From the NCBI RefSeq assembly GCF_006874465.1, contig NZ_VIRL01000011.1, forward strand, positions 124,001 through 188,000: a stretch of 64,000 nucleotides of DNA, given 5' to 3'. Of the stretch, positions 1 through 64,000 are shown one piece after another (position 1 is the stretch's first letter; each line of letters starts with the position of its first letter). The notes under the pieces are model-generated. The model made no database searches and was not told the DNA's origin. It saw nothing but the letters and a program-made list of their open reading frames with translations. The position numbers were made by a program, and so were the translations under genes. The DNA is from Microbispora bryophytorum. GTDB taxonomy: Bacteria; Actinomycetota; Actinomycetes; Streptosporangiales; Streptosporangiaceae.

Positions 1-135
1 TGGCTGACCGCGCTGGCCTTCACCCTGCTCAACGTGCCGCTCATGGTCGTGCGACTGCGCTGCGAGAACGCGGCGCTCGCCACCGCGGCCCCCGGATCCG
101 CCGCGCGCGACGCCGGAGCGGGGACCGCGGCGTGA
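1..135 (+). CDS. C-terminal end of an isoprenylcysteine carboxyl methyltransferase-family membrane protein (partial)
   Basis: Only the last 44 codons are present; the gene begins before the window. The visible end is one hydrophobic helix (LTALAFTLLNVPLMVV) followed by RLRCENAALA, which resembles the C-terminus of ICMT/YpbQ-type membrane methyltransferases (from memory of the family, not searched). In actinobacteria such genes often sit between a type III polyketide synthase and an FAD oxidoreductase, and an FAD oxidoreductase follows here with a GTGA overlap (stop 133-135, next start 132). The function assignment is therefore largely contextual. Confidence 0.55.
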   Translation, partial: WLTALAFTLLNVPLMVVRLRCENAALATAAPGSAARDAGAGTAA

Positions 136-1268
136 TCGACGTGCTGGTGGCCGGCGGCGGGCCCGCCGGGCTGGCCACGGCCATCAACGCGGCGCTGGCC
201 GGCATGGAGGCGGTCGTGGTCGAGCCGCGGCCGGGTCCGGTCGACAAGGCGTGCGGGGAGGGTCTGATGCCCACCGGCGCGGCGGCGCTGGCGGACCTCG
301 GGGTGGCGGTGCCGGACGGCAGGCCGTTTTGCGGCATCCGTTACGTGGACGGGCCGCACCGGGTGCAGGCGGAGTTCCGGGACGGCCCGGGACTGGGCGT
401 GCGCCGGACGGCCCTGCACACCGCGCTCGCCCTCCGCGCCCGGGACCTCGGCGTCCGCGTGGTGCCTGGCCGGGTGGACGCGGTGCACGCCGCCGGCGAG
501 GGCGTACGCGCCCACGTGACGGGCGGGCCGGACCTGTCTGCTCCGGAACTGTGTACTCCGGAACTGGGCCGGCCGGAACTGGGCGGGTCTGCACTGTCTG
601 GGCCGGAACTGTCTGGCCCCGAACTGTGTGGCCGGGAAATTGACGCGCGGTGGCTGGTCGCGGCCGACGGGCTGCACTCGCCGATCAGGGCGCGGCTCGG
701 ACTCGACCTGCCGTCCGGCGGCCCCCGCAGGTACGGCCTGCGCCGCCACTACCGGATCGCGCCGTGGACGGACTTCGTGGAGGTGCACTGGGCCCCCGGC
801 GGCGAGGCGTACGTCACGCCGGTGGGCGACGACCTGGTCGGCGTGGCCGTGCTGAGCAGCGAGCGGCGGACCTACGACGAGCACCTGGCGCGGTTCCCCG
901 ACCTGCTCGCCCGGTTGGACGGCCCGCCCGCCACCCCCGTGCGCGGGGCCGGGCCGCTGCGCCAGCGGGTGCGGCGGCGGGTGGCGGGGAGGATCCTGCT
1001 CGTCGGCGACGCCGCGGGCTATGTGGACGCGCTCACCGGCGAGGGGATCTCGCTGGCGCTGCTGTCGGCCCGCGCCCTCGTCGGGTGCCTGCGGGCGGGC
1101 CGCCCCGAGGAGTACGAGAACGCCTGGCGGCGCCTGTCGTGGCGATCCCGCCTGCTGACGGCCGCGCTGGTGCGGGCCCGGCGGCACCCTCCCGCGGCCA
1201 GGATGATCGTGCCCGCCGCGCGACGCCTCCCCGCGGTGTTCGGGGCGGCGGTGCGGTCGCTCGCCTGA
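132..1268 (+). CDS. FAD-dependent oxidoreductase (geranylgeranyl reductase-like)
   Basis: 378 residues, cytosolic. The N-terminus has a Rossmann dinucleotide motif (VAGGGPAGLATA), an acidic residue ends strand 2 (VVEPR), and a second flavin motif lies near residue 294 (GDAAGYVDALTGEGISLAL), as in the p-hydroxybenzoate hydroxylase/geranylgeranyl reductase group. The GTG start overlaps the preceding stop, so translation is probably coupled. With a methyltransferase-like neighbour it likely modifies a polyketide or isoprenoid product, but the substrate is unknown. Odd feature: residues 132-171 are eight degenerate pentapeptide repeats with codon use unlike the rest of the gene. Confidence 0.8.
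   Translation: MIDVLVAGGGPAGLATAINAALAGMEAVVVEPRPGPVDKACGEGLMPTGAAALADLGVAVPDGRPFCGIRYVDGPHRVQAEFRDGPGLGVRRTALHTALALRARDLGVRVVPGRVDAVHAAGEGVRAHVTGGPDLSAPELCTPELGRPELGGSALSGPELSGPELCGREIDARWLVAADGLHSPIRARLGLDLPSGGPRRYGLRRHYRIAPWTDFVEVHWAPGGEAYVTPVGDDLVGVAVLSSERRTYDEHLARFPDLLARLDGPPATPVRGAGPLRQRVRRRVAGRILLVGDAAGYVDALTGEGISLALLSARALVGCLRAGRPEEYENAWRRLSWRSRLLTAALVRARRHPPAARMIVPAARRLPAVFGAAVRSLA
525..644 (+). repeat. Eight in-frame 15-bp repeats (pentapeptide xPELx) inside the FAD oxidoreductase gene
   Basis: Eight consecutive 15-bp units read GPDLS, APELC, TPELG, RPELG, GSALS, GPELS, GPELC, GREID. They use GAA, TCT and TGT codons that are rare in the surrounding gene. The unit length keeps the frame open. 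The insertion lies between the N-terminal and central parts of the enzyme, likely a surface loop. Confidence 0.9.
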
Positions 1269-1293
1269 GCGCCGCCCCCTCCAGGACCCCGCG

Positions 1294-1389
1294 CCCTCAG
1301 AACCCCACACCCTCCGAGACCCCACACGCTCCGAGACCACACGCTCAGGCCCCATGCCCTCCGGGCCCCCACGCCCTCGGGGCCCCTCG
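1294..1389. repeat. Six degenerate 15-17-bp tandem repeats downstream of the FAD oxidoreductase stop
   Basis: Units start at 1294, 1310, 1327, 1342, 1357 and 1374 and share the pattern C(C/G)CTC(C/A)G followed by CCCC. They begin 26 bp after the TGA of the preceding gene. Confidence 0.7.
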
Positions 1390-1547
1390 ACTTCCGGGAA
1401 TCCCGGGCCCCTCGCCTGACGGGATCCCGGGGCCCTTCCCACGCGAAACAGGCACGGATCCGTGAATTGTTACAGCCGGATTCACAGTTCATGAACGCCC
1501 GTTTTTAGGGTGCCCCAGAGGCCTCATATACGCGGCAGTAATAGAAC

Positions 1548-1570
1548 CTACTTCGGCATGAATGAAGTAG
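1548..1570. promoter_or_regulatory. Inverted repeat CTACTTC-N9-GAAGTAG upstream of the kinase gene
   Basis: Perfect 7-bp arms at 1548-1554 and 1564-1570 with a 9-nt spacer, inside the AT-rich region about 90 bp before the TTG start at 1660. It could be an operator for a dimeric regulator, for example the NarL-type regulator of this locus, or an RNA hairpin. There is no direct evidence for either. Confidence 0.4.
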
Positions 1571-1659
1571 CCATATTTCAGGACCGGTATGCAAAGATCT
1601 GACGTGTGTACCGAATGGCGAGGCCGATGTTACGGCAAGGATGACTGGAGGGTCGTCGT

Positions 1660-2400
1660 TTGCCTCACTTGCCGCATATCGCCCTGGTCACACCGCTGGC
1701 CCTGCTCGCACCGCTGGCCCTGCTCGGTACGCTCCTGATCGCCGGGCTGGTCGTCCTCGTGATGCGCCTGCGCCGGCTGCGCGTGATGCAGGCCGAGGCC
1801 GCACGGCAGGCGGCGGCCGAGGCGCGCGAGCAGTTCGGCCGTGATGTGCACGACCTCGTGAGCAGCCGCCTGTGGCTGGCCAGCCTGCGCAGCGAACTCG
1901 CCTACCGGCTCGCGGACGACGACAGCCCCCTGCGACCCGCGCTGGCCGACGTGGTGCAGTCCATCCGCCAGGCGTCCGCCGACATCCGCAACGTGACCCG
2001 CTCCTTCCGGGACGTCTCGCTCGCCTCGGAACTGGCCAACGCGCGGGCCGTGCTCCATGCCTACGGAACCGACTGCAAGGTCGAGGCGACCGAGGCGGAG
2101 CTGGGCGACGAGGTGAGCGCGGTGCTTGCCATCATGGTGCGGGAGGCGGTGACCAACGTCCTGCGCCACAGCAGGGCGACCCTGTGCACGATCGAAATCG
2201 TCGTGCGTGGCGGCGTGGCGACGCTCACCGTCGCCAATGACGGCGTCGACCCCTCCGTACGACCCGGCGACGGCACCGGGCTGGACAACCTCCGCAACCG
2301 GGCGGCGGCGCTCGCCGGCACCGTGGGAACGGTCCTCGACCCCGACGGCTGGTTCCGTCTCATCGCCGAAATCCCCCGCAGGGGCGGGGACCGCCGCTGA
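1660..2400 (+). CDS. DesK-type sensor histidine kinase of the lanthipeptide locus
   Basis: 246 residues. TTG start supported by GGAG at 1647-1650. Residues 11-35 form one transmembrane segment with almost nothing outside it, so there is no obvious extracellular sensor domain. Then comes a HisKA_3-type dimerisation helix with the phosphoacceptor in GRDVHD (His64), and a HATPase domain with N-box REAVTNVLRHS and G-box GTGLDNLRNR. It should autophosphorylate and pass phosphate to a NarL/DesR-type regulator. The nearest one is at the far end of the lanthipeptide block (9389-10045). RamR/AmfR-type regulators usually have no linked kinase, so this pairing is inferred. Confidence 0.8.
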   Translation: MPHLPHIALVTPLALLAPLALLGTLLIAGLVVLVMRLRRLRVMQAEAARQAAAEAREQFGRDVHDLVSSRLWLASLRSELAYRLADDDSPLRPALADVVQSIRQASADIRNVTRSFRDVSLASELANARAVLHAYGTDCKVEATEAELGDEVSAVLAIMVREAVTNVLRHSRATLCTIEIVVRGGVATLTVANDGVDPSVRPGDGTGLDNLRNRAAALAGTVGTVLDPDGWFRLIAEIPRRGGDRR

Positions 2401-2819
2401 CACCGGCCACGCTCACCTGCCACGACCCGGCGTCCAGGGTGCGACACCCGCGCCTTCATGTGGCCCTCCACGCGTTCTGAGCGCCGGCCGGCCGCACGCG
2501 TGTGCCTCGCGCACCGCCCCCATCCCTCTCGCCGCCGCACACCAGGCCCCGCACAAGGCCCCGCACGAGGTTCCGCACAAGGGCCCGTTTGAGGCCACGC
2601 GTAAGGCCCCGCACAGCGGCGTGGCGTGTTTGACCAGCCCCTTGACCGAATAGTCCGGGTGGCATCGAGGAGATAGCCGCGAGCGGCATCACCCGTCGAC
2701 CCATGACTGCGTCACGGTTCGTTATATGCAGATTTCACAAGGCACAGTTGACGGGCGTAACTTGGCCCTTCTCCTTATTTCCGGAATTCTTTGACGTGAC
2801 CGGCCTAAGGGGACATCTT
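2401..2819. other. Intergenic region: 12-bp repeat array and lanKC promoter region
   Basis: No supported gene. Positions 2544-2615 hold a 12-bp array (listed separately). From about 2700 the sequence is AT-richer, with a TTGACG at 2748-2753 and again at 2791-2796, fitting a promoter for lanKC, but no good -10 at standard spacing is evident. An ATG at 2703 is in frame with lanKC, but the extra 39 residues do not resemble the LanKC N-terminus. Confidence 0.5.
2544..2615. repeat. Six tandem 12-bp units (AGGCCCCGCACA type)
   Basis: Six exact-length 12-bp units. Units 1 and 6 are AGGCCCCGCACA and the others are variants such as AGGTTCCGCACA and AGGGCCCGTTTG. The array lies 144 bp after the kinase stop and 205 bp before the lanKC start. 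Confidence 0.85.
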
Positions 2820-5435
2820 GTGATTAGTAAGTACGAGATTTACTGCCTCGCAGATCCCTTGTTCTACGACACCCTCGACACCAAGCGCGCGGAGCATCCC
2901 GACTTCACCATCGCGGCCCGCCCCACCCCCGACGGATGGGCGCACGCCGAGAGCGAGACCTGGCTGCACTACGCGCCGGTCGGTGCCGGTCTGCCCACTC
3001 AGGGCTGGAAGATCCACATCTCCTCCTCCGTGCCGGAGGCGGAGCGGGTGATCGCGGCTGCCTGGGACTACTGCGTACCCCGCGGGCTGGCCTTCAAGTT
3101 CCTGCGCGGCCGGCGCGTGATGACGATGCAGAACTCCAAGTACGCCTTCCGCGGGTCGAGCGGCAAGCTGGTCACCATTTATCCCGTGGACGAGGCGCAG
3201 CTGGAGCTGACGCTCAAGGAGCTCGCCGAGATCCTCGACGGCGTCGAGGGCCCGTACATCCTCAGCGACCTGCGGTACGGCGACGGCCCCCTGTTCGTCC
3301 GGTACGGCGGGTTCGCCGAGCGCCACTGCCTCGACGACAACGGCGAGCGGGTGCTGGCGATCGAGGACGCCGACGGGAACCTCGTCCCCGACGTGCGCGG
3401 TCCGGCGTTCGCCCTGCCCTCCTGGGTGACCCTGCCGGCGTTCCTCGAACCGCACCTGGCCGCGCGCAACGCGGTGACCCTCGAAGGCGTGCCGTACGAC
3501 GTGGAGAGCGTCCTGCACTTCTCCAACGGCGGCGGCGTCTACCTGGGCCGCGACAGGCGCACCGGCGAGAAGGTGGTGCTCAAGGAGGGCCGCCCGCACG
3601 CCGGGCTCGACGTCGAGGGACGCGACGCCGTCACCCGCCTGCGGCACGAGGCCGCCATCATGGAGCGCCTGGCCGGCCTCGACGTCGTGCCGGCGCTGCG
3701 CGACTACTTCACGGCCGGCGAGCACCACTTCCTGGTGCAGGAGTACGTCGACGGCACCTCGCTCAGCCAGCTCATCGCCCAGCGGCACCCCCTCACGCGG
3801 GCCGACCGCACCCCGGAGCTGGACGCGGACTACACCGAGTGGGCCATCGGGATGCTCGCCAAGGTGCGCGCCGCGGTCTCGGCGCTGCACGAGCGCGGCG
3901 TGGTGTTCGGCGACCTGCACCCCTTCAACATCCTGGTGGACGGCGACCGCGTGGTCCTGATCGACTTCGAGGTCTCCTCTCCCGTCGAGGAGCGCAGACG
4001 GCCCACGCTCGCCAATCCCGGCTTCGTGCCGCCGCGCGAGCTGGCCGGCGTCGAGGCCGACGAGTACGCGCTGGCCTGCCTGCACCTGGGGGTGTTCGCC
4101 CCGATGACCACCATGCTGCTGCAGCTCCACCGGCCCAAGGCCGCCCAGCTCGGCCGGCTGATCGTCGAGACGTTCCCCGTGCCCCCCGCGCTGATCGAGG
4201 GAGCCGTACGGACGATCCTCGGCGAGGATCCGCCCGCGCCGCAGCCGAGCCGGCTGCCCCGGCCGGACCGGCTCACCGAGGGGTGGCCCGCCGTCCGGGA
4301 CGCGCTGGCGAAGGCGATCCTCGCCTCGGCGACACCGGACCGCGAGGACCGGCTGTTCCCGGGCGACATCGTCCAGTTCCAGCCCGGCGGCGGGGTCAGC
4401 CTCGCCAACGGCGCGGCCGGCGTGCTGTACGCGCTCGCGGCGACCGGGTCGGGGCGCTTCCCCGAGCACGAGGAGTGGCTGCTCAGGCAGGCCGCCAGAC
4501 CCGGCATCGGGCCCGGCTTCTACGACGGCCTGCACGGGGTGGCGTACGCGCTGGAGGCCCTCGGCCGCCGCGAGGAGGCGCTCGACGTGGCGCGGCGATG
4601 CGCGCGGGAGCTCAGTGAGGGGCTGGATCTGAGCCTCTACCGCGGCCTGTCGGGCGTCGCCCTCGCCCTGATGCACCTGCACGACGCGACCGGCGAGCCG
4701 GAGCTGCGCGAGCGGGCCGCGCAGGTCGTGGCGGTGGTGGCCGACCGGCTCGGCGGCCCGGACGACGTGCCCGAGATCAGCGGCGGGCGGCACCCGCACG
4801 CGGGGCTGATGTACGGCTCGTCGGGACCCGCCCTGATGTTCCTGCACGCCTACGAGCGCACCGGCGATCCCGGGCTGCTCGACCTCGCGGCCACCGCGCT
4901 GCGGCAGGACCTGCGCCGGTGCGTCGGCCGCGAGGACGGTCAGCTCCAGGTGCAGCAGGGCTGGCGGACCAATCCCTACCTCGACGAGGGGTCGGCCGGC
5001 ATCGGCCTGGTGCTGGACCGCTACCTGACCCATCGGCACGACGAGATCTTCGCCGAGTCGCTGGCCGCCATCCGGCCGGTCACGACCCTGCACTACTACG
5101 TCCAGTCGGGGCTGTTCGCGGGCCGGGCCGGCATGATCGCCTGCCTGTCGTCCGGCTCCCGCCCCGACCCGGAGGCCGCCGCGGCGCAGATCGCCCGGCT
5201 GACCTGGCACGAGCTTCCCCACCAGGACGGGCTGGCCTTCCCCGGAGCCCAGTTGCTCCGCCTGTCCATGGATCTGTCCACCGGGAGCGCCGGCGTGCTG
5301 CTCGCGCTCGGCACCGCGCTGCACGACGAGCCGGTCCACCTCCCGTTTCTCGAGCCCCCCGGACGGTCTCAGGCGCAGGGGCCCCTGCGCACCGCCGCCG
5401 GGTCGAACGTCCCGACCAGCCCCGGAAGGAGGTGA
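2820..5435 (+). CDS. lanKC: Class III lanthipeptide synthetase LanKC
   Basis: 871 residues. It dehydrates Ser residues of the precursor by phosphorylation and elimination, then cyclises onto Cys. The GTG start is chosen because AAGGGGA (2807-2813) precedes it and the protein then begins ISKYEIYCLADPLFYD, as in the LanKC family. Residues about 1-220 are the lyase domain (GWKIHIS with Lys64 and His66). About 230-500 are the Ser/Thr kinase-like domain (VVLKEG lysine, GDLHPFNIL near 363, IDFE metal site near 381). About 510-840 are a LanC-like barrel (GLHGVAYALE, LYRGLSGVALAL, LDEGSAGIGL, STGSAGVLLAL). The Cys/Cys/His zinc ligands of class I/II cyclases are not visible, as expected for class III. 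The stop is followed by the first precursor gene after 6 bp, with its AAGGAGG inside the end of lanKC. Confidence 0.95.
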   Translation: MISKYEIYCLADPLFYDTLDTKRAEHPDFTIAARPTPDGWAHAESETWLHYAPVGAGLPTQGWKIHISSSVPEAERVIAAAWDYCVPRGLAFKFLRGRRVMTMQNSKYAFRGSSGKLVTIYPVDEAQLELTLKELAEILDGVEGPYILSDLRYGDGPLFVRYGGFAERHCLDDNGERVLAIEDADGNLVPDVRGPAFALPSWVTLPAFLEPHLAARNAVTLEGVPYDVESVLHFSNGGGVYLGRDRRTGEKVVLKEGRPHAGLDVEGRDAVTRLRHEAAIMERLAGLDVVPALRDYFTAGEHHFLVQEYVDGTSLSQLIAQRHPLTRADRTPELDADYTEWAIGMLAKVRAAVSALHERGVVFGDLHPFNILVDGDRVVLIDFEVSSPVEERRRPTLANPGFVPPRELAGVEADEYALACLHLGVFAPMTTMLLQLHRPKAAQLGRLIVETFPVPPALIEGAVRTILGEDPPAPQPSRLPRPDRLTEGWPAVRDALAKAILASATPDREDRLFPGDIVQFQPGGGVSLANGAAGVLYALAATGSGRFPEHEEWLLRQAARPGIGPGFYDGLHGVAYALEALGRREEALDVARRCARELSEGLDLSLYRGLSGVALALMHLHDATGEPELRERAAQVVAVVADRLGGPDDVPEISGGRHPHAGLMYGSSGPALMFLHAYERTGDPGLLDLAATALRQDLRRCVGREDGQLQVQQGWRTNPYLDEGSAGIGLVLDRYLTHRHDEIFAESLAAIRPVTTLHYYVQSGLFAGRAGMIACLSSGSRPDPEAAAAQIARLTWHELPHQDGLAFPGAQLLRLSMDLSTGSAGVLLALGTALHDEPVHLPFLEPPGRSQAQGPLRTAAGSNVPTSPGRR

Positions 5436-5441
5436 ACGCAC

Positions 5442-5573
5442 ATGGCGCTCCTCGACCTGCAGACCCTCGAGGTCCCCGGCGGCCACAGCGGTGGCGGCGG
5501 TGGCGGCAGCAACCTGAGCCTGCTCGGGTGCACCCCGCACGAGAACAGCAGCCTCAGCATCATCTGCGGCTGA
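5442..5573 (+). CDS. lanA1: SapB/AmfS-type class III lanthipeptide precursor 1
   Basis: 43 residues, starting at an ATG with AAGGAGG about 8 bp upstream. The leader begins MALLDLQTLE and contains the LLDLQ helix motif recognised by LanKC enzymes. A glycine-rich stretch GGHSGGGGGGS follows. The core has two labionin/lanthionine motifs: SNLSLLGC (Ser23-x2-Ser26-x3-Cys30) and SSLSIIC (Ser36-x2-Ser39-x2-Cys42). This parallels SapB (SxxSLLLC and SSLSITTC), so two rings are expected. Family members act as surfactant morphogens (SapB, AmfS) or as antiviral/antinociceptive peptides (labyrinthopeptins). The leader cleavage site is not visible and no protease gene is in the locus. Confidence 0.93.
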   Translation: MALLDLQTLEVPGGHSGGGGGGSNLSLLGCTPHENSSLSIICG

Positions 5574-5641
5574 CGACCCTCCCAAGAACACGAACTTCAG
5601 CCGCATCCGGCTGATGGAACCCATACAAGGAGATGATCCAG

Positions 5642-5773
5642 ATGGCGCTTCTCGACCTGCAGACCCTCGAGGTTCCCGGCGGCCACAGCGGTGGTGGCGG
5701 CGGCGGCAGCAACCTGAGCCTCCTGGCCTGCACCCCGCACGAGAACAGCAGCCTCAGCCTGATCTGCGGCTGA
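5642..5773 (+). CDS. lanA2: SapB/AmfS-type class III lanthipeptide precursor 2
   Basis: 43 residues, ATG with AAGGAG at 5627-5632. It is identical to precursor 1 except for Gly29 to Ala (SNLSLLAC) and Ile40 to Leu (SSLSLIC). Both changes lie inside the predicted rings and keep the Ser/Cys spacing. Leader and glycine-rich linker are the same. An in-frame ATG at 5633 is too close to the Shine-Dalgarno. The pair looks like a recent tandem duplication, giving two congeners or a two-peptide product. Confidence 0.93.
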   Translation: MALLDLQTLEVPGGHSGGGGGGSNLSLLACTPHENSSLSLICG

Positions 5774-5790
5774 TAGCACGCTGAGGGAGT

Positions 5791-5853
5791 CCTGGGCGGT
5801 CGTCGCGGCCGCCCAGGCTTCCGCGTTTCCGGCCCCGGCCGGAAACGCGGAAG
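5791..5853 (+). terminator. Two adjacent strong hairpins between precursor and exporter genes
   Basis: Hairpin 1 has a 9-bp stem (CCTGGGCGG 5791-5799 with CCGCCCAGG 5809-5817). Hairpin 2 follows directly with a perfect 17-bp stem (5818-5834 with 5837-5853) and a 2-nt loop. No U-run follows, which is common for actinomycete terminators. They sit 18 bp after the lanA2 stop and 47 bp before the first exporter gene. A partial terminator or 3'-end stabiliser that raises precursor mRNA over exporter mRNA is the simplest reading. Confidence 0.75.
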
Positions 5854-5900
5854 CGTTCCCGTGCCCCGTCCTGTCCGGCCTTTCCCTTCTGGAGGACCCG

Positions 5901-7682
5901 GTGAGCTCTCGTCCGGCGGACCTGCTGATCGCACGGGCCGTACGGCGCGGCGGCCCGTGGCTCGCGGCGCTGACGGCGACGGCGCTGCTGGGCGCCGCGG
6001 CCGACCTCATGCTCCCGGCGGCGCTCGGCCGCGCCGTCGACGCCGTGGTGCGGATCCAGGCGCGGGATGGAGCGGGGCCCGAGGCCGGGTCCGGGCTCAC
6101 CGGCCCGCTCACGACCGCCGCGCTGCTGGTCGCGCTGGTCGTCGCGTGCGACGCGCTGGGCGTGCTCGCGGCCGGGGTGAGCGGGGCGCGGGCGGCGCAG
6201 TGGCTGCGCTCCCGGGTGGTGGCCCACACCCTGTCCGTCGGCGCCGGCATGACCCGCCACTTCACCGCGGGTGAGATCGTCACCCGCGCCGGGGTGAACG
6301 TGGAGGAGGCCGGACGGACCCCCGAGGCGGTGGTCACCGCCGCCACGCTGATCATTCCTGCGGCCGGCAGCGTCGTCGCCCTCGCGCTGATCGACCCGTG
6401 GCTCGCGGTCACGCTCGTGGCCGGTCTGCTCCTGATCGTGGCCGTGCTGCGCGCGTTCATGCGCAGGACCACGGCGGCCTCCGGCGGCTACCAGCAGGCT
6501 CAGGGGGAGATCGCGGCCATGCTGGTGGGCGCGCTCGCCGGGGCCCGCACCATCACCGCGGCCGGCACCGAGGACCTTGAGGCGGCGCGCGTGCTCGCCC
6601 CGCTCCCCCGCCTGCGCGCCCACGGCCTGGCGCTGTGGCGCCTGCAGGCGCGGGCGGGTGTCCAGGCCGCCGTCGTCATCCCGCTTCTGGAGATCGCCGT
6701 GCTCGCCGTCGGCGGGCTACGCCTGTCGGCCGGCGGCCTCACCGTCGGGGAGCTACTCGCCGCCGCGCGCTACGTCGTGCTCGGGGCGGGCCTGGGGTCG
6801 GCGCTCGGGTACGCGGCGCGCATCGCCCGTGCCCGGTCGGCCGCCCTGCGCCTGGAGCAGCTGTTCGCCGTGCCGCCCCCGGCGTACGGGGACCGGCCGC
6901 TGCCGCCGGGCCCGGGCACCCTGGAGCTGCGCGACGTGACCGTGCGGGCCGACGGTGTGCGCCTGCTGAGCGGTGTCAGCCTGGTCGTGCCCGGCGGCAC
7001 GTGCACGGCGGTGGTGGGCCGTTCGGGCTCGGGCAAGTCGTCGCTGGCCGCCGTCGCCGGCCGGCTCGTCGATCCCGAGCGCGGCACGGTGCTGCTGGAC
7101 GGCGTGCCGCTGCGTGAGATCGGCCACGAGCCGCTGCGCCGGGCCGTCGGATACGCGTTCGAGCGGCCCGCGCTGTTCGGCGACACGCTGGGCGAGGCCG
7201 TCGCGTTCGGCCTCGCCGCACGGGACGACGCCGGTAAGCGAAGCGAGGACACGGTGCGAAGCGTAGACGCGGCGCGCAGCGAGGACGCGGTGCGGGCGGC
7301 CGCGGGCGCCGCCCGCGCCGACGCCTTCATCCGGCGGCTGCCGCTCGGCTACGCCACCCCGGCCGGCGAGGCGCCGATGTCCGGGGGCGAGATCCAGCGG
7401 GTCGGCCTGGCCCGCGCGTTCGCCCAGGCCGGCCGGCTGCTGATCCTGGACGACGCCATGTCCAGCCTGGACACCGTGACCGAGCGGCAGGTGGGGCGGG
7501 CGCTCACCGGGAGCCTGTCCGACCGCACCCGCCTGGTGGTGGCCCATCGCGTGACGACGGCGGCGCAGGCCGACCAGGTCGTGTGGCTGGACAACGGGCG
7601 GGTGCGCGCGACCGGCACGCACGAGCGGCTGTGGGACGACCCCGGCTACCGCGCGGTCTTCCGGGCCGAGGAGGCCTCGTGA
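5901..7682 (+). CDS. ABC exporter (permease-ATPase fusion) of the lanthipeptide locus, AmfA/RamA-like
   Basis: 593 residues. GTG start with GGAGGA about 5 bp upstream. The N-terminal half is an exporter-type membrane domain. The C-terminal ATPase has Walker A GRSGSGKSS, signature MSGGEIQRV, Walker B LLILDDAMSSLD and the switch histidine in VVAHR. It should work with the next gene as a heterodimer exporting the mature peptide. Between the ATPase helical subdomain and the signature there is an unusual charged insertion made of three hexapeptide repeats (7242-7295). The gene ends in a GTGA overlap with the second exporter gene. Confidence 0.88.
   Translation: MSSRPADLLIARAVRRGGPWLAALTATALLGAAADLMLPAALGRAVDAVVRIQARDGAGPEAGSGLTGPLTTAALLVALVVACDALGVLAAGVSGARAAQWLRSRVVAHTLSVGAGMTRHFTAGEIVTRAGVNVEEAGRTPEAVVTAATLIIPAAGSVVALALIDPWLAVTLVAGLLLIVAVLRAFMRRTTAASGGYQQAQGEIAAMLVGALAGARTITAAGTEDLEAARVLAPLPRLRAHGLALWRLQARAGVQAAVVIPLLEIAVLAVGGLRLSAGGLTVGELLAAARYVVLGAGLGSALGYAARIARARSAALRLEQLFAVPPPAYGDRPLPPGPGTLELRDVTVRADGVRLLSGVSLVVPGGTCTAVVGRSGSGKSSLAAVAGRLVDPERGTVLLDGVPLREIGHEPLRRAVGYAFERPALFGDTLGEAVAFGLAARDDAGKRSEDTVRSVDAARSEDAVRAAAGAARADAFIRRLPLGYATPAGEAPMSGGEIQRVGLARAFAQAGRLLILDDAMSSLDTVTERQVGRALTGSLSDRTRLVVAHRVTTAAQADQVVWLDNGRVRATGTHERLWDDPGYRAVFRAEEAS
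7242..7295 (+). repeat. Three in-frame 18-bp repeats (SEDTVR/SVDAAR/SEDAVR) in the exporter ATPase domain
   Basis: Units 7242-7259, 7260-7277 and 7278-7295 encode related charged hexapeptides just upstream of the ABC signature region. The unit length keeps the frame. Confidence 0.85.
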
Positions 7683-9487
7683 AGCGCCGCGCACCCGCGG
7701 GAGGGCGGCCGGGAGCGGCCGCCGGGCGGGTGGTCGTGCGGGCCCTGCGGCGCGAGCCCTCCCGGCTGCTGCGGCTGGCCTGCTGGTCGGTGGCGGAGAC
7801 CCTGCCCGCGCTGAGCGGCGGGTACGCGATCGCGCGGGCCGTGGACGACGGCTTCGCCGCGGGGCGGCCCGGCGCCGGCCTGATGTGGCTGGCGGTGCTC
7901 GCCGTCGCATGGGCGGTGGCCGCGGTGGCCGCCCGGCAGGTGCTGCTGCTCATCGCCGGGATCGTCGAGCCGTTCCGCGACGACCTGCTGCGGCGCGTGG
8001 TGACCGGGGCGCTGCGGGCCGGGCGGGGCGGCGACAGCGCGGCGGTCGCCCGGATGAACCACCAGGTCGAGCTGGCCAGGGACGCCTTCGGCGCGATCAT
8101 CACGGCGGTCAGGACCTTCGTGTTCACGGTGGCCGGCGTGGCGGCCGGGCTGACGACGCTGGCCCCGGAGGTCGTCCCGCTCGTGCTGACGCCGGTGGCC
8201 CTGGGGCTCGGCCTATTCCTCCTCTCCCTGCCCGCCCTGGCGCGGCGTCAGCGCGAGTTCATCGTCGCCGACGAGCGCACGGCCGCCGCGGTGGCCGCGA
8301 TGGCGGGCGGCCTGCGGGACGTGACCGCCTGCGGCGGCGAGGCGCGCGTCGCGGCGAGCGTCGGGCGGGAGGTCTCCCGGCAGGCGCGGGCCGCGCGGGC
8401 GCTGGCCCGGGTGACGGCGTCGCGGACGCTGTCGCTGGCGGTGGGGGCGTGGCTGCCGGTGGTGCTCCTGCTCGCGGGCGCGCCCTGGCTGGTGCGCCAG
8501 GGGGTCACCGGCGGGGTGATCCTCGGCTCGCTGACCTATGTCATGCAGTCGCTGTCCCCCGCGCTCGGCGGCCTGGTCCAGGGGCTCGGCGTCAGCGGCG
8601 TCCGTCTGGCCGTCACGCTGGAGCGCATCCTGCACGCGCCCGGCCCGCCCGTGCCGCACGGCGACCGGGAGCCCGGCGGGGTCCGGCTGGAGCTGCGCGG
8701 GGTGCGCTTCGCGTACGGCACGCCGGGACGCAAGGCCCCCGAGCCGGTCATCGACGGCCTGGACCTCGACGTGCCCGAGGGCGACCATCTGGCCGTCGTC
8801 GGCCCGAGCGGGATCGGCAAGTCCACGCTGGCCGCGCTCGTCGCCGGCCTGCTGACTCCGGATGACGGCGAGGTCCTCGTCGGCGGCGTCCCGGCCGCGC
8901 GGGTCCACCCGGCCGCCCGCGCGCTGATCCCCCAGGAGGCGTACGTCTTCCCCGCCACCCTGGCGGACAACCTCACGTACCTCGCGCCGGGGACGCCTCC
9001 CGAGCGGGTGGACGAGGCGGTGGCGGCGTTCGGGCTGGCGGAGCTCGCACAGCGCACCGCGGGCGGCCCGCTCGACCCGGCCGAGCTGTCCGCGGGCGAG
9101 CGGCAGCTCGTCGCGCTGGCCAGGACCTACCTGTCCCCCGCCCGGCTGGTCGTGCTCGACGAGGCGACCTGCCATCTCGACCCGGCGGCGGAGGCGCGGG
9201 CGGAGGCGGCCTTCGCGGCGCGCGGGGGCACGGTGATCGTCGTGGCGCACCGGATCTCCTCGGCCCTGCGGGCCCGGCGGGTGCTGGTCATGGACGGCAC
9301 CCGCGTCCTGCTCGGCACGCACGAGGAGATGGCGGCGTCCTCACCGCTGTACGCCGACCTGGTGGGTCACTGGGAGGGCCCGGGGAGGCTACCGGCGGGA
9401 GCGGTAGCGCAGGATGCCGATGTCACGGCCGACGGCGGGCCACAGCCAGCCGCACTCGGAGGCGATCTGGATCGCCTCGACGCGTGA
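7679..9487 (+). CDS. ABC exporter (permease-ATPase fusion) of the lanthipeptide locus, AmfB/RamB-like
   Basis: 602 residues. The GTG start at 7679 overlaps the previous stop (GTGA). It has a membrane domain, then an ATPase domain with Walker A GPSGIGKST, Q-loop PQEAYVF, Walker B LVVLDEATCHLD and switch His in VVAHR. The signature is LSAGERQLV, with Ala in place of the second residue's usual Gly, so one nucleotide site of the heterodimer may be weaker. The normal family end is near LYADLVGHWE; beyond it about 38 extra residues run antisense into the 3' end of the response regulator gene. Confidence 0.88.
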   Translation: MKRRAPAGGRPGAAAGRVVVRALRREPSRLLRLACWSVAETLPALSGGYAIARAVDDGFAAGRPGAGLMWLAVLAVAWAVAAVAARQVLLLIAGIVEPFRDDLLRRVVTGALRAGRGGDSAAVARMNHQVELARDAFGAIITAVRTFVFTVAGVAAGLTTLAPEVVPLVLTPVALGLGLFLLSLPALARRQREFIVADERTAAAVAAMAGGLRDVTACGGEARVAASVGREVSRQARAARALARVTASRTLSLAVGAWLPVVLLLAGAPWLVRQGVTGGVILGSLTYVMQSLSPALGGLVQGLGVSGVRLAVTLERILHAPGPPVPHGDREPGGVRLELRGVRFAYGTPGRKAPEPVIDGLDLDVPEGDHLAVVGPSGIGKSTLAALVAGLLTPDDGEVLVGGVPAARVHPAARALIPQEAYVFPATLADNLTYLAPGTPPERVDEAVAAFGLAELAQRTAGGPLDPAELSAGERQLVALARTYLSPARLVVLDEATCHLDPAAEARAEAAFAARGGTVIVVAHRISSALRARRVLVMDGTRVLLGTHEEMAASSPLYADLVGHWEGPGRLPAGAVAQDADVTADGGPQPAALGGDLDRLDA

Positions 9488-10045
9488 GCGGGCGCCGACC
9501 TTGGTGAGGATGCGGGACAGGTAGTTGCGGACCGTGCCCCGCGACAGCGACAGGCGGTCGGCGATCTCGCCGACGGTGGCGCCGCCGGCCGCGGTCTCCA
9601 GGACGTCGAGCTCGCGGGCGGTCAGCGGGTTGCTGTCGGCGTCGAGCGCGGCCACCGCGAGCTCGGGGTCGATGACCCGCTCTCCCTTCGCCACGCGGCG
9701 GATGCAGTCCACGAGGTGGCCCGGTGAGGCGTCCTTCACGACGAAGCCGCGCACGTTGGCGTCCAGCGCCTTGCGCAGCGCCATGGGCGTCCCGAGCCCG
9801 GTGAGGACGACGGTCCTGCAGGAGGGTAACCGGCGGTGCAGCTCGGCCGCCGCGGTGAGGCCGTCGACACCGGGCATCCCGATGTCGAGCACCGCGACGT
9901 CGGGGCGCCGCAGGCAGCCGAGCCGGACGATGTCCTCGCCCTTGTCCGCCTCGGCCACCACCTCGAGGTCGTCCTCGCTCGACAACAGAGCGACCAGCGC
10001 CTTGCGGATCAGGTGCATGTCCTCGGCGAGCATCAGTCGGATCAA
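9389..10045 (-). CDS. NarL/DesR-family response regulator of the lanthipeptide locus (RamR/AmfR-like)
   Basis: 218 residues. TTG start at 10045 with AGGGGG 6 nt upstream; this gives the canonical MIRLMLAED beginning, whereas the longer GTG start would add 20 unrelated residues. The receiver domain keeps the acidic pair (Glu8/Asp9), phosphoacceptor Asp54 (VLDIGMPG), Thr (VVLTG) and Lys (FVVKD). The LuxR HTH lies around PLTARELDVLE and RGTVRNYLS. In Streptomyces the equivalent RamR/AmfR activates the precursor operon. Here the phosphorylation pocket is intact and a kinase gene flanks the locus. The 3' end overlaps the exporter gene by 99 bp. Confidence 0.85.
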   Translation of the reverse strand: MIRLMLAEDMHLIRKALVALLSSEDDLEVVAEADKGEDIVRLGCLRRPDVAVLDIGMPGVDGLTAAAELHRRLPSCRTVVLTGLGTPMALRKALDANVRGFVVKDASPGHLVDCIRRVAKGERVIDPELAVAALDADSNPLTARELDVLETAAGGATVGEIADRLSLSRGTVRNYLSRILTKVGARSRVEAIQIASECGWLWPAVGRDIGILRYRSRR

Positions 10046-10188
10046 CCCAGACCCCCTACACGCGGTGCGAGCGGGTGCTCGCCGTTGGTGACCGCAGCGC
10101 TTCACTCACTATGCAGGTTCCGCGCGCACGCCGGGACCTCTCTACCCGAACTGTCAGCTTTAATCAGGAACCGCGTCCGAGAAAGCCG

Positions 10189-10218
10189 GACGCCCGGCCC
10201 CCAAGGGAGCCGGGCGTC
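10189..10218 (-). terminator. Terminator hairpin after the secreted-protein gene
   Basis: Perfect 10-bp stem GACGCCCGGC (10189-10198) with GCCGGGCGTC (10209-10218) and a 10-nt loop, 14 bp past the stop of the minus-strand gene at 10232. It also lies between that gene and the start of the response regulator. Confidence 0.65.
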
Positions 10219-10231
10219 ACGGTCGGGTTTC

Positions 10232-11194
10232 CTAGTGACGCACGACCTTCACGTAGTCGGTCGCCTCGGAACCCTTGAGCCCATGGCCGGCGTCGAACCG
10301 CACCGCCCAGGTGCCGGACCGGTAGGCCCGGACCTTGGTGGCGAAGTCGCCGTCGCCGTCGGTCTTGATCGTGTCCACGTACTGCCACTTGTGGGAGCCC
10401 GAGGACTGGAAGTAGACCTTGACGTTCTGCGAGCCCAGCCAGTGCCAGTTGTTCCAGTAGTTGTGGCTGTCGGAGCAGTAGCGGTCACCGCCGGGACGGC
10501 CGGACAGGTTGTTCCAGCCGTCGTAGTACCAGTCACCCCAGCACTGCGCGACCTGCAGCTTGCCCTTGAGGGTCAGCGCGCGGCCCTTGCGGACCGGCTC
10601 GGGCGTGGCGTCGAAGCCGGCGATCCGCGTCGCCTTCGGGCCCGACGGGTGCGGCGCGTGCCACTCCTTGCGCTTCACCGTGAAGGCGCGGTCGGCCGTG
10701 TACTTCTTGCCGTCGAGGCCGATCGCCTCGACGTGCACCCGGTAGGTGCCCGCCCGGTCACTCCAGTCGAAGCTGAACGAACGCGAGGCGCGGTCGAACT
10801 TCGGACCGTCGTTGTGACCGCCCTTCTCGTTGCCGAACCAGTGGTCGCCGCCGTGGTCGCCGTGGCTCCTCTGGCCCCACAGGTCGATGTCCACGCTCTT
10901 GACGTCCTTGGCCGTGACGCGAGCGGTGACCTGGGTGGACCGGCCCTTGCTCACCACGACCACGTTCGGGTCGACGTCGACCGACACGATGCTCGGGTGC
11001 GGCGTGTACGGCTTGTGCGAGTTGTGCCCGGTGGAGTGGCTCGGCGTGTGCGGCTTAAGGAAGTTGTGCCCAACGGTGGGGCTCGGCGTGGGCGACGGCG
11101 TGGGCACGACAGTGTCCGCGAAGGCGGGCGCAGTCGCGAGCGCCGTGGCGCCCATGGCGACCGCTACCAGGGTGGTAGCAGCTCGTTTCACCAT
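10232..11194 (-). CDS. Secreted protein with C-terminal beta-rich domain, unknown function
   Basis: 320 residues from ATG 11194 (GGAGAGGATC upstream). Residues 1-26 are a Sec signal peptide (MVKRAATTLVAVAMGATALA, then APAFA). A Pro/Thr/Ser/His-rich linker and a His/Asp-rich segment (SHGDHGGDHWFGNEKGGHND) follow, then a C-terminal module with two Cys and many Trp/Tyr around residues 210-260. The end (WQYVDTIKTDGDGDFATKVRAYRSGTW) matches the end of the upstream neighbour in pattern, so the two are paralogues. Probably exported to the cell surface. No enzyme motif is seen. Confidence 0.7.
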   Translation of the reverse strand: MVKRAATTLVAVAMGATALATAPAFADTVVPTPSPTPSPTVGHNFLKPHTPSHSTGHNSHKPYTPHPSIVSVDVDPNVVVVSKGRSTQVTARVTAKDVKSVDIDLWGQRSHGDHGGDHWFGNEKGGHNDGPKFDRASRSFSFDWSDRAGTYRVHVEAIGLDGKKYTADRAFTVKRKEWHAPHPSGPKATRIAGFDATPEPVRKGRALTLKGKLQVAQCWGDWYYDGWNNLSGRPGGDRYCSDSHNYWNNWHWLGSQNVKVYFQSSGSHKWQYVDTIKTDGDGDFATKVRAYRSGTWAVRFDAGHGLKGSEATDYVKVVRH

Positions 11195-11373
11195 GAGGGT
11201 GATCCTCTCCCCGTTCAGGAACGCGCCCCCGGTTTGGGGCACGCCTACGTCATAGACGTCACAAGGGAGAGAAAAGTTGCTTCACATCTTCGGAAAATAG
11301 GTCTCGGAACGATAACTTTCCCGATATTCGCGTTATGGACGCGTGGGGAGCACCTGAGGCGTCGGCGGCCCGT

Positions 11374-12282
11374 TCACACTTCTCGGCGCGGGCTGGCGTC
11401 GGCGGCATACCGAGATGTCCCTGGATATTCGGCACGCCACGCGCCCTCGCCGTCCGCACGGACGCGGGCGGAGAACCAGCCGTCCCTGCGGGTGACCGCC
11501 TCCTCGACGGTCATCCAGTGGGACGACCCCGCGGGACGGAACTGGATCCTGACCCGCTGCCCGGCGAAGGGCCGGTAGTCGACCTTCCCGACCGGGTCCA
11601 CCCGCAGCAGCGTCCCGGTGACGCGCACGTCGTCTCCGTCGCGCACCACCTTGAGCCCCTCGATCTCGGTCGTCCGGCGCAGGTTGAACTCCCCCCGGGC
11701 GACGGCCCGCTCGCCCTGCGCGTTGACCGCGGTCGCCGTGACCGTCCACGGGCCGTTCGGATACCACCGCGACAGCGGCTTGTCCGGGAGGAACCGCCAG
11801 GTTTCCCACTCCCCCGACGAGATCCGGCGGACCGGCCGGCCGTCCCGCGACGCGCCCATCACGCGGGGCATCGCGGCGGACGCCAGCCCGCCCAGGCCCG
11901 GCAGGGGCACGGTCGCGGGCAGGGCGGCACCCGGGGGGACCACCGGGTCCGGTGAGGCGGGCGGCACCGGCACCGGCACCGGCACCGCGTCGCCGGACGG
12001 CGGCGAGGGCGTCACGGCCGGCTCCGGCTCCTTGCCTGGCTCTCCTCCGGGCTCGTCGCCTTCCGAGGGGGCGCGGCCCGGTTCCAGGACGACGGAGACG
12101 CGGTCCGCTCCGCGCGCCACCACGTCGACGACCAGCCGCACCGACCCGCTCGGGCCGACCACGGGGTTGGACGGGCGCACTTCGACCGAGCGGACGGCCA
12201 GGTCACCGGAGGCGGGGGCCGGCGCGGCCGCCGCCGTCGTCGCGGTCGCGAGGACCAGCGTCGCGAGCAGAGGTCTCATCAT
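11374..12282 (-). CDS. Secreted protein, paralogue of the downstream gene, unknown function
   Basis: 302 residues from the first of two adjacent ATGs (12282 or 12279). N-terminal signal peptide MMRPLLATLVLATATTAAAA. A Pro/Gly/Glu-rich linker with PVPVPVPP lies near residues 65-120. The C-terminal domain (VTGTLLRVDPVGKVDYRPFA, then VRIQFRPAGSSHW and GAWRAEYPG) resembles the end of the next gene in the same direction. The pattern suggests an immunoglobulin-like or cell-surface beta-sandwich. The function is not recognised. Confidence 0.7.
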   Translation of the reverse strand: MMRPLLATLVLATATTAAAAPAPASGDLAVRSVEVRPSNPVVGPSGSVRLVVDVVARGADRVSVVLEPGRAPSEGDEPGGEPGKEPEPAVTPSPPSGDAVPVPVPVPPASPDPVVPPGAALPATVPLPGLGGLASAAMPRVMGASRDGRPVRRISSGEWETWRFLPDKPLSRWYPNGPWTVTATAVNAQGERAVARGEFNLRRTTEIEGLKVVRDGDDVRVTGTLLRVDPVGKVDYRPFAGQRVRIQFRPAGSSHWMTVEEAVTRRDGWFSARVRADGEGAWRAEYPGTSRYAADASPRREV

Positions 12283-12375
12283 GCCCCGTGACCGTACGCA
12301 CACCCGCCGGGCCCCCGGCCCCCGACACACTCCCGGGCCGGTAAAGATTCGCCCCGGGGAGAGCCCGCCCCGGGA

Positions 12376-14217
12376 TCAGCCGGTCGCGTACAGCTCCTCG
12401 ATCACCTCGGCGTACCTGGCGTGGACGACCCGGCGCTTGAGCTTCAGGCTGGGGGTGAGCTCGGCGGTCTCGGCCGTCCACTCGACGGGCAGCAGCCGCC
12501 ACCGTTTGACCTGCTGCACCCGGGCGAGCTTGCGGTTCGCGGACTCGACCGCCGCCTCGACCTCCTTGAGCACGTCCGGATGCGCGGCCAGGTCGGCCAG
12601 GGAGCCGAAGGCGATGCCGCGCGCCCGCGCCCACTCGGGCGCCACCTCGCCGTCCAGGGTGAGGATCGCCACCGGGTAGGGCCGGCGGTCCCCGTACGCG
12701 AGGGCCTGCCCGATGAGCGGATGCTCCGTCAGATGGCCCTCGATGGCGGCCGGGGAGACGTTCTCGCCGCCCGAGGTGATGAACAGCTCCTTCTTGCGGT
12801 CGACGATGCGGACGAAGCCGTCCTCGTCGACCGACCCCACGTCGCCGGTGTGCAGCCAGCCGTCGTCGTCGAGGAGCTCGGCGGTCGCCTCGGGCAGGCC
12901 GAGGTAGCCCCGGGTGTTGAGCGGGCTGCGGGTGAGGATCTCGCCGTCCTCGGCGATCCGCACCTCGACGCCCGGCTCGGCCCGGCCCACCGTGCCGAGT
13001 TTGAAGACGTCCGGCGAGTTGACGGTGAAGGCGCCGGTCGTCTCGGTCATGCCGTATACGTCGATGACCTTCAGGCCGAGGCCGGCGAAGAACCGCTGCA
13101 CCTCGACCGGCATCGGCGCGGCGGCGGTCGCGCACCAGCGGGCCTGGTCGAGCCCGATCAGGCCGCGCACGACCGACAGCAGCGCGGCGTCGGCCCGCTC
13201 GTACGCCTCGCGCACCTCGGGGGTGACCGTGCGGCCGTGCTGCAGCCCCTCGACGTACGCGAGCCCGGCGGCCATCGCCGCGCGCACGCTCTCCTGCTGC
13301 TCGGGCGGCTGGGTGGCCAGCAGCGCCTGCAGACGGGACGTCATCTTCTCCCAGACGCGGGGAACGCCGAAGAACAGCACGGGACGCACCCGGCCGAGCG
13401 TGGCGCCGAGGTTCGCCATGTCCGTGCAGAAGTGGACGTGGTTGACCTTGACCAGCGGCAGGTACAGGCTGAGCACCCGCTCGGCGATGTGGGCGTAGGT
13501 GAGGTAGGAGATTTGCGTGCCGTGGGTGGGCAGTTGGATCATCCGCTGGGTGGAGGCGATCTCGAACAGCACGTTGGCGTGCGTCAGCGGGACGCCCTTG
13601 GGGGTGCCCGTCGTCCCCGAGGTGTACAGGACGGTCAGCGTGTCCTCCGCGGTCACCGCGCGCCAGCGCGCGTCCACCGCGGCCGGGTCGGCGGCCAGCG
13701 CGCCGGCGCCGAGCTTCAAGAACGCCTCCCAGCTCAGGAAGCGCTCGTCGCCTTCGGGCGCGCCCTCCAGCATGACGACCTTCGTGAGCGCGGGCAGCTC
13801 ACCGAGGACCGGCTCCCAGCGGGCCAGGTCGGCCGGGCCGCCGAGCACCGCGATGCGCGCCCCCACGTCGCGGGCGACGTACGCGACCTGCTCGGGGGCG
13901 AAGGTCGCGTAGATCGAGCAGGGGACGGCGCCCGCGTGGACGGCCCCGAGGTCGGCCAGCACGTGCTCGCTGCGGTTGACCAGCATCAGCGCGACGGCGT
14001 CGCCCGGCCGCACGCCCAGCGCGGCGTAGCCCGCGGCGATCTGCAGCACCCTCCTGCGCGCCTCGGCGTAGGTCAGGGTCGTCCAGCCGTCCCCGGCCGG
14101 ATCGGAGTAGGCCGGCGAGTCCGGATGCCCCTGCGCGGCCCACCTGAGCTGCTCGCAGATCGTCCTGCCCGCTATCTCCCGCTCGATCGCGGCCCGTTCT
14201 TCCAGCACGCCGGTCAT
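12376..14217 (-). CDS. Long-chain acyl-CoA synthetase (AMP-forming)
   Basis: 613 residues. ATG 14217 is chosen because GGGAGG precedes it; a longer upstream reading adds 22 residues without support. It is an ANL-superfamily enzyme of the FadD15 type: P-loop LYTSGTTGTPKGVPLTHAN, A5-type motif VYGMTETTGAF, hinge region TGDVGSVDEDGFVRIVDRKK, and a C-terminal catalytic lysine region (LTPSLKLKRRVV). It activates fatty acids to acyl-CoA through acyl-AMP at the membrane face. The gene stands alone on its strand between secreted proteins and the LysR gene. Confidence 0.92.
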   Translation of the reverse strand: MTGVLEERAAIEREIAGRTICEQLRWAAQGHPDSPAYSDPAGDGWTTLTYAEARRRVLQIAAGYAALGVRPGDAVALMLVNRSEHVLADLGAVHAGAVPCSIYATFAPEQVAYVARDVGARIAVLGGPADLARWEPVLGELPALTKVVMLEGAPEGDERFLSWEAFLKLGAGALAADPAAVDARWRAVTAEDTLTVLYTSGTTGTPKGVPLTHANVLFEIASTQRMIQLPTHGTQISYLTYAHIAERVLSLYLPLVKVNHVHFCTDMANLGATLGRVRPVLFFGVPRVWEKMTSRLQALLATQPPEQQESVRAAMAAGLAYVEGLQHGRTVTPEVREAYERADAALLSVVRGLIGLDQARWCATAAAPMPVEVQRFFAGLGLKVIDVYGMTETTGAFTVNSPDVFKLGTVGRAEPGVEVRIAEDGEILTRSPLNTRGYLGLPEATAELLDDDGWLHTGDVGSVDEDGFVRIVDRKKELFITSGGENVSPAAIEGHLTEHPLIGQALAYGDRRPYPVAILTLDGEVAPEWARARGIAFGSLADLAAHPDVLKEVEAAVESANRKLARVQQVKRWRLLPVEWTAETAELTPSLKLKRRVVHARYAEVIEELYATG

Positions 14218-14314
14218 CGCGCCTCCCAACGGGCATTTCGCACGCGTGGCATGCATCGCACCACATGAGATCACCGTCGGCAAGACCCCGGCGGAGAGCC
14301 GGCGCGAGCGAGAT

Positions 14315-15178
14315 TCAGCCCTGTGAAGCGACGGCCACGCCGACGAACTCCTGGATCAGCGGACTGCGGCGGGTGGCGTCCCAGGCCAGGTGCACCTGGT
14401 TGGGCGGAAGGTCGCACACGGAGACGTGGACGACGTCGGGACGGGTGTAGAAGGTCGCCGTGGACAGCGGGAGGATGACGATCCCGCGTCCGGCCGCGAC
14501 GTGTTCGAGCTTCTCCTCGACCGTGCGGATCTGCGGCCCCGCGCCGCGGGAACCGGTGGCCATCTCGGTGGCGACGTCCCGCCACTCGGGGACGGCGTCC
14601 GGGTCCTGCAGCAGGTGCTCGTCGGCGAGGTCGGCCGCGTTGATCACGTCCTTGCCCGCGAGGCGGTGGTCGGCGGGCAGGCTGACGACGCGGGGCTCGG
14701 ACAGCAGGTGGCGCGTCCGAAGGCCCCGTCGATCGATCGGCAGGCGGACGTAGCCCACGTCAACATGGCCGTCGCGGATCAGCTCGGCCTGGTCGTCCCA
14801 GCTCATGCGCAGCACCTCGACGGTCAGGCCGGGGTGGCGGGCCGACAGCGCGCGGACCGCGGGCGTCACGATCAGGCCCGGCATGAACCCCACGGCGAAC
14901 ACGCGCGGGCCGCGGGCGGCCCGGCCCACGCGACGGCGCAGCGCCTCGGCGGAGGCCAGCAAGGGCCGGGCGTCCTCCAGCAGCTGCCGGCCCGCCGGGG
15001 TCAGCTCGCTCGCCCGCCTGTCCCGGACGAACAGCTGAGCCCCGAGCTCGCTCTCCAGTGCGCGGATCTGCCGGGACAGCACGGGCTGCGCGATGTGCAG
15101 CGCCTGCGCGGCGCGGCCGAAGTGCAGCCGCTCGGCGACCTCGACGAAGTAGCGCAGCTTGCGCAGGTCGACGTCCAC
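14315..15178 (-). CDS. LysR-family transcriptional regulator
   Basis: 287 residues if started at GTG 15178. An ATG two codons upstream (15184) abuts the GGAGGAG Shine-Dalgarno directly, so the GTG has better spacing. N-terminal winged HTH: LRKLRYFVEVAERLHFGRAA, then QPVLSRQIRALE. A periplasmic-binding-like effector domain follows (ELIRDGHVDVGYV, RGIVILPLS). It is divergent to an SDR gene with 125 bp between starts, the classic arrangement for a LysR regulator and its target. The effector is unknown. Confidence 0.85.
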   Translation of the reverse strand: MDVDLRKLRYFVEVAERLHFGRAAQALHIAQPVLSRQIRALESELGAQLFVRDRRASELTPAGRQLLEDARPLLASAEALRRRVGRAARGPRVFAVGFMPGLIVTPAVRALSARHPGLTVEVLRMSWDDQAELIRDGHVDVGYVRLPIDRRGLRTRHLLSEPRVVSLPADHRLAGKDVINAADLADEHLLQDPDAVPEWRDVATEMATGSRGAGPQIRTVEEKLEHVAAGRGIVILPLSTATFYTRPDVVHVSVCDLPPNQVHLAWDATRRSPLIQEFVGVAVASQG

Positions 15179-15199
15179 CGGCATCTCCTCCGCTCCGTG

Positions 15200-15214
15200 A
15201 TGCCCTCAGGGTAT
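15200..15214. promoter_or_regulatory. LysR-type T-N11-A dyad between the LysR and SDR genes
   Basis: ATGCCCTCAGGGTAT is a near-perfect dyad (one mismatch) containing a T-N11-A core (T15201, A15213). It lies about 22 bp upstream of the LysR start and about 90 bp upstream of the SDR start, where an autoregulatory LysR site is expected. Confidence 0.4.
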
Positions 15215-15303
15215 TACAGCGGCCCGGAAGGGTCTTGGACGGCGGGGCCGGTGCGGCGGCATCGTGAAGGGGACAGAACGGCACTTATGGAAAGGCCCGT
15301 CTC

Positions 15304-16023
15304 ATGAACCTCAAGGGACAGCGCGTCGTCGTCCTCGGCGGCACCTCCGGCATCGGCTTCGCCACCGCCGAGGCCGCCGCCGCCCGGGGCGCGGAGGTCG
15401 CGGTGGTGTCCAGCAGGCGTGCCGGCGTCGACCGGGCGCTGGCCGCCCTCCCCGGCGGGACCGTGGGCAAGGTCGCCGACCTCGCAGACCCCTCCCGCGT
15501 GCGGGCGGTGCTCCAGGAGATCGGCGAGCTCGACCACCTGGTGTTCACCGCCGGGGAGGCACTGGACCTCATGCCTGTCGCCACGCTCGACCTGGCCGCG
15601 GCCCGGGACTTCTTCGCCGTGCGCTACTTCGGCGCCCTGGCCGCCGTCCAGGCCGCCGTCCCCCTGATCCGCGCCGGCGGCTCGATCACCCTCACCACCG
15701 GCGTCGCCAAGGACCGGCCCGGCCCCGGCTGGGCCGTCGCGGCGAGCATCTGCGGGGCGATCGAGTCGCTGGTCCGCGCCCTCGCCGTCGAGCTCGCCCC
15801 CGTCCGCGTCAACGCCGTCTCGCCCGGGGTCGTACGGTCGCCCCTGTGGGCGTCGATGAGCGAGACCGACCGGCAGGCGATGTATGAGGGTGTCGGCGCG
15901 GCCGTCCCCGCGGGACGGGTCGGCGAGGTGGGCGACGTCGCGCCCGCCTACCTCTACTGCATGACCCAGGGGTGGGTCACCGGCACGGTCCTCACCGTGG
16001 ACGGCGGTGCGATCCTGGTGTGA
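15304..16023 (+). CDS. Atypical short-chain dehydrogenase/reductase lacking the YxxxK pair
   Basis: 239 residues. ATG with GGAAAGG upstream. Rossmann motif GGTSGIG (residues 12-18) and the C-terminal VNAVSPGVVRSPLW typical of SDRs. Aligning on GAIESLVRALAVELAP, the catalytic Tyr position is Ala146 and the Lys position is Cys150 (AVAASIC), so the classical proton-relay pair is absent. The usual NNAG is FTAG. It may bind nucleotide without standard catalysis or use another mechanism. It is probably controlled by the divergent LysR. Confidence 0.82.
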   Translation: MNLKGQRVVVLGGTSGIGFATAEAAAARGAEVAVVSSRRAGVDRALAALPGGTVGKVADLADPSRVRAVLQEIGELDHLVFTAGEALDLMPVATLDLAAARDFFAVRYFGALAAVQAAVPLIRAGGSITLTTGVAKDRPGPGWAVAASICGAIESLVRALAVELAPVRVNAVSPGVVRSPLWASMSETDRQAMYEGVGAAVPAGRVGEVGDVAPAYLYCMTQGWVTGTVLTVDGGAILV

Positions 16024-16123
16024 CCCCGCTGCTGCCGTGCCCCTCACGACGCCATCACAATCGGACAAAAGGGACATAAAGCCAGGTAAGGTACACAGGA
16101 TGGTGCGTGATCGGGGGGATCGC

Positions 16124-17623
<1,500 letters not shown>

Positions 17624-17629
<6 letters not shown>

Positions 17630-17666
17630 AGCGGAGACAGCACTGAACGGGAGACAGGGCTGAACG
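17624..17666. repeat. Stop-anchored tandem repeats at the end of the POT transporter gene
   Basis: Units GGCTGAAGCGGAGACA (17624), GCACTGAACGGGAGACA (17640) and GGGCTGAACG (17657). The first contains the gene's TGA. The TGAs at 17627, 17644 and 17661 fall in three different frames. Confidence 0.75.
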
Positions 17667-17672
17667 CGGCGC

Positions 17673-19139
17673 TCACAGGGTCGGCGTGAGCGGCTCGGAC
17701 GGGCGATAGCCGGCGGGGTCGCGGGCGATGCGGCGCACCGCCTCCTCCAGCACGGCCGGCGGCTGGGTGAACGGCAGCCGCAGGTAGCCCTCCAGCGTGC
17801 CGTCCACCCCGAACCACGGTCCGGGAGCCAGCCGTACGCCACGGGCGGCGGCGGCCCCGGCGACCGAGCTCGCCACCGGCCCGTCGAGCCGCACCCACAG
17901 CGAGCCGCCGCCGCGCGGCACCCTGAACGCCCAGCCGGGCAGTTCCTCGCGCAGGACCGCGGCGAGCGCCGCGCACGAGGCGCCGAGGGTGCGGCGGCGC
18001 TCCGCACGCGCCTCCTCGATCCGCTCGAACAGGCGCGCGACCACGAGCTGCTCGAAGACCGCGCCCGCGATGTCCACGGCGGCCCGCAGCACGGCCAGGC
18101 GGCGGACGGTCGCGGCGCTCGCCCGGATCCAGCCGACCCGCAGGCCGCCCCACCACAGCTTCGAGGCCGAGCCCACGCTGATCACCCGGCCGTCGGTGTC
18201 GAAGGCGGCGAGCGGCGCCGCACGCGCCGTCTCGTCCAGCACGATCTCCGCCCAGCTCTCGTCGGCGATCAGCGTGACGCCGTGCCGGCGGGCCGCCTCC
18301 ACCAGTTCGGCGCGGGTGCCGTCGGCCATGAGGTGGCCGGTCGGGTTCTGGAAGTCGGGGATGACGTAGGCCAGGCGGGCCGCCGACTGGCGCATCGCGC
18401 CGCTCACCAGGTCGAGATACCAGCCGTCCTCCTCCACGCCGACCGGCACCAGCCGGGCTGCCCGCATCCGGGCCGCGTCGAGCGCGTGCGGATAGGTCGG
18501 CGACTCGACCAGCACCGGGTCCCCCGGCCCGGCGAACACCGACATCAGCAGGTGAATCGCCTGCTGGGCCCCGGCCGTGACGAGGATCTGCTCGGGCCGG
18601 GTCGGCAGCCCCCGCTCGCCGTACCTGCGGGCGATCGCCTCGCGCAGCGGCGCGAGCCCCGCCGGGTGGTAACCCATCCCCAGCGCGTACCGATGGTAGG
18701 CCCGGCCCGCCTCCTCGATGGCCTCGCCGAGCAGCGCGGTCGCCGCGGGCGCGGCCGCGTGCAGCGGCAGCAGCCCGTCGTCCGACGCCAGCCACGGATT
18801 GTCGGTCCCGAGCGCGCCCGCGTCGGGCAGGGCCGCCCGGCTGCCGGACCCCTGCCGGCTCTCCAGATAGCCCTGCTCGCGCAGCCGGTCGTACGCGGCG
18901 GTCACGGTGGTGCGGCTCACTCCGAGGCACTCGGCCAGGTGCCGCTCGGCCGGCAGCCGCACCCCCACGGCGAGCCTGCCGTCGAGGACCAGGCCGCGTA
19001 CGGCCTCCGCGAGCGCCCGGTAGTAGGGCCGGGCTTCCCGCGCGTCGCCCGCGCCTTTCCCGATGCCTTTCCCTGTGCCGTCGCCGATGCCGCTCCGGAC
19101 GAGCCTGGCCAGTTGGGGAGCGCTGAGGTGCCGGTCCAT
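17673..19139 (-). CDS. MocR-family (GntR-HTH plus aminotransferase fold) regulator, YczR-type
   Basis: 488 residues. ATG 19139 begins MDRHLSAPQLARL, typical for the group. An N-terminal GntR winged HTH (VRLPAERHLAECLGVSRTTV, near residues 60-100) is fused by a linker to a type I PLP-dependent aminotransferase-like domain with the PLP lysine in VGSASKLWWGG. It is divergent to a YczE-family membrane protein gene with only 64 bp between starts, the arrangement known for YczR regulators and yczE. PLP or a PLP adduct is the likely effector. There is no clear Shine-Dalgarno, so the mRNA may be leaderless. Confidence 0.9.
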   Translation of the reverse strand: MDRHLSAPQLARLVRSGIGDGTGKGIGKGAGDAREARPYYRALAEAVRGLVLDGRLAVGVRLPAERHLAECLGVSRTTVTAAYDRLREQGYLESRQGSGSRAALPDAGALGTDNPWLASDDGLLPLHAAAPAATALLGEAIEEAGRAYHRYALGMGYHPAGLAPLREAIARRYGERGLPTRPEQILVTAGAQQAIHLLMSVFAGPGDPVLVESPTYPHALDAARMRAARLVPVGVEEDGWYLDLVSGAMRQSAARLAYVIPDFQNPTGHLMADGTRAELVEAARRHGVTLIADESWAEIVLDETARAAPLAAFDTDGRVISVGSASKLWWGGLRVGWIRASAATVRRLAVLRAAVDIAGAVFEQLVVARLFERIEEARAERRRTLGASCAALAAVLREELPGWAFRVPRGGGSLWVRLDGPVASSVAGAAAARGVRLAPGPWFGVDGTLEGYLRLPFTQPPAVLEEAVRRIARDPAGYRPSEPLTPTL

Positions 19140-19142
19140 AAA

Positions 19143-19163
19143 GGCCAATTTCTCTGATTGGCC
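19143..19163. promoter_or_regulatory. Inverted repeat GGCCAAT-N7-ATTGGCC, candidate YczR operator
   Basis: Perfect 7-bp arms (19143-19149 and 19157-19163) in the 64-bp divergent region, starting 4 bp from the MocR start codon. Its position would block both promoters. Confidence 0.6.
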
Positions 19164-19203
19164 CTTTTCCCGCAACCCCGGCCGCGTACACGATGGGCCG
19201 ACT

Positions 19204-19833
19204 ATGACCGAACTCTCCCTCCCCAGCCCCCGTTCGCTCCCGTTGCGGCTCATCCGCCTCTACACCGGCCTGGCGCTGTACGGCGCCGGAATCGCCCTGC
19301 TCGTCAGGTCCGGGCTGGGCCTCGACCCCTGGGAGGTCTTCCACCAGGGCATGTCGGTGCGCACCGGGTGGTCGATCGGCCTGTGCATCAACCTGGTGGG
19401 CGCGCTGGTGCTGCTGCTGTGGATCCCCCTGCGGCAACGCCCCGGCCTCGGCACGATCAGCAACGTCCTGGTGGTCGGCACCAGCGCCGACGGGGTGATG
19501 GCGCTGGTGCCCGCGCCCACGGCCTGGCCGGTCCAGTGGGCCTTCCTCCTGGGCGGCATCGTCGCCATCGCCGCCGCCTCGGGCCTCTACATCCACGCCG
19601 GCTTCGGTCCGGGGCCGCGCGACGGCCTGATGACGGGCCTCAACCGGCTCGGGCTGTCCATCCGGCTCGCCCGCACGGTCGTCGAGATCGGCGTGCTCGC
19701 CGTGGGCTGGCTGCTCGGCGGCACGGTCGGGATCGGCACGGTGGTGTTCGCGGTGACGATCGGCCCGGTGACGCAGGTCTTCATGAAGCTGTGGGCTCCC
19801 GCCGGGGACACCGCCCGGCCACCGGGTACGTAG
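19204..19833 (+). CDS. yczE: YczE/YyaS/YitT-family integral membrane protein
   Basis: 209 residues. About six transmembrane segments. Family-type stretches are RLYTGLALYGAGIALLVRSG, GLDPWEVFHQG and HAGFGPGPRDGLMTGL. The transport or other role is unknown in the family. The divergent MocR gene and the inverted repeat between them indicate YczR-type control. There is no Shine-Dalgarno before ATG 19204; TACACGAT at 19187-19194 could be a -10 for a leaderless transcript. Confidence 0.85.
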   Translation: MTELSLPSPRSLPLRLIRLYTGLALYGAGIALLVRSGLGLDPWEVFHQGMSVRTGWSIGLCINLVGALVLLLWIPLRQRPGLGTISNVLVVGTSADGVMALVPAPTAWPVQWAFLLGGIVAIAAASGLYIHAGFGPGPRDGLMTGLNRLGLSIRLARTVVEIGVLAVGWLLGGTVGIGTVVFAVTIGPVTQVFMKLWAPAGDTARPPGT

Positions 19834-19838
19834 CGGTC

Positions 19839-20375
19839 ATGATGAGGCGAGCGCTCTGGGAAGGCCTGGTCGCCGGAGCGGCCGGGGCGGCGGTGATGAC
19901 CCTCGGCGAGAAGGTGGAGCAGCGCCTGACCGGGCGGCCCGGCTCCTACGTCCCGGCGCGGGTCCTGGAACGCCTGACCGGCATGGCCGAGCGGTCCGGT
20001 CGCGCGTCCGACGCCGTGAACTGGGCCATGCACTACGGCGAGGGCGCGCTGCTGGGGGTCCTGCGCTCCGTCATGGCCCACGCCGGGCTGAGGGGCCCGT
20101 GGTCGTCGGCCAAGTTCGCCGTGGTGCGGCTCACCAACGACCAGATCCTGGAGAACGCCACCGGGGTCGGCGCGCCGCCCCCCACCTGGCCCCGTCTCGA
20201 ACTCGGCGTTGATGTGCTCCACAAGGCCGTATACGCCTTCGCCACCGGGGTCGTGGCCGACGCCCTGGCCGGCCGTACCGGACCGGGCCCCGGGCAACGG
20301 CACGCACGGATGCGCCCGGGCCGGCGGGCCGGCGTGGGCCCGCTGCCGAGGGAGGAGGCCCACACCCGGCGCTGA
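19839..20375 (+). CDS. Small hydrophobic hypothetical protein
   Basis: 178 residues from ATG 19839 (a second ATG follows at 19842), starting 5 bp after the yczE stop, so probably in the same operon. Alternating hydrophobic stretches (LVAGAAGAAVMTLGEKV near the N-terminus, HYGEGALLGVLRSVMAHAG in the middle, YAFATGVVADALAGR near the end) suggest a membrane-associated protein. The C-terminal 25 residues are Arg-rich. I recognise no domain. Confidence 0.6.
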   Translation: MMRRALWEGLVAGAAGAAVMTLGEKVEQRLTGRPGSYVPARVLERLTGMAERSGRASDAVNWAMHYGEGALLGVLRSVMAHAGLRGPWSSAKFAVVRLTNDQILENATGVGAPPPTWPRLELGVDVLHKAVYAFATGVVADALAGRTGPGPGQRHARMRPGRRAGVGPLPREEAHTRR

Positions 20376-20423
20376 GGGGGACACGCCGTACGCAGGGGGA
20401 GGCGAGCGCGGGGAGGCGAGCGG

Positions 20424-22238
20424 GTGCGGATCGAGGACTACGCCCTGATCGGGGACACGCAGTCGGCCGCCCTCATCGGCATGGACGGCTCGATCGACTG
20501 GCTGTGCCTGCCGAGGTTCGACTCTCCCTCCTGCTTCTCCCGGCTGCTCGGCGACGAACACAACGGCTTCTGGCGGCTGGCCGCCGCGGAACGCGACAGG
20601 GCCACCCGGCGGGCGTACGTCGAGGACTCGCTGGTGCTCGCGACCGACTGGGAGACCTCCACCGGGACGGCCAGGGTCGTCGACTTCATGCCGCCCCGCT
20701 CCGGCAATCCCGACCTCGTGCGGATCGTGGAGGGCCTGTCCGGCGCCGTGGAGATGACGACCGAGATCCGCATCCGATTCGACTACGGCCGCATCGTGCC
20801 GTGGGCCCGCCGGATCGGCGGTCACCTGCACGCCGTAGGCGGCCCGGACTCGGTCTGGGTGCACTCCCCGATCTGCCTGGAGGGCGGCGACTACCGGCAC
20901 GAGGCGACGTTCACGGTCGCCGCCGGCGAGCGGGTGCCGTTCGTCTTCACCTGGCACCCCTCCCACCGGCCCCAGCCGGAGCGCATCGACCCTTTGCGCG
21001 AGCTCGGCCTCACCGTCGCCGTGTGGCGGGAGTGGATCTCCCGTTGCGGTTACCGGGGTCCCTGGCGGGACGCCGTCGTCCGATCGCTGATCACGCTCAA
21101 GGCGCTCACCTACAGCCCGACCGGCGGGATCATCGCGGCGCCGACCACCTCGCTGCCCGAGCACCTCGGCGGAGTGCGCAACTGGGACTACCGCTACTGC
21201 TGGCTGCGCGACGCGGCGATGGCACTCGACGCGCTCCTGCGATGCGGATACGTCGAGGAGGCGGACGCCTGGCGCGTGTGGCTGCTGCGCGCCATCGCCG
21301 GCCGCCCCGAGGACCACCAGATCATGTACGGCGTGGCCGGCGAGCGCCGCCTGCCGGAGACGACGCTCGACTGGCTGTCCGGCTACGAGGGCTCACGCCC
21401 CGTCCGGATCGGCAACGGCGCCGCCGGCCAGTTCCAGCTCGACGTCTACGGTCAGGTGGTCAACGCCCTCTACAGGGCGCGCAAGCAGGGCATGCCGCCC
21501 GACGACTACACCTGGTCACTGGTGATGAAAGGGGCCGAGTTCCTCGAACACAACTGGGACCGGCCCGACGAGGGACTGTGGGAGGTGCGCGGCCCCCGCC
21601 GGCACTTCGTCCACTCCAAGATCATGGCGTGGCTCGCTCTGGACCGCGTGACCCGGGGGGCCGCGGAGCTGGGCCGCACCGGGCCGTTCGACCGGTGGAG
21701 CGCCCTGCGCGACCGCATCCACGCGCAGGTCTGCGACAAGGGCTACGACCCCGAACGCAACACCTTCACCCAGTCCTACGGCTCCCGTGAACTGGACGCC
21801 GCCCTGCTGCGGATCCCCATCGTCGGCTTCCTGCCCCCCGACGACCCCCGCGTCATCGGCACCGTCGAGGCCATCGAACGCGAACTCATGACCGACGGCT
21901 TGGTCCTGCGCTACCCCCTCGCCGAAGACAACCCCGTCGACGGCCTTCCCGGCGGCGAAGGCGCCTTCCTCGCCTGCAGCTTCTGGCTCGCCGAGGCCAG
22001 AGCCATGATCGGCCGCCACGACGACGCCGTCGAGCTGTTCGAACGCCTCATCGCCCTGTCGAATGACGTCGGCCTCCTCGCCGAGGAATACGACCCCAGA
22101 ACAGGCCGCCAACTCGGCAACTTCCCCCAGGCCTTCAGCCACGTCCACCTGATCCACACCGCCCAGGCGCTGAGCGGAGCACGAACATCGGCACCACCCG
22201 CACCGGCCGTGGCCCGCACCCGCACCAGCGCGCGGTGA
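20424..22238 (+). CDS. Glycoside hydrolase family 15 protein (trehalase/glucoamylase-like), copy 1
   Basis: 604 residues, cytosolic (no signal peptide). GTG start preceded by GGGGAGG. The N-terminal beta-sandwich domain begins MRIEDYALIGDTQSAALIG. The catalytic (alpha/alpha)6 barrel includes HLGGVRNWDYRYCWLRDAA and the C-terminal acid region LLAEEYDPRTGRQLGNFPQA. Bacterial members of this cytosolic type include mycobacterial trehalase, so trehalose or an alpha-glucan is the likely substrate. A closely similar paralogue lies at 24542. The last about 420 bp use GAA and other codons differently from the rest and are nearly identical in both copies. Confidence 0.88.
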   Translation: MRIEDYALIGDTQSAALIGMDGSIDWLCLPRFDSPSCFSRLLGDEHNGFWRLAAAERDRATRRAYVEDSLVLATDWETSTGTARVVDFMPPRSGNPDLVRIVEGLSGAVEMTTEIRIRFDYGRIVPWARRIGGHLHAVGGPDSVWVHSPICLEGGDYRHEATFTVAAGERVPFVFTWHPSHRPQPERIDPLRELGLTVAVWREWISRCGYRGPWRDAVVRSLITLKALTYSPTGGIIAAPTTSLPEHLGGVRNWDYRYCWLRDAAMALDALLRCGYVEEADAWRVWLLRAIAGRPEDHQIMYGVAGERRLPETTLDWLSGYEGSRPVRIGNGAAGQFQLDVYGQVVNALYRARKQGMPPDDYTWSLVMKGAEFLEHNWDRPDEGLWEVRGPRRHFVHSKIMAWLALDRVTRGAAELGRTGPFDRWSALRDRIHAQVCDKGYDPERNTFTQSYGSRELDAALLRIPIVGFLPPDDPRVIGTVEAIERELMTDGLVLRYPLAEDNPVDGLPGGEGAFLACSFWLAEARAMIGRHDDAVELFERLIALSNDVGLLAEEYDPRTGRQLGNFPQAFSHVHLIHTAQALSGARTSAPPAPAVARTRTSAR

Positions 22239-22431
22239 GCTCAAGGACGTCGTTCTCGGGAGGTCCTGAAGCGGCATCGACCCTGCTCGCGCGGCGCTGC
22301 CCGTCGACCCACACCTCCAAGCCGACGGTGGCCGAGCAGCACCGGCGAAGAGTGCCGGTCAGGAGTCCGCCCCAGCCAGGACAACCGGCCCGGGCGTCGG
22401 TGACTCATGCACCGGGGAGTGTCGCGACGGG

Positions 22432-22959
22432 CTACTTGTGCGGGTCGTCGACCTTGAGCGGATCCCCGGTTGTGGAGACGAAGACGACGAGGAGCTCGGC
22501 CGGCTCCTTGTTGCTGACGTTCTCCGTGGCGACGTGGTGGGCTCCTGGCTGCTCGGTCCAGTTCTCGCCCTGGTGGTATGTCCGCATCGGTGCGCCGTCA
22601 AGCCGGCTGCGTACCGTGCCCTTGAGCACATAGGCGTAGACGAACGCGTCGCCGTGCCGGTGCGGCATGGCTCGGGCGTCCGGCGGCAGGGTCACGATCG
22701 CCGAGGTGAAGGTCTTGCCGGGGACGTTCGGGAGCGCCTTCTGGATCAGGACTTTGAGGCTCTCCGAAGGGTGTCCCGTAGCCATCGCCGCGCCGGCGTG
22801 TTCCTGTGTCGCGTGTGTCGCCTGGGTGACGGTGGTGACCTGGGCCTGTGACGCCCGGATGGCCTGCGCGGCCGGTTGCTCCGTCCCGGGGGCGCAACCG
22901 AGGATCGCGGCAGCAGCGCCGGCGATCAGCACTCCGCCGGCGATTCGCTCTCTGATCAT
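22432..22959 (-). CDS. Cupin-domain lipoprotein
   Basis: 175 residues. The ATG overlaps the stop of the upstream dehydrogenase (ATGA), so the two are co-translated. Residues 1-22 are a lipoprotein signal with lipobox AILGC. The C-terminal single cupin has MPHRHGDAFVYAYVLKG and PGAHHVATENVS. The first motif keeps the His-x-His pair but the usual metal-binding Glu is not evident, and the second His is present. A membrane-anchored extracellular cupin is inferred; the ligand is unknown. Confidence 0.8.
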   Translation of the reverse strand: MIRERIAGGVLIAGAAAAILGCAPGTEQPAAQAIRASQAQVTTVTQATHATQEHAGAAMATGHPSESLKVLIQKALPNVPGKTFTSAIVTLPPDARAMPHRHGDAFVYAYVLKGTVRSRLDGAPMRTYHQGENWTEQPGAHHVATENVSNKEPAELLVVFVSTTGDPLKVDDPHK

Positions 22960-23894
22960 GAGTGTTGTGCTCCTTGTTCGTCCGTGACCTGGATGATGGT
23001 CTTGCCTGGTGTGCGGCGGTGACGGGCGAACGCCGCGGCCGTTTCGGCCAGCGGTCGCACGTCGCCGACGATGGGGTTGAGTCGTCCGGCCCGCAGGCGC
23101 TCGGCCAGGTCGGTCAGCCGGGCGCGGTCGGGCTCGACGACGAAGAAGACGGCTCGCCCGTCCTTGGGCTGCACGGTGGGCGGCATGGCGATGGTGACGA
23201 GGGTGCCGCCCGGACGTACCAGCTCGGTCGATCGTGCGAGGATGTCGCCGCCGATCACGTCGAGCACCACGTCCACCTCGCCGACGCCCCGCAGGTCGTC
23301 GGCGTCCAGGTCGAGGAAGGTCCGCGCGCCGAGGCCGAGCACGACATCGCGGTCGTCGGCCCGGCCGGCGCCGATCACCCGGGCGCCTACCTCTCGCGCG
23401 AGTTGGACGGCGATCGAGCCGACGCCGCCCGCGGCGCCATGGATCAGGACGGTCTGGCCGGTCGTGAGGTGGGCGTGGTCGAACAGGGCCTGCCACGCGG
23501 TCAGTCCGGAAATGGGCAGCGCGGCGGCCACGGTGTGGTCGACGTCGGCCGCGAGGGGGGCGAGGTTGCGCGCCTCCACCGCGGTGTATTCCGCCAGGGA
23601 TCCGTTGCGAGCCCAGTCGGTCAGTCCGAAGACCCGCTGGCCCACGGTCAGGCCCGTGGTTCCGTAGCCGAGCTCGACCACGACTCCGGACAGCTCGTGC
23701 CCCGGAATGGTGGGTGTCCGGTCGCGGCCGGCGCGATCGGTCCACGTCGCCGGCCAGTCGAGCTCTCCGGGGGTGAAGCCCGCGGCGTGCACGCGCACGA
23801 TGACGTCGTTCTCCGCGGCGTGCGGGTACGGCATGTCGGTCAGGGTGAGACCGCCGACATCAGCGTCACGATCACGCACGGTGATTGCTCGCAT
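22956..23894 (-). CDS. Zinc-independent medium-chain dehydrogenase/quinone oxidoreductase
   Basis: 312 residues. ATG 23894 with AAAGGA upstream. The N-terminal GroES-like domain (IPGHELSGVVVELG) lacks the catalytic and structural zinc cysteines. The NADPH-binding motif is IHGAAGGVGSIAVQLA near residue 150. It is a quinone/enone reductase-type enzyme using NADPH. It is first in a two-gene operon with the cupin lipoprotein and sits between the two GH15 copies. Confidence 0.88.
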   Translation of the reverse strand: MRAITVRDRDADVGGLTLTDMPYPHAAENDVIVRVHAAGFTPGELDWPATWTDRAGRDRTPTIPGHELSGVVVELGYGTTGLTVGQRVFGLTDWARNGSLAEYTAVEARNLAPLAADVDHTVAAALPISGLTAWQALFDHAHLTTGQTVLIHGAAGGVGSIAVQLAREVGARVIGAGRADDRDVVLGLGARTFLDLDADDLRGVGEVDVVLDVIGGDILARSTELVRPGGTLVTIAMPPTVQPKDGRAVFFVVEPDRARLTDLAERLRAGRLNPIVGDVRPLAETAAAFARHRRTPGKTIIQVTDEQGAQHS

Positions 23895-24541
23895 CTTTGA
23901 TCCTTTCGTCCCGGATTGGTTGCGGGCGGCTCAATACGGGGGTCCGCCTGTGGCGCGACTGGGTCCGCCTGTGCGCTGGTGGTGACGGCTCCCCACCGCC
24001 GAGGTCGCGGACCGCCCGTCGCGGGTGCGCTCGTGAGCCCGCGGACGCCCGGCGTCAACTCCGGCGATCACGGAGAGCACTCCGCGAACGCGATGTAGAG
24101 GCAGGCCGTGGCCCCCGGCCCCCGCCATCACGGACCACCCCGCGACGATGGCGGGGACCGAGGCGAGGAACTCCGGCCGGGCTTCCCGGGGTACGCGGAC
24201 CCGTGGTCGCAGCGACGCCAGTCCACCGGCGCGCCGATATATGTCTGTTATGGCCTTTATGTCCGCCTCCAATTTGCCCGACCGGCGGCACCCCATGCCG
24301 CCTCCATGCGGCCAGGAAGCACTCATTTTTGGACGGACCGAAGCACAGTCGTACGCTCGGCCATGACCGCTACACCGACTCTCACGACCACCGCGATCAT
24401 GAGAACAGCGGACTCCAGCACGATCGGCGCCAAGTGGCAGACGCAGGATCCGTTCGCGTCCTGCATCAGTGAATCCATCCGATCGACAGGGCAATCCGCC
24501 CGCGGATGAGCGGACGGCCCGCGCCCGGTAGCGTGACGGGC
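23895..24541. other. Stretch without a supported gene; possible decayed coding sequence
   Basis: Both strands have only short, uncharacteristic reading frames. On the minus strand around 24090-24200 a hydrophobic stretch (EFLASVPAIVAGWSVMAGAG) could be a remnant of a membrane transporter, but it breaks off. On the plus strand a lower-GC frame starts at ATG 24363 and ends at 24509 (48 residues, ending near DPFASCISESIRS) with no Shine-Dalgarno. Neither is called as a gene. Confidence 0.4.
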
Positions 24542-26314
24542 ATGCGGATCGAGGACTACGCCCTGGTGGGTGACATGCAGTCGGCCGCCCTCGTCGGCCG
24601 GGACGGTTCGATCGACTGGTTGTGCCTGCCGCGGTTCGACTCCCCCTCCTGCTTCACCCGGCTGCTCGGCGACGAGCACAACGGCTTCTGGCGCCTGGCC
24701 CCCGCCGGACACGAGCAGGCCACGCGCCGCGCGTACGTCGAGGACACGCTCATCCTCGAGACCGTCTGGGAGACGCCCACGGGCGCGGTCAAGGTCATCG
24801 ACTTCATGCCGCCGCGGCACGCCAACCCCGATCTCGTCCGGATCGTGGAGGGCCTGTCCGGCACCGTGGAGATGACGACGGAGATCCGCATCCGCTTCGA
24901 CTACGGCCGCATCGTCCCCTGGGTGCGCCGCAGGAACGGGCACCTGCACGCCATCGGCGGCCCCGACTCGGTCTGGATCCACTCACCCGTCCCGCTGCGC
25001 GGCGGCGACTACCGGCACGAGGCGACGTTCACCGTCACCGCCGGGCAGCGATTGCCGTTCGTGTTCACCTGGCACCCCTCCCACCAGCCGCAGCCGGAGC
25101 GGATCGACCCGCTGGAGCAGCTAGCGGAGACGAGGCTCCTGTGGGAGGAGTGGGTCTCCCGATGCGGTCACCGGGGTCGCTGGCGCGACGCCGTGGTCCG
25201 CTCGCTGATCACACTCAAGGCGCTCACCTACAGCCCGACCGGCGGCATCGTGGCCGCGCCGACCACGTCGCTGCCCGAGCACCTGGGCGGGGTGCGCAAC
25301 TGGGACTACCGCTACTGCTGGCTGCGCGACGCCTCCATGACGCTCGACGCGCTGACCGGCGCCGGTTACGTCGAGGAGGCGGACGCCTGGCGTTCCTGGC
25401 TGCTGCGCGCCATCGCCGGCCGCCCCGAGGACGTCCAGGTCCTGTACGGCGTGGCCGGCGAACGCCGCCTGCCGGAGATGACCCTCGACTGGCTGTCGGG
25501 CTACGAGAACTCGACGCCGGTGCGGATCGGCAACGGCGCGGCGACCCAGCTCCAGCTCGACATCTACGGGGAGTTCGTCGACGCCCTCTTTCAGGCGCGC
25601 AAGCAGGGCATGCCGCCGGACGACCACGCCTGGGCCCTGGTCACGAAGATCATGGAGTTCTTCGAGCACAACTGGGACCAGCCGGACGAGGGACTGTGGG
25701 AGGTGCGCGGCCCCCGCCGGCACTTCGTCCACTCCAAGGTTATGGCCTGGGTCGCGGCCGACCGCATGGTCCGTGTCATCGAGGAGCTGGGCCGGAGGGG
25801 CGACGTGGAGCGCTGGCGTGCCCTGCGCGACCGCATCCACGCCGAGGTCTGCGACAAGGGCTACGACCCCGAACGCAACACCTTCACCCAGTCCTACGGC
25901 TCCCGCGAACTCGACGCCGCCCTGCTGCAGATCCCCATCGTCGGCTTCCTCCCATCCGACGACCCCCGCGTCATCGGCACCGTCGAGGCCATCGAACGCG
26001 AACTCATGACCGACGGCTTCGTCCTGCGCTACCCCCTCGCCGAAGACAACCCCGTCGACGGCCTCCCCGGCGGCGAAGGCGCCTTCCTCGCCTGCAGCTT
26101 CTGGCTCGCCGAGGCCAGAGCCATGATCGGCCGCCACGACGACGCCGTCGAACTCTTCGAACGCCTCATCGCCCTCACCAACGACGTCGGCCTCCTCGCC
26201 GAGGAATACGACCCCAGAACAGGCCGCCAACTCGGCAACTTCCCCCAGGCCTTCACCCACATCCACCTCATCCGCACCGCCCAGGCGCTTGCGGGCTACG
26301 CCGGGCAGCGGTAG
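24542..26314 (+). CDS. Glycoside hydrolase family 15 protein (trehalase/glucoamylase-like), copy 2
   Basis: 590 residues, starting MRIEDYALVGDMQSAALVG like copy 1; a GTG 12 codons upstream lacks support. The same domain order and catalytic region are present (VRNWDYRYCWLRDAS, EEYDPRTGRQLGNFPQA). Over the last about 420 bp the DNA is almost identical to copy 1, while the first two thirds differ much more, which points to gene conversion or a shared imported 3' segment. No signal peptide. Confidence 0.88.
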   Translation: MRIEDYALVGDMQSAALVGRDGSIDWLCLPRFDSPSCFTRLLGDEHNGFWRLAPAGHEQATRRAYVEDTLILETVWETPTGAVKVIDFMPPRHANPDLVRIVEGLSGTVEMTTEIRIRFDYGRIVPWVRRRNGHLHAIGGPDSVWIHSPVPLRGGDYRHEATFTVTAGQRLPFVFTWHPSHQPQPERIDPLEQLAETRLLWEEWVSRCGHRGRWRDAVVRSLITLKALTYSPTGGIVAAPTTSLPEHLGGVRNWDYRYCWLRDASMTLDALTGAGYVEEADAWRSWLLRAIAGRPEDVQVLYGVAGERRLPEMTLDWLSGYENSTPVRIGNGAATQLQLDIYGEFVDALFQARKQGMPPDDHAWALVTKIMEFFEHNWDQPDEGLWEVRGPRRHFVHSKVMAWVAADRMVRVIEELGRRGDVERWRALRDRIHAEVCDKGYDPERNTFTQSYGSRELDAALLQIPIVGFLPSDDPRVIGTVEAIERELMTDGFVLRYPLAEDNPVDGLPGGEGAFLACSFWLAEARAMIGRHDDAVELFERLIALTNDVGLLAEEYDPRTGRQLGNFPQAFTHIHLIRTAQALAGYAGQR

Positions 26315-26479
26315 CCAAGGCTCCTCGCGCACTCACGGAACCCGAGCGACCGATACAGCCGGGTGGGCACCGGATAGGCGTCGTCGCCGCGCGGGCTCAC
26401 GCCGCCGGCGTCCCAGAGCATGGTGGGCCACTCGTGCTCCCGGCCGGCGTGCCCCCGCACCCGGTTCACGGCTCGCCGG

Positions 26480-27385
26480 CTACGACTGGCCGGCGATGCG
26501 GGCGAGCAGCCGGGCGAACTCCGGCGGCGGCGCGACGACCAGCCGGGTCTGCCCGTCGTGACTGATGAGGTCGGCCTGGATGCGGGTCAGCTTGCCCCGG
26601 CGCCACCAGTACACGTGGGGGCTGAGCCCGTCGGTCCGGCCGGCGTGCTCCCGGTGGGCGAAGATGCGCAGGCGCTCGATCGCGCGGACCACGCCGATGC
26701 CGGCCACCGGGTGCACCGCGACCATGCCTCGATGCGGCAGCACGGCGAGCGTGCCGTCCTCGGGCACGTCCATGTACGCCGTGAGGCGGCGCAGGTGGGC
26801 CGCCGCGCTTGGCGCGGACAGCAGCGAGACCTCGGTCCCCGCGAGGTCGAGCTGCGACACGGTCGGCCGCTCGTCGGTCAGGGCGTTGCCGATCGCCACG
26901 TCGAGCGCCTCGGCCGGCGGGATCGGCCAGCAGAAGGCCTCCTCCGGGCGCACCGGACGAGCGCCGATGGTCAGCACCTCGATCAGGTCGGCGCTGAGGT
27001 GGCGGCCGATGATCCGGGAGGGGTCGGGGAAGGCGGGGTCGTCCGCGGCGTGGACCCGCGTGCGCAGCAGCGGCTTGATGGGCGTGAGGTTGCAGGCGTC
27101 GAACGGCTCGCCCGACACCGCGTGGGCCAGGTGCTCGGAGACCAGCATCGGCCAGTCCTCGCGGGCGCGGCGACCGGCCTCTCTGCGCAGGCCGACGAGG
27201 TTCACCGCCCGCTCACGCTCAGGCGAGGTCAGGGTCAGCGACGTGCCGTCGGCCGCGAACGCGCAGGTGTAGCCCATGGTCTCGGCGACCAGGGCCAGCA
27301 GGGAGTCGAGATCGACGTCCTCGACGGCTCTCAGAGCGGGATGGTCCGGTCGCGTCCGGCTAAGCAGTCGCCGCAGGAGTCCCAA
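26480..27385 (-). CDS. Hypothetical protein of about 300 residues
   Basis: 301 residues. The TTG start at 27385 has GAAGGGA with good spacing. It starts with a basic amphipathic segment MGLLRRLLSRTRP, has no transmembrane helix, and ends PPPEFARLLARIAGQS. Segments such as HLSADLIEVLTIGARPVRPE and GTLAVLPHRGMVAVHPV suggest a mixed alpha/beta protein. The overall plan loosely recalls DUF1444/YtpQ-type proteins, but I cannot support that firmly. Codon bias is normal, so the gene is real. Confidence 0.6.
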   Translation of the reverse strand: MGLLRRLLSRTRPDHPALRAVEDVDLDSLLALVAETMGYTCAFAADGTSLTLTSPERERAVNLVGLRREAGRRAREDWPMLVSEHLAHAVSGEPFDACNLTPIKPLLRTRVHAADDPAFPDPSRIIGRHLSADLIEVLTIGARPVRPEEAFCWPIPPAEALDVAIGNALTDERPTVSQLDLAGTEVSLLSAPSAAAHLRRLTAYMDVPEDGTLAVLPHRGMVAVHPVAGIGVVRAIERLRIFAHREHAGRTDGLSPHVYWWRRGKLTRIQADLISHDGQTRLVVAPPPEFARLLARIAGQS

Positions 27386-27428
27386 CGCACCATCCCTTCA
27401 CCACGGCCCGGGCATATCCGGGCGCGTC

Positions 27429-28391
27429 TCAGGTTGCCGCGTCAGAGTCGCGGAAGGTGCCCGCGACAGAGCACGATTCGGTCACAATAGCCACATTCGT
27501 CTCTAACCACATCGCCATCTGTGGTGTGCCATGGCCGACAGGCAGGCCCGCGACGACCGGGACGCCCAGCGGGACCAGGAGTTCCGTCAGCACGGGCAGC
27601 GGGTCGCCGCAGTCGACCCACGATCCCAGCACGATGCCCGCCGCGCCGTCGAGACACCCGGCCTGCAGCAGTTGCGTCACCATGCGGTCGATCCGATACG
27701 GCTCCTCGGTGACGTCCTCCAGCAGGACGATGCGGTCCCGCGCACGCAGCGCGTACGGCGTGCCGCACAGGGCGGCCAGCAGAGCGAGGTTTCCCCCGGT
27801 GAGCCGGCCCTCGGCCCGGCCGGGCACGATCACCCGGTCGCCCGTGACCGGCGCGGGCGTGCCGCCTTCGAACAGGGCCTCGCGCAGGTGGGCGAAGGTG
27901 ACCGGCTCGGGCCCCTCCGGGTCGCTGATCGTCGCGCCCGCCGGCATCGGCCCGAACAGCGTCGCCAGGCCCAGCCGGTCGGCGAAGGCCCGGTGCAGCG
28001 CGGTGATGTCGCTCGACCCGAGCAGGATCTTCGGACCGGCCGCCGTCATGGCGTCCCAGTCGAGCAACCCCAGCAGCCGGGTGGTGCCGTAGCCGCCCCT
28101 GGCGCAGATGACCGCCGCCACCCCGGGATCGCACCACGCGTCCTGGAGGTCGGCCGCCCGTGCGGCGTCCGGCCCGGCCAGGTAGCCCTCCCGCGCGAGG
28201 ATCGACGCCCCGTGCACGACCCGCAGTCCGAGCCCGGACAGGACCTCCGTGCCGCGCTCGAGCCGTACGGGATCGACGGGGCCGGCCGGCGCGACCAGCG
28301 CGACGGTGTCGCCGGGCCGCAGCCGCCGGGGCAGGCTCGGGACCGTTACCGAGGCGTCACCGTCCGCCCCGCCGCGGAAGCGCTCGCTCAC
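27429..28391 (-). CDS. S66-family LD-carboxypeptidase (MccF/LdcA-type)
   Basis: 320 residues. GTG start; a GTG-overlapping palindrome is at 28389-28404. N-terminal domain RLRPGDTVALVAPAGPV, nucleophile Ser in ILLGSSDITALH, and the C-terminal part of the Ser-Glu-His relay in VAGLPVGHG with VLLEDVTEEPYRIDRM. The family removes the terminal D-Ala from murein tetrapeptides in recycling, or cleaves microcin C-like compounds (MccF). No signal peptide, so it is cytosolic. It is divergent to the sulfotransferase with 31 bp between starts. Confidence 0.88.
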   Translation of the reverse strand: MSERFRGGADGDASVTVPSLPRRLRPGDTVALVAPAGPVDPVRLERGTEVLSGLGLRVVHGASILAREGYLAGPDAARAADLQDAWCDPGVAAVICARGGYGTTRLLGLLDWDAMTAAGPKILLGSSDITALHRAFADRLGLATLFGPMPAGATISDPEGPEPVTFAHLREALFEGGTPAPVTGDRVIVPGRAEGRLTGGNLALLAALCGTPYALRARDRIVLLEDVTEEPYRIDRMVTQLLQAGCLDGAAGIVLGSWVDCGDPLPVLTELLVPLGVPVVAGLPVGHGTPQMAMWLETNVAIVTESCSVAGTFRDSDAAT

Positions 28392-28404
28392 CCTTCAAAG
28401 GGTG
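28389..28404. promoter_or_regulatory. Perfect palindrome CACCCTT-CA-AAGGGTG in a 31-bp divergent region
   Basis: 7-bp arms around a 2-nt centre. It covers the GTG start codon of the LD-carboxypeptidase and lies 19 bp before the ATG of the sulfotransferase. It could be a shared operator for two leaderless or short-leader transcripts. Confidence 0.45.
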
Positions 28405-28422
28405 TCAGACTTAGCGGTATCT

Positions 28423-29301
28423 ATGCGACCTCCGACGCACATCCTCGTGGTCAACGGTGTCAAGGTCCGTCGTCCGGTGTTCGTTGTCGCGGCGCCGCAC
28501 TCCGGCGCGGACCTGCTGAGCCGTGCCCTCAAGCGCTCGCCGGGTTTCCACGTGACCATGGGCAGGGGCCCGGTGGCACGGGTCGTCCACGCCTTCGCCA
28601 GGAGGCCGTCGATCGCCCGCAGCGGCGGCGCCCCGCAGGTGCTGCGCGACGTGCTGGCCGAGGCGTGGCAGGTGGTGCCGGCGGCGTGCGCGGAGTGCAC
28701 GGCCACCTGCCGGGAGGCGGGCGGCATCGTCGGCGCGGGGCCGTGCGTCGGGCCGGGCGCGCTGTCTCGCTTCGGCGACGCCAGCCCCGACCTGCTCTAC
28801 AGCGTGCCGGTGCTGCTGCGGGCGTTCCCCGACGCCCGGCTCATCCAGATCATCCGCGACGGCCGCGACGTCGTTGCCGACATGCTCGCCGACCCCGCCT
28901 GCATGACCTGGGTCAAGCCCCACATGCTGAGCGAGGACGCCGAGTTTCCCAACCCGTTCCTCGGCGTGCGCTCGGCCGAGCACCGCGAGCGCTGGGCCGG
29001 CATGCCGCCCGCGGGCAAGTGCGCCCTGCGCTGGCGCGGCGCCGTGCGGCTGAGCGCCGCCCTGCGCCGCGAACTGCCCGGCGAGCATCTGCTCACCCTG
29101 CGGTACGAGGACATGGTGGCCTCGCCGGGAGAGGCGATCGACGCGGTGTCGTCCTTCCTGGAATCGAAGATCTCCACGATCGCGCTGTACGGCAGGACGA
29201 TCCCCCGGCCGGGAAGCTGGCGCAGGCGGCTGTCGGCCGAGGACGCCGAACTGGTGGAGAAAGTAACCAGGGACGAGCTCGCCCGCCTCGGCTACCGCTG
29301 A
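28423..29301 (+). CDS. Sulfotransferase-family protein
   Basis: 292 residues from ATG 28423; there is almost no space for a Shine-Dalgarno after the divergent promoter, so it may be leaderless. The 5'-phosphosulfate loop is VVAAPHSGADLLSRAL near residue 20 and the 3'-phosphate region is IIRDGRDVVADML near 145. A Cys-rich stretch (CAECTATC) lies near residues 88-95. It likely transfers sulfate from PAPS to a small molecule or glycan; the substrate is unknown. Its stop codon starts a 28-bp repeat array. Confidence 0.8.
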   Translation: MRPPTHILVVNGVKVRRPVFVVAAPHSGADLLSRALKRSPGFHVTMGRGPVARVVHAFARRPSIARSGGAPQVLRDVLAEAWQVVPAACAECTATCREAGGIVGAGPCVGPGALSRFGDASPDLLYSVPVLLRAFPDARLIQIIRDGRDVVADMLADPACMTWVKPHMLSEDAEFPNPFLGVRSAEHRERWAGMPPAGKCALRWRGAVRLSAALRRELPGEHLLTLRYEDMVASPGEAIDAVSSFLESKISTIALYGRTIPRPGSWRRRLSAEDAELVEKVTRDELARLGYR

Positions 29302-29372
29302 GCCGTGTCTCAGGCGCCGCTGACGCCGAGCCGTATCTGAGGCGCCGCTGACGCCGAGCTGTGTGTCAGGCC
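29297..29372. repeat. Stop-anchored 28-bp tandem repeats at the end of the sulfotransferase gene
   Basis: Units at 29297 (shorter by 6 nt), 29319 and 29347 share GCTGACGCCGAGCCGT followed by CTGAGGCGCC. The first holds the TGA at 29299-29301. TGAs at 29299, 29321 and 29349 lie in three different frames. Confidence 0.8.
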
Positions 29373-29390
29373 AGGCGTCTCGGGTGCGCC

Positions 29391-31277
29391 TCAGGCGCCG
29401 CCCGGGCCGGAGCCGGTGAACTGCGTGCGGTACAGCTCGGCGTAGGCGCCGGCCCGCTCCAGCAACTCCTCGTGCCGGCCGCGTTCGACGACCCGGCCGT
29501 CGTCGACCACCAGGATCGTGTCGGCCTCGCGGATGGTCGACAGCCGGTGGGCGATCACCAGCGACGTCCTCCCCCGCAGGGCGGTCTTGAGCGCCTGCTG
29601 CACCGCGGCCTCGGACTCCGAGTCCAGATGGGCGGTCGCCTCGTCCAGCACCACCACCCGCGGCGCCTTCAGCAGGAGCCGCGCCAGCGCGATGCGCTGC
29701 TTCTCCCCTCCCGACAGCCGGTAGCCGCGGTCGCCGACGACCGTCTCCAGTTCCTCCGGCAGGTTCTTCACCAGGTCGGCGATCTGGGCCGCGCGCAGGG
29801 CCTCCCAGATCTCCTCGTCGGTCGCCTCGGGACGGGCGTAGCGGAGGTTGCTGCCGATCGTGTCGTGGAACAGGTGGGCGTCCTGCATGACCACTCCCAC
29901 CGTGTCCCTGATGCCGTCCAGGGTGGCGTCGCGGACGTCGACGCCGTTGATCCGGACGGCCCCCTCGTCCACGTCGTACAGCCGGGACACCAGTGAGGTG
30001 ATGGTCGTCTTGCCCGCGCCCGAGTGACCGACGAGCGCCACCAGCTCGCCCGGGTGCGCGGTGAACGACACGCCCTTGAGCACCTCCTGCGAGGGCCCGG
30101 TGTCCGGGCGGGCCACCGACTCCAGCGACGCCAGCGAGACATCGGAGGCGGCCGGGTAGCGGAAGCGGACGTCGTCGAACTCGATCGTGACCGGTCCTTC
30201 GGGGATCGGTCCCGCGTCCGGCTTCTCGGCCACCATCGGCTTGAGGTCGAGCACCTCGAAGACGCGGTCGAAGCTCACCAGCGCGGTCATCACGTCCACG
30301 TGGACGTTCGACAGGCTGGTCAGCGGGCCGTAGAGCCGCATCAGCAGGGACGACTGGGCGACCAGGGTGCCGAGCGCGAAGGCCCCGGAGATCGCGAGCA
30401 CGCCGCCGAGACCGTAGACGAGGGCGGTCGCCAGCGCGGCGACCAGGCCGAGCGCGATGCGGAACACCGCGCCGTACATGGCGACGATCACGCCCACGTC
30501 GCGGACCCGTCCCGCGCGGTCCGCGAAGTGGGCCGCCTCGTCGTCCGGCCTGCCGTACAGCTTGGCGACCATGGCGCCGGCCACGTTGAACCGCTCGGTC
30601 ATCACCGAGCTCATCTCGGCGTCGAGCTGCATCTGCTCGCGGGTCAGCGTGGACATTCGGCGGCCGACCCACTTCGCCGGGAAGACGAAGATCGGCAACA
30701 GGACCAGCGCGACCAGCGTGACCTGCCACGACAGCACGAGCATGGTGACGAGCACCATGACCAGGCTGATGACGTTGGACACCACCGACGACAGCGTGCT
30801 GGTGAGGGCGCGCTGCGCCCCGATGACGTCGGTGTTCAGCCGGGACACCAGCGCGCCGGTCTGGGCGCGCATGAAGAACGCGACCGGCATCCGCTGCACG
30901 TGGTCGAAGACCTCGGTGCGCAGGTTGTAGATCAGGCCCTCGCCGATCCGGGCGGAATACCACCGCTGGAGCAGGCCGAGCCCGGCGTCCAGCACCGCCA
31001 GCCCCCCGATCACCACGGCGAGCCACATCACGACGTCGACCCGCCCAGGGGTGATGCCGTAGTCGATGATCGCCTTCATCAACAGCGGGTTGGCGACCAC
31101 GATGACCGCGTCGACCATGACCAGCGCGAGGAAACCGGCGATCTGTGTGCGGAACGGCCGGGCGTATCCGGCGATGCGCCGGACGGTCCCCGGCGCGATC
31201 CGCTCCTTCGTCACGGAGCTGTCACGCCGTAAGGACCGCATCACCTGAAGGCCGTAGCCCCCGTTCATCATCGACAT
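29391..31277 (-). CDS. ABC exporter, fused permease and ATPase (multidrug/lipid type)
   Basis: 628 residues. ATG 31277 with GGGAGGA upstream. Six-helix exporter membrane domain (residues about 40-340), then an ATPase with Walker A VGHSGAGKTT, signature LSGGEKQRIALARLLL, Walker B VVVLDEATAHLD and the switch His in VIAHRLS. An extra segment (ASDVSLASLESVARPDTGPS) sits just before Walker A. It probably acts as a homodimer exporting a lipophilic compound. It follows the enoyl-CoA hydratase gene in the same direction, 100 bp apart. Confidence 0.9.
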   Translation of the reverse strand: MSMMNGGYGLQVMRSLRRDSSVTKERIAPGTVRRIAGYARPFRTQIAGFLALVMVDAVIVVANPLLMKAIIDYGITPGRVDVVMWLAVVIGGLAVLDAGLGLLQRWYSARIGEGLIYNLRTEVFDHVQRMPVAFFMRAQTGALVSRLNTDVIGAQRALTSTLSSVVSNVISLVMVLVTMLVLSWQVTLVALVLLPIFVFPAKWVGRRMSTLTREQMQLDAEMSSVMTERFNVAGAMVAKLYGRPDDEAAHFADRAGRVRDVGVIVAMYGAVFRIALGLVAALATALVYGLGGVLAISGAFALGTLVAQSSLLMRLYGPLTSLSNVHVDVMTALVSFDRVFEVLDLKPMVAEKPDAGPIPEGPVTIEFDDVRFRYPAASDVSLASLESVARPDTGPSQEVLKGVSFTAHPGELVALVGHSGAGKTTITSLVSRLYDVDEGAVRINGVDVRDATLDGIRDTVGVVMQDAHLFHDTIGSNLRYARPEATDEEIWEALRAAQIADLVKNLPEELETVVGDRGYRLSGGEKQRIALARLLLKAPRVVVLDEATAHLDSESEAAVQQALKTALRGRTSLVIAHRLSTIREADTILVVDDGRVVERGRHEELLERAGAYAELYRTQFTGSGPGGA

Positions 31278-31377
31278 ATGTCGTACATCCTCCCAGCCGT
31301 GCAGCAGTGAGAGGACTCCCCCGATTCCCCGGTCAGCTCGAAGCGAACAGCATTTGTCCGTCCGACTCCGGCAGCAC

Positions 31378-32235
31378 CTATCCGTTCGCCCCGAACAGCG
31401 CCCGGATGCGCACCACCTGCTCGGCCCGCTCGGCGGCCGCCTGCTCCTCCAGTGTGCGTCCCGGCGCGGCCTGCAGCAGCCGCTTCGTGGCGGCCGCGGC
31501 GGCGCGGTCGGTCCCCAGCAGCGCCGCGGCCAGGTCCTCTACGGCCTGGGCCAGCTCGGACGCGGGCACCGCGATCTCGGCCAGACCGAGGCGTACGGCC
31601 TCGGCGGCACCAACGGTACGCGCGGTCAGGCACATCTCGATGGCCCGGGGAACCCCCACGATGTCGGCCAGGGGCTTGGTCCCGGTCAGGTCGGGAACCA
31701 GCCCCAGCGCGGGCTCTTTCATGCAGAACTTCACATCGTCCGCGACGACACGCAGGTCGCACGCGAGTGCGAGCTGGAAGCCCGCCCCGATCGCGTGGCC
31801 CTGCACGGCCGCGATCGACACGATCTCCGGCCTGCGCAGCCACAGAAAACCCTTCTGAGCCTCGGCGATGCGCTGCTCGAACTCGGTGTCGGCGAGCGCC
31901 GCGGCGCTCGCGAACGATTCCTGTCCGGGCACCCCCTCGGGCGTGAACATGCGCAGGTCGATCCCGGCTGAGAAGGACGGCCCCTCGCCTCTGACCACGA
32001 CCACTCTCACCTGCTCCGGAAGGGTCTCCCCGATCCGGGCCAGGGCCGACCATGTCGCGAACGTCTGAGCGTTGCGCTTGTCCGGCCGGTCCAAAGTGAC
32101 GGTCGCGATCTCGCCGTCCACCTCGAAACGCAGTCCGACCCCGGCCGGCGCGGCCGCCGAGATCGTCGACGCATCGGAGCCGTCGCCCGTCACACGGGCG
32201 TGCTCCGGATATCCCCCCATTGCCGCTTCCGCCAT
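31378..32235 (-). CDS. Enoyl-CoA hydratase/isomerase family protein
   Basis: 285 residues. ATG 32235 has AGGAG with good spacing; a longer frame upstream adds 31 unlikely residues. Crotonase fold: VTLDRPDKRNAQTF, oxyanion-hole region GPSFSAGIDLRMF and QGHAIGAGFQLALACDLRV. The catalytic Glu of hydratases in the second motif region is not clear; FCMKEPALGLVPD supplies a Glu two-thirds along. Probably a beta-oxidation type hydratase or isomerase, cytosolic. Confidence 0.88.
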   Translation of the reverse strand: MAEAAMGGYPEHARVTGDGSDASTISAAAPAGVGLRFEVDGEIATVTLDRPDKRNAQTFATWSALARIGETLPEQVRVVVVRGEGPSFSAGIDLRMFTPEGVPGQESFASAAALADTEFEQRIAEAQKGFLWLRRPEIVSIAAVQGHAIGAGFQLALACDLRVVADDVKFCMKEPALGLVPDLTGTKPLADIVGVPRAIEMCLTARTVGAAEAVRLGLAEIAVPASELAQAVEDLAAALLGTDRAAAAATKRLLQAAPGRTLEEQAAAERAEQVVRIRALFGANG

Positions 32236-32433
32236 GCCCCGCTCCTGCTTCAGTGCGGAAGACGTCGCCTCGCACGGCCGGTCCGGTGCGGCGCACCGTC
32301 CGTGCCGGGCGTCCGCCCTCCTGTTCATCTCGCGGTCGCGCCCGAGCTTACCGAATATCGTTCTGGCTGATCGGACACGACCGCCCCTCCTGCAGGAACG
32401 AGCGGCTGCGGTCGCGCGTCTTGAGGTGGATCT

Positions 32434-32649
32434 CTAGCGCTTGGACTTGCCCCGGGTCGCGCCGCCGCGCCCGCGCAGAGTCACCCCGGACTCGCTCAGG
32501 ATGCGGTGGATGAACCCGTACGAGCGGCCGGTGGAAGCAGCCAGGGCGCGGATGCTCTCACCCGCGGAATAGCGCTTCTTGAGATCGGCGGCCAGCTTTT
32601 CCCGGTCGGCCCCGGTCACCCGGGTGCCCTTCTTCAGAGTCTCGGCCAC
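32434..32649 (-). CDS. Small helix-turn-helix protein
   Basis: 71 residues, GTG start with AGGAGG 5 nt upstream. Nearly the whole protein is one HTH: LKKRYSAGESIRALAASTGR, then SYGFIHRILSESGVTLRGRG, ending in a basic tail TRGKSKR. It resembles the short resolvase-type HTH proteins conserved in actinomycetes. It likely binds DNA; target unknown. Downstream of the ABC-F gene in the same direction. Confidence 0.85.
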   Translation of the reverse strand: MAETLKKGTRVTGADREKLAADLKKRYSAGESIRALAASTGRSYGFIHRILSESGVTLRGRGGATRGKSKR

Positions 32650-32764
32650 GAGTACCTCCTGTAGTGCCAGACTTCCGCAGCGTTACTTCAGCCCATGATC
32701 AGTCATTTCGACGGGATCGGCTACCTACTCCGCGGGAAAAGATCCCTACCCGCTCAAATTAAGA

Positions 32765-34363
<1,599 letters not shown>

Positions 34364-34522
34364 GGTTAAGGGGACACTCCCGTAGGTGATGAGGTCGGCG
34401 TCGGCACCGGGAGCGATCAGTCGGGAGCGCGCATGGGCTCAAGTGTAGTGCCGCCGTGTCCACCGCCGTCTGCGGTGAAACCCCGCCCTCGCTCCGCCGC
34501 CGCCCCGCCGCCGCACGGCCGG

Positions 34523-35218
34523 TCAGGGGTCGATCAGGCGGATCCGTACGGCGCGGAACAACGCGGGGGCGCCCTCCAGGACCGCCAGCCGGGGATCGGG
34601 GACGGTGAGGAAGGGGCCGGTCTCCAGGGCGAACAGCGGCGCGAGGCGCCGGTCGCGCCTGATCTCGTCGATCGAGCGCCGGTCCCCGCCGAGGACGACG
34701 GCCTCCAGGTCCGCGAGCCTCGGCAGGAGGACGCGGGCGGCCACCTCGGCGGCGGCCCCCAGCGCCTCGGCCGACTGCTTGTCCCTGCGCCGCGCGAAGC
34801 GCTGCTGCGACCACCCGCCGGCCGCGCTGCGCCCGTGGACCTGGCGCGAGCCGACCTTGCCCGTGACGAGGCGGGCGCCGGTGAAGACGCCGGCGGCGTG
34901 CCCGCCGAGCCGGGCCAGCAGCACGCCGACGGTCCGCTCACGGCGCACGTGGGCCACCAGCGCCGCCGCGGGCGGGGGCAGGCGCGGCTCGTCCTCGTGC
35001 CCACCGTCACCTTCACCGTCGCGGGAGGGGCGCAGCGGCGGGAACGGCATGTGGCACTCGGCGATCGCGCCGTCGGCGGCGTCGAGACGGACCAGGTCGG
35101 GCAGGACGACGGCCTCGATCGTGCCGTGCCGCCCGGCGAAGCTCGCGATCCATCGGGCGAGCCTCTCAGGGGCGACCGAGATCCATCTGCCGCCTCCAGC
35201 GGCGGGCCCTGCCGTCAT
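34523..35218 (-). CDS. acVLRF1-family peptidyl-tRNA hydrolase (Vms1-like release factor)
   Basis: 231 residues. Diagnostic central motif HGRSAAGGWSQQRFARRR followed by DKQ, corresponding to the GSQ-type catalytic loop of the actinobacterial Vms1-like release factor 1 family. The N-terminal part has RWISVAPERLARWIASFA; the C-terminal part has VVLGGDRRSIDEI. It should release nascent chains from stalled or split large subunits during ribosome quality control. The stretch PSRDGEGDGGHEDEPRLPPP around residue 65-85 is a low-complexity insertion. Followed by the ABC-F gene. Confidence 0.82.
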   Translation of the reverse strand: MTAGPAAGGGRWISVAPERLARWIASFAGRHGTIEAVVLPDLVRLDAADGAIAECHMPFPPLRPSRDGEGDGGHEDEPRLPPPAAALVAHVRRERTVGVLLARLGGHAAGVFTGARLVTGKVGSRQVHGRSAAGGWSQQRFARRRDKQSAEALGAAAEVAARVLLPRLADLEAVVLGGDRRSIDEIRRDRRLAPLFALETGPFLTVPDPRLAVLEGAPALFRAVRIRLIDP

Positions 35219-35323
35219 GGCTGATCAGCCTACTCGTGCCCCGTCTGTAGGATTCCGTCCAACTGACGAGGAAATATAGGTGAATTTCCCCCCGTAGACG
35301 GCAAGTGCGGGGATTGGGCGTCC

Positions 35324-35338
35324 CACAATTCAATTGTG
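35324..35338. promoter_or_regulatory. 15-bp perfect palindrome CACAATT-C-AATTGTG over a start codon
   Basis: Arms at 35324-35330 and 35332-35338; the last three bases are the GTG proposed as the start of the EAL-CBS gene. CACAAT at 35324-35329 also resembles a -10 element spaced for a leaderless transcript. No Shine-Dalgarno is present. It is strikingly AT-rich for this genome. Confidence 0.5.
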
Positions 35339-36697
35339 TCGCTCCCCTCCCCTCCGACGGCGCCGCTCGCCGCGGCTTCGCAACGCACCCCGGCGTCCGG
35401 TCCGGCCCCGGCGACCCCGTTCCCCCGGGACAGCGTGCGAGAACACGGCCCCGCGGACATGACGGGGGACCACGACCCGGCCACCATGGTGCGCAGATAC
35501 ACCCCGGCGGCGGCCGCCCCGCCATACGACCAGCGCGTGTACCCGCCCGAGGGTCACCAGCCCGGCCTCCCCGGCCCGGCCACTCCGCGCTTCCTCCCGG
35601 TGGTCGACCTCGACACCGGCGGCGCCGTGGCCATCGAGGTGACCGCCGAGCGGGCCTCCTCCGGCGGCCCGGGTGGCCCGGGCGTCGCGGGCGTCGCGGG
35701 CACGGTGAACGGCCTGCTGGCCGCCGCCCGCGAGGAGGCCCTGCTGCCGCTGGTCCTGCCGATCTCCGCCGCCGCCGTCGCCGGGGGCACGGCCGGCCTC
35801 GCACCCCTGCACGAGGCCATGCGCGTGTGCAACCGGCGTCCCCGCGAGGTCATCCTCGTGATCGAGGGCGATCCCGGGCCCGTGGAGCGCACGGCCCTGC
35901 TGTCCGGGATCGACGGCCTGCGCGCGGTGGGCTACCTCATCGCGTTCGGCGGGGTCGGCACCACCGCGCTGCCGCTCGACCTGCTCGCCGACGCCTCGCC
36001 GTACGTGATCGCGCTGTCCTCCGACCTGGTGAGGCGGGGGCCACGCGACCCCCGGCGCGGCGCGCTCGCGGAATCGCTGGTCCGGCTCGCGCGCGGCGTC
36101 GGCGCGCACGTGCTCGCCCCGGGCGTGCGGGACGAGACGGAGCTGGCGGCCATACGCGGCTGGGGCATCAGGCTCACGCAGGGCCCCCTGCTCGCGCCGT
36201 CCGACTGGCGGCCCTCCCACGGCTACAACCGTGTCCACGTGCCGCTGCCGGTGCCGGAGGCGGCCGCGGTCACCGCGTCGCTGGGCCCCAGGGTGCAGGA
36301 GCTCCTGCTTCCCGCGGTGACGCTGCCGGCCGGGTCGACGGCCGAGGAGGTGGTCGCCGTGCTGAGCGCCGAGCCCTCGATCACGAGCGTGATCCTGGTG
36401 GACGAATACCAGCGGCCGCAGGGCAGCATCGACCGCAGCCGGTTCCTGCTCTTCATGGCCGGGGCGTACGGCCACGCGCTGCACGCGAAGAAGTCCGCCG
36501 CCCGTCTGGCGGACACCGCGAAGATCGTGGCGAAGACGACCCCGGTGATCGCGGCCATGCAGGTGGCGGGGCAGGACAACGCCCGCGTGTACGACGACCT
36601 CGTGGTGGTCGACGAAGTCGGCAGGTGCATGGGCGTGGTGCGGGTCGGCGACCTGCTGCGACACGCCGCCGCCCTCCAGGCGCAGCCGGCCCGCTGA
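35336..36697 (+). CDS. Degenerate EAL-domain protein with C-terminal CBS-like module
   Basis: 453 residues from GTG 35336; the first 80 are Pro/Ala-rich and the true start could be later (ATG 35459). Residues about 85-290 follow an EAL phosphodiesterase plan: LPVVDLDTGGAVAIEVT (EAL replaced by Ile-Glu101-Val), and the DDFG region is degenerate (IAFGGVGTTALPLDLLADA). The lysine/aspartate of KxD is also missing, so c-di-GMP hydrolysis is unlikely. The last about 150 residues (VILVDEYQRPQGSIDRSRFL, VVVDEVGRCMGVVRVGDLL) look like a CBS pair. Probably a nucleotide-sensing regulatory protein. Confidence 0.7.
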   Translation: MSLPSPPTAPLAAASQRTPASGPAPATPFPRDSVREHGPADMTGDHDPATMVRRYTPAAAAPPYDQRVYPPEGHQPGLPGPATPRFLPVVDLDTGGAVAIEVTAERASSGGPGGPGVAGVAGTVNGLLAAAREEALLPLVLPISAAAVAGGTAGLAPLHEAMRVCNRRPREVILVIEGDPGPVERTALLSGIDGLRAVGYLIAFGGVGTTALPLDLLADASPYVIALSSDLVRRGPRDPRRGALAESLVRLARGVGAHVLAPGVRDETELAAIRGWGIRLTQGPLLAPSDWRPSHGYNRVHVPLPVPEAAAVTASLGPRVQELLLPAVTLPAGSTAEEVVAVLSAEPSITSVILVDEYQRPQGSIDRSRFLLFMAGAYGHALHAKKSAARLADTAKIVAKTTPVIAAMQVAGQDNARVYDDLVVVDEVGRCMGVVRVGDLLRHAAALQAQPAR

Positions 36698-36711
36698 GCC
36701 CGCCTCGCCGG

Positions 36712-37317
36712 TCAGAGCCAGCCCTGCGCCTGGGCCTTCTGGACCGCCTCGATCCGGTTGCGCGCATCGGTCTTGTGGATGGCCGCCGAGAGGTAGTTGC
36801 GCACCGTGCCCTCCGACAGGTGCAGCCGCAGCGAGATGTCGTTGATCGTGGAGCCGTCCGCGGCCGCGGACAGCACGTCGCGCTCGCGTGTCGACAGCGG
36901 GTTCGGCCCGGCGCTGAGCGCGGCAGCGGCCAGACCCGGGTCGATCACGCGCTCGCCCCGCAGCACCCGCCTGATCGCGGCGGCCAGTTCGCTCGCGGGA
37001 CTGTCCTTCACCAGGAAGGCCACCGCCCCGGCCTCCATCGCGCGGCGTAGGTAACCGGGCCTGCCGAACGTCGTGAGGATCACCACCCGGCACCCGGGGA
37101 CCCGGCGGCGCAGCTCCTGCGCGGCGGAGATTCCGTCCCTGCCGGGCATCTCGATGTCGAGCAGCGCGATGTCCGGCCGGGTCGCCTCGGCGACGGCGAT
37201 CACCTCGTCCCCGTCCGCCGCCTCTCCGACCACCTCGATGTCGGGCTCCAGGCCGAGCAGGGAGGCGAGCGCTCCCCGCACCATGCTCTGGTCCTCCGCC
37301 AGTACGACCCTGATCAC
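36712..37317 (-). CDS. NarL/DesR-family response regulator
   Basis: 201 residues. Receiver domain with acidic pair (Glu8, Asp9), Asp54 (LLDIEMPGRDG), Thr (VVILTT) and Lys (FLVKD). LuxR HTH: PLSTRERDVLSAA and EGTVRNYLSAAI. The start overlaps the kinase stop (ATGA), so they are a coupled pair. Together with the kinase it likely controls the ABC-2 transporter operon directly upstream. It is clearly related to the lanthipeptide-locus regulator. Confidence 0.92.
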   Translation of the reverse strand: MIRVVLAEDQSMVRGALASLLGLEPDIEVVGEAADGDEVIAVAEATRPDIALLDIEMPGRDGISAAQELRRRVPGCRVVILTTFGRPGYLRRAMEAGAVAFLVKDSPASELAAAIRRVLRGERVIDPGLAAAALSAGPNPLSTRERDVLSAAADGSTINDISLRLHLSEGTVRNYLSAAIHKTDARNRIEAVQKAQAQGWL

Positions 37318-38480
37318 TCGCCCAACCTATCCGCGATCAGCTCCGCCGTACGGCCCAGGGGCGGCGGAACCGCGACCCGCACCCTGAACCCCCACTTGCC
37401 GGCCTCGACCTCCAGGCTCCCGCCCGCCGCACGCACCCGCTCGCCGAGCCCGGTGAGGCCGTTGCCCGGCTCGTACGCGCCGCCGCCGTTGTCGGCGATC
37501 TCCAGCACCGCGCCCTCCTCGCCGTACACCACGTCGATCTCGCAGTGGGTGGCCCCGGAGTGCCGGACGACGTTGGTGGTGGCCTCGCGTACGGCCCAGG
37601 CGAACAGGCCGTCGAGGTCCTCGGGCAGCGGGGTGCCGCGGGTGCGCACGGTGAGGGCGACGCCGGCGGCGCCCAGCGCCGACCTGGCGCCGTCGATCTC
37701 CTCCGACAGGCGGCGCCGGCGGTATCCGCTGACGGCCTCGCGCACCTGGGCCAGCGCCTGCCGCGCCACCGACTCGATGTCGGCCACCTCCCCGGCCGCC
37801 TTCGGCGAGCCCTGCTCGCCCAGGCGGCGGGCCAGCTCGCTCTTGAGCACGATGAGCGAGAGGCTGTGTCCCAGCAGGTCGTGCAGGTCTCGGGCGATCC
37901 GCAGCCGCTCCTCCGTGGCGGCCAGCCTGGCGACCTCGCTCTGCGCCTGCCTGAGCTGGACGACGAGGACGCGAGTGTTGCGGACGCTCATGAACAGCAC
38001 GCCGAGTGTGGCGATCTGCAGCACGAGCGCCCACACCGTGCCGTCGTCGGCGCCCATGAGCTTGCCCTCGGCGACGACGAGCACGGCCATGGTCGCGAGA
38101 CCCAGCAGGGCGCGGCGGGGCGGCAGACCCATCGCATAGACGACCACCAGGTAGACCGGCAGGGCCAGCCAGGAAGTGCTCTGGAAGATCAACGGGAAGA
38201 CGGCCCCCATCACCGTCGCGACGCCGAGCAGGGGGAACATCCACCTTGGATGGTGCTCGAGATCGCGCGGCCCCAGCACGACCGCCAGGTAGACGGCCAC
38301 GAAGGCCGCGAGCGAGACCATCCACCAGACCGCCCGCGCGCCGCTCACCGTGCCGTCGGTCACCTCGGACACCGGGTAGAAGAGGTAGGTCAGACCCAGC
38401 GACATGCCCATCAGGCGCCTCAGGCGGAGGGGACGGTCGTCCATCCCGCCGAAGGTGAACACGCTGGCCAGCCGGCTCAT
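37314..38480 (-). CDS. DesK-type sensor histidine kinase
   Basis: 388 residues. Residues about 25-165 hold five to six transmembrane segments. Then a coiled dimerisation helix with phosphoacceptor His200 (RIARDLHDLLGHSLS), N-box REATTNVVRHSGA and G-box GNGLTGLGERV. It probably senses membrane state or a drug acting on it. Gene order ATPase-permease-kinase-regulator is typical of self-controlled export operons. Confidence 0.92.
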   Translation of the reverse strand: MSRLASVFTFGGMDDRPLRLRRLMGMSLGLTYLFYPVSEVTDGTVSGARAVWWMVSLAAFVAVYLAVVLGPRDLEHHPRWMFPLLGVATVMGAVFPLIFQSTSWLALPVYLVVVYAMGLPPRRALLGLATMAVLVVAEGKLMGADDGTVWALVLQIATLGVLFMSVRNTRVLVVQLRQAQSEVARLAATEERLRIARDLHDLLGHSLSLIVLKSELARRLGEQGSPKAAGEVADIESVARQALAQVREAVSGYRRRRLSEEIDGARSALGAAGVALTVRTRGTPLPEDLDGLFAWAVREATTNVVRHSGATHCEIDVVYGEEGAVLEIADNGGGAYEPGNGLTGLGERVRAAGGSLEVEAGKWGFRVRVAVPPPLGRTAELIADRLGE

Positions 38481-38508
38481 CTCTCTGTCCCTCCGAACGT
38501 GGCGGATA

Positions 38509-38585
38509 TCAGGCGCGCACCGTGGCGCCGTGTCCGATCAGGCGCGCACCGTGGCGCCGTGTCCGATCAGGCGCGCACCGTGGCA
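38509..38585. repeat. Stop-anchored 29-bp tandem repeats at the end of the ABC-2 permease gene
   Basis: Copies begin at 38509, 38538 and 38567 (plus-strand coordinates). The 38567 copy is the real 3' end and stop of the permease; the other two repeat the codons for ATVRA plus TGA. The 29-bp period puts the TGAs in all three frames. Confidence 0.9.
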
Positions 38586-39304
38586 CGACGGTAGGCGACG
38601 AGTGCCAGCGCCACCAGGGCCACCCCCCAGGCGAGGATGCCGGCCGCGTCGGCCGCGTGCGGGGCCTCGCCCGCCGCGATCTGCCATCCCACGCGCGCGT
38701 AGTCGTACGACGGGGTCACGTGGGCGATGCTCTTCATGGCCGCGGGCATCATGCTCTCGGGGAACCAGAGCCCGCCGAGCAGGGCCAGCCCGAACATGCC
38801 GATCATCGCGACGGGCTGCGCGGTGTCCGGCGGCAGCAGGGACCCGATCGCCAGGCCCAGCGCGGCGAAGGGGATCGTGCCTGCCCACATCGCCAGGATC
38901 AGCTCCACCCACTGCAACGGCGGCAGCGAGACGTGCTGGGTCAGCACCGCGGCCAGGCCGACCAGCAGCAGCGACGGCAGCACCAGCAGCATCGAGGAGG
39001 CCAGCTTCGTCAGGATGATCGCCCGGCCCGGCAGCGGAGTGATCTGGAGCTGCCGCAGCCAGCCGCTGTGCCGCTCCTGCGACCAGGGCACGGCCGTCGA
39101 CATCATGGCGGCGGCCAGCGCGCCGTACGCGGCCATCGAGACCATCAGCAGGACGCTGCCGCGCAGCCCGGTCGCCTGGTCGGACTCCGCCCCCCAGAGG
39201 TTGGAGTAGAGGAGGTAGAACCCGACGGGGAAGGCGACCACGAAGATGATGTAGCGCTTGTTGCGCAGCATCCGCAGCATTTCGACCTTGATGTAGTGCC
39301 GCAT
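38567..39304 (-). CDS. ABC-2 type transporter permease
   Basis: 245 residues, six transmembrane segments. Cytosolic N-terminal elbow helix (KVEMLRMLRNKRY) and the ABC-2 element ERHSGWLRQLQITPLPG. It pairs with the ATPase that ends 2 bp upstream. Likely a drug or lipid efflux pump under the linked DesK/DesR pair. The C-terminal codons and stop are duplicated downstream in tandem. Confidence 0.9.
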   Translation of the reverse strand: MRHYIKVEMLRMLRNKRYIIFVVAFPVGFYLLYSNLWGAESDQATGLRGSVLLMVSMAAYGALAAAMMSTAVPWSQERHSGWLRQLQITPLPGRAIILTKLASSMLLVLPSLLLVGLAAVLTQHVSLPPLQWVELILAMWAGTIPFAALGLAIGSLLPPDTAQPVAMIGMFGLALLGGLWFPESMMPAAMKSIAHVTPSYDYARVGWQIAAGEAPHAADAAGILAWGVALVALALVAYRRATVRA

Positions 39305-39306
39305 CG

Positions 39307-40191
39307 TCAGGCCTCCTTGGTGAGGGCGAGGAAGGCGTCCTCCAGGTCGGCCCCGTGGACCTGGAGGTCGCGGATGTCGAGGGTGGTCTTGCGATACAGG
39401 GCGGCGACGGTGGCGTCGAGGTCGGTGGTGCGCAGCGTGACCCGGCCGCCCTGGAGTTCCACGCCGGTCGTGCCGGGCAGGGCGTCGAGCCCGGCGACCG
39501 GCTGGTCGCCCAGCAGGAAGCTCACCGCCTGGCCGGCGACCCCGGCCTTGATCTCGGCGGCGCTGCCGTCGGCGACGACCCGGCCGCGGGCGATCACGAC
39601 GACCCGGTCGGCGTTCTCGTCGGCCTCCTCCAGATAGTGGGTGGCGAACAGGATCGTCCGGCCCCCTGCGGCGTACGCCCGCATGTTGTCCCAGAACGTA
39701 CGGCGGGACTCGACGTCCATGGCCGCGGTGGGCTCGTCGAGCAACAGCAGCCTCGGCCCGCCCGCGACGGCCAGCGCGAACCGGACCCGCTGGGTCTGGC
39801 CGCCGGACAGCCGGTCGGCCCGCCGCCGGGCGAGTTCGGTGAGGTCGGCGAGCCGGAGGATCTCCTCCAGCGGCAGCGGACGCGGGTAGAGCCGCCGGAC
39901 GAAGTCCACGGTCTCGGCCACGGTCAGCTCGGGGATCAGCGCGCCCTCCTGGAGCATCGCGCCGATCTCCCCGTTGGCGACCGCCGTCTCCGGCGCCTCG
40001 CCGAAGACCCGGATCTCGCCGGAGCTGGGCCGCAGCAGGCCCAGCAGCATGTTGAGCGAGGTGGACTTCCCGGCCCCGTTCGGCCCGAGGAGGGCGACCG
40101 TGGCGCCGGCCGGGATCTCCAGGTCGAGGCCGTCGACCGCGAGCACGTCCCCGTATCTCTTGGTGACGTCGGTGAAGGCGATGGCGTTCAT
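39307..40191 (-). CDS. ABC transporter ATP-binding protein (drug-export type)
   Basis: 294 residues. Walker A LLGPNGAGKSTSLNML, signature LSGGQTQRVRFALAV, Walker B LLLLDEPTAAMD, switch His in LFATHYLEEAD. The C-terminal extension is typical of DrrA-type exporters. First gene of a four-gene operon (ATPase, permease, kinase, regulator). GAGGG lies just before ATG 40191. Confidence 0.93.
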   Translation of the reverse strand: MNAIAFTDVTKRYGDVLAVDGLDLEIPAGATVALLGPNGAGKSTSLNMLLGLLRPSSGEIRVFGEAPETAVANGEIGAMLQEGALIPELTVAETVDFVRRLYPRPLPLEEILRLADLTELARRRADRLSGGQTQRVRFALAVAGGPRLLLLDEPTAAMDVESRRTFWDNMRAYAAGGRTILFATHYLEEADENADRVVVIARGRVVADGSAAEIKAGVAGQAVSFLLGDQPVAGLDALPGTTGVELQGGRVTLRTTDLDATVAALYRKTTLDIRDLQVHGADLEDAFLALTKEA

Positions 40192-40280
40192 GCCCTCACG
40201 GTAGGGATCGGGCGGGTCCGGTCATCAGTGCCGCGTCTCCGGCCTTCGCGGTGACATTTGTCATCCACGGGCCCCGGGGG

Positions 40281-42065
40281 TCAGGCCGCCTCGGCACTGA
40301 GGGTCGGCGCCACGGGACGGCGGGCCGCCAGGCGTGCGGGGAGGGCGGTGAGCGCCGCCGTCGCCAGGAGGACCGCGAGCGCGGCGGAGATCATCCAGGA
40401 CATGGGAGGCGCGGTCGTCTCCCCGGCGCTGAACAGCCAGTACACGAAGACGCCCAGGGGTACGCCGGCGACGGCGCCGAGCAGGGCGGGCAGAAGCTGG
40501 GCGGTGGACAGCCCCGCGCAGACCTGCCCCGGGGTGGCGCCGAGCGTACGCGCGACGGCCATGTTCACCCGGGCCTCCGTCGCGGTGGTCCAGGTGAGCG
40601 CGAGGGTGTTCACGGCGGCGAGCGCGATCAGCAGGACGGTGACCGCCAGCAGCAGCCGGCGGTCGTGGACGTCTCGCAGGTTGGGCAGGGCGGAGGAGCC
40701 CAGGCCGTACTCCCGCGCGGGCTGGGCGTGGACGGCCAGCAAGGCGACGACCGCGATCAGCGTGGTGGCCGTGGAACACGCCTGCAGCACGGCGCGGCCG
40801 GGCCGCCGTGCGGTCAGCCGTAGCCCGAGCAGAAGCGGGGCGGGCAGCAGCCCGGACAGCGCAGTCAGCAGGGGGTGGTGACGGGGGCGGCGGGCGGCGC
40901 CGCCCAGTGCGGTGACGGTCGCGGTGCGCAGTGCGCGCAGCGTGGGACGCAGGGTGGACAGCCCCGCCACCGCCACGGCGAGAGCGGTCGTCGCGACGAC
41001 GGTGGCTCCGGCCGGGCCGGCGACGTCGCCGATCCGGCTGGCGGTGGGGCTCGCGATGGCGGGCTCGGCCAGGCGGGCGAGCACCAGACCCAGCGCTTCG
41101 GCCAGCAGCGCCAGCGCCAGATATTCGGTGAGCAGGACCGCGGCGATCAGGCCGGGGCCGGCGCCGACGGCCTTGAGCAGTCCCGCCCGCCGTGACTGCT
41201 CCCCGGCGCGTCCCGCGGCCAGAGCCGCCACTCCGGTGACGGCCAGGAACCCGAGCAGCCAGCTGCCGACGACCAGGATCGGCTGACTGTCGCGGAGCAT
41301 GACGGCGTCCTGCTCGGCCTTGAACTGCCAGGTGTGGAAGGTGACCCTGACGGTGGGGTGGTGGTGGGCGTCGACGAAGGCCTGGGTGGCGTCGGGGTCG
41401 CGCAGCTTGAGGTCCATGGCCGTGGTCACCGGCAGATCGTTTCCGGCGGCCAGTGCGCGGGCGTCCGATCGGGTGAGCCAGGCCAGTCCGGTCGGGTCGC
41501 TGGGGCCGCCGCCAGGGCCGATCTGCGCCGCCCACGGATAGATGGAGGTGGCCGCGGTGACGGCGATTCCGACGACGGGGTACGCGCGGCCCTCGATGGT
41601 CACCCGGTCGCCGACGCGCACACCGAGCGCGGCGGCGAAACCCCGTTCGAGCACCGCGCCGCCGGAACGCACCCAGCGGCCCGAGGTCACCAGCGGGCGG
41701 TCGACCGCGCCGGGCTTGTTCGCGGCGCCGTGCACCACCACCTTGGAGGTGGCGTCGCCCGCGACGAGAGTGGCGTAGACGATGCGGTAGGGACCGTTGT
41801 GGGCGACGACCTCGGGGGCGCGCGCCAGCGAGGTCAGGGTGGGGGCGACGGCGGGACCGGGATCGGGGGCGAGCGCCACCACGTCGGGGCCGGCGGTGGC
41901 CTCCCGGGTCTGCTGGTACAAGGCCTGGCTCACCCCCTGCAGCGACAGGCCCAGGGCGTAGGCGGCGGTGGCCACGGTCACCGCGAGCAGGAGCATCGCG
42001 GCCTGGGCCCGGTGCCGGCGGATGTCGGCCAGGACGAGCCGGAACACGATCACGGCGCTGCCCAT
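40281..42065 (-). CDS. FtsX/MacB-type ABC transporter permease
   Basis: 594 residues from ATG 42065, 5 bp after the ATPase stop. One N-terminal membrane helix (QAAMLLLAVTVATAAYALGL) is followed by a large extracellular domain (residues about 50-265). Then two groups of three to four helices follow, separated by a second region. This is the FtsX-like permease plan of macrolide- or lipoprotein-type exporters. Motif region ARTLGATPGQVCAGL near the end matches FtsX domains. Partner of the ATPase at 42071. Confidence 0.88.
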   Translation of the reverse strand: MGSAVIVFRLVLADIRRHRAQAAMLLLAVTVATAAYALGLSLQGVSQALYQQTREATAGPDVVALAPDPGPAVAPTLTSLARAPEVVAHNGPYRIVYATLVAGDATSKVVVHGAANKPGAVDRPLVTSGRWVRSGGAVLERGFAAALGVRVGDRVTIEGRAYPVVGIAVTAATSIYPWAAQIGPGGGPSDPTGLAWLTRSDARALAAGNDLPVTTAMDLKLRDPDATQAFVDAHHHPTVRVTFHTWQFKAEQDAVMLRDSQPILVVGSWLLGFLAVTGVAALAAGRAGEQSRRAGLLKAVGAGPGLIAAVLLTEYLALALLAEALGLVLARLAEPAIASPTASRIGDVAGPAGATVVATTALAVAVAGLSTLRPTLRALRTATVTALGGAARRPRHHPLLTALSGLLPAPLLLGLRLTARRPGRAVLQACSTATTLIAVVALLAVHAQPAREYGLGSSALPNLRDVHDRRLLLAVTVLLIALAAVNTLALTWTTATEARVNMAVARTLGATPGQVCAGLSTAQLLPALLGAVAGVPLGVFVYWLFSAGETTAPPMSWMISAALAVLLATAALTALPARLAARRPVAPTLSAEAA

Positions 42066-42070
42066 CGCGG

Positions 42071-42802
42071 TCAGCCGTCCAGCCCGATCAGGCCGCCGAG
42101 CCACCCGGTGCCGGTGCCGGCCAGCCGGGTGTCGTCGACGAACATCCCGTCGCGCATGGACACGAGCCGGTCCGCGGTGGCCGCGACTCGCTCGTCGTGC
42201 GTGACGATCACGAGGGTCTGCCCCGCGGAGCGCAGTTCCTCGAAGATCCTCAGCACGTCGTGCGTCGCCGCGGTGTCGAGGTTTCCGGTCGGCTCGTCGG
42301 CCAGGACGACCAAGGGATCGTTGGCCAGCGCGCGGGCGATGGCGACCCGCTGGCGTTGTCCGCCGGACAGCTGCGAAGGCAGATGCCGGGCGCGGCCGGT
42401 GAGCCCGACCCGCTCCAGCAGCAGGCTCGCGCGCCGCCTCGCCTCGCGCCGTGAGCGCCCGGCCAGCAACGCGGGCAACTCCACGTTCTCGGCCGCCGAC
42501 AGCTCCTCCATGAGGTGGAAGGCCTGGAAGACGAATCCCACCGACCGGCGCCGCAGCCGCGCCAGAGCCCGCTCGCTCAGAGTGTCGACGCGCCGCCCGG
42601 CCAGCCACACCTCCCCGTCGGTCGGCCGCTCAAGGCCGCCCAGTAGATGCAGCAGAGTCGACTTCCCGCAGCCGCTGGGCCCCATCACCGCCAGCGTCTG
42701 CCCTTCGGGGACCTCCAGGTCGACCGCGTCGACCGCGCGGACCCGGCTCCGTCCCTCGCCGTGCTCCTTCACCAGGCCGCGAACCCCGATCAGCGCGTTC
42801 AT
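42071..42802 (-). CDS. LolD/MacB-type ABC transporter ATP-binding protein
   Basis: 243 residues. Walker A MGPSGCGKSTLLHLLGG, signature LSGGQRQRVAIARAL, Walker B VVLADEPTGNLD, switch His in VIVTHDERV. It drives the FtsX-type permease downstream. Its start overlaps the PadR stop (ATGA), so regulator, ATPase and permease form one operon. Confidence 0.93.
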   Translation of the reverse strand: MNALIGVRGLVKEHGEGRSRVRAVDAVDLEVPEGQTLAVMGPSGCGKSTLLHLLGGLERPTDGEVWLAGRRVDTLSERALARLRRRSVGFVFQAFHLMEELSAAENVELPALLAGRSRREARRRASLLLERVGLTGRARHLPSQLSGGQRQRVAIARALANDPLVVLADEPTGNLDTAATHDVLRIFEELRSAGQTLVIVTHDERVAATADRLVSMRDGMFVDDTRLAGTGTGWLGGLIGLDG

Positions 42803-43341
42803 GCATCCTCAGCTTCGTCGTCGACCGCGGACACCGGGGACCAGGCCCGCTCACAGGCCTCCAGCCAGCGCAGGTCAGCCTGCAGCCGCAGCACGACCCC
42901 CTCCAGCAGCAGGACGGCGGCAGAGCCCTCCGGCTCGGCCAGAGCGGCGTGCTGCGCCTCACGCAGACGGCGCAGCAGCTCACGGCGCTGCGCCGCCACG
43001 AGCTCGACCGGGTCGGCGAGCCTGGCCGCGGCCGCCACAACGAGCTTGAGATGAAACTCCGCCAGGTCCGGTTTCGGCCAGCCCACCTCGGTCAGCCAGG
43101 CGGCCACCCGCTCCTGCCCGGCCGGCGTCAGCGCGTAGACCTTCCGCTCCGGCCGCTCGGGCAGGCCGCTCGCCCGCTCGGAGACGATGAGCCCGGCCTT
43201 CTCCAGCCGGGTCAAGGTCACGTAGATCTGGCCGGGGTTCATCGACTCGCCGAGCGGGCCGAGACTGCGCCGCAGCCGGGCACGCAGGTCGTACCCGTGC
43301 GACGGCTCTTTGGCGAGCATCGCCAGCACCGCGTCCTGCAT
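42799..43341 (-). CDS. PadR-family transcriptional regulator
   Basis: 180 residues. GAGGGGG precedes ATG 43341. N-terminal winged HTH: AVLAMLAKEPSHGYDLRARL, then NPGQIYVTLTRLEKAGLI and KVYALTPAGQERV. The C-terminal helical dimerisation domain is about 80 residues. It is first in its operon and has a large dyad directly upstream, the usual set-up for a drug-responsive autorepressor. Confidence 0.9.
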   Translation of the reverse strand: MQDAVLAMLAKEPSHGYDLRARLRRSLGPLGESMNPGQIYVTLTRLEKAGLIVSERASGLPERPERKVYALTPAGQERVAAWLTEVGWPKPDLAEFHLKLVVAAAARLADPVELVAAQRRELLRRLREAQHAALAEPEGSAAVLLLEGVVLRLQADLRWLEACERAWSPVSAVDDEAEDA

Positions 43342-43351
43342 GCGACCCCCT

Positions 43352-43380
43352 CTAACGGTTATCCAATGGATAGCGGTTAG
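43352..43380. promoter_or_regulatory. 29-bp imperfect palindrome, candidate PadR operator
   Basis: Left arm CTAACGGTTATCC and right arm GGATAGCGGTTAG around AAT match at 11 of 13 positions. It is only 10 bp upstream of the padR start codon, in an AT-richer patch, so binding would cover promoter or transcription start. Confidence 0.65.
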
Positions 43381-43533
43381 CCATTAGAAGTGTCAAACGG
43401 TCCCCGCCCGGGACCTCCCGCACAGGGAGGCCACGGGTTCACGCGTGGAACCGAGTGGAAACGAAGGGACGGACAGGCGGGCGGAGACGGCCGCCACCGC
43501 CCGGCCGGAAGGCGCGGGCGGCTCCCCGGCCCC

Positions 43534-43553
43534 GCCGGGTGACCTCACCCGGC
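43534..43553 (-). terminator. Hairpin downstream of hisG
   Basis: Perfect 9-bp stem GCCGGGTGA (43534-43542) with TCACCCGGC (43545-43553) and a 2-nt loop, 69 bp past the hisG stop and beyond the repeat array. No U-run. Candidate terminator of the his genes. Confidence 0.5.
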
Positions 43554-43562
43554 CGGCTCGGC

Positions 43563-43633
43563 GGCTCAGAGGCGGCAGGTCAGAGGCGGCGGCTCAGACG
43601 CGGCAGGTCAGAGGCGGCAGGTCAGAGGCGGCA
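43563..43633. repeat. Stop-anchored 14-bp tandem repeats at the end of hisG
   Basis: Five units of 13-15 bp (GGTCAGAGGCGGCA type) starting at 43563, 43578, 43591, 43606 and 43620. The last contains the hisG stop (complement of TCA at 43622-43624). Read in the hisG direction, TGAs recur in all three frames. Confidence 0.88.
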
Positions 43634-44467
43634 GGCGAAGATGGCGGTGACGAGGATCGCCTTGGCGCCGATCTCCCAGAGCTGGTCCATCACCAACTGG
43701 TGGCCCTTACGCGGGACCATCGCCCGCACGGCCACCCAGCCCTCGCGGTGGAGCGGGGAGACGGTCGGCCCCTCCATGCCGGGGGTGATGGCGATGGCCT
43801 CGTCGATGCGCTCGGCCCGGATGTCGTAATCGATCATCACGAAGTCGCGAGCCACGATCACGCCCTGCAGACGGCGGATGAGCTGCTGGAACCCGTTGGC
43901 CTCGGGGGCGCCGGCCCGCTTGATCAAGATGGCCTCGGAGTGCGCGATCGGGTCGCCGAACACCTCAAGGCCGACGTTGCGCAGCGTCGTGCCGGTCTCC
44001 ACCACATCGGCGACCGCGTCGGCGACGCCGAGCCTGATCGCCGTCTCGACCGCGCCGTCGAGCTTGATGACCCGGGCGTCCACGCCCTGGTCTGCGAGGT
44101 ACTTGCCGAGCAGCCCGGGGTAGGAGGTGGCGATGCGCAGCCCGGACAGGCCGGCGACGCCGGAGTAGGCGCCCGGCGTGGAGGCGAAGCGGAACGTCGA
44201 CTGGCCGAATCCGAGGGGCACGACCTCCTCGGCCGGGGCGCCGGAGTCGAACAGCATGTCGCGCCCGGTGATTCCGGCGTCCAGGGTGCCCTCGCCGACG
44301 TAGACGGCGATGTCGCGCGGGCGGAGGAAGAACAGCTCACAGGAGTTCTCGGAGTCGACGAGCACGAGTTCCTTGCTGTCCCTGCGCCGGCGGTAGCCCG
44401 CCTCCTTCAGCATGGTCTGGGCGGCCTCGGAGAGCGCGCCCTTGTTCGGTACGGCGATGCGCAGCAT
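43622..44467 (-). CDS. hisG: ATP phosphoribosyltransferase, long form
   Basis: 281 residues. First step of histidine synthesis: ATP plus PRPP to phosphoribosyl-ATP. Start MLRIAVPNKGALSEAA, PRPP-binding region DVVETGTTLRNVGLEV, and a C-terminal ACT-like regulatory domain (residues about 205-281) that marks the long, HisZ-independent form inhibited by histidine. It lies 60 bp after hisE in the same direction. Confidence 0.96.
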   Translation of the reverse strand: MLRIAVPNKGALSEAAQTMLKEAGYRRRRDSKELVLVDSENSCELFFLRPRDIAVYVGEGTLDAGITGRDMLFDSGAPAEEVVPLGFGQSTFRFASTPGAYSGVAGLSGLRIATSYPGLLGKYLADQGVDARVIKLDGAVETAIRLGVADAVADVVETGTTLRNVGLEVFGDPIAHSEAILIKRAGAPEANGFQQLIRRLQGVIVARDFVMIDYDIRAERIDEAIAITPGMEGPTVSPLHREGWVAVRAMVPRKGHQLVMDQLWEIGAKAILVTAIFACRL

Positions 44468-44527
44468 GAGTGGAAGATCCTTTCGGGAAGAACGAGGTCG
44501 TTGGTCGATCTGCGGCCGCCGCGGCGG

Positions 44528-44791
44528 CTACAGATGCTTGTAGACCTCGTCCAGCCCGATTCCACGCGCCAGCATCAGGACCTGGACGTGGTAGAGCAGC
44601 TGCGAGATCTCCTCGGCCGCCCGGTCCGCCGACTCGTGCTCGGCCGCCATCCAGCTCTCCGCGGCCTCTTCGACGACCTTCTTGCCGATGGCATGGACGC
44701 CGGCGTCCAGGGCGGCCACGGTGCCGGACCCCGCGGGCCGGGTGCGCGCCTTCTCTGCCAGCTCGGCGTACAGCTCTTCGAAGGTCTTCAT
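44528..44791 (-). CDS. hisE: Phosphoribosyl-ATP pyrophosphatase
   Basis: 87 residues. ATG 44791 with GAGAGA upstream. MazG-like all-alpha fold with [18 protein letters not shown] and [16 protein letters not shown], carrying the metal-binding acidic residues. Hydrolyses phosphoribosyl-ATP in the second step of histidine synthesis. Precedes hisG, as usual in actinobacteria. Confidence 0.96.
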
Positions 44792-44919
44792 GGTCTCTCT
44801 CAGGTCGTGGGCCTGCGCGTTCAGGGTATCGGCCCCAGGGTAGTCGCGGGGGGCGGGCCGCCGCGCCCCGCGTCCACCCTGCGAGATCGGCACCTGCCCG
44901 GACGCGGCGGGATCAGGGG

Positions 44920-45885
44920 TCAGCCGAGGATCTTCCTGGCCAGCCTGAGCTGCTCCAGCGCCTGCTGGGACTCCCCGCCCTCGTGGCCGTTGAACGGCCA
45001 GACCGTGATGTCCTTGGGGCCGGCGTAGTGGTTGTAGGCCCCGAACACGGTCGAGGCCGGGGTGACGCCGTCGCGCAGGGCGACGGAGAACCGGGCGGGC
45101 GTGCGGGCCCGCGCCGCGAAGTGCAGGCCGTCGAAGTAGTCGAGGGTCGCGAAGATGTCCTCGACCCGGGTCCTGTGGATCCCGCAGAACCGGCCCAGCT
45201 CGCCGTACGGGTCCTCGTCGGTGATCTCGACCGCGCGCCGGATGTCGCACATGAACGGCACGTTGACGAACGCGTAGGCGAGGTCCGGCACGAGCGCGGC
45301 GGCGGCCAGCGCCATGCCGCCGCCCTGGCTGCCGCCGGTCACCACGACCCGCCCGGCGTCCACCAGGGGATGCGACCTGGCCGCCTCGACCGCACGCACG
45401 ACGTCGGTGTAGAGCCGCCGGTAGTAGTAGTCGTCCCGGTCGAACACCCCCTGGGTGAGCTTGCCGGGGATCTGCGCGCCGTTGCCGCCCACCGGGTCGG
45501 GTGTGTCGCCCGAGCGCCAGGTGCCGCCCTGCCCACGGGTGTCCATCACGAACGTCGCGTATCCGGCGGCCGGCCACAGCAGCCAGTCGTGCGGCCGGCC
45601 GCGGCCGCCGCCGTACCCGATGAACTCCATCACGCACGGCAGCGGGCCCGACGCGCCCGCGGGCGCGATGAACCACCCCTTGATCGGATGCCCGCCGAAC
45701 CCCGCGAACGTCACGTCGGCCACGTCAACCAGCGCGAGGTCGGCCTCGTACGGCTCGAAGACGGGGTTCAGGTCGTGCACACGCGCCTCGGCGAGCGTGC
45801 GGTCCCAGAAGGCGTCGAAGTCGGCGGGCTCCCGGCGCTCGGGCAGGTACGCACGCAGCTGGTCGAGGGGCAGATCGACGAACAT
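44920..45885 (-). CDS. Acetylxylan esterase/cephalosporin C deacetylase family (CE7)
   Basis: 321 residues from ATG 45885 ([20 protein letters not shown], the usual family start). Alpha/beta hydrolase: [12 protein letters not shown], nucleophile in [13 protein letters not shown], and catalytic His in PFNGHEGGE. No signal peptide, so it acts on imported acetylated sugars or xenobiotics in the cytosol. Runs toward hisE with 128 bp between. Confidence 0.92.
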
Positions 45886-46243
45886 GGGGGCTCCCGTGAA
45901 GTGGTGGGCCTGGCTCGTGTTACGCCGCAAGGTTACACAAGTGCCTTGTTTCAGACTTCTGACCCGGTTAAGGGCCATCCACTCGATCCACCTCATCACC
46001 GTTCACCCAGTTGAACTGGGGCAACATGCCCCGTACGGCGCGGCCTCCGAACCGGCAGGATGAAACAGCCTCTAGAAACTGATCCGGTTTAGTGCCGGTC
46101 TCTGCGCGAATTCGACGCGCGGCGGGATGCGCCGGCGCTACTACACCCGCGGGATCGCGCTGAGCGGTCTGAGGGGCTGACCTGGGGGGCTGATCTGGGC
46201 GGCTGACCTGAAGGGCCGAACGGCAAAGCCGGCCCCCCACATG

Positions 46244-46275
46244 CCACCGGGCCGCCCGTACGGACGGCCCGGTGG
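46244..46275 (-). terminator. Long hairpin downstream of the DEAD-box helicase gene
   Basis: A 16-bp arm (46244-46259) pairs with 46260-46275 with one mismatch: CCACCGGGCCGCCCGT against ACGGACGGCCCGGTGG. It lies 33 bp past the helicase stop. There is no U-run, but stability is high. Confidence 0.65.
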
Positions 46276-46308
46276 AAGTGGTGCTCAAGACGATGTGGCG
46301 AGGAGGAC

Positions 46309-47877
46309 TCAGCGGCCGGTGAAGCGGCTTCCGCGCCCGCGGCGCCCGCTGTAACCTCCGCGGCCGCCCTGGCCGCCGTCGCCGCCGTAACCTCCGCGGC
46401 CGGCCTGGCTTCCGTATTCGGCCTGACCGCCGCCCTGGCTCCCGTACCCGGCCTGACCGTGCCCGGCCTGACCGCCGCCCTGGCTCCCGAATCCGGCCTG
46501 ACCGTGCCCGGCCTGGCCGCTGTGCCCGCCCGCGCGGCCACGGCGGTGGCCGGCGCCGGGCTCGGTGCGGCTGTCGCCGCGATGACGCTCCCCGTTGTGC
46601 CGTCGGCGGCCGGGCGCCCGGTCGTCCCGCGCGGGCCGCAGCGGCCTGCGCACGTCGGGCTCCCACACCGGCACGGCCGCGCCGCTCGGCCGCCGGGCCC
46701 CGGCGATCTCGGCCAGGACCGGGTCGCCCGGCGTCACCCGGTGACGGGACGGGGTCACCCCCGCCTTACGGGTCATCGAGTCGGTGGCGCGGCGCTCGCT
46801 CGGCAGGACCAGCGTCAGCACCACGCCGCGCTCGCCCGCGCGGGCCGTACGGCCGCCCCGGTGCAGATAGCTCTTGTGGTCGGCCGGCGGGTCCACGTGC
46901 AGCACGAGGCTCACGTCGTCGACGTGGATGCCGCGGGCGGCGACGTCCGTGCAGACGAGCACCCCGATGGTGCCCTCGCGGAACCCGTCGAGGATGCGGG
47001 TGCGCTGGTTCTGCCGCTTGCCGCCGTGCAGACCGCCCGCGCGGACCCCCGACCGGGCGAGCTGCTTCACTACGCGGTCCACGCCGTGCTGGGTACGCAC
47101 GAACATGATCGTACGGCCGGCCCGGTTGGCGATCTCCGCCGTCACGTCCGCCTTGTCGTCGCGGTGCACCTGGAGCAGATGGTGCTCCATCGTCTCCACG
47201 GAGGAGGTGGCCGGGTCCAGGGAGTGGATCACCGGGTCGGTCAGGAAGCGCTTGACGAGCGTGTCCACGTCGCCGTCGAGCGTCGCGGAGAACAGCAGGC
47301 GCTGCCCGTCCGCGGGCGTGCGGGCAAGAAGCGCGCTGACCACGGGCAGGAACCCGAGGTCGCACATGTGGTCGGCCTCGTCAAGGACGGTGATCTGGAC
47401 GTCGTCCAGCGCGCACTCGCCCTGCTCGATGAGGTCGACGAGGCGGCCGGGCGTGGCGACGACGAGGTCGACCCCCCGGCGCAGGTCCTCGATCTGGCGG
47501 CCCATGGACATGCCGCCGACGACCGTGCGGGTGCGCAGCGACAGCCCGCGGCCGAGCGGTTCGAGGGCGTCGGCCACCTGCAGGGCCAGTTCACGGGTGG
47601 GCACCAGGACGAGGGCCCGGGGCCGTCCGGGGCGTGCCTTCTCCCCCGCGATCCTGGTCAGGGTCGGCAGGCCGAAGGCGAGCGTCTTGCCGGAGCCGGT
47701 CTGGCCCCGGCCGAGGACGTCGTGCCCGGCGAGGATGTCGGGAATGGCCGCCCGCTGGATGGGGAACGGCGCGTTGATGCCCTGCCGGGTCAGCCCCGCC
47801 ACGAGCGGCTTGGGCAGACCCAGCAGTGCGAACTCGGCGCGGGTCTCGGTGCCCTCACCGAGGTCAAGCATGGTCAC
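46309..47877 (-). CDS. DEAD-box RNA helicase with Gly-rich C-terminal tail
   Basis: 522 residues from GTG 47877, which has AAAGG 9 nt upstream; ATG 47871 two codons later is possible. Motifs in order: Q motif (NAPFPIQRAAIP), I GQTGSGKTLA, Ia PTRELALQ, Ib TPGRLVD, II LDEADHM, III SATLDG, VI HRGGRTARAGERG. The tail (last about 110 residues) is Arg/Gly/Gln-rich with AGHGQAGFGSQGGGQ repeats, an RNA-binding low-complexity region. It unwinds structured RNA, probably in ribosome assembly or cold adaptation. Confidence 0.93.
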   Translation of the reverse strand: MTMLDLGEGTETRAEFALLGLPKPLVAGLTRQGINAPFPIQRAAIPDILAGHDVLGRGQTGSGKTLAFGLPTLTRIAGEKARPGRPRALVLVPTRELALQVADALEPLGRGLSLRTRTVVGGMSMGRQIEDLRRGVDLVVATPGRLVDLIEQGECALDDVQITVLDEADHMCDLGFLPVVSALLARTPADGQRLLFSATLDGDVDTLVKRFLTDPVIHSLDPATSSVETMEHHLLQVHRDDKADVTAEIANRAGRTIMFVRTQHGVDRVVKQLARSGVRAGGLHGGKRQNQRTRILDGFREGTIGVLVCTDVAARGIHVDDVSLVLHVDPPADHKSYLHRGGRTARAGERGVVLTLVLPSERRATDSMTRKAGVTPSRHRVTPGDPVLAEIAGARRPSGAAVPVWEPDVRRPLRPARDDRAPGRRRHNGERHRGDSRTEPGAGHRRGRAGGHSGQAGHGQAGFGSQGGGQAGHGQAGYGSQGGGQAEYGSQAGRGGYGGDGGQGGRGGYSGRRGRGSRFTGR

Positions 47878-48334
47878 GAAATCGTGCCTTTCGTAGAAAG
47901 AAACGTGCCGGAACACGTGGGCGCGTCACTTCTGCGAAAGGACGAGCCTGAACACATACGGCAGCCGAGCCGTACCGATCGGGGCGCCGCGGGCCGGAGA
48001 TTGAAGCGGCCTGCGCCCGGGTGATGCCGTGAGCGCGTCCCGCAGAAGTGGAGGCCGCCGGGTGGCGGCATCCCACGGACGCCCGACACTCACGTCGCGC
48101 AAAGCGAAGCAAAGAACAACTGTACGGCATTCCCGCACCGCTACGGCGGTTCCGCGGAGGGAAGGCGGCGAATGCGCCGCGTCGAGAGCATCATGTCACG
48201 AGCACCGCGTCCTGAAAGCCACGTCGCGAAAGCCGCGTCGTGAGCACTCGGGGAACGACCGCCGGAACGCGTCCGTCCGGGGTGTGAGGCCCCGGACGCA
48301 CGGGGCGGTGACAGGACCGGGCCCGGTCGGCCGG
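47878..48334. other. Long leader region of the DEAD-box helicase gene
   Basis: No supported gene in 457 bp. It holds several small dyads: CTTTC-GTA-GAAAG (47888-47900), ACGTG-N6-CACGT (47903-47918) and TACGGC-N6-GCCGTA near 47954. Short minus-strand frames end just before or over the helicase start, but none looks like a conserved peptide. It is consistent with a structured 5' leader, as often found for cold-responsive helicase genes. Confidence 0.4.
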
Positions 48335-48724
48335 TCAGACGTTGAAACCGAGCATGCGAAGCTGGTCGCGGCCCTCGTCGGTGATCTTGTCGGGACCCCA
48401 CGGCGGCAGCCAGACCCAGTTGATGACCACGTTGGAGACCAGATCGGCGAGGGCCGAGTTGGCCTGGTCCTCGATCACGTCGGTCAGCGGGCAGGCGGCG
48501 CTGGTCAGCGTCATGTCGATGGTGGCGATCGGACGCTCGCCCTCGCCGGCCGGGTCGAGGTTGACGCCGTAGACGAGGCCGAGGTCCACCACGTTGATCC
48601 CCAGCTCGGGGTCGACGACGTCCTTCAGCGCCTCGAGCACGTCGTCAAGGGAGCTCTCTTCGTCGTAGGTTCCGGTCGCCGCGTCGGTCGCGGTTCCCGT
48701 GGGGGTCTCGGTCGGCTTGCTCAC
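48335..48724 (-). CDS. sufT: SufT-type iron-sulfur assembly factor (MIP18/PaaD-like)
   Basis: 129 residues. GTG 48724 with GAGGAG upstream. The first 23 residues are Thr/Ala-rich. DUF59 core: DDVLEALKDVVDPELGINVV, DLGLVYGV and TSAACPLTDVIEDQ with the conserved Cys. Helps deliver Fe-S clusters to targets. Last gene of the suf operon. Confidence 0.93.
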   Translation of the reverse strand: MSKPTETPTGTATDAATGTYDEESSLDDVLEALKDVVDPELGINVVDLGLVYGVNLDPAGEGERPIATIDMTLTSAACPLTDVIEDQANSALADLVSNVVINWVWLPPWGPDKITDEGRDQLRMLGFNV

Positions 48725-48791
48725 GTCGTCTCCTCACCTCTCGGCGCCCGCGGCGCGGCGCCGTCCATCGCAACGCGGCCGGGGCGGCCGG

Positions 48792-49229
48792 TCATCCCTG
48801 GCTCCTCATCAGCGCGTCCTTGTAGGCCATCCAGGCCAGCAGCGCGCACTTGACGCGGGCGGGGAACTTCGCCACACCGGCGAACGCCACCGCGTCACCC
48901 AGCACGTCCTCGTCGGGCTCCACCTGGCCCCTGCCCTGCATGAGCCGGGTGAACTCGTCCACCACCGACAGCGACTCCTCCACCGTGGAGCCGGTGGCGA
49001 GCTCGTGCAGCACCGAGGCGGCGGCCTGGCTGATGGAGCAACCCTGGCCGTCGTAGGACACGTCGAGCACCTTGCCGCCGTCGGCCACCTTCACGCGCAG
49101 CGTCACCTCGTCGCCGCAAGTTGGGTTGACGTGGTGCACCTCCGCGTCGTACGGATCACGCAGTCCCCGCCCCTGGGGATGCTTGTAGTGCTCCAGGATC
49201 AGCTCCTGGTACATGGATTCACCGATCAT
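48792..49229 (-). CDS. sufU: Fe-S assembly sulfur-transfer protein SufU
   Basis: 145 residues. Zinc ligands in NPTCGDE, GQGCSIS and FPARVKCALLAW with the Asp of the first motif. Accepts persulfide from SufS and passes it to SufBCD. Starts 3 bp after the sufS stop. Confidence 0.96.
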   Translation of the reverse strand: MIGESMYQELILEHYKHPQGRGLRDPYDAEVHHVNPTCGDEVTLRVKVADGGKVLDVSYDGQGCSISQAAASVLHELATGSTVEESLSVVDEFTRLMQGRGQVEPDEDVLGDAVAFAGVAKFPARVKCALLAWMAYKDALMRSQG

Positions 49230-49232
49230 GGG

Positions 49233-50495
49233 TCAGCCGAACACCTTCTGCACGTGGTGGAGGCCGCGGACCAGTGCGTCGATCTCGGCCGTCGTGTTGT
49301 ACAGGTAGAAAGACGCCCGCGTGGTGGCCGGAATTCCGAACCTGAGGTGGAGCGGCCGGGCGCAGTGATGACCTACCCGCACCGCGATCCCGTACACGTC
49401 GTCGAGGATCTGCCCCACGTCGTGCGGGTGAATCCCCTCCAGCGTGAACGAGATCGTGCCGCCGCGGGCGATGGGGGTGTGCGGGCCGATGATCCTGAGC
49501 CCGGGGACCTCCGGCAGCGCCTCCAGCGCGTACGCGACCAGCTCCTTCTCGTGCGCCTTGATCTGGTCCATGCCCACGGCGGTCAGGTAGTCGGCCGCCG
49601 CGCCGAGACCGATCGCCTCGACGATGGGCGGCGTCCCCGCCTCGAACTTGTGCGGCACCGGCGCGTACGTCGAGTGGTCCATCCAGACCGCCTCGATCAT
49701 CTCGCCGCCGCCGAGGAAGGGCGGCATGGCGTCGAGCAGCTCGCGGCGGCCCCACAGCACGCCGATGCCGGACGGCCCGACCATCTTGTGGCCGGTGAAG
49801 GCGACGAAGTCGACGCCCAGCTCGGTCACGTCCACGGGCTGGTGGGGCACCGACTGCGACGCGTCGAGCATCATCAGCGCGCCGACCTCGCGCACGCGCG
49901 CCAGGATCGGCGAGACCGAGTTGACCGTGCCGAGCACGTTCGACTGGTGCGTGATCGACACGATCTTCGTGCGCTCGTTGACCAGCTCCTCCAGGCCCCC
50001 GACGTCGAGGCGGCCCTCGTCGGTCACGGGGAACCAGCGCAGCGTCGCGCCGGTCCGCTGCGCGAGCAGCTGCCACGGCACGATGTTGGAGTGGTGCTCC
50101 ATCTCCGAGATGACGATCTCGTCGCCGGGGCCGATCCGGAACCGCTCGTCCTCGCCGACGGGGTTGCCGAAGGCGTACGCGACGAGGTTGAGGGCCTCGG
50201 ATGCGTTCTTGGTGAAGACGATCTCGTCGCGCGACGGGGCCTGCACGAACGCGGCGATCTTGTCGCGCGCGCCCTCGTACGCCTCGGTCGACTCACTGCC
50301 CAGCACGTGCAGCGCCCGGCCGACGTTGCCGTAGTGCCAGGTCAGGTGGTCGCGCATGGCCTCGACCACCTGGGCCGGCTTCTGGGAGGAGTTGCCCGAG
50401 TCGAGGTAGACCAGTGACCTGCCTCCGGGCAGTTCGCGGCCGAGGACCGGGAAGTCCTTCCTGATCCTCTCCACGTCGAAGCCGGGCGCACTCAT
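49233..50495 (-). CDS. sufS: Cysteine desulfurase SufS
   Basis: 420 residues, class II PLP-dependent desulfurase. N-terminal RIRKDFPVLGRELPGGRSLV, PLP lysine in FTGHKMVGPSGIGVLWG, catalytic Cys region in VRVGHHCARPLHLRFG. Supplies sulfane sulfur from cysteine. Its ATG overlaps the sufC stop (TGATG). Confidence 0.97.
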   Translation of the reverse strand: MSAPGFDVERIRKDFPVLGRELPGGRSLVYLDSGNSSQKPAQVVEAMRDHLTWHYGNVGRALHVLGSESTEAYEGARDKIAAFVQAPSRDEIVFTKNASEALNLVAYAFGNPVGEDERFRIGPGDEIVISEMEHHSNIVPWQLLAQRTGATLRWFPVTDEGRLDVGGLEELVNERTKIVSITHQSNVLGTVNSVSPILARVREVGALMMLDASQSVPHQPVDVTELGVDFVAFTGHKMVGPSGIGVLWGRRELLDAMPPFLGGGEMIEAVWMDHSTYAPVPHKFEAGTPPIVEAIGLGAAADYLTAVGMDQIKAHEKELVAYALEALPEVPGLRIIGPHTPIARGGTISFTLEGIHPHDVGQILDDVYGIAVRVGHHCARPLHLRFGIPATTRASFYLYNTTAEIDALVRGLHHVQKVFG

Positions 50496-51244
50496 CAGGC
50501 GGACACCTTCGACGTGTACGCCTCGTAGCCCTCGGCCTCCAGCTTGTCGGCCAGCTCGGGGCCGCCCTCCTCCACCACGCGCCCGCCGGCGAAGACGTGG
50601 ACGAAGTCCGGCTTCACGTAGCGCAGGATGCGGGTGTAGTGGGTGATCAGCAGCACGCCGGTGTCTCCGCTCGCGCGGAACCGGTTGATGCCCTCGGAGA
50701 CCACGCGCAGGGCGTCGACGTCGAGGCCGGAGTCGGTCTCGTCCAGCACCGCGATCTTGGGCTTCAGCAGTTCGAGCTGGAGGATCTCGTGGCGCTTCTT
50801 CTCACCGCCGGAGAAGCCCTCGTTGGTGTTGCGCTGGGCGAAGGCCGGGTCGATGGACAGCGCGTCCATGCCCGCCTTCAGCTCCTTGGCGAACTCGCGC
50901 AGCTTGGGCGCCTCACCGCGGACCGCGGTGATCGCCGAGCGCAGGAAGTTCGACACGCTGACGCCGGGCACCTCGACCGGATACTGCATGGCCAGGAACA
51001 GGCCGGCGCGGGCGCGCTCGTCCACCGACATCTCCAGCAGATCCTCGCCGTCGAGCAGCACGGAGCCGGAGGTGATGGTGTACTTCGGGTGGCCGGCGAC
51101 GGCGTAGGCCAGCGTCGACTTGCCCGAGCCGTTCGGGCCCATGATGGCGTGCGTCTCGCCGCTGCGGATCGCCAGGTCGACGCCGCGCAGGATCTCCTTG
51201 TCGCCCACGGCGACGTGCAGGTCACGAATCTCAAGGGTGGACAC
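50495..51244 (-). CDS. sufC: Fe-S assembly ATPase SufC
   Basis: 249 residues. GTG start with AAGGAG about 9 nt upstream. Walker A MGPNGSGKSTLAYAV, family-specific signature FSGGEKKRHEILQ, Walker B IAVLDETDSGLD. Drives SufB-SufD conformational change in cluster assembly. Confidence 0.97.
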   Translation of the reverse strand: MSTLEIRDLHVAVGDKEILRGVDLAIRSGETHAIMGPNGSGKSTLAYAVAGHPKYTITSGSVLLDGEDLLEMSVDERARAGLFLAMQYPVEVPGVSVSNFLRSAITAVRGEAPKLREFAKELKAGMDALSIDPAFAQRNTNEGFSGGEKKRHEILQLELLKPKIAVLDETDSGLDVDALRVVSEGINRFRASGDTGVLLITHYTRILRYVKPDFVHVFAGGRVVEEGGPELADKLEAEGYEAYTSKVSA

Positions 51245-51250
51245 TTGTAT

Positions 51251-51580
51251 TTACTCCTTCGAGAGCGAGACGTACACGTCGTCGCCTTCGATCTTGACTC
51301 GGTAGACGTTGACGGGCCTGGTGGCGGGCGGCCCGGTGGGCTTGCCGCTGCGCAGGTCGAAGCAGGAGCCGTGGAGCCAGCACTCCAGCGTGTGGTCGTA
51401 GACCTCGCCCTCGCTGAGGCGGACCTCGGCGTGCGAGCAGACGTCGTGCAGGGCGAAGACCTCATCGCCGGTCCGCACCAGCGCGACCGGCGTCTCCCCG
51501 ACCTCCAGGCCGATGACGCCGCCGTCGGGGATGTCGCCGACCTGGCAGACCTTCTCCCAGTGGGCGGTGTCGGCACTCAT
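51251..51580 (-). CDS. Rieske-type [2Fe-2S] ferredoxin in the suf operon
   Basis: 109 residues. Rieske ligands: HDVCSHAEVRLSEG and then ECWLHGSCFDLRSG (Cys-x-His and Cys-x2-His). Resembles non-heme dioxygenase ferredoxin subunits. In actinobacteria it sits between sufD and sufC and may supply electrons for cluster assembly (inferred). ATG overlaps the sufD stop (ATGA). Confidence 0.93.
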   Translation of the reverse strand: MSADTAHWEKVCQVGDIPDGGVIGLEVGETPVALVRTGDEVFALHDVCSHAEVRLSEGEVYDHTLECWLHGSCFDLRSGKPTGPPATRPVNVYRVKIEGDDVYVSLSKE

Positions 51581-52701
51581 CGGGCCAGCTCCGCCTCGAT
51601 CGCGGACAGGACCCGCTCGCGGATCTCCGGCACCTCGATCTTCTCCAGCATCTGGGTGAAGAAGCCGTGGATGACCAGGCGGCGGGCCTCGTCGAACGGG
51701 ATGCCGCGGGCCTGCAGATAGAAGATGTGCTCGTCGTCGAGGCGGCCGGAGGCGGACGCGTGGCCCGCTCCCGCGACCTCGCCGGTGAGGATCTCCAGGT
51801 TGGGCACCGAGTCGGCGCGGGCGCCGTCGGTGAGGATGAGGTTGCGGTTCAGCTCATAGGTGTCGGTGCCCTCGGCCTCGGCCCGGATGATCACGTCGCC
51901 GATCCAGACCGCGTGGGCGCCGTCGCCCTGCAGCGCGCCCTTGTAGGTCACGTTGCTGCGGCAGTTGGGCACGCTGTGGTCCACCAGCAGGCGGTGCTCC
52001 AGGTGCTGGTCCGCGTCCACGAAGTACAGGCCGGTCAGGTCGGCGTCGCCGCCCGGCGCGGTGTACGACACCGAGGGCGACAGCCGTACGACGTCGCCGC
52101 CGAGGGTGACCACGAACGAGCGGAACGTCGCGTCCTTGCCGAGCCGCGCGTGGTGGTGGGAGACGTGCACGGCGTCGTCGTCCCAGTCCTGCACGCTGAC
52201 GACCTTGAGCGTCGCTCCCTCGGCCACGTCGAACTCGACGTTGTCGGCGTAGACGGCGCTGCCGCGGTGGTCCAGGACCAGCACGGCCTCGGCCAGCGGC
52301 TCCACCGACACGAGGATGTGCCCGTAGGCGGTGGCCCCCGCCCCGGATCCCCGCAGCGTGACCACGGTGGGCCGGGAGGCGGCCGTCATCTTCGGCACCG
52401 TGACGACGGTGGCCTTCTCGAACGACGAGTAGGCCTGCGCGCTCACCCGGTCGGCCGGCGTGTAGGCCCGGCCGAGCCGGGCGTCGTCGCGGCCGACGGT
52501 CTCGACGCGCACCTCGGGTGCTGCCTCGACGTCCACCACGACGCCGCCGGTGACGGCGGCCGTGCCGTTGTGCAGCCCCTTCAGCCGCGACAGCGGCGTG
52601 AAGCGCCACTCCTCCTCGCGGCCCGTCGGCACCGGGAAGTCGGCCACGTCGTACGACGACTTCTCGTGCAACGTCGACAGCGGCTTGGTGTCCAGGCCCA
52701 T
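51577..52701 (-). CDS. sufD: Fe-S assembly scaffold protein SufD
   Basis: 374 residues. Starts [16 protein letters not shown]; its ATG shares an A with the sufB stop (TGATG). SufBD family beta-helix core with ARADSVPNLEILTGEVAGAG and LQARGIPFDEARRLVIHGFF near the end. Partner of SufB in the SufBC2D complex. Confidence 0.95.
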   Translation of the reverse strand: MGLDTKPLSTLHEKSSYDVADFPVPTGREEEWRFTPLSRLKGLHNGTAAVTGGVVVDVEAAPEVRVETVGRDDARLGRAYTPADRVSAQAYSSFEKATVVTVPKMTAASRPTVVTLRGSGAGATAYGHILVSVEPLAEAVLVLDHRGSAVYADNVEFDVAEGATLKVVSVQDWDDDAVHVSHHHARLGKDATFRSFVVTLGGDVVRLSPSVSYTAPGGDADLTGLYFVDADQHLEHRLLVDHSVPNCRSNVTYKGALQGDGAHAVWIGDVIIRAEAEGTDTYELNRNLILTDGARADSVPNLEILTGEVAGAGHASASGRLDDEHIFYLQARGIPFDEARRLVIHGFFTQMLEKIEVPEIRERVLSAIEAELAR

Positions 52702-54113
52702 CAGCCGACCGCTCCTTCCATCTGCAGCTCGATCAGGCGGTTGAGCTCCAGGGCGTACTCCATGGGCAGCTCGCGGGCGATCGGCTCGACGAAGCCTCGC
52801 ACGATCATGGCCATCGCCTCGTCCTCGCCGAGGCCGCGGCTCATCAGGTAGAAAAGCTGGTCCTCGGAGACCTTGGAGACCGTGGCCTCGTGGCCCATCG
52901 ACACGTCGTCCTCGCGGACGTCCACGTAGGGGTAGGTGTCGGAACGGCTGATCTGGTCGACCAGCAGCGCGTCGCACTTGACGGTCGAGGCCGAGCCGGC
53001 CGCGCCCTCCTCGATCTGCACCAGGCCCCGGTAGGACGTGCGGCCGCCGCCGCGCGCCACGGACTTGGAGATGATCGTCGAGGACGTCTTGGGCGCGAGG
53101 TGCACCATCTTGGCGCCCGCGTCCTGGTGCTGGCCCTCACCGGCGAAGGCGACCGACAGCGTCTCACCCTTGGCGTGCTCGCCCATCAGGTAGACGGCCG
53201 GGTACTTCATCGTGACCTTGGAGCCGATGTTGCCGTCGATCCACTCCATGGTCGCGCCCTCGTACGCCACGGCGCGCTTGGTGACCAGGTTGTAGACGTT
53301 GTTCGACCAGTTCTGGATCGTCGTGTAGCGGCAGCGGGCGCCCTTCTTCACGATGATCTCGACGACCGCCGAGTGCAGCGAGTCGGACGAGTAGATCGGC
53401 GCGGTGCAGCCCTCGACGTAGTGGACGTAGGAGTTCTCGTCCACGACGATCAGCGTCCGCTCGAACTGGCCCATGTTCTCGGTGTTGATCCGGAAGTAGG
53501 CCTGCAGCGGGATCTCGACGTTCACGTTCGGCGGCACGTAGATGAACGAGCCGCCCGACCACACGGCGGTGTTGAGCGCGGCGAACTTGTTGTCGCCCAC
53601 CGGGATCACCGTGCCGAAGTACTCCTTGAAGAGCTCCTCGTGCTCGCGCAGACCGGTGTCGGTGTCGACGAAGATGACGCCCTTCTCCTCGAGGTCCTCA
53701 CGGATCTTGTGATAGACGACCTCGGACTCGTACTGGGCGGCGACGCCGGCGATGAGGCGCTGCTTCTCCGCCTCCGGGATGCCGAGCTTGTCGTAGGTGT
53801 TCTTGATGTCGGGAGGCAGCTCGTCCCAGGACGCGGCCTGCTTCTCGGTCGAACGGACGAAGTACTTGATGTTGTCGAAGTCGATGCCGGTGAGGTCGGA
53901 ACCCCAGGTCGGCAGCGGCTTCTTCCCGAACAGCCGAAGGCCCTTGAGGCGCAGGTCGAGCATCCACTCCGGCTCGTTCTTGAGCGCGGAGATGTTGCGG
54001 ACGACCTCTTCGGACAGCCCACGCCGGGCGGTGGCCCCGGCCACGTCCGCGTCGGCCCAGCCGAACTTGTAATTCCCGAGGCCTTCCAGCTCCGGGCGGT
54101 CGGTGACAGTCAC
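52701..54113 (-). CDS. sufB: Fe-S assembly scaffold protein SufB
   Basis: 470 residues. GTG 54113 ([20 protein letters not shown]) overlaps the sufR stop (GTGA). Conserved [20 protein letters not shown] and [20 protein letters not shown], with the cluster-site Cys in the first. An upstream in-frame extension through the sufR repeat region was rejected. Core scaffold on which new [4Fe-4S] clusters form. Confidence 0.97.
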
Positions 54114-54961
54114 CTTCCGGACTCCTTGCTCGTCGATGTGCTCGATGTGCTCGATGGATGTGCGGCCGATAGATCGGCGGTCGATGAATCGGCGGTCGAT
54201 GAATCGGCGGCTGATAGATCGGGACGCGCGTGCCGGGCGGCGAGCGCGTGTGAACTCACGTGGGTGGTGCAGACCCCGTCGCCGTTGGCGATCGTCGCCA
54301 GGCGCTGCACCGGCGTGCCCAGCAGCCGGGCGAAGGCCTCGGTCTCCGCCTCGCACAACTGCGGGAACTGCTCCGCGACGTGCGCGACCGGGCAGTGGTG
54401 CTGGCACAGCTGCTCGCCGCCCTTGCCCATCGCGGACGCCGAGGCCGCGTAGCCCTCGGTGGACAGCGCCTCGGCCAGCACGCGGACCCGCTGGTCGGCG
54501 GGGACCTCGCGCATCAGCGCCTCGAGCCGGCCGACCAGCCCGGACACCTGCGCCTGAGCGAACTCCGACACCGCCTCACCGCCCAGGCGCTCGGCCAGGA
54601 AGCGCAGCGCGCTGCCGGCGAGGTCGTCGTAGGCGTGGACGAAGGCGCTGCGGCCCGCGTCGGTGATCGCGAACATCTTCGCCGGCCTGCCGCGCCCCCG
54701 CTGGCCGCGCGGGCGGGCCGTACGCGGCTCTATCATGCCTTCGGCCAGCAACGCGTCGAGATGGCGGCGCACCGCGGCAGGGGTAAGCCCGAGCCGCTCA
54801 CCGAGCGCCGCCGCGCTCACCGGGCCGTGCTCCAGGATGAGCCGCGCCACCCTGGCCCGGGTGCCGCGCTCGGCACCGATGTCCATGTGCACGGGGGACG
54901 CCGAAACGGGCCGCGTCACCACGGCCTTCTCGGCGTTCTGCTTCCCCTGCACGTTTTTCAC
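54110..54961 (-). CDS. sufR: Fe-S-sensing repressor SufR
   Basis: 283 residues from GTG 54961 ([13 protein letters not shown]); longer starts are possible. N-terminal winged HTH ([37 protein letters not shown]). The cluster-binding region has Cys in [20 protein letters not shown] and GDGVCTTHV, as in SufR repressors. Its own operator overlaps the start codon. The last 35 codons are degenerate repeats ([15 protein letters not shown]), probably disordered. First gene of the suf operon. Confidence 0.92.
54133..54222. repeat. In-frame 9-bp and 15-bp repeats in the 3' end of sufR
   Basis: Two TCGATGTGC units (54133-54150), then units of 15 bp at 54151, 54166, 54181 and 54196 and a partial at 54211 (TCGATGAATCGGCGG type). 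In sufR they encode SSTAD-like pentapeptides just before the stop and the sufB start. Confidence 0.88.
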
Positions 54962-54972
54962 AACATCAGTGT
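54958..54972 (-). promoter_or_regulatory. SufR operator ACACT-N5-TGTGA overlapping the sufR start
   Basis: The minus strand reads ACACTGATGTTGTGA, matching the ACACT-N5-TGTGA site described for Mycobacterium tuberculosis SufR (from memory of the literature). Its last bases form part of the GTG start, implying a leaderless or very short-leader mRNA and autorepression. Confidence 0.75.
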
Positions 54973-55033
54973 GCCGTAATTCCTTCCCCGGCGACAAACC
55001 CAAGATGGGGTCGATGGAGATGCAATTTCTCAC

Positions 55034-55052
55034 GCAGGCAAGCCTTACCTAA
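55034..55052 (-). promoter_or_regulatory. DtxR/IdeR-type iron box upstream of sufR
   Basis: The minus strand reads TTAGGTAAGGCTTGCCTGC. Against the consensus TWAGGTWAGSCTWACCTWA it fits at 16 of 19 positions. It lies 73 bp upstream of the sufR start and 167 bp from the divergent ABC gene, so it could serve either. Confidence 0.6.
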
Positions 55053-55218
55053 CCTGCGACGATGAGACTTTTCCGCATCCTTTGCCTCCCGGGGCTGGAA
55101 TGGAGGCACTCGCCGACGAGAGCGCGCCTCCCGCTCCCTAGACTCGATGCCGTCGACGACCGACCAGGGCGGCCCGCATCCGGCCCGCTCCGGCGGTCGG
55201 TCCTGTGAGGGGGGGCCG

Positions 55219-56181
55219 GTGGGAGTGCCGGAGGTTGACAGCGCGTTCGACAGCACGCTCGGCGGCGCGGGCGACGTCGCGCCGGCGGTCGAGATCGACG
55301 GGCTGGTCAAGCGCTACGGAAGCACCACGGCCGTCGACGGGCTGACCCTCACCTGCGCGCGGGGCGCCGTCACCGCGATCCTCGGGCCGAACGGCGCGGG
55401 CAAGACCTCGACGATCGAGATCTGTGAGGGCTTCCGGCGGCCGGACGGCGGGACCGTGCGCGTGCTCGGCCTGGAACCGGCCGACCCCGCCCTGAGGCCG
55501 CGCCTGGGAATCATGCCGCAGACGGGAGGGGTGCCTCCCGCCGCCCGCGCGGGCGAGTGGCTGCGGGTGGTCTCGGGGTTCCACGCCCACCCGCTCGACC
55601 CCGGCGCCCTGCTCGGCGTGCTCGGCCTGACCGACCACACGCGCACGCCGTACCGGCGGCTGTCGGGCGGCCAGCAGCAGCGCCTGTCGCTCGCGGCGGC
55701 GGTGATCGGACGGCCCGAACTGGTCTTCCTCGACGAGCCGACCGCCGGGCTCGACCCGCAGGCACGGCACGCCTGCTGGGACCTGGTCGCCGCGCTGCGC
55801 GCGGCCGGAGTGTCGGTGGTGCTGACGACCCACCAGATGGACGAGGCCGAGAAGCTCTCCGACCACGTGGTGATCATCGACCACGGCCGGGTCGTGGCCG
55901 AAGGCACGCCCGAGTCGCTGACCGGCGCCGAGCGTCAGCTCAGGTTCCGCGCGCGCCCGGGACTCGACCTGGAGGAACTGCTGGCCGCGCTGCCGCCGGG
56001 CAGCGCCGCCAAGGAGTCGCCCTCGGGGCACTACATCATCGAGGGGCAGGTCGGCCCGCAGCTGCTCGCCACCGTCACCGCCTGGTGCGCCACCGAGGGC
56101 GTCACCACCGAGGACCTGCGCATCGAGCGGCGCACGCTGGAGGACGTCTTCCTCGAACTGACCGGCAGGGAGCTGCGGTGA
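55219..56181 (+). CDS. ABC transporter ATP-binding protein
   Basis: 320 residues from GTG 55219 with GAGGGGGGG upstream; a longer start at 55147 has no site. Walker A LGPNGAGKTSTIEICEG, signature LSGGQQQRLSLAAAV, Walker B LVFLDEPTAGLD, switch His in LTTHQMDEAE. It sits next to suf and upstream of a permease gene and ctaA, a conserved actinobacterial neighbourhood. Substrate unknown. Ends in a GTGA overlap with its permease. Confidence 0.92.
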   Translation: MGVPEVDSAFDSTLGGAGDVAPAVEIDGLVKRYGSTTAVDGLTLTCARGAVTAILGPNGAGKTSTIEICEGFRRPDGGTVRVLGLEPADPALRPRLGIMPQTGGVPPAARAGEWLRVVSGFHAHPLDPGALLGVLGLTDHTRTPYRRLSGGQQQRLSLAAAVIGRPELVFLDEPTAGLDPQARHACWDLVAALRAAGVSVVLTTHQMDEAEKLSDHVVIIDHGRVVAEGTPESLTGAERQLRFRARPGLDLEELLAALPPGSAAKESPSGHYIIEGQVGPQLLATVTAWCATEGVTTEDLRIERRTLEDVFLELTGRELR

Positions 56182-56954
56182 CCGCGATCGCCACGCTGGA
56201 CCTCACGCCACGGCCGGGAGCCGCACCGCTGCACCGGATGGTCCTCGCCCAGGCGGGCGCGGAGATCCGCGCCATGCTGCGCAACGGCGAGCAGCTCCTG
56301 CTCACGCTCATCATCCCGATCCTGCTGCTCGTCGGTTTCTCCACCGTCCCGCTGGTGGACGTCGGCGCCGGCGCGCGCATTGACTTCGTCGCCCCCGGCA
56401 TCCTCGCGCTCGCGGTCATGTCGACCGCGTTCACCGGGCAGGCGATCGCGACCGGCTTCGAGCGCAGGTACGGCGTGCTCAAGCGCCTGGGCGCGACCCC
56501 GCTGTCGCGGACCGGGCTGCTGCTGGCCAAGACCGTCGCGGTCGTCGCCGTGGAGGCGCTGCAGGTCGTGGTGATCGTCGCGGTGGCGCTCGCGCTCGGC
56601 TGGTCGCCACACGGCGACCCGCTGTGGGCGGTGCCGCTCCTGTTGCTGGGCACGGCCGCCTTCAGCGGCCTCGGCCTGCTCATGGCCGGCACACTGCGGG
56701 CGGAGGCGACGCTGGCCGGGGCCAACCTCGTCTACCTGGTGCTGCTCGGGCTCGGCGGCGTGCTTTTCCCGCTTGACCGGTTCCCCGCCGGGGTGCAGCA
56801 CGTGCTCGGACTGCTGCCGATCAGCGCGCTCACCTCCGGCCTGCGGACCGTCCTGAGCGCCGGCGGCGGCTTCCCCGGCGGCGCGCTGCTCGTGCTGCTG
56901 TGCTGGACGGTGGCCGGGCTCGTCCTGGCCGCCCGCACCTTCCGCTGGGAGTGA
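56178..56954 (+). CDS. ABC-2 type transporter permease
   Basis: 258 residues, about six transmembrane segments, GTG start overlapping the ATPase stop. The cytosolic element RRYGVLKRLGATPLSRTGLL is typical of ABC-2 permeases. Partner of the preceding ATPase; an efflux role is inferred. Confidence 0.92.
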   Translation: MTAIATLDLTPRPGAAPLHRMVLAQAGAEIRAMLRNGEQLLLTLIIPILLLVGFSTVPLVDVGAGARIDFVAPGILALAVMSTAFTGQAIATGFERRYGVLKRLGATPLSRTGLLLAKTVAVVAVEALQVVVIVAVALALGWSPHGDPLWAVPLLLLGTAAFSGLGLLMAGTLRAEATLAGANLVYLVLLGLGGVLFPLDRFPAGVQHVLGLLPISALTSGLRTVLSAGGGFPGGALLVLLCWTVAGLVLAARTFRWE

Positions 56955-57091
56955 CGCGAGCCGCCGGGACTGCCACCGGGCGGCCTGAACGACCCCGGGC
57001 TCCGAAAGTGACGGCGCGGGAGCGACGCCGGGGGGCCGCACCGGCGAGCTGCTGCTCAGCGCATATGATTGCGGGCGTTTACTCGTGATCT

Positions 57092-58024
57092 ATGCCATTT
57101 TGTGGGGCCGCCGGCATGACCGCTGAATCCCTTCCGGGAGCCGAGCCGTATCGCATGAGGCCGTCGCCGGGCAGGGCCCTACGGGCCGCCTCGGACGCGA
57201 TACCCCCGTCGGGGCTGGTGCTGCTGGGCATCCTGTCGGTCCAGGTGGGCGCCGGACTGGCCAAGAACCTGTTCACGCAGCTGCCCCCCTCGGCCGTGGT
57301 CTTCCTGCGCATCGCCACCGGCGCCGTCATGCTGCTGGCCGTCGTCCGGCCCAGGGTGCGCGGGCTGTCGTGGCGCGACGTCACCGTCGGCGTCGCGTTC
57401 GGGCTCAGCCTCGGGCTGATGAACCTGTCGTTCTACGAGGCCCTCGCCCGGCTGCCGATCGGGGTCACGGTGGCCATCGAGTTCCTCGGGCCGCTCACCC
57501 TGGCCGTGGTGTCCTCCCGCCGCCGGGTCGACCTGCTGTGGGTGACGCTGGCCGCCGCGGGCGTGATCCTGCTCGCCCCCTGGGGACAGGCGGGGACCGT
57601 GAGCTGGGCGGGAATCGGTTTCGCCGCGCTGGCGGGGACGTTCTGGGCCGCCTACATCGTGTTCTCCCAGGCCACCGGCGCCCGCTTCCCCGGCGCGAGC
57701 GGGCTGTCGTTCGCCATGATCGTGTCCGCGATCGTCGTCGCGCCCATCGGGGTCACCGCGGGCGGGAGCGATCTGCTGCGGCCCGAGATCCTGCTGGTCG
57801 GCGCGGGGGTGGGCCTGCTCTCCTCCGTCATCCCCTACTCGCTGGAACTCGAGGCCCTGCGCCGGATGCCCAAGCGGGTCTTCGGCATCCTGATGAGCCT
57901 GGAGCCCGCCGCCGCCGCGCTCGTCGGCCTGTTCGTCCTGCACGAGGTGCTCCAGATTCGCGAGTGGGCGGCGATCGGCTGCGTGGTCGTCGCCTCCATC
58001 GGCGCCACCCGCGCCGACGCCTGA
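57092..58024 (+). CDS. EamA-family transporter (RhtA-like exporter)
   Basis: 310 residues, ten transmembrane segments in two EamA repeats (GLNLSFYEAL-type region LMNLSFYEALARLPIGVTVA, and later LSSVIPYSLELEALRRMPKR). The motifs resemble RhtA threonine/homoserine exporters. Start 57092 or ATG 57116; TATGAT at 57064-57069 could be a -10. The gene separates the ABC pair from ctaA. Confidence 0.87.
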   Translation: MPFCGAAGMTAESLPGAEPYRMRPSPGRALRAASDAIPPSGLVLLGILSVQVGAGLAKNLFTQLPPSAVVFLRIATGAVMLLAVVRPRVRGLSWRDVTVGVAFGLSLGLMNLSFYEALARLPIGVTVAIEFLGPLTLAVVSSRRRVDLLWVTLAAAGVILLAPWGQAGTVSWAGIGFAALAGTFWAAYIVFSQATGARFPGASGLSFAMIVSAIVVAPIGVTAGGSDLLRPEILLVGAGVGLLSSVIPYSLELEALRRMPKRVFGILMSLEPAAAALVGLFVLHEVLQIREWAAIGCVVVASIGATRADA

Positions 58025-58048
58025 GCGTCCGGTCGGCCGCGGGATCGC

Positions 58049-58108
58049 GCGTTCGACGCGGTGTTCTACCCGGCGTTCGACCCGGTGTCCGACCCCGCGT
58101 CCGACGCG
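58049..58108. repeat. Five tandem 12-bp units directly after the GntR gene
   Basis: GCGTTCGACGCG-type units at 58049, 58061, 58073, 58085 and 58097, all 12 bp. The array ends 1 bp before the stop of the minus-strand GntR gene and begins 24 bp after the EamA stop. Confidence 0.85.
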
Positions 58109-58109
58109 G

Positions 58110-58820
58110 TCACCAGGGCGACGCCGGCCCGCCCGACCAGATCGCGCGCACGTGCCGGAGATGGTGGTTCATCAGGCTCTCGGCCGCCGCGGCGTCGCCG
58201 CGTACGAGGGCGTCGAGAAGGTCGAGGTGCTCGCACGCCGAGGCCGCCATCATCCGCGCGTCGGGCAGCCCGCGCAGCCCGTAGAGCCGGGCCCTGCCGC
58301 GCAGGTCCCTGACCGTCTCGACCAGCCGGGCGTTGCCCGACAGGGCCAGCAGCGCGAGATGGAACCGCTGGTCGGCGGCCACGTAGGCGAGCAGGTCGCC
58401 CCTTCCGGCGGCCGAGACGATCTCCTCGGCGATCGGGCGCAGCGCCTCGGCCTCCGCAGCCGGGCACTGACCGGCGAGCCGGGCCACCGTCGGCACCTCG
58501 AGCAGCCGTCTGATCTCGATGATCTCGTCGAGGTCGCGCTCGGACACCTCCGCGACCCGGAATCCCTTGTTGCGCAGGGCCTCGAACAGGCCCTCCTTGG
58601 CGAGATCGAGCATCGCCTCGCGCACCGGCGTGGCCGAGACCCCGAATCTGGCCGCCAGCGCGGGGGCCGAGTAGACGACGCCGGGCCGCATCTCCCCGGC
58701 CACCAACGCGTCGCGCAGCGCCTGCGCCACGCGCTCGCGCAGGTTCTGCCGCGCTCCGGCGCCCGGCGCATGGAGGTCGTCACACGCGCGGTCCACCGGT
58801 CCGTTCCCCGCCCCGCCCAT
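58110..58820 (-). CDS. GntR-family (FadR/FCD type) regulator
   Basis: 236 residues. ATG 58820 with AGGAGG about 9 nt upstream. Winged HTH: LRERVAQALRDALVAGEM and ARFGVSATPVREAMLDLAKE. The C-terminal FCD all-helical domain has the His residues of a metal site (FHLALLAL, ACEHLDLLDAL, LMNHHLRHV). Likely responds to an organic acid or amino acid. Convergent with the EamA gene, divergent to ctaA. Confidence 0.9.
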   Translation of the reverse strand: MGGAGNGPVDRACDDLHAPGAGARQNLRERVAQALRDALVAGEMRPGVVYSAPALAARFGVSATPVREAMLDLAKEGLFEALRNKGFRVAEVSERDLDEIIEIRRLLEVPTVARLAGQCPAAEAEALRPIAEEIVSAAGRGDLLAYVAADQRFHLALLALSGNARLVETVRDLRGRARLYGLRGLPDARMMAASACEHLDLLDALVRGDAAAAESLMNHHLRHVRAIWSGGPASPW

Positions 58821-58956
58821 CGACCGGCCCCTCCTCGGTCCCGTACGGCCGATCGTACCGGCCCTGCCAGGAAAACGATCAGCGCGGACGCGGCGGGCCC
58901 GAGGCGGCGGAGGCGCGCGCGGCCCGGGAGAGGGACCGCCCACAGGGCCGCCTACG

Positions 58957-59964
58957 ATGAATTCCGTGAATCCCACGACTGACCGGATCCGCGGCACGCT
59001 GCTCGCCTTCTACCGCTCGTTCATGTTCCCGACGAGCGAGTCGATGCGGCGGTGGGCCCTGGCGGCGATCGTGGTCAACATCGGCATCACCGTCACCGGC
59101 GCCGCCGTCCGCGTCACCGGCTCGGGCCTGGGCTGCCCGACCTGGCCGCGCTGCACGCCCGACAGTTTCGTGCCGGCGAGGATCGACACGCACGCGCCGG
59201 TCAACATGGCGATCGAGTTCGGCAACCGACTGCTGTCGTTCCTCGTGCTCGCGGTCGCGGTCGCGTGCGTGATCGCCGCGTGGCGACTGTCGCGGGGCGA
59301 GCGCGGCCGGCCGGTCCTGCTGCGGCTCGCGCTGGTGCAGCCGGCCGGCGTCCTCGTCCAGGCCCTGTGGGGCGGGGTCGTGGTACGCACGCTGCTCAAC
59401 CCGGTGACCGTCAGCGTCCACTTCCTGCTGTCCATCGGGATGACCGCCGCCGCCGTCGTGCTGTTCGCCCGGGCGGGCGAGGGCGACGCCCCGGCGCGGC
59501 GGCTGGTCCACAAGGACATCCGCACGCTCGCGTACGTGCTGGCCGCGGCGGCCTTCGTGCTGCTGCTGGCCGGGGTCGTGGTCACCGGCACCGGGCCGCA
59601 CTCGGGAGACGAGGCGGCCTCCCGCTTCGGCTTCGACATCCAGAGCGTGGTGCGGCTGCACACCGACATCGTCTACGTCGTCGTCGGGCTGACGTTCGCC
59701 CTGCTGTTCGCCCTGCACGTCACCGGCTCCCCCGTCCGCGCCCGGCGCGGCGCGCTCGTGCTGCTCGGGGTGGAGCTGTCCCAGGGCGTGATCGGTTACG
59801 TGCAGTACTTCCTCGCCGTCCCCGCGGCCCTGGTGCTCCTGCACGTGCTGGGAGCCACGCTCGTGTGGATCTGCGCGCTGCGCGTCGTCTTCCTCATGCG
59901 GAGCCGGGGCCCCGCGCCCGTCCCCGCTCCCGAGCAGCCGGAGCCGCACCACGCGGGGGTGTGA
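58957..59964 (+). CDS. ctaA: Heme A synthase (COX15/CtaA)
   Basis: 335 residues, eight transmembrane segments. Conserved Cys pair in SGLGCPTWPRC after the first helix, heme-ligand His in EFGNRLLSF-type and VSVHFLLSIG regions and in VRLHTDIVYVVV and LLHVLGATL. Converts heme O to heme A for cytochrome aa3 oxidase. ATG 58957 with no clear Shine-Dalgarno; TACGAT just upstream. Confidence 0.94.
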   Translation: MNSVNPTTDRIRGTLLAFYRSFMFPTSESMRRWALAAIVVNIGITVTGAAVRVTGSGLGCPTWPRCTPDSFVPARIDTHAPVNMAIEFGNRLLSFLVLAVAVACVIAAWRLSRGERGRPVLLRLALVQPAGVLVQALWGGVVVRTLLNPVTVSVHFLLSIGMTAAAVVLFARAGEGDAPARRLVHKDIRTLAYVLAAAAFVLLLAGVVVTGTGPHSGDEAASRFGFDIQSVVRLHTDIVYVVVGLTFALLFALHVTGSPVRARRGALVLLGVELSQGVIGYVQYFLAVPAALVLLHVLGATLVWICALRVVFLMRSRGPAPVPAPEQPEPHHAGV

Positions 59965-59970
59965 CCCGAG

Positions 59971-60774
59971 GTGGAGGGGTCACCGGGCTCCTCGTCGCGC
60001 GGAGGTCTCCTGTCTCGGGTCGTGCGCCCCTGGACCTGGTCGCGTACGGGCCTGCGCCGGGGGTTCCAGGGGCTCGTCGCCCTGACCGTGCTGCCGCTGA
60101 CACCGATGACCTGGGCCTGGCTGACGAGCGCTGCCCACCGGGTGACGGCCGAGCCGGGCACGCGCTGGACCGCCGAGGTGCCCGCGATGCCGGCCGCGCT
60201 CGTGCTCGGCGCGGGCGTCTGGAACGGGAAACCCAGTGCGATGCTGGGCGCCCGGCTCGACATCGCCGCCGAGCTGTACCGCACGGGCAAGGCGCGGGCC
60301 CTGCTGCTGTCCGGCGACAACAGCCGCAAGGACTACGACGAGCCTTCGATCATGCGTGACTACCTGATCGCGCACGGCGTCCCGGCCGCAAAGATCGTGC
60401 TCGACTACGCCGGATTCGACACGTGGGACTCCTGCGTACGGGCCAAGGAGGTCTTCGGCGCGTCCCGCCTCCTCGTCGTGACCCAGGTGTTCCACCTTCC
60501 CCGGGCCGTCGCGCTGTGCCGCGCGGCCGGGCTGGACGCGTTCGGCGTCGGCGACGACTCCAGCCGCGACTGGCCGCTCGAGACGGTGGTCTACGCCGTC
60601 AGGGAGTTTCCCGCCTCCGCCAAGGGCCTGCTGGACAGCGTGATCCTGCACTCCTCACCACGCTTCCTCGGCCGTCGCGAGACCGCGCTCGACCGCGCGC
60701 TGGCCGGCCGACTCCCCGTCTCGCCGGGGCGCGGCGGGCGGCGCGCGAAACTTTCACCGGGCGGCCCGCCCTGA
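59971..60774 (+). CDS. SanA/YdcF-like DUF218 protein
   Basis: 267 residues, GTG 59971 six bp after the ctaA stop. One N-terminal membrane helix (GLVALTVLPLTPMTWAW), then a DUF218 domain: ALVLGAGVWNGKPSAML, LLLSGDNSRKDYDEPSIM, DYAGFDTWDSCVRAKEVFG, VTQVFHLPRAVALCRAAG. The family includes SanA, linked to vancomycin exclusion at the envelope. C-terminal tail is basic and Pro/Gly-rich. Confidence 0.88.
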   Translation: MEGSPGSSSRGGLLSRVVRPWTWSRTGLRRGFQGLVALTVLPLTPMTWAWLTSAAHRVTAEPGTRWTAEVPAMPAALVLGAGVWNGKPSAMLGARLDIAAELYRTGKARALLLSGDNSRKDYDEPSIMRDYLIAHGVPAAKIVLDYAGFDTWDSCVRAKEVFGASRLLVVTQVFHLPRAVALCRAAGLDAFGVGDDSSRDWPLETVVYAVREFPASAKGLLDSVILHSSPRFLGRRETALDRALAGRLPVSPGRGGRRAKLSPGGPP

Positions 60775-60846
60775 GCTGGGCCGACGGGACGGGCGGAGGT
60801 CCGTCCACTGGCCGGTGACGGCGTGACGCGTTAGGGTCCGGGCGAC

Positions 60847-60862
60847 GTGGGAGCGCTCCCAC
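60847..60862. promoter_or_regulatory. Perfect CebR/CelR-type operator (TGGGAGCGCTCCCA)
   Basis: GTGGGAGCGCTCCCAC is a perfect 16-bp palindrome whose core is the known cellulose-utilisation repressor box of Streptomyces and Thermobifida. TAGGGT at 60832-60837 is a possible -10 for a rightward promoter. No conventional gene starts to the right; the LPMO gene converges on it. Confidence 0.8.
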
Positions 60863-60985
60863 CATCCCCAGAGGGAGGTGAGGCCACACCCACAGTGGCT
60901 ATCGCACCGCGGGTACGAGGCGGATCCTCCTCCGTCCACCCATCGCGCAACGCCCGGGGGGCCGCCATGACGGTCCCCCGGGCGT
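60863..60985 (+). other. Possible short transcript between the CebR box and a terminator-like hairpin
   Basis: A rightward transcript from about 60844 would end near the hairpin ACGCCCGGGGG (60950-60960) with CCCCCGGGCGT (60975-60985), 11 bp, so about 140 nt. It contains GAGGGAGGTGAG and could encode a 30-residue peptide from GTG 60878 to TGA 60970. Neither RNA nor peptide is recognised. Confidence 0.4.
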
Positions 60986-61033
60986 CTCCCGCGGAGTCGG
61001 CGCCGGGCCGTGCCCGGCGAGGTCAGGCCTCGC

Positions 61034-62203
61034 TCAGCCGCAGCTGATGTCGCTGATCGACGGCGTGGCCGACCCGCTGCCGAGGAACCCGGCCGTGGCC
61101 GAGGCCCCAGGAGCCAGCGAGGAGTTCCACTCCGGGGCGTGGATCATCGCGAACGGCCCGCTCTGCATGGACGTCCCGTTCCAGGCCTGGGTGATCGTCG
61201 CGCCGTTCGACATCTGCCACTGGATGTACCAGCCGTTGAGCGGGCCCGTGCCGGTGTTCTTGATCGTGACCTCGCCCTGGAAGCCGCCCTGCCAGGTGTT
61301 GGTCAGCTTCACCGTGGCCGTGCACGCCGGGTTCCCGGACGTCGGGGAGGCCGAGGGGCTCGGCGACGGGCTCCTGGTGGGCGACGGGCCGGGCGACGGG
61401 CTCCTGGTGGGCGACGGGCCGGGCGACGGGCTCCTGGTGGGCGAGGCGCTCGGCGAGGGACTGGGCGAGGCGCCGTCGCGGAGGAAGTTCACGTCCGAGC
61501 AGCCGTAGAAGGTCTCCTGGCTGTCCGACCGGTACCAGACCGCATAGATGATGTGCCGGCCGCTCTTGTCGGGCAGCTTGCCGGAGAAGCGGTAGGCGCC
61601 GTTGCTGACCTCAGGCTCGGGGTCGGCCGTGAGGAACGGCTGCTCCTCCATGTCGTCCCACGTGAGCGGCTGGGTCGGGTCCCAGCCGTCCTTGGTGACG
61701 TAGAGCTTGAAGCCACCGGGGTGCGGCACCCAGGCGCCGTAGACGAAGTTGTAGGTGCTGTTGGCCTTCAGCGTGGTGGTCGGCCAGTCGGTCCGTGGCG
61801 CGTCGTAGGCGGCGTACTTGCTGAAACCACCGCTGCACAGCTGGCCGTCGGGGATGAAGCCCCGGGTGCGGCCGCCTCCGTCGGAGCGGAGCACGCCGTA
61901 CCAGTCGTAGAGAGGCTGGGTGCCGCCGGCCGCCACGGCGTCCTTGCAGGCGGGGTTGTTCGGGATGATCTGGCCGCCGGTGAGGCCGTCGGTGTAGCAG
62001 GCGTAGGTGCGGCTCGCGGGGGCCTGCAGGGCGCCGTGCGCCTCGGCCGCGGTCTGCGTCAGGACCGCGATGAGACCGGCGAGCACGGCCGCGACGGCGG
62101 CGAGGACGGCGAATTTTCGCCCGGATGTCATCGACAGCGATCTCACACGCGCGGACTGCCATGTGACTCTCGTGCCGGGGGTTTTCTCGCTGGGGGTTCC
62201 CAT
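61034..62203 (-). CDS. AA10 lytic polysaccharide monooxygenase with CBM2
   Basis: 389 residues. GGAG lies 11 nt before ATG 62203. Signal peptide to about residue 55, then mature HGALQAPASRTYACYTDG with the copper-brace His56 and the second His161 (GAWVPHPGGF). The AA10 domain ends near 245 and is followed by a Ser/Pro linker of three 10-residue repeats (SPTRSPSPGP), then a CBM2 (CTATVKLTNTWQGGFQGEVT, ending ISDISCG). AA10 enzymes with CBM2 are typically cellulose-active. Secreted; cleaves crystalline polysaccharide oxidatively. The intergenic CebR box supports a cellulose link, though it lies at the 3' end. Confidence 0.93.
   Translation of the reverse strand: MGTPSEKTPGTRVTWQSARVRSLSMTSGRKFAVLAAVAAVLAGLIAVLTQTAAEAHGALQAPASRTYACYTDGLTGGQIIPNNPACKDAVAAGGTQPLYDWYGVLRSDGGGRTRGFIPDGQLCSGGFSKYAAYDAPRTDWPTTTLKANSTYNFVYGAWVPHPGGFKLYVTKDGWDPTQPLTWDDMEEQPFLTADPEPEVSNGAYRFSGKLPDKSGRHIIYAVWYRSDSQETFYGCSDVNFLRDGASPSPSPSASPTRSPSPGPSPTRSPSPGPSPTRSPSPSPSASPTSGNPACTATVKLTNTWQGGFQGEVTIKNTGTGPLNGWYIQWQMSNGATITQAWNGTSMQSGPFAMIHAPEWNSSLAPGASATAGFLGSGSATPSISDISCG
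61361..61450. repeat. Three 30-bp repeats encoding the LPMO Ser/Pro linker
   Basis: Units at 61361, 61391 and 61421, nearly identical, encoding SPTRSPSPGP-type decapeptides in the linker between AA10 and CBM2. Ordinary for secreted modular enzymes. Confidence 0.85.
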
Positions 62204-62400
62204 GGTGGGGGGTTCTCCTCATGGTGGGCGGGCACGCCTTCGCGGGAAGGTCGCGCCGTCTCGGGCTGTCGTACGAGAAGAACGCATGCGGCATCGCCAC
62301 ACGCCCTCCTGGAGCCCACCCATCAAGTGGCCACCGCGCACTGTGATTGAAACACGCACCGCCCGCCTGGGCCAAGCGGCACCGCGATCGTGCCGCCGCG

Positions 62401-62512
62401 TGGACTCAGCGCGGCGTGGACTCAGCGCGGCGTGGACTCAGCGCGGCGTGGACTCAGCGCGGCGTGGACTCAGCGCGGCGTGGACTCAGCGCGGCGTGGA
62501 CTCAGCGCCGCG
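62401..62512. repeat. Stop-anchored 16-bp tandem repeats at the end of the PrsW gene
   Basis: Seven units of TGGACTCAGCGCGGCG, six identical and the seventh (62497) slightly changed and holding the gene's stop (complement of TCA at 62502-62504). The 16-bp period repeats the TGA in all three frames over about 100 bp. Confidence 0.95.
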
Positions 62513-63881
62513 GGTCACCGGGCCCGGCGCCCGGCTCGGCACCCGGCCCGGGGCCGCCCTGTGACGGACCCCTTGTCGGCTCCTGTGTCGGGCCCTGTGT
62601 CGGGCCCTGCGTCGGGCCCGGCGGCTGTCCGTACCAGGGCGGCACGGCGGGGCCACCGCCCTGCCATCGGCCCGGGGGCGGGGCGCCCGGCGCGTACCCC
62701 GGCGGAGGCACCCCCCGCGCGGCGTTCGCCTGGTGGCGCTCCGGCAGCGGGAACGACAGCCTGGCGTAGGCCATGAGGTCCGCGAGCGAGCGCTGCTGGG
62801 CGCGGAAGGCCTCCTCGTCCACCCCGCCCCGGGCCGCGCGGGCGTGCAGCAGCCCGAGCTCGGTGGAGGCGACCTGGTAGTCGATCATCGCCCGCGCCCC
62901 GGCCCTGCCGCCGTGGGCCTTGGCCCACACCCTGGCCTGCCGACGGCGGCGCAGGGACGACAGCATGAAGATGTCGGCCTGGTTGATCAGCCCGTTGCGC
63001 TCGTACGGCGGCAGGTAGTGGTGGATCAGGCCGACGATCCGCCGTCTGTCCCGGAAGATCACGATGAGCTCGACGATGAGCAGGATCATCAGCAGCAGGT
63101 AGGCGATGGCGAGCCCGCCGAGGCCGGCGAACGTGGCGAAGCCGTTCCAGAGGCCGTGCAGCACCATCGCGCCGATCCACCCGATGACGATGACGACGAC
63201 CCCCACCGCGCCGCCGCGCTGGGCGGCGTACGCGACGGCGATGCCGATCAGAGAGGTGAACAGCGGATGGGCGAACGGCGACAGCACGGCCCGCAGCACG
63301 AGCGTCGCGGCGAGCCCCTGCGCGCCGTTCTCCTCCAGGGCGGCCAGGTAGTAGCTGACGTTCTCCGACATGGCGAAGCCGAGCCCGACCATGCTGGCGT
63401 AGATGATCCCGTCGGTGGGCCCGTCCAGCTCCTGCCGCCGGAACCACAGCAGCCCGAGCAGGACCAGCCCCTTGGCCGTCTCCTCCACGGGCGGGGCGCC
63501 GAAGGTGGCGACCAGGTTGCGCGCGCTCGTCGCGTCCCCGAGCTGATGAGCCACGTAGACGAGGTTGAGCGAGTTGAGCACGCCGGCGAGCAGCACGGCG
63601 ATGCCCGCGCCCCAGGCGAACGCGAAGATCAGGTTGGTGCGCGGCTCGGGTTCCATGCGGTCGAGGGCGAGCACGCCAGCGAGCAGCAGCGGCACGGGGG
63701 CCACGGCGAGCCCGAGCGCGATGAAGAACTGGACCGGATCGCCGTTGATGATGTCGAAGGAGAACGACACCAGGGCGCAGATTCCGGCGACGACCAGACC
63801 CACGATGAGGCCGATGGACGGACGCTCTCTGAGAACGGCGCGGGGGTCGAGGCCTGCCACTGTGCGACTGTAACCGACCAC
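62502..63881 (-). CDS. PrsW-family glutamic-type intramembrane protease
   Basis: 459 residues. GTG 63881 with GGAGGA 11 nt upstream; a GTG at 63860 is an alternative. About eight transmembrane segments with catalytic motifs GAPPVEETAKGL, MSENVSYY, FAHPLFTSLIG and VLHGLWNGF. The family cuts membrane-bound anti-sigma factors or processes peptides. The last 150 residues are a cytosolic helical then Pro/Gly-rich tail with PTQGPTQGPTQEP repeats. The last codons enter the 16-bp array. Confidence 0.93.
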   Translation of the reverse strand: MVGYSRTVAGLDPRAVLRERPSIGLIVGLVVAGICALVSFSFDIINGDPVQFFIALGLAVAPVPLLLAGVLALDRMEPEPRTNLIFAFAWGAGIAVLLAGVLNSLNLVYVAHQLGDATSARNLVATFGAPPVEETAKGLVLLGLLWFRRQELDGPTDGIIYASMVGLGFAMSENVSYYLAALEENGAQGLAATLVLRAVLSPFAHPLFTSLIGIAVAYAAQRGGAVGVVVIVIGWIGAMVLHGLWNGFATFAGLGGLAIAYLLLMILLIVELIVIFRDRRRIVGLIHHYLPPYERNGLINQADIFMLSSLRRRRQARVWAKAHGGRAGARAMIDYQVASTELGLLHARAARGGVDEEAFRAQQRSLADLMAYARLSFPLPERHQANAARGVPPPGYAPGAPPPGRWQGGGPAVPPWYGQPPGPTQGPTQGPTQEPTRGPSQGGPGPGAEPGAGPGDPRR

Positions 63882-64000
63882 GCCCGCCGCGGTCCTCCTC
63901 CGGCCTCAAAAGATCCCTACGCATTCCGTGCCATGGCAAGTATCCCGCAGGCACGCGGTCGTCCCGAGCACGTGCCGGTTGCGGGCACAATGGGCGATCA

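What the first reader, a model, noticed from the sequence alone, without database searches (positions are those of the whole stretch)
2820..5773. Class III lanthipeptide locus with twin SapB-like precursors differing at two ring positions
Sequence: two 43-codon genes, 68 bp apart, identical except Gly29/Ala and Ile40/Leu, both inside the predicted rings. Each core has S-x2-S-x3-C and S-x2-S-x2-C, the SapB/AmfS layout. The leader has an unusual GGHSGGGGGGS run directly before ring 1, where known leaders are acidic or mixed. Inference: a pair of congeners that may form a two-peptide surfactant or antimicrobial, with the glycine run acting as a flexible spacer or as an N-terminal tail of the product.
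Basis: partly seen in the sequence, partly recalled or inferred. Interest (0 to 1): 0.75.

Follow-up and report, generated by a model that had tools for sequence, protein, structure and literature searches.

The report
SapB-type peptide locus with own sensor
This Microbispora locus appears to make the SapB kind of peptide that helps filamentous bacteria grow into the air; its twin peptide genes and glycine run are normal for its relatives, but a sensor kinase and a regulator that looks phosphorylatable flank it, unlike in Streptomyces.

Summary
In detail: two 43-codon genes 68 bp apart differ only at residues 29 (Gly/Ala) and 40 (Ile/Leu), behind a class III synthetase. It is a ram/amf-type operon (LanKC, two RamS, two ABC half-transporters) of Microbispora; both precursors pass the SapB/AmfS and RamS cut-offs. 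The features flagged as unusual are ordinary in this lineage: 14 of 15 genomes of the genus carry 1-3 copies, 57 of 62 linkers from 30 genomes contain GGGG, and 10 of 25 multi-copy genomes encode a single core, which argues against an obligate two-peptide design.

The unexpected part lies outside the given coordinates. A histidine kinase (1660-2400) and a convergent LuxR-type response regulator (9392-10105) bracket the operon. The regulator's phosphorylation pocket is complete in 25 of 25 kinase-bearing loci and in 0 of 18 kinase-less ones, 12 of them Streptomyces-like. Streptomyces RamR is described as an orphan that works without phosphorylation. The 25 genomes are related, so independent events are few. 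Function is inferred, not shown.

The parts
1660..2400 (+). Sensor histidine kinase, one N-terminal hydrophobic stretch, HisKA_3 plus ATPase domain (outside the finding's coordinates)
   Evidence: Pfam HisKA_3 1.9e-08 over its cut-off, HATPase_c 2.2e-04 but below its cut-off; a match lies just upstream of LanKC in 25 genomes, window included; H64, N166, G207 and N210 agree with the window in at least 95% of 28 rows from 25 genomes
2820..5435 (+). LanKC, class III lanthionine synthetase (RamC/AmfT type)
   Evidence: NF038151 1105 bits, cut-off 575; RamC_N, kinase and LANC_like domains
5442..5573 (+). Precursor peptide 1 (RamS/AmfS type), G29 I40
   Evidence: NF033212 58.4 bits, cut-off 25; PF19402 RamS 50.5 bits, cut-off 24.3
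5642..5773 (+). Precursor peptide 2, A29 L40
   Evidence: NF033212 57 bits; PF19402 51.1 bits
5791..5854 (+). Two strong hairpins (5791-5817 and 5817-5854) between the last precursor and the transporters; possibly a 3' stabiliser or attenuator favouring precursor mRNA (inference)
   Evidence: Gap folds at -75.2 kcal/mol, z -4.97; the first hairpin is also predicted after the last precursor in the 10 other Microbispora gaps folded, 9 of which have whole-gap z of only -1.3 to -3.0; no Rfam match
5901..7682 (+). ABC transporter half (RamA/AmfB-like by position)
   Evidence: ABC_membrane and ABC_tran; both halves downstream of LanKC in 28 of the 35 loci
7679..9487 (+). ABC transporter half (RamB/AmfA-like by position)
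   Evidence: ABC_tran 83 bits, no ABC_membrane match listed; same place in relatives
9392..10105 (-). LuxR/NarL-type response regulator, convergent with the operon, in the place ramR has in Streptomyces (true start probably inside the ORF, near residues 18-21, where matches to relatives begin)
   Evidence: Response_reg 73 bits, GerE 58 bits; intact E28-D29, D74, T and K pocket; matches of relatives

Best explanation
A ram/amf-type developmental operon of Microbispora. LanKC binds the LLDLQ helix of two redundant RamS-type precursors; a disordered glycine linker lets the 21-residue core reach the kinase, lyase and cyclase sites; two Ser-Ser-Cys rings are formed; two ABC half-transporters export the peptide; and a protease encoded elsewhere removes the leader. 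The product is most likely a SapB/AmfS-like hydrophobic morphogen or surfactant for aerial growth. The tandem copies most likely raise dosage and supply near-isomers (14.016 Da apart) rather than two obligate partners. Expression is most likely switched on by the bracketing kinase and response regulator. Shown here: genes, family matches, conservation, synteny, pocket residues. Inferred: leader binding, ring chemistry, export, protease, surfactant role, dosage role, phosphotransfer.
For: Family hits well over the curated cut-offs for LanKC and both precursors. LanKC followed by both ABC halves in 28 of the 35 loci, with precursors between. 14 of 15 genomes of the genus have 1-3 precursors; 162 of 297 family genomes have an NF033212 match, 158 over the cut-off. 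The core is constrained: 16 of 21 positions invariant in 29 Microbispora copies; within-genome pN/pS 0.29 for the core and 0.37 for the leader (uncorrected). The linker is variable and 82% Gly, like the leader stretch without density in ThurKC (PMC10604976, passages). Ten of 25 multi-copy genomes encode one core only. A hairpin is predicted after the last copy in 11 of 11 Microbispora gaps folded. Published background: SapB, AmfS and durhapeptin act in aerial growth, and L35T abolished the activity of durhapeptin S26T (PMC13380574, abstract and sections 15 and 21).
Against: No product, expression or phenotype data were found for this locus. Ring B is one residue shorter than in the SapB-like precursors examined, so ring type (lanthionine or labionin) cannot be assigned. 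Co-occurrence of G-I and A-L cores in 7 of 12 multi-copy Microbispora genomes is above the shuffle mean, which would fit a maintained pair. One Microbispora genome of 15 (92% complete, 810 contigs) shows neither precursor nor a LanKC above the cut-off. Durhapeptin S26T did not act on its own producer strain, so activity cannot be assumed from kinship. Several relatives show no kinase or regulator at the locus, so that part is not needed by all such loci.
Confidence: 0.7

Rival explanations
1. Obligate two-peptide system: the G29-I40 and A29-L40 products work only together as a surfactant or antimicrobial pair.
For: Both types occur together in 7 of 12 multi-copy Microbispora genomes, in either gene order, against a shuffle mean of 3.65.
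Against: Single-copy genomes exist (2 of 14) and multi-copy genomes with one core sequence (2 of 12 Microbispora, 10 of 25 overall). The number of Microbispora genomes with distinct cores, 10, is not above the shuffle mean of 10.6. The shuffle ignores relatedness.
Confidence: 0.08
2. The product is mainly an antimicrobial class III lanthipeptide rather than a morphogen.
For: A class III product, andalusicin, from a cluster with seven near-identical precursors, has narrow antibacterial activity (PMC10604976, passages).
Against: The core is nearly the same across four genera, not diversified; the gene order is that of ram/amf; 14 of 15 genomes of the genus have it.
Confidence: 0.12
3. The glycine run stays on the mature peptide as a flexible N-terminal tail that helps surface assembly.
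For: The run abuts ring A and a GGGG stretch is kept in 57 of 62 precursors; stepwise N-terminal trimming of class III leaders is published (title seen in a reference list only).
Against: Length and composition vary freely between paralogs (7-12 residues), which fits a passive linker.
Confidence: 0.2
4. The kinase and regulator at the borders belong to other processes and are neighbours by accident.
For: No kinase was found at Streptomyces-like, Sphaerisporangium or Acrocarpospora loci; no regulatory data exist.
Against: Kinase and regulator were found together at the locus in 25 of 25 kinase-bearing genomes and the pocket tracks the kinase; the six nearest kinase paralogs in this genome each lie beside a regulator of the same kind.
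Confidence: 0.3

Closest known systems
ramCSAB-ramR (SapB) of Streptomyces coelicolor and amfTSAB-amfR of S. griseus
   Same: Synthetase, RamS-type precursor, two ABC half-transporters, convergent LuxR/NarL regulator in the same order (Streptomyces-like loci; convergence of ramR from PMC10090380, passage)
   Different: Two precursors here, Gly-rich linker, ring B one residue shorter, a histidine kinase upstream, and a regulator with a complete pocket
SapB/AmfS family lanthipeptides, NCBIfam NF033212 / Pfam PF19402
   Same: Both precursors over the cut-off; more than 4,000 sequences so annotated (PMC13380574 section 15)
   Different: A Streptosporangiaceae branch with a Gly-rich linker
Durhapeptin (Streptomyces durhamensis)
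   Same: LLDLQ leader motif, LanKC, transporter genes and a response regulator nearby (PMC13380574 section 15)
   Different: Two SxxSxxxC motifs and one precursor there; no kinase is named in the section read
ThurA1-A7 / ThurKC (andalusicin), Bacillus thuringiensis
   Same: Near-identical precursors for one LanKC (PMC10604976, passages)
   Different: Firmicute, antibacterial product, methyltransferase in the cluster

Membership tests
Class III lanthipeptide synthetase (LanKC) | Lyase-kinase-cyclase protein matching the class III model above its cut-off and better than class IV | tested here: met
   NF038151 1105 bits against cut-off 575; NF038150 (class IV) 407 against 650
SapB/AmfS family lanthipeptide | Precursor over the NF033212 and PF19402 cut-offs, with LLDLQ leader | tested here: met
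   58.4 and 57 bits (cut-off 25), 50.5 and 51.1 bits (cut-off 24.3)
SapB/AmfS family lanthipeptide | Two S-x2-S-x3-C motifs as in SapB-like precursors (not required by the family models) | tested here: not met
   Ring A has x3, ring B has x2; L115 and L123 have x3 twice. The family models are passed all the same, so this marks a ring variant and membership rests on the models
SapB/AmfS family lanthipeptide | Mature peptide with (methyl)lanthionine or labionin rings | not testable with these tools
   Needs LC-MS/MS
SapB/AmfS family lanthipeptide | Morphogenetic or surfactant activity | not testable with these tools
   Needs deletion and complementation
ram/amf locus | Two ABC half-transporters downstream of the precursor and a convergent LuxR-type regulator | tested here: met
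   same layout in the SapB-like loci L115 and L123
RamR (as ortholog) | Best match and grouping with Streptomyces-like slot regulators | tested here: inconclusive
   L123's regulator finds the window's first in the own genome, 138.2 against 131.9 bits (one direction only); the tree does not group them, with long branches
RamR (as pseudo-receiver) | Incomplete phosphorylation pocket, no partner kinase | tested here: not met
   E28-D29-D74-T-K all present, kinase at the locus
Two-component lanthipeptide (two obligate peptides) | Two distinct cores always present together | tested here: not met
   Single-copy and single-core genomes

The most novel reading that the evidence does not exclude
In much of the Streptosporangiaceae the SapB-type morphogen operon is wired to its own phosphorelay: a kinase and a canonical response regulator, halves of an ancestral HK-RR pair, enclose the operon. 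In Streptomyces the same slot holds a kinase-free pseudo-receiver (RamR). The operon would then have changed between phosphorylation-dependent and phosphorylation-independent control, or recruited regulators twice.
Probability: 0.45. Interest if true: 0.6.

Novelty: new variant of a known kind. Interest (0 to 1): 0.4.

Why it matters
The lanthipeptide itself is a further SapB-type member. The regulatory contrast matters more: how an atypical, apparently unphosphorylated RamR receives its signal in Streptomyces seems open from the passages seen, and relatives whose slot regulator looks fully phosphorylatable and has a likely partner kinase next door give a natural comparison that can be tested by deletion and phosphotransfer assays. 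The twin peptides differ by 14.016 Da, which mass spectrometry could mistake for methylation.

Tried and rejected
Gly run as a peculiarity of this strain: rejected, 57 of 62 linkers have GGGG (L053 dropped from this count as too different). Twins as a fixed functional pair: rejected as a rule. Link to the expressed lanthipeptide cluster 14 of Planobispora rosea ATCC 53733 (PMC4514598, passages): there a type III PKS cluster follows about 17 kb on, but in the P. rosea genome searched (JCM 3166) the one type III PKS match is on another contig (C5) than the LanKC locus (C13), so the match could not be made and no expression is claimed. Leader protease: seven M1-peptidase matches in the own genome, none shown to be the processing enzyme. 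Microbispora NAI-107 paper (PMC4709908, passages) mentions SapB as a parallel only in the passages seen. Streptomyces MNU77 paper (PMC9927152, passages): no link found. Regulator orthology with RamR: left open. Rfam scan of 1200-12000: nothing at gathering score. In one search two rows (L116, L120) came from wrong reading frames and L134 lay on a long branch; the three regulators were re-extracted and are non-canonical (His for the first acidic residue and Ala for Thr in L116 and L120; Gly for the phosphorylatable Asp in L134). The wrong rows still stand in the tree. L055's regulator stands beside a LanKC without the two transporters and groups with a paralog, so it is a doubtful member of the 18. 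No structure prediction was run.
Full report
OBSERVATION. LanKC runs 2820-5435; the precursors lie at 5442-5573 and 5642-5773, 68 bp apart. They differ at 10 nucleotides in 8 codons, two of which change the residue, G29A and I40L. Both changes lie inside the predicted rings.

IDENTITY. LanKC matches the class III model at 1105 bits (cut-off 575) and the precursors match SapB/AmfS NF033212 at 58.4 and 57 bits (cut-off 25); Pfam RamS agrees. Two ABC half-transporters follow (5901-7682, 7679-9487). The closest named relatives of LanKC are Microbispora, up to 96%, and the own genome has one LanKC over the cut-off. The layout is that of ram/amf.

HOW COMMON. Of 15 genomes of the genus (the window's included) 14 carry precursors: one copy in 2, two in 9, three in 3. 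The fifteenth has no LanKC over the cut-off either. In the family 162 of 297 genomes have an NF033212 match, 158 over the cut-off. Multiple precursors are common in class III clusters: 57% of class III precursors are the only one in their cluster (PMC7268733, passages), so 43% are not.

GLYCINE RUN. I parsed 63 precursors from 31 genomes (32 loci scanned, L045 gave none). Leaving out L053, 57 of 62 linkers contain GGGG, length is 7-12, Gly is 82%, 50 of 62 contain His, and 6 of 62 contain a D, E, K or R. Shorter runs (GGG to GGGGG) occur in several Streptomyces-like precursors. In ThurKC the leader binds as a helix and its last ten residues are not seen (PMC10604976, passages). A flexible spacer is the simplest reading; whether residues stay on the product is unknown.

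TWINS. Across 29 Microbispora copies 16 of 21 core positions never vary; the variable ones are 24, 25, 29, 40 and 41. The twins thus differ at two of the five positions where the genus varies. In 25 multi-copy genomes, 15 have at least two distinct cores and 10 have one; in Microbispora, 10 of 12 and 2 of 12. Uncorrected pN/pS in Microbispora is 0.29 (core) and 0.37 (leader) within genomes, 0.28 and 0.27 between. Against the plain reading, the G-I and A-L types co-occur in 7 of 12 multi-copy Microbispora genomes, shuffle mean 3.65, 1.45% as high; order is G-I first in the window, L030, L034 and L093, and A-L first in L032, L033 and L095. The LanKC tree puts L032, L033 and L095 in one clade, so the events are not independent. 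This is a hint at most.

RING B. Ring B is S-x2-S-x2-C in the Microbispora, Sphaerimonospora, Planotetraspora and Sphaerisporangium precursors read, and S-x2-S-x3-C in those of Streptosporangium, Planobispora, Planomonospora, Acrocarpospora and Nonomuraea harbinensis and in the SapB-like precursors. A one-residue contraction is a lineage trait.

EXPRESSION SIGNAL. The gap between the last precursor and the transporters holds two hairpins (-75.2 kcal/mol, z -4.97); the first, CCUGGGCGG...CCGCCCAGG, or a close form of it, is predicted in the ten other Microbispora gaps folded, with stem differences in L035 and L036 that keep pairing (by eye), though whole-gap z-scores there run only from -1.3 to -4.2. 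It may raise precursor over transporter mRNA (inference).

REGULATORS. Upstream at 1660-2400 is a HisKA_3 kinase; convergent at 9392-10105 is a LuxR-type response regulator. Both were found at the locus in the window, 13 other Microbispora, two Sphaerimonospora and one Planotetraspora, and in three Streptosporangium, Planobispora, Planomonospora, Nonomuraea harbinensis and two unnamed family members: 25 genomes. The N. harbinensis kinase is only 36% identical, no better than own-genome paralogs (up to 40%). Neither was seen at the locus in five Sphaerisporangium (L040-L044), Acrocarpospora (L050) or L133 (kinase sought within 4-5 kb upstream; the list was cut and its contigs were judged by coordinates). 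Neither was seen in the held flanks of L054, L056-L058, L060 and L061. L045 and L059 end before the transporters; L059 has only a weak regulator match (25%) upstream.

In 12 Streptomyces-like loci (unnamed f18/g85; L115 and L123 have precursors like SapB's as I recall it) and three f19 loci a regulator sits convergent after the second transporter and no kinase match appears in about 4 kb upstream at E 1e-3. The receiver pocket (E28, D29, D74, T, K) is complete in 25 of 25 kinase-bearing loci, 0 of 18 kinase-less rows, and 8 of 9 paralogs (three rows re-extracted with the same verdict; L055 is a doubtful row). Paralogs being canonical means the intact pocket is the default; the degenerate state is what is special. 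The near relatedness of the 25 genomes means few independent events.

COGNATE PAIR. The six best kinase paralogs in the own genome each lie within 84 bp of one of the regulators listed (match ends; five on the same strand, one on opposite strands). So this kinase kind and this regulator kind normally pair, and the operon stands between two such halves. Phosphotransfer itself is inference.

LITERATURE. RamR is listed as an orphan NarL-type regulator (PMC9739842, passages), is convergent to ramCSAB (PMC10090380, passages), and is cited as an atypical regulator that dimerises without phosphorylation (PMC12632262, passages). A 2013 survey found ramR only in streptomycetes (PMC4255298, passages). 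Orthology of the window's regulator with RamR is unsettled: first in a one-way search by a small margin, not grouped in the tree. Nine paper searches listed no paper that I recognised as describing a kinase at such loci; only listings and the passages or sections named were seen, and subscription papers are mostly not held.

VERDICT. A correct observation of a widespread peptide family; the twin and glycine features are ordinary for the lineage. The kinase-regulator bracket and its match with pocket integrity is the part worth following.

Noticed in passing
1660-2400 (+) and 9392-10105 (-): Histidine kinase and canonical LuxR-type response regulator bracket the operon; pocket integrity tracks kinase presence across 43 rows, one of them doubtful.
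   Followed up: yes
132-1268 (+) and L092:10265-11551 (upstream of the window): FAD-dependent reductase/hydroxylase-like gene and a type III polyketide synthase just upstream; a PF00195 match also lies beside the locus in M. rosea and Planotetraspora, and the two Sphaerimonospora genomes have none. Resembles an srs-type phenolic-lipid operon (recalled).
   Followed up: partly
5791-5854: Strong hairpins after the last precursor; the first is predicted in the 11 Microbispora gaps folded.
   Followed up: partly
5442-5773: Ring B is S-x2-S-x2-C in four genera but S-x2-S-x3-C in Streptosporangium and its like: a lineage-specific ring contraction.
   Followed up: partly
L094:6246-6600: One Microbispora genome (G009) has a Trp after the otherwise C-terminal Cys-Gly in both copies.
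   Followed up: no
G005:C5:147003-149462: A second class III LanKC over the cut-off in one Microbispora genome.
   Followed up: no
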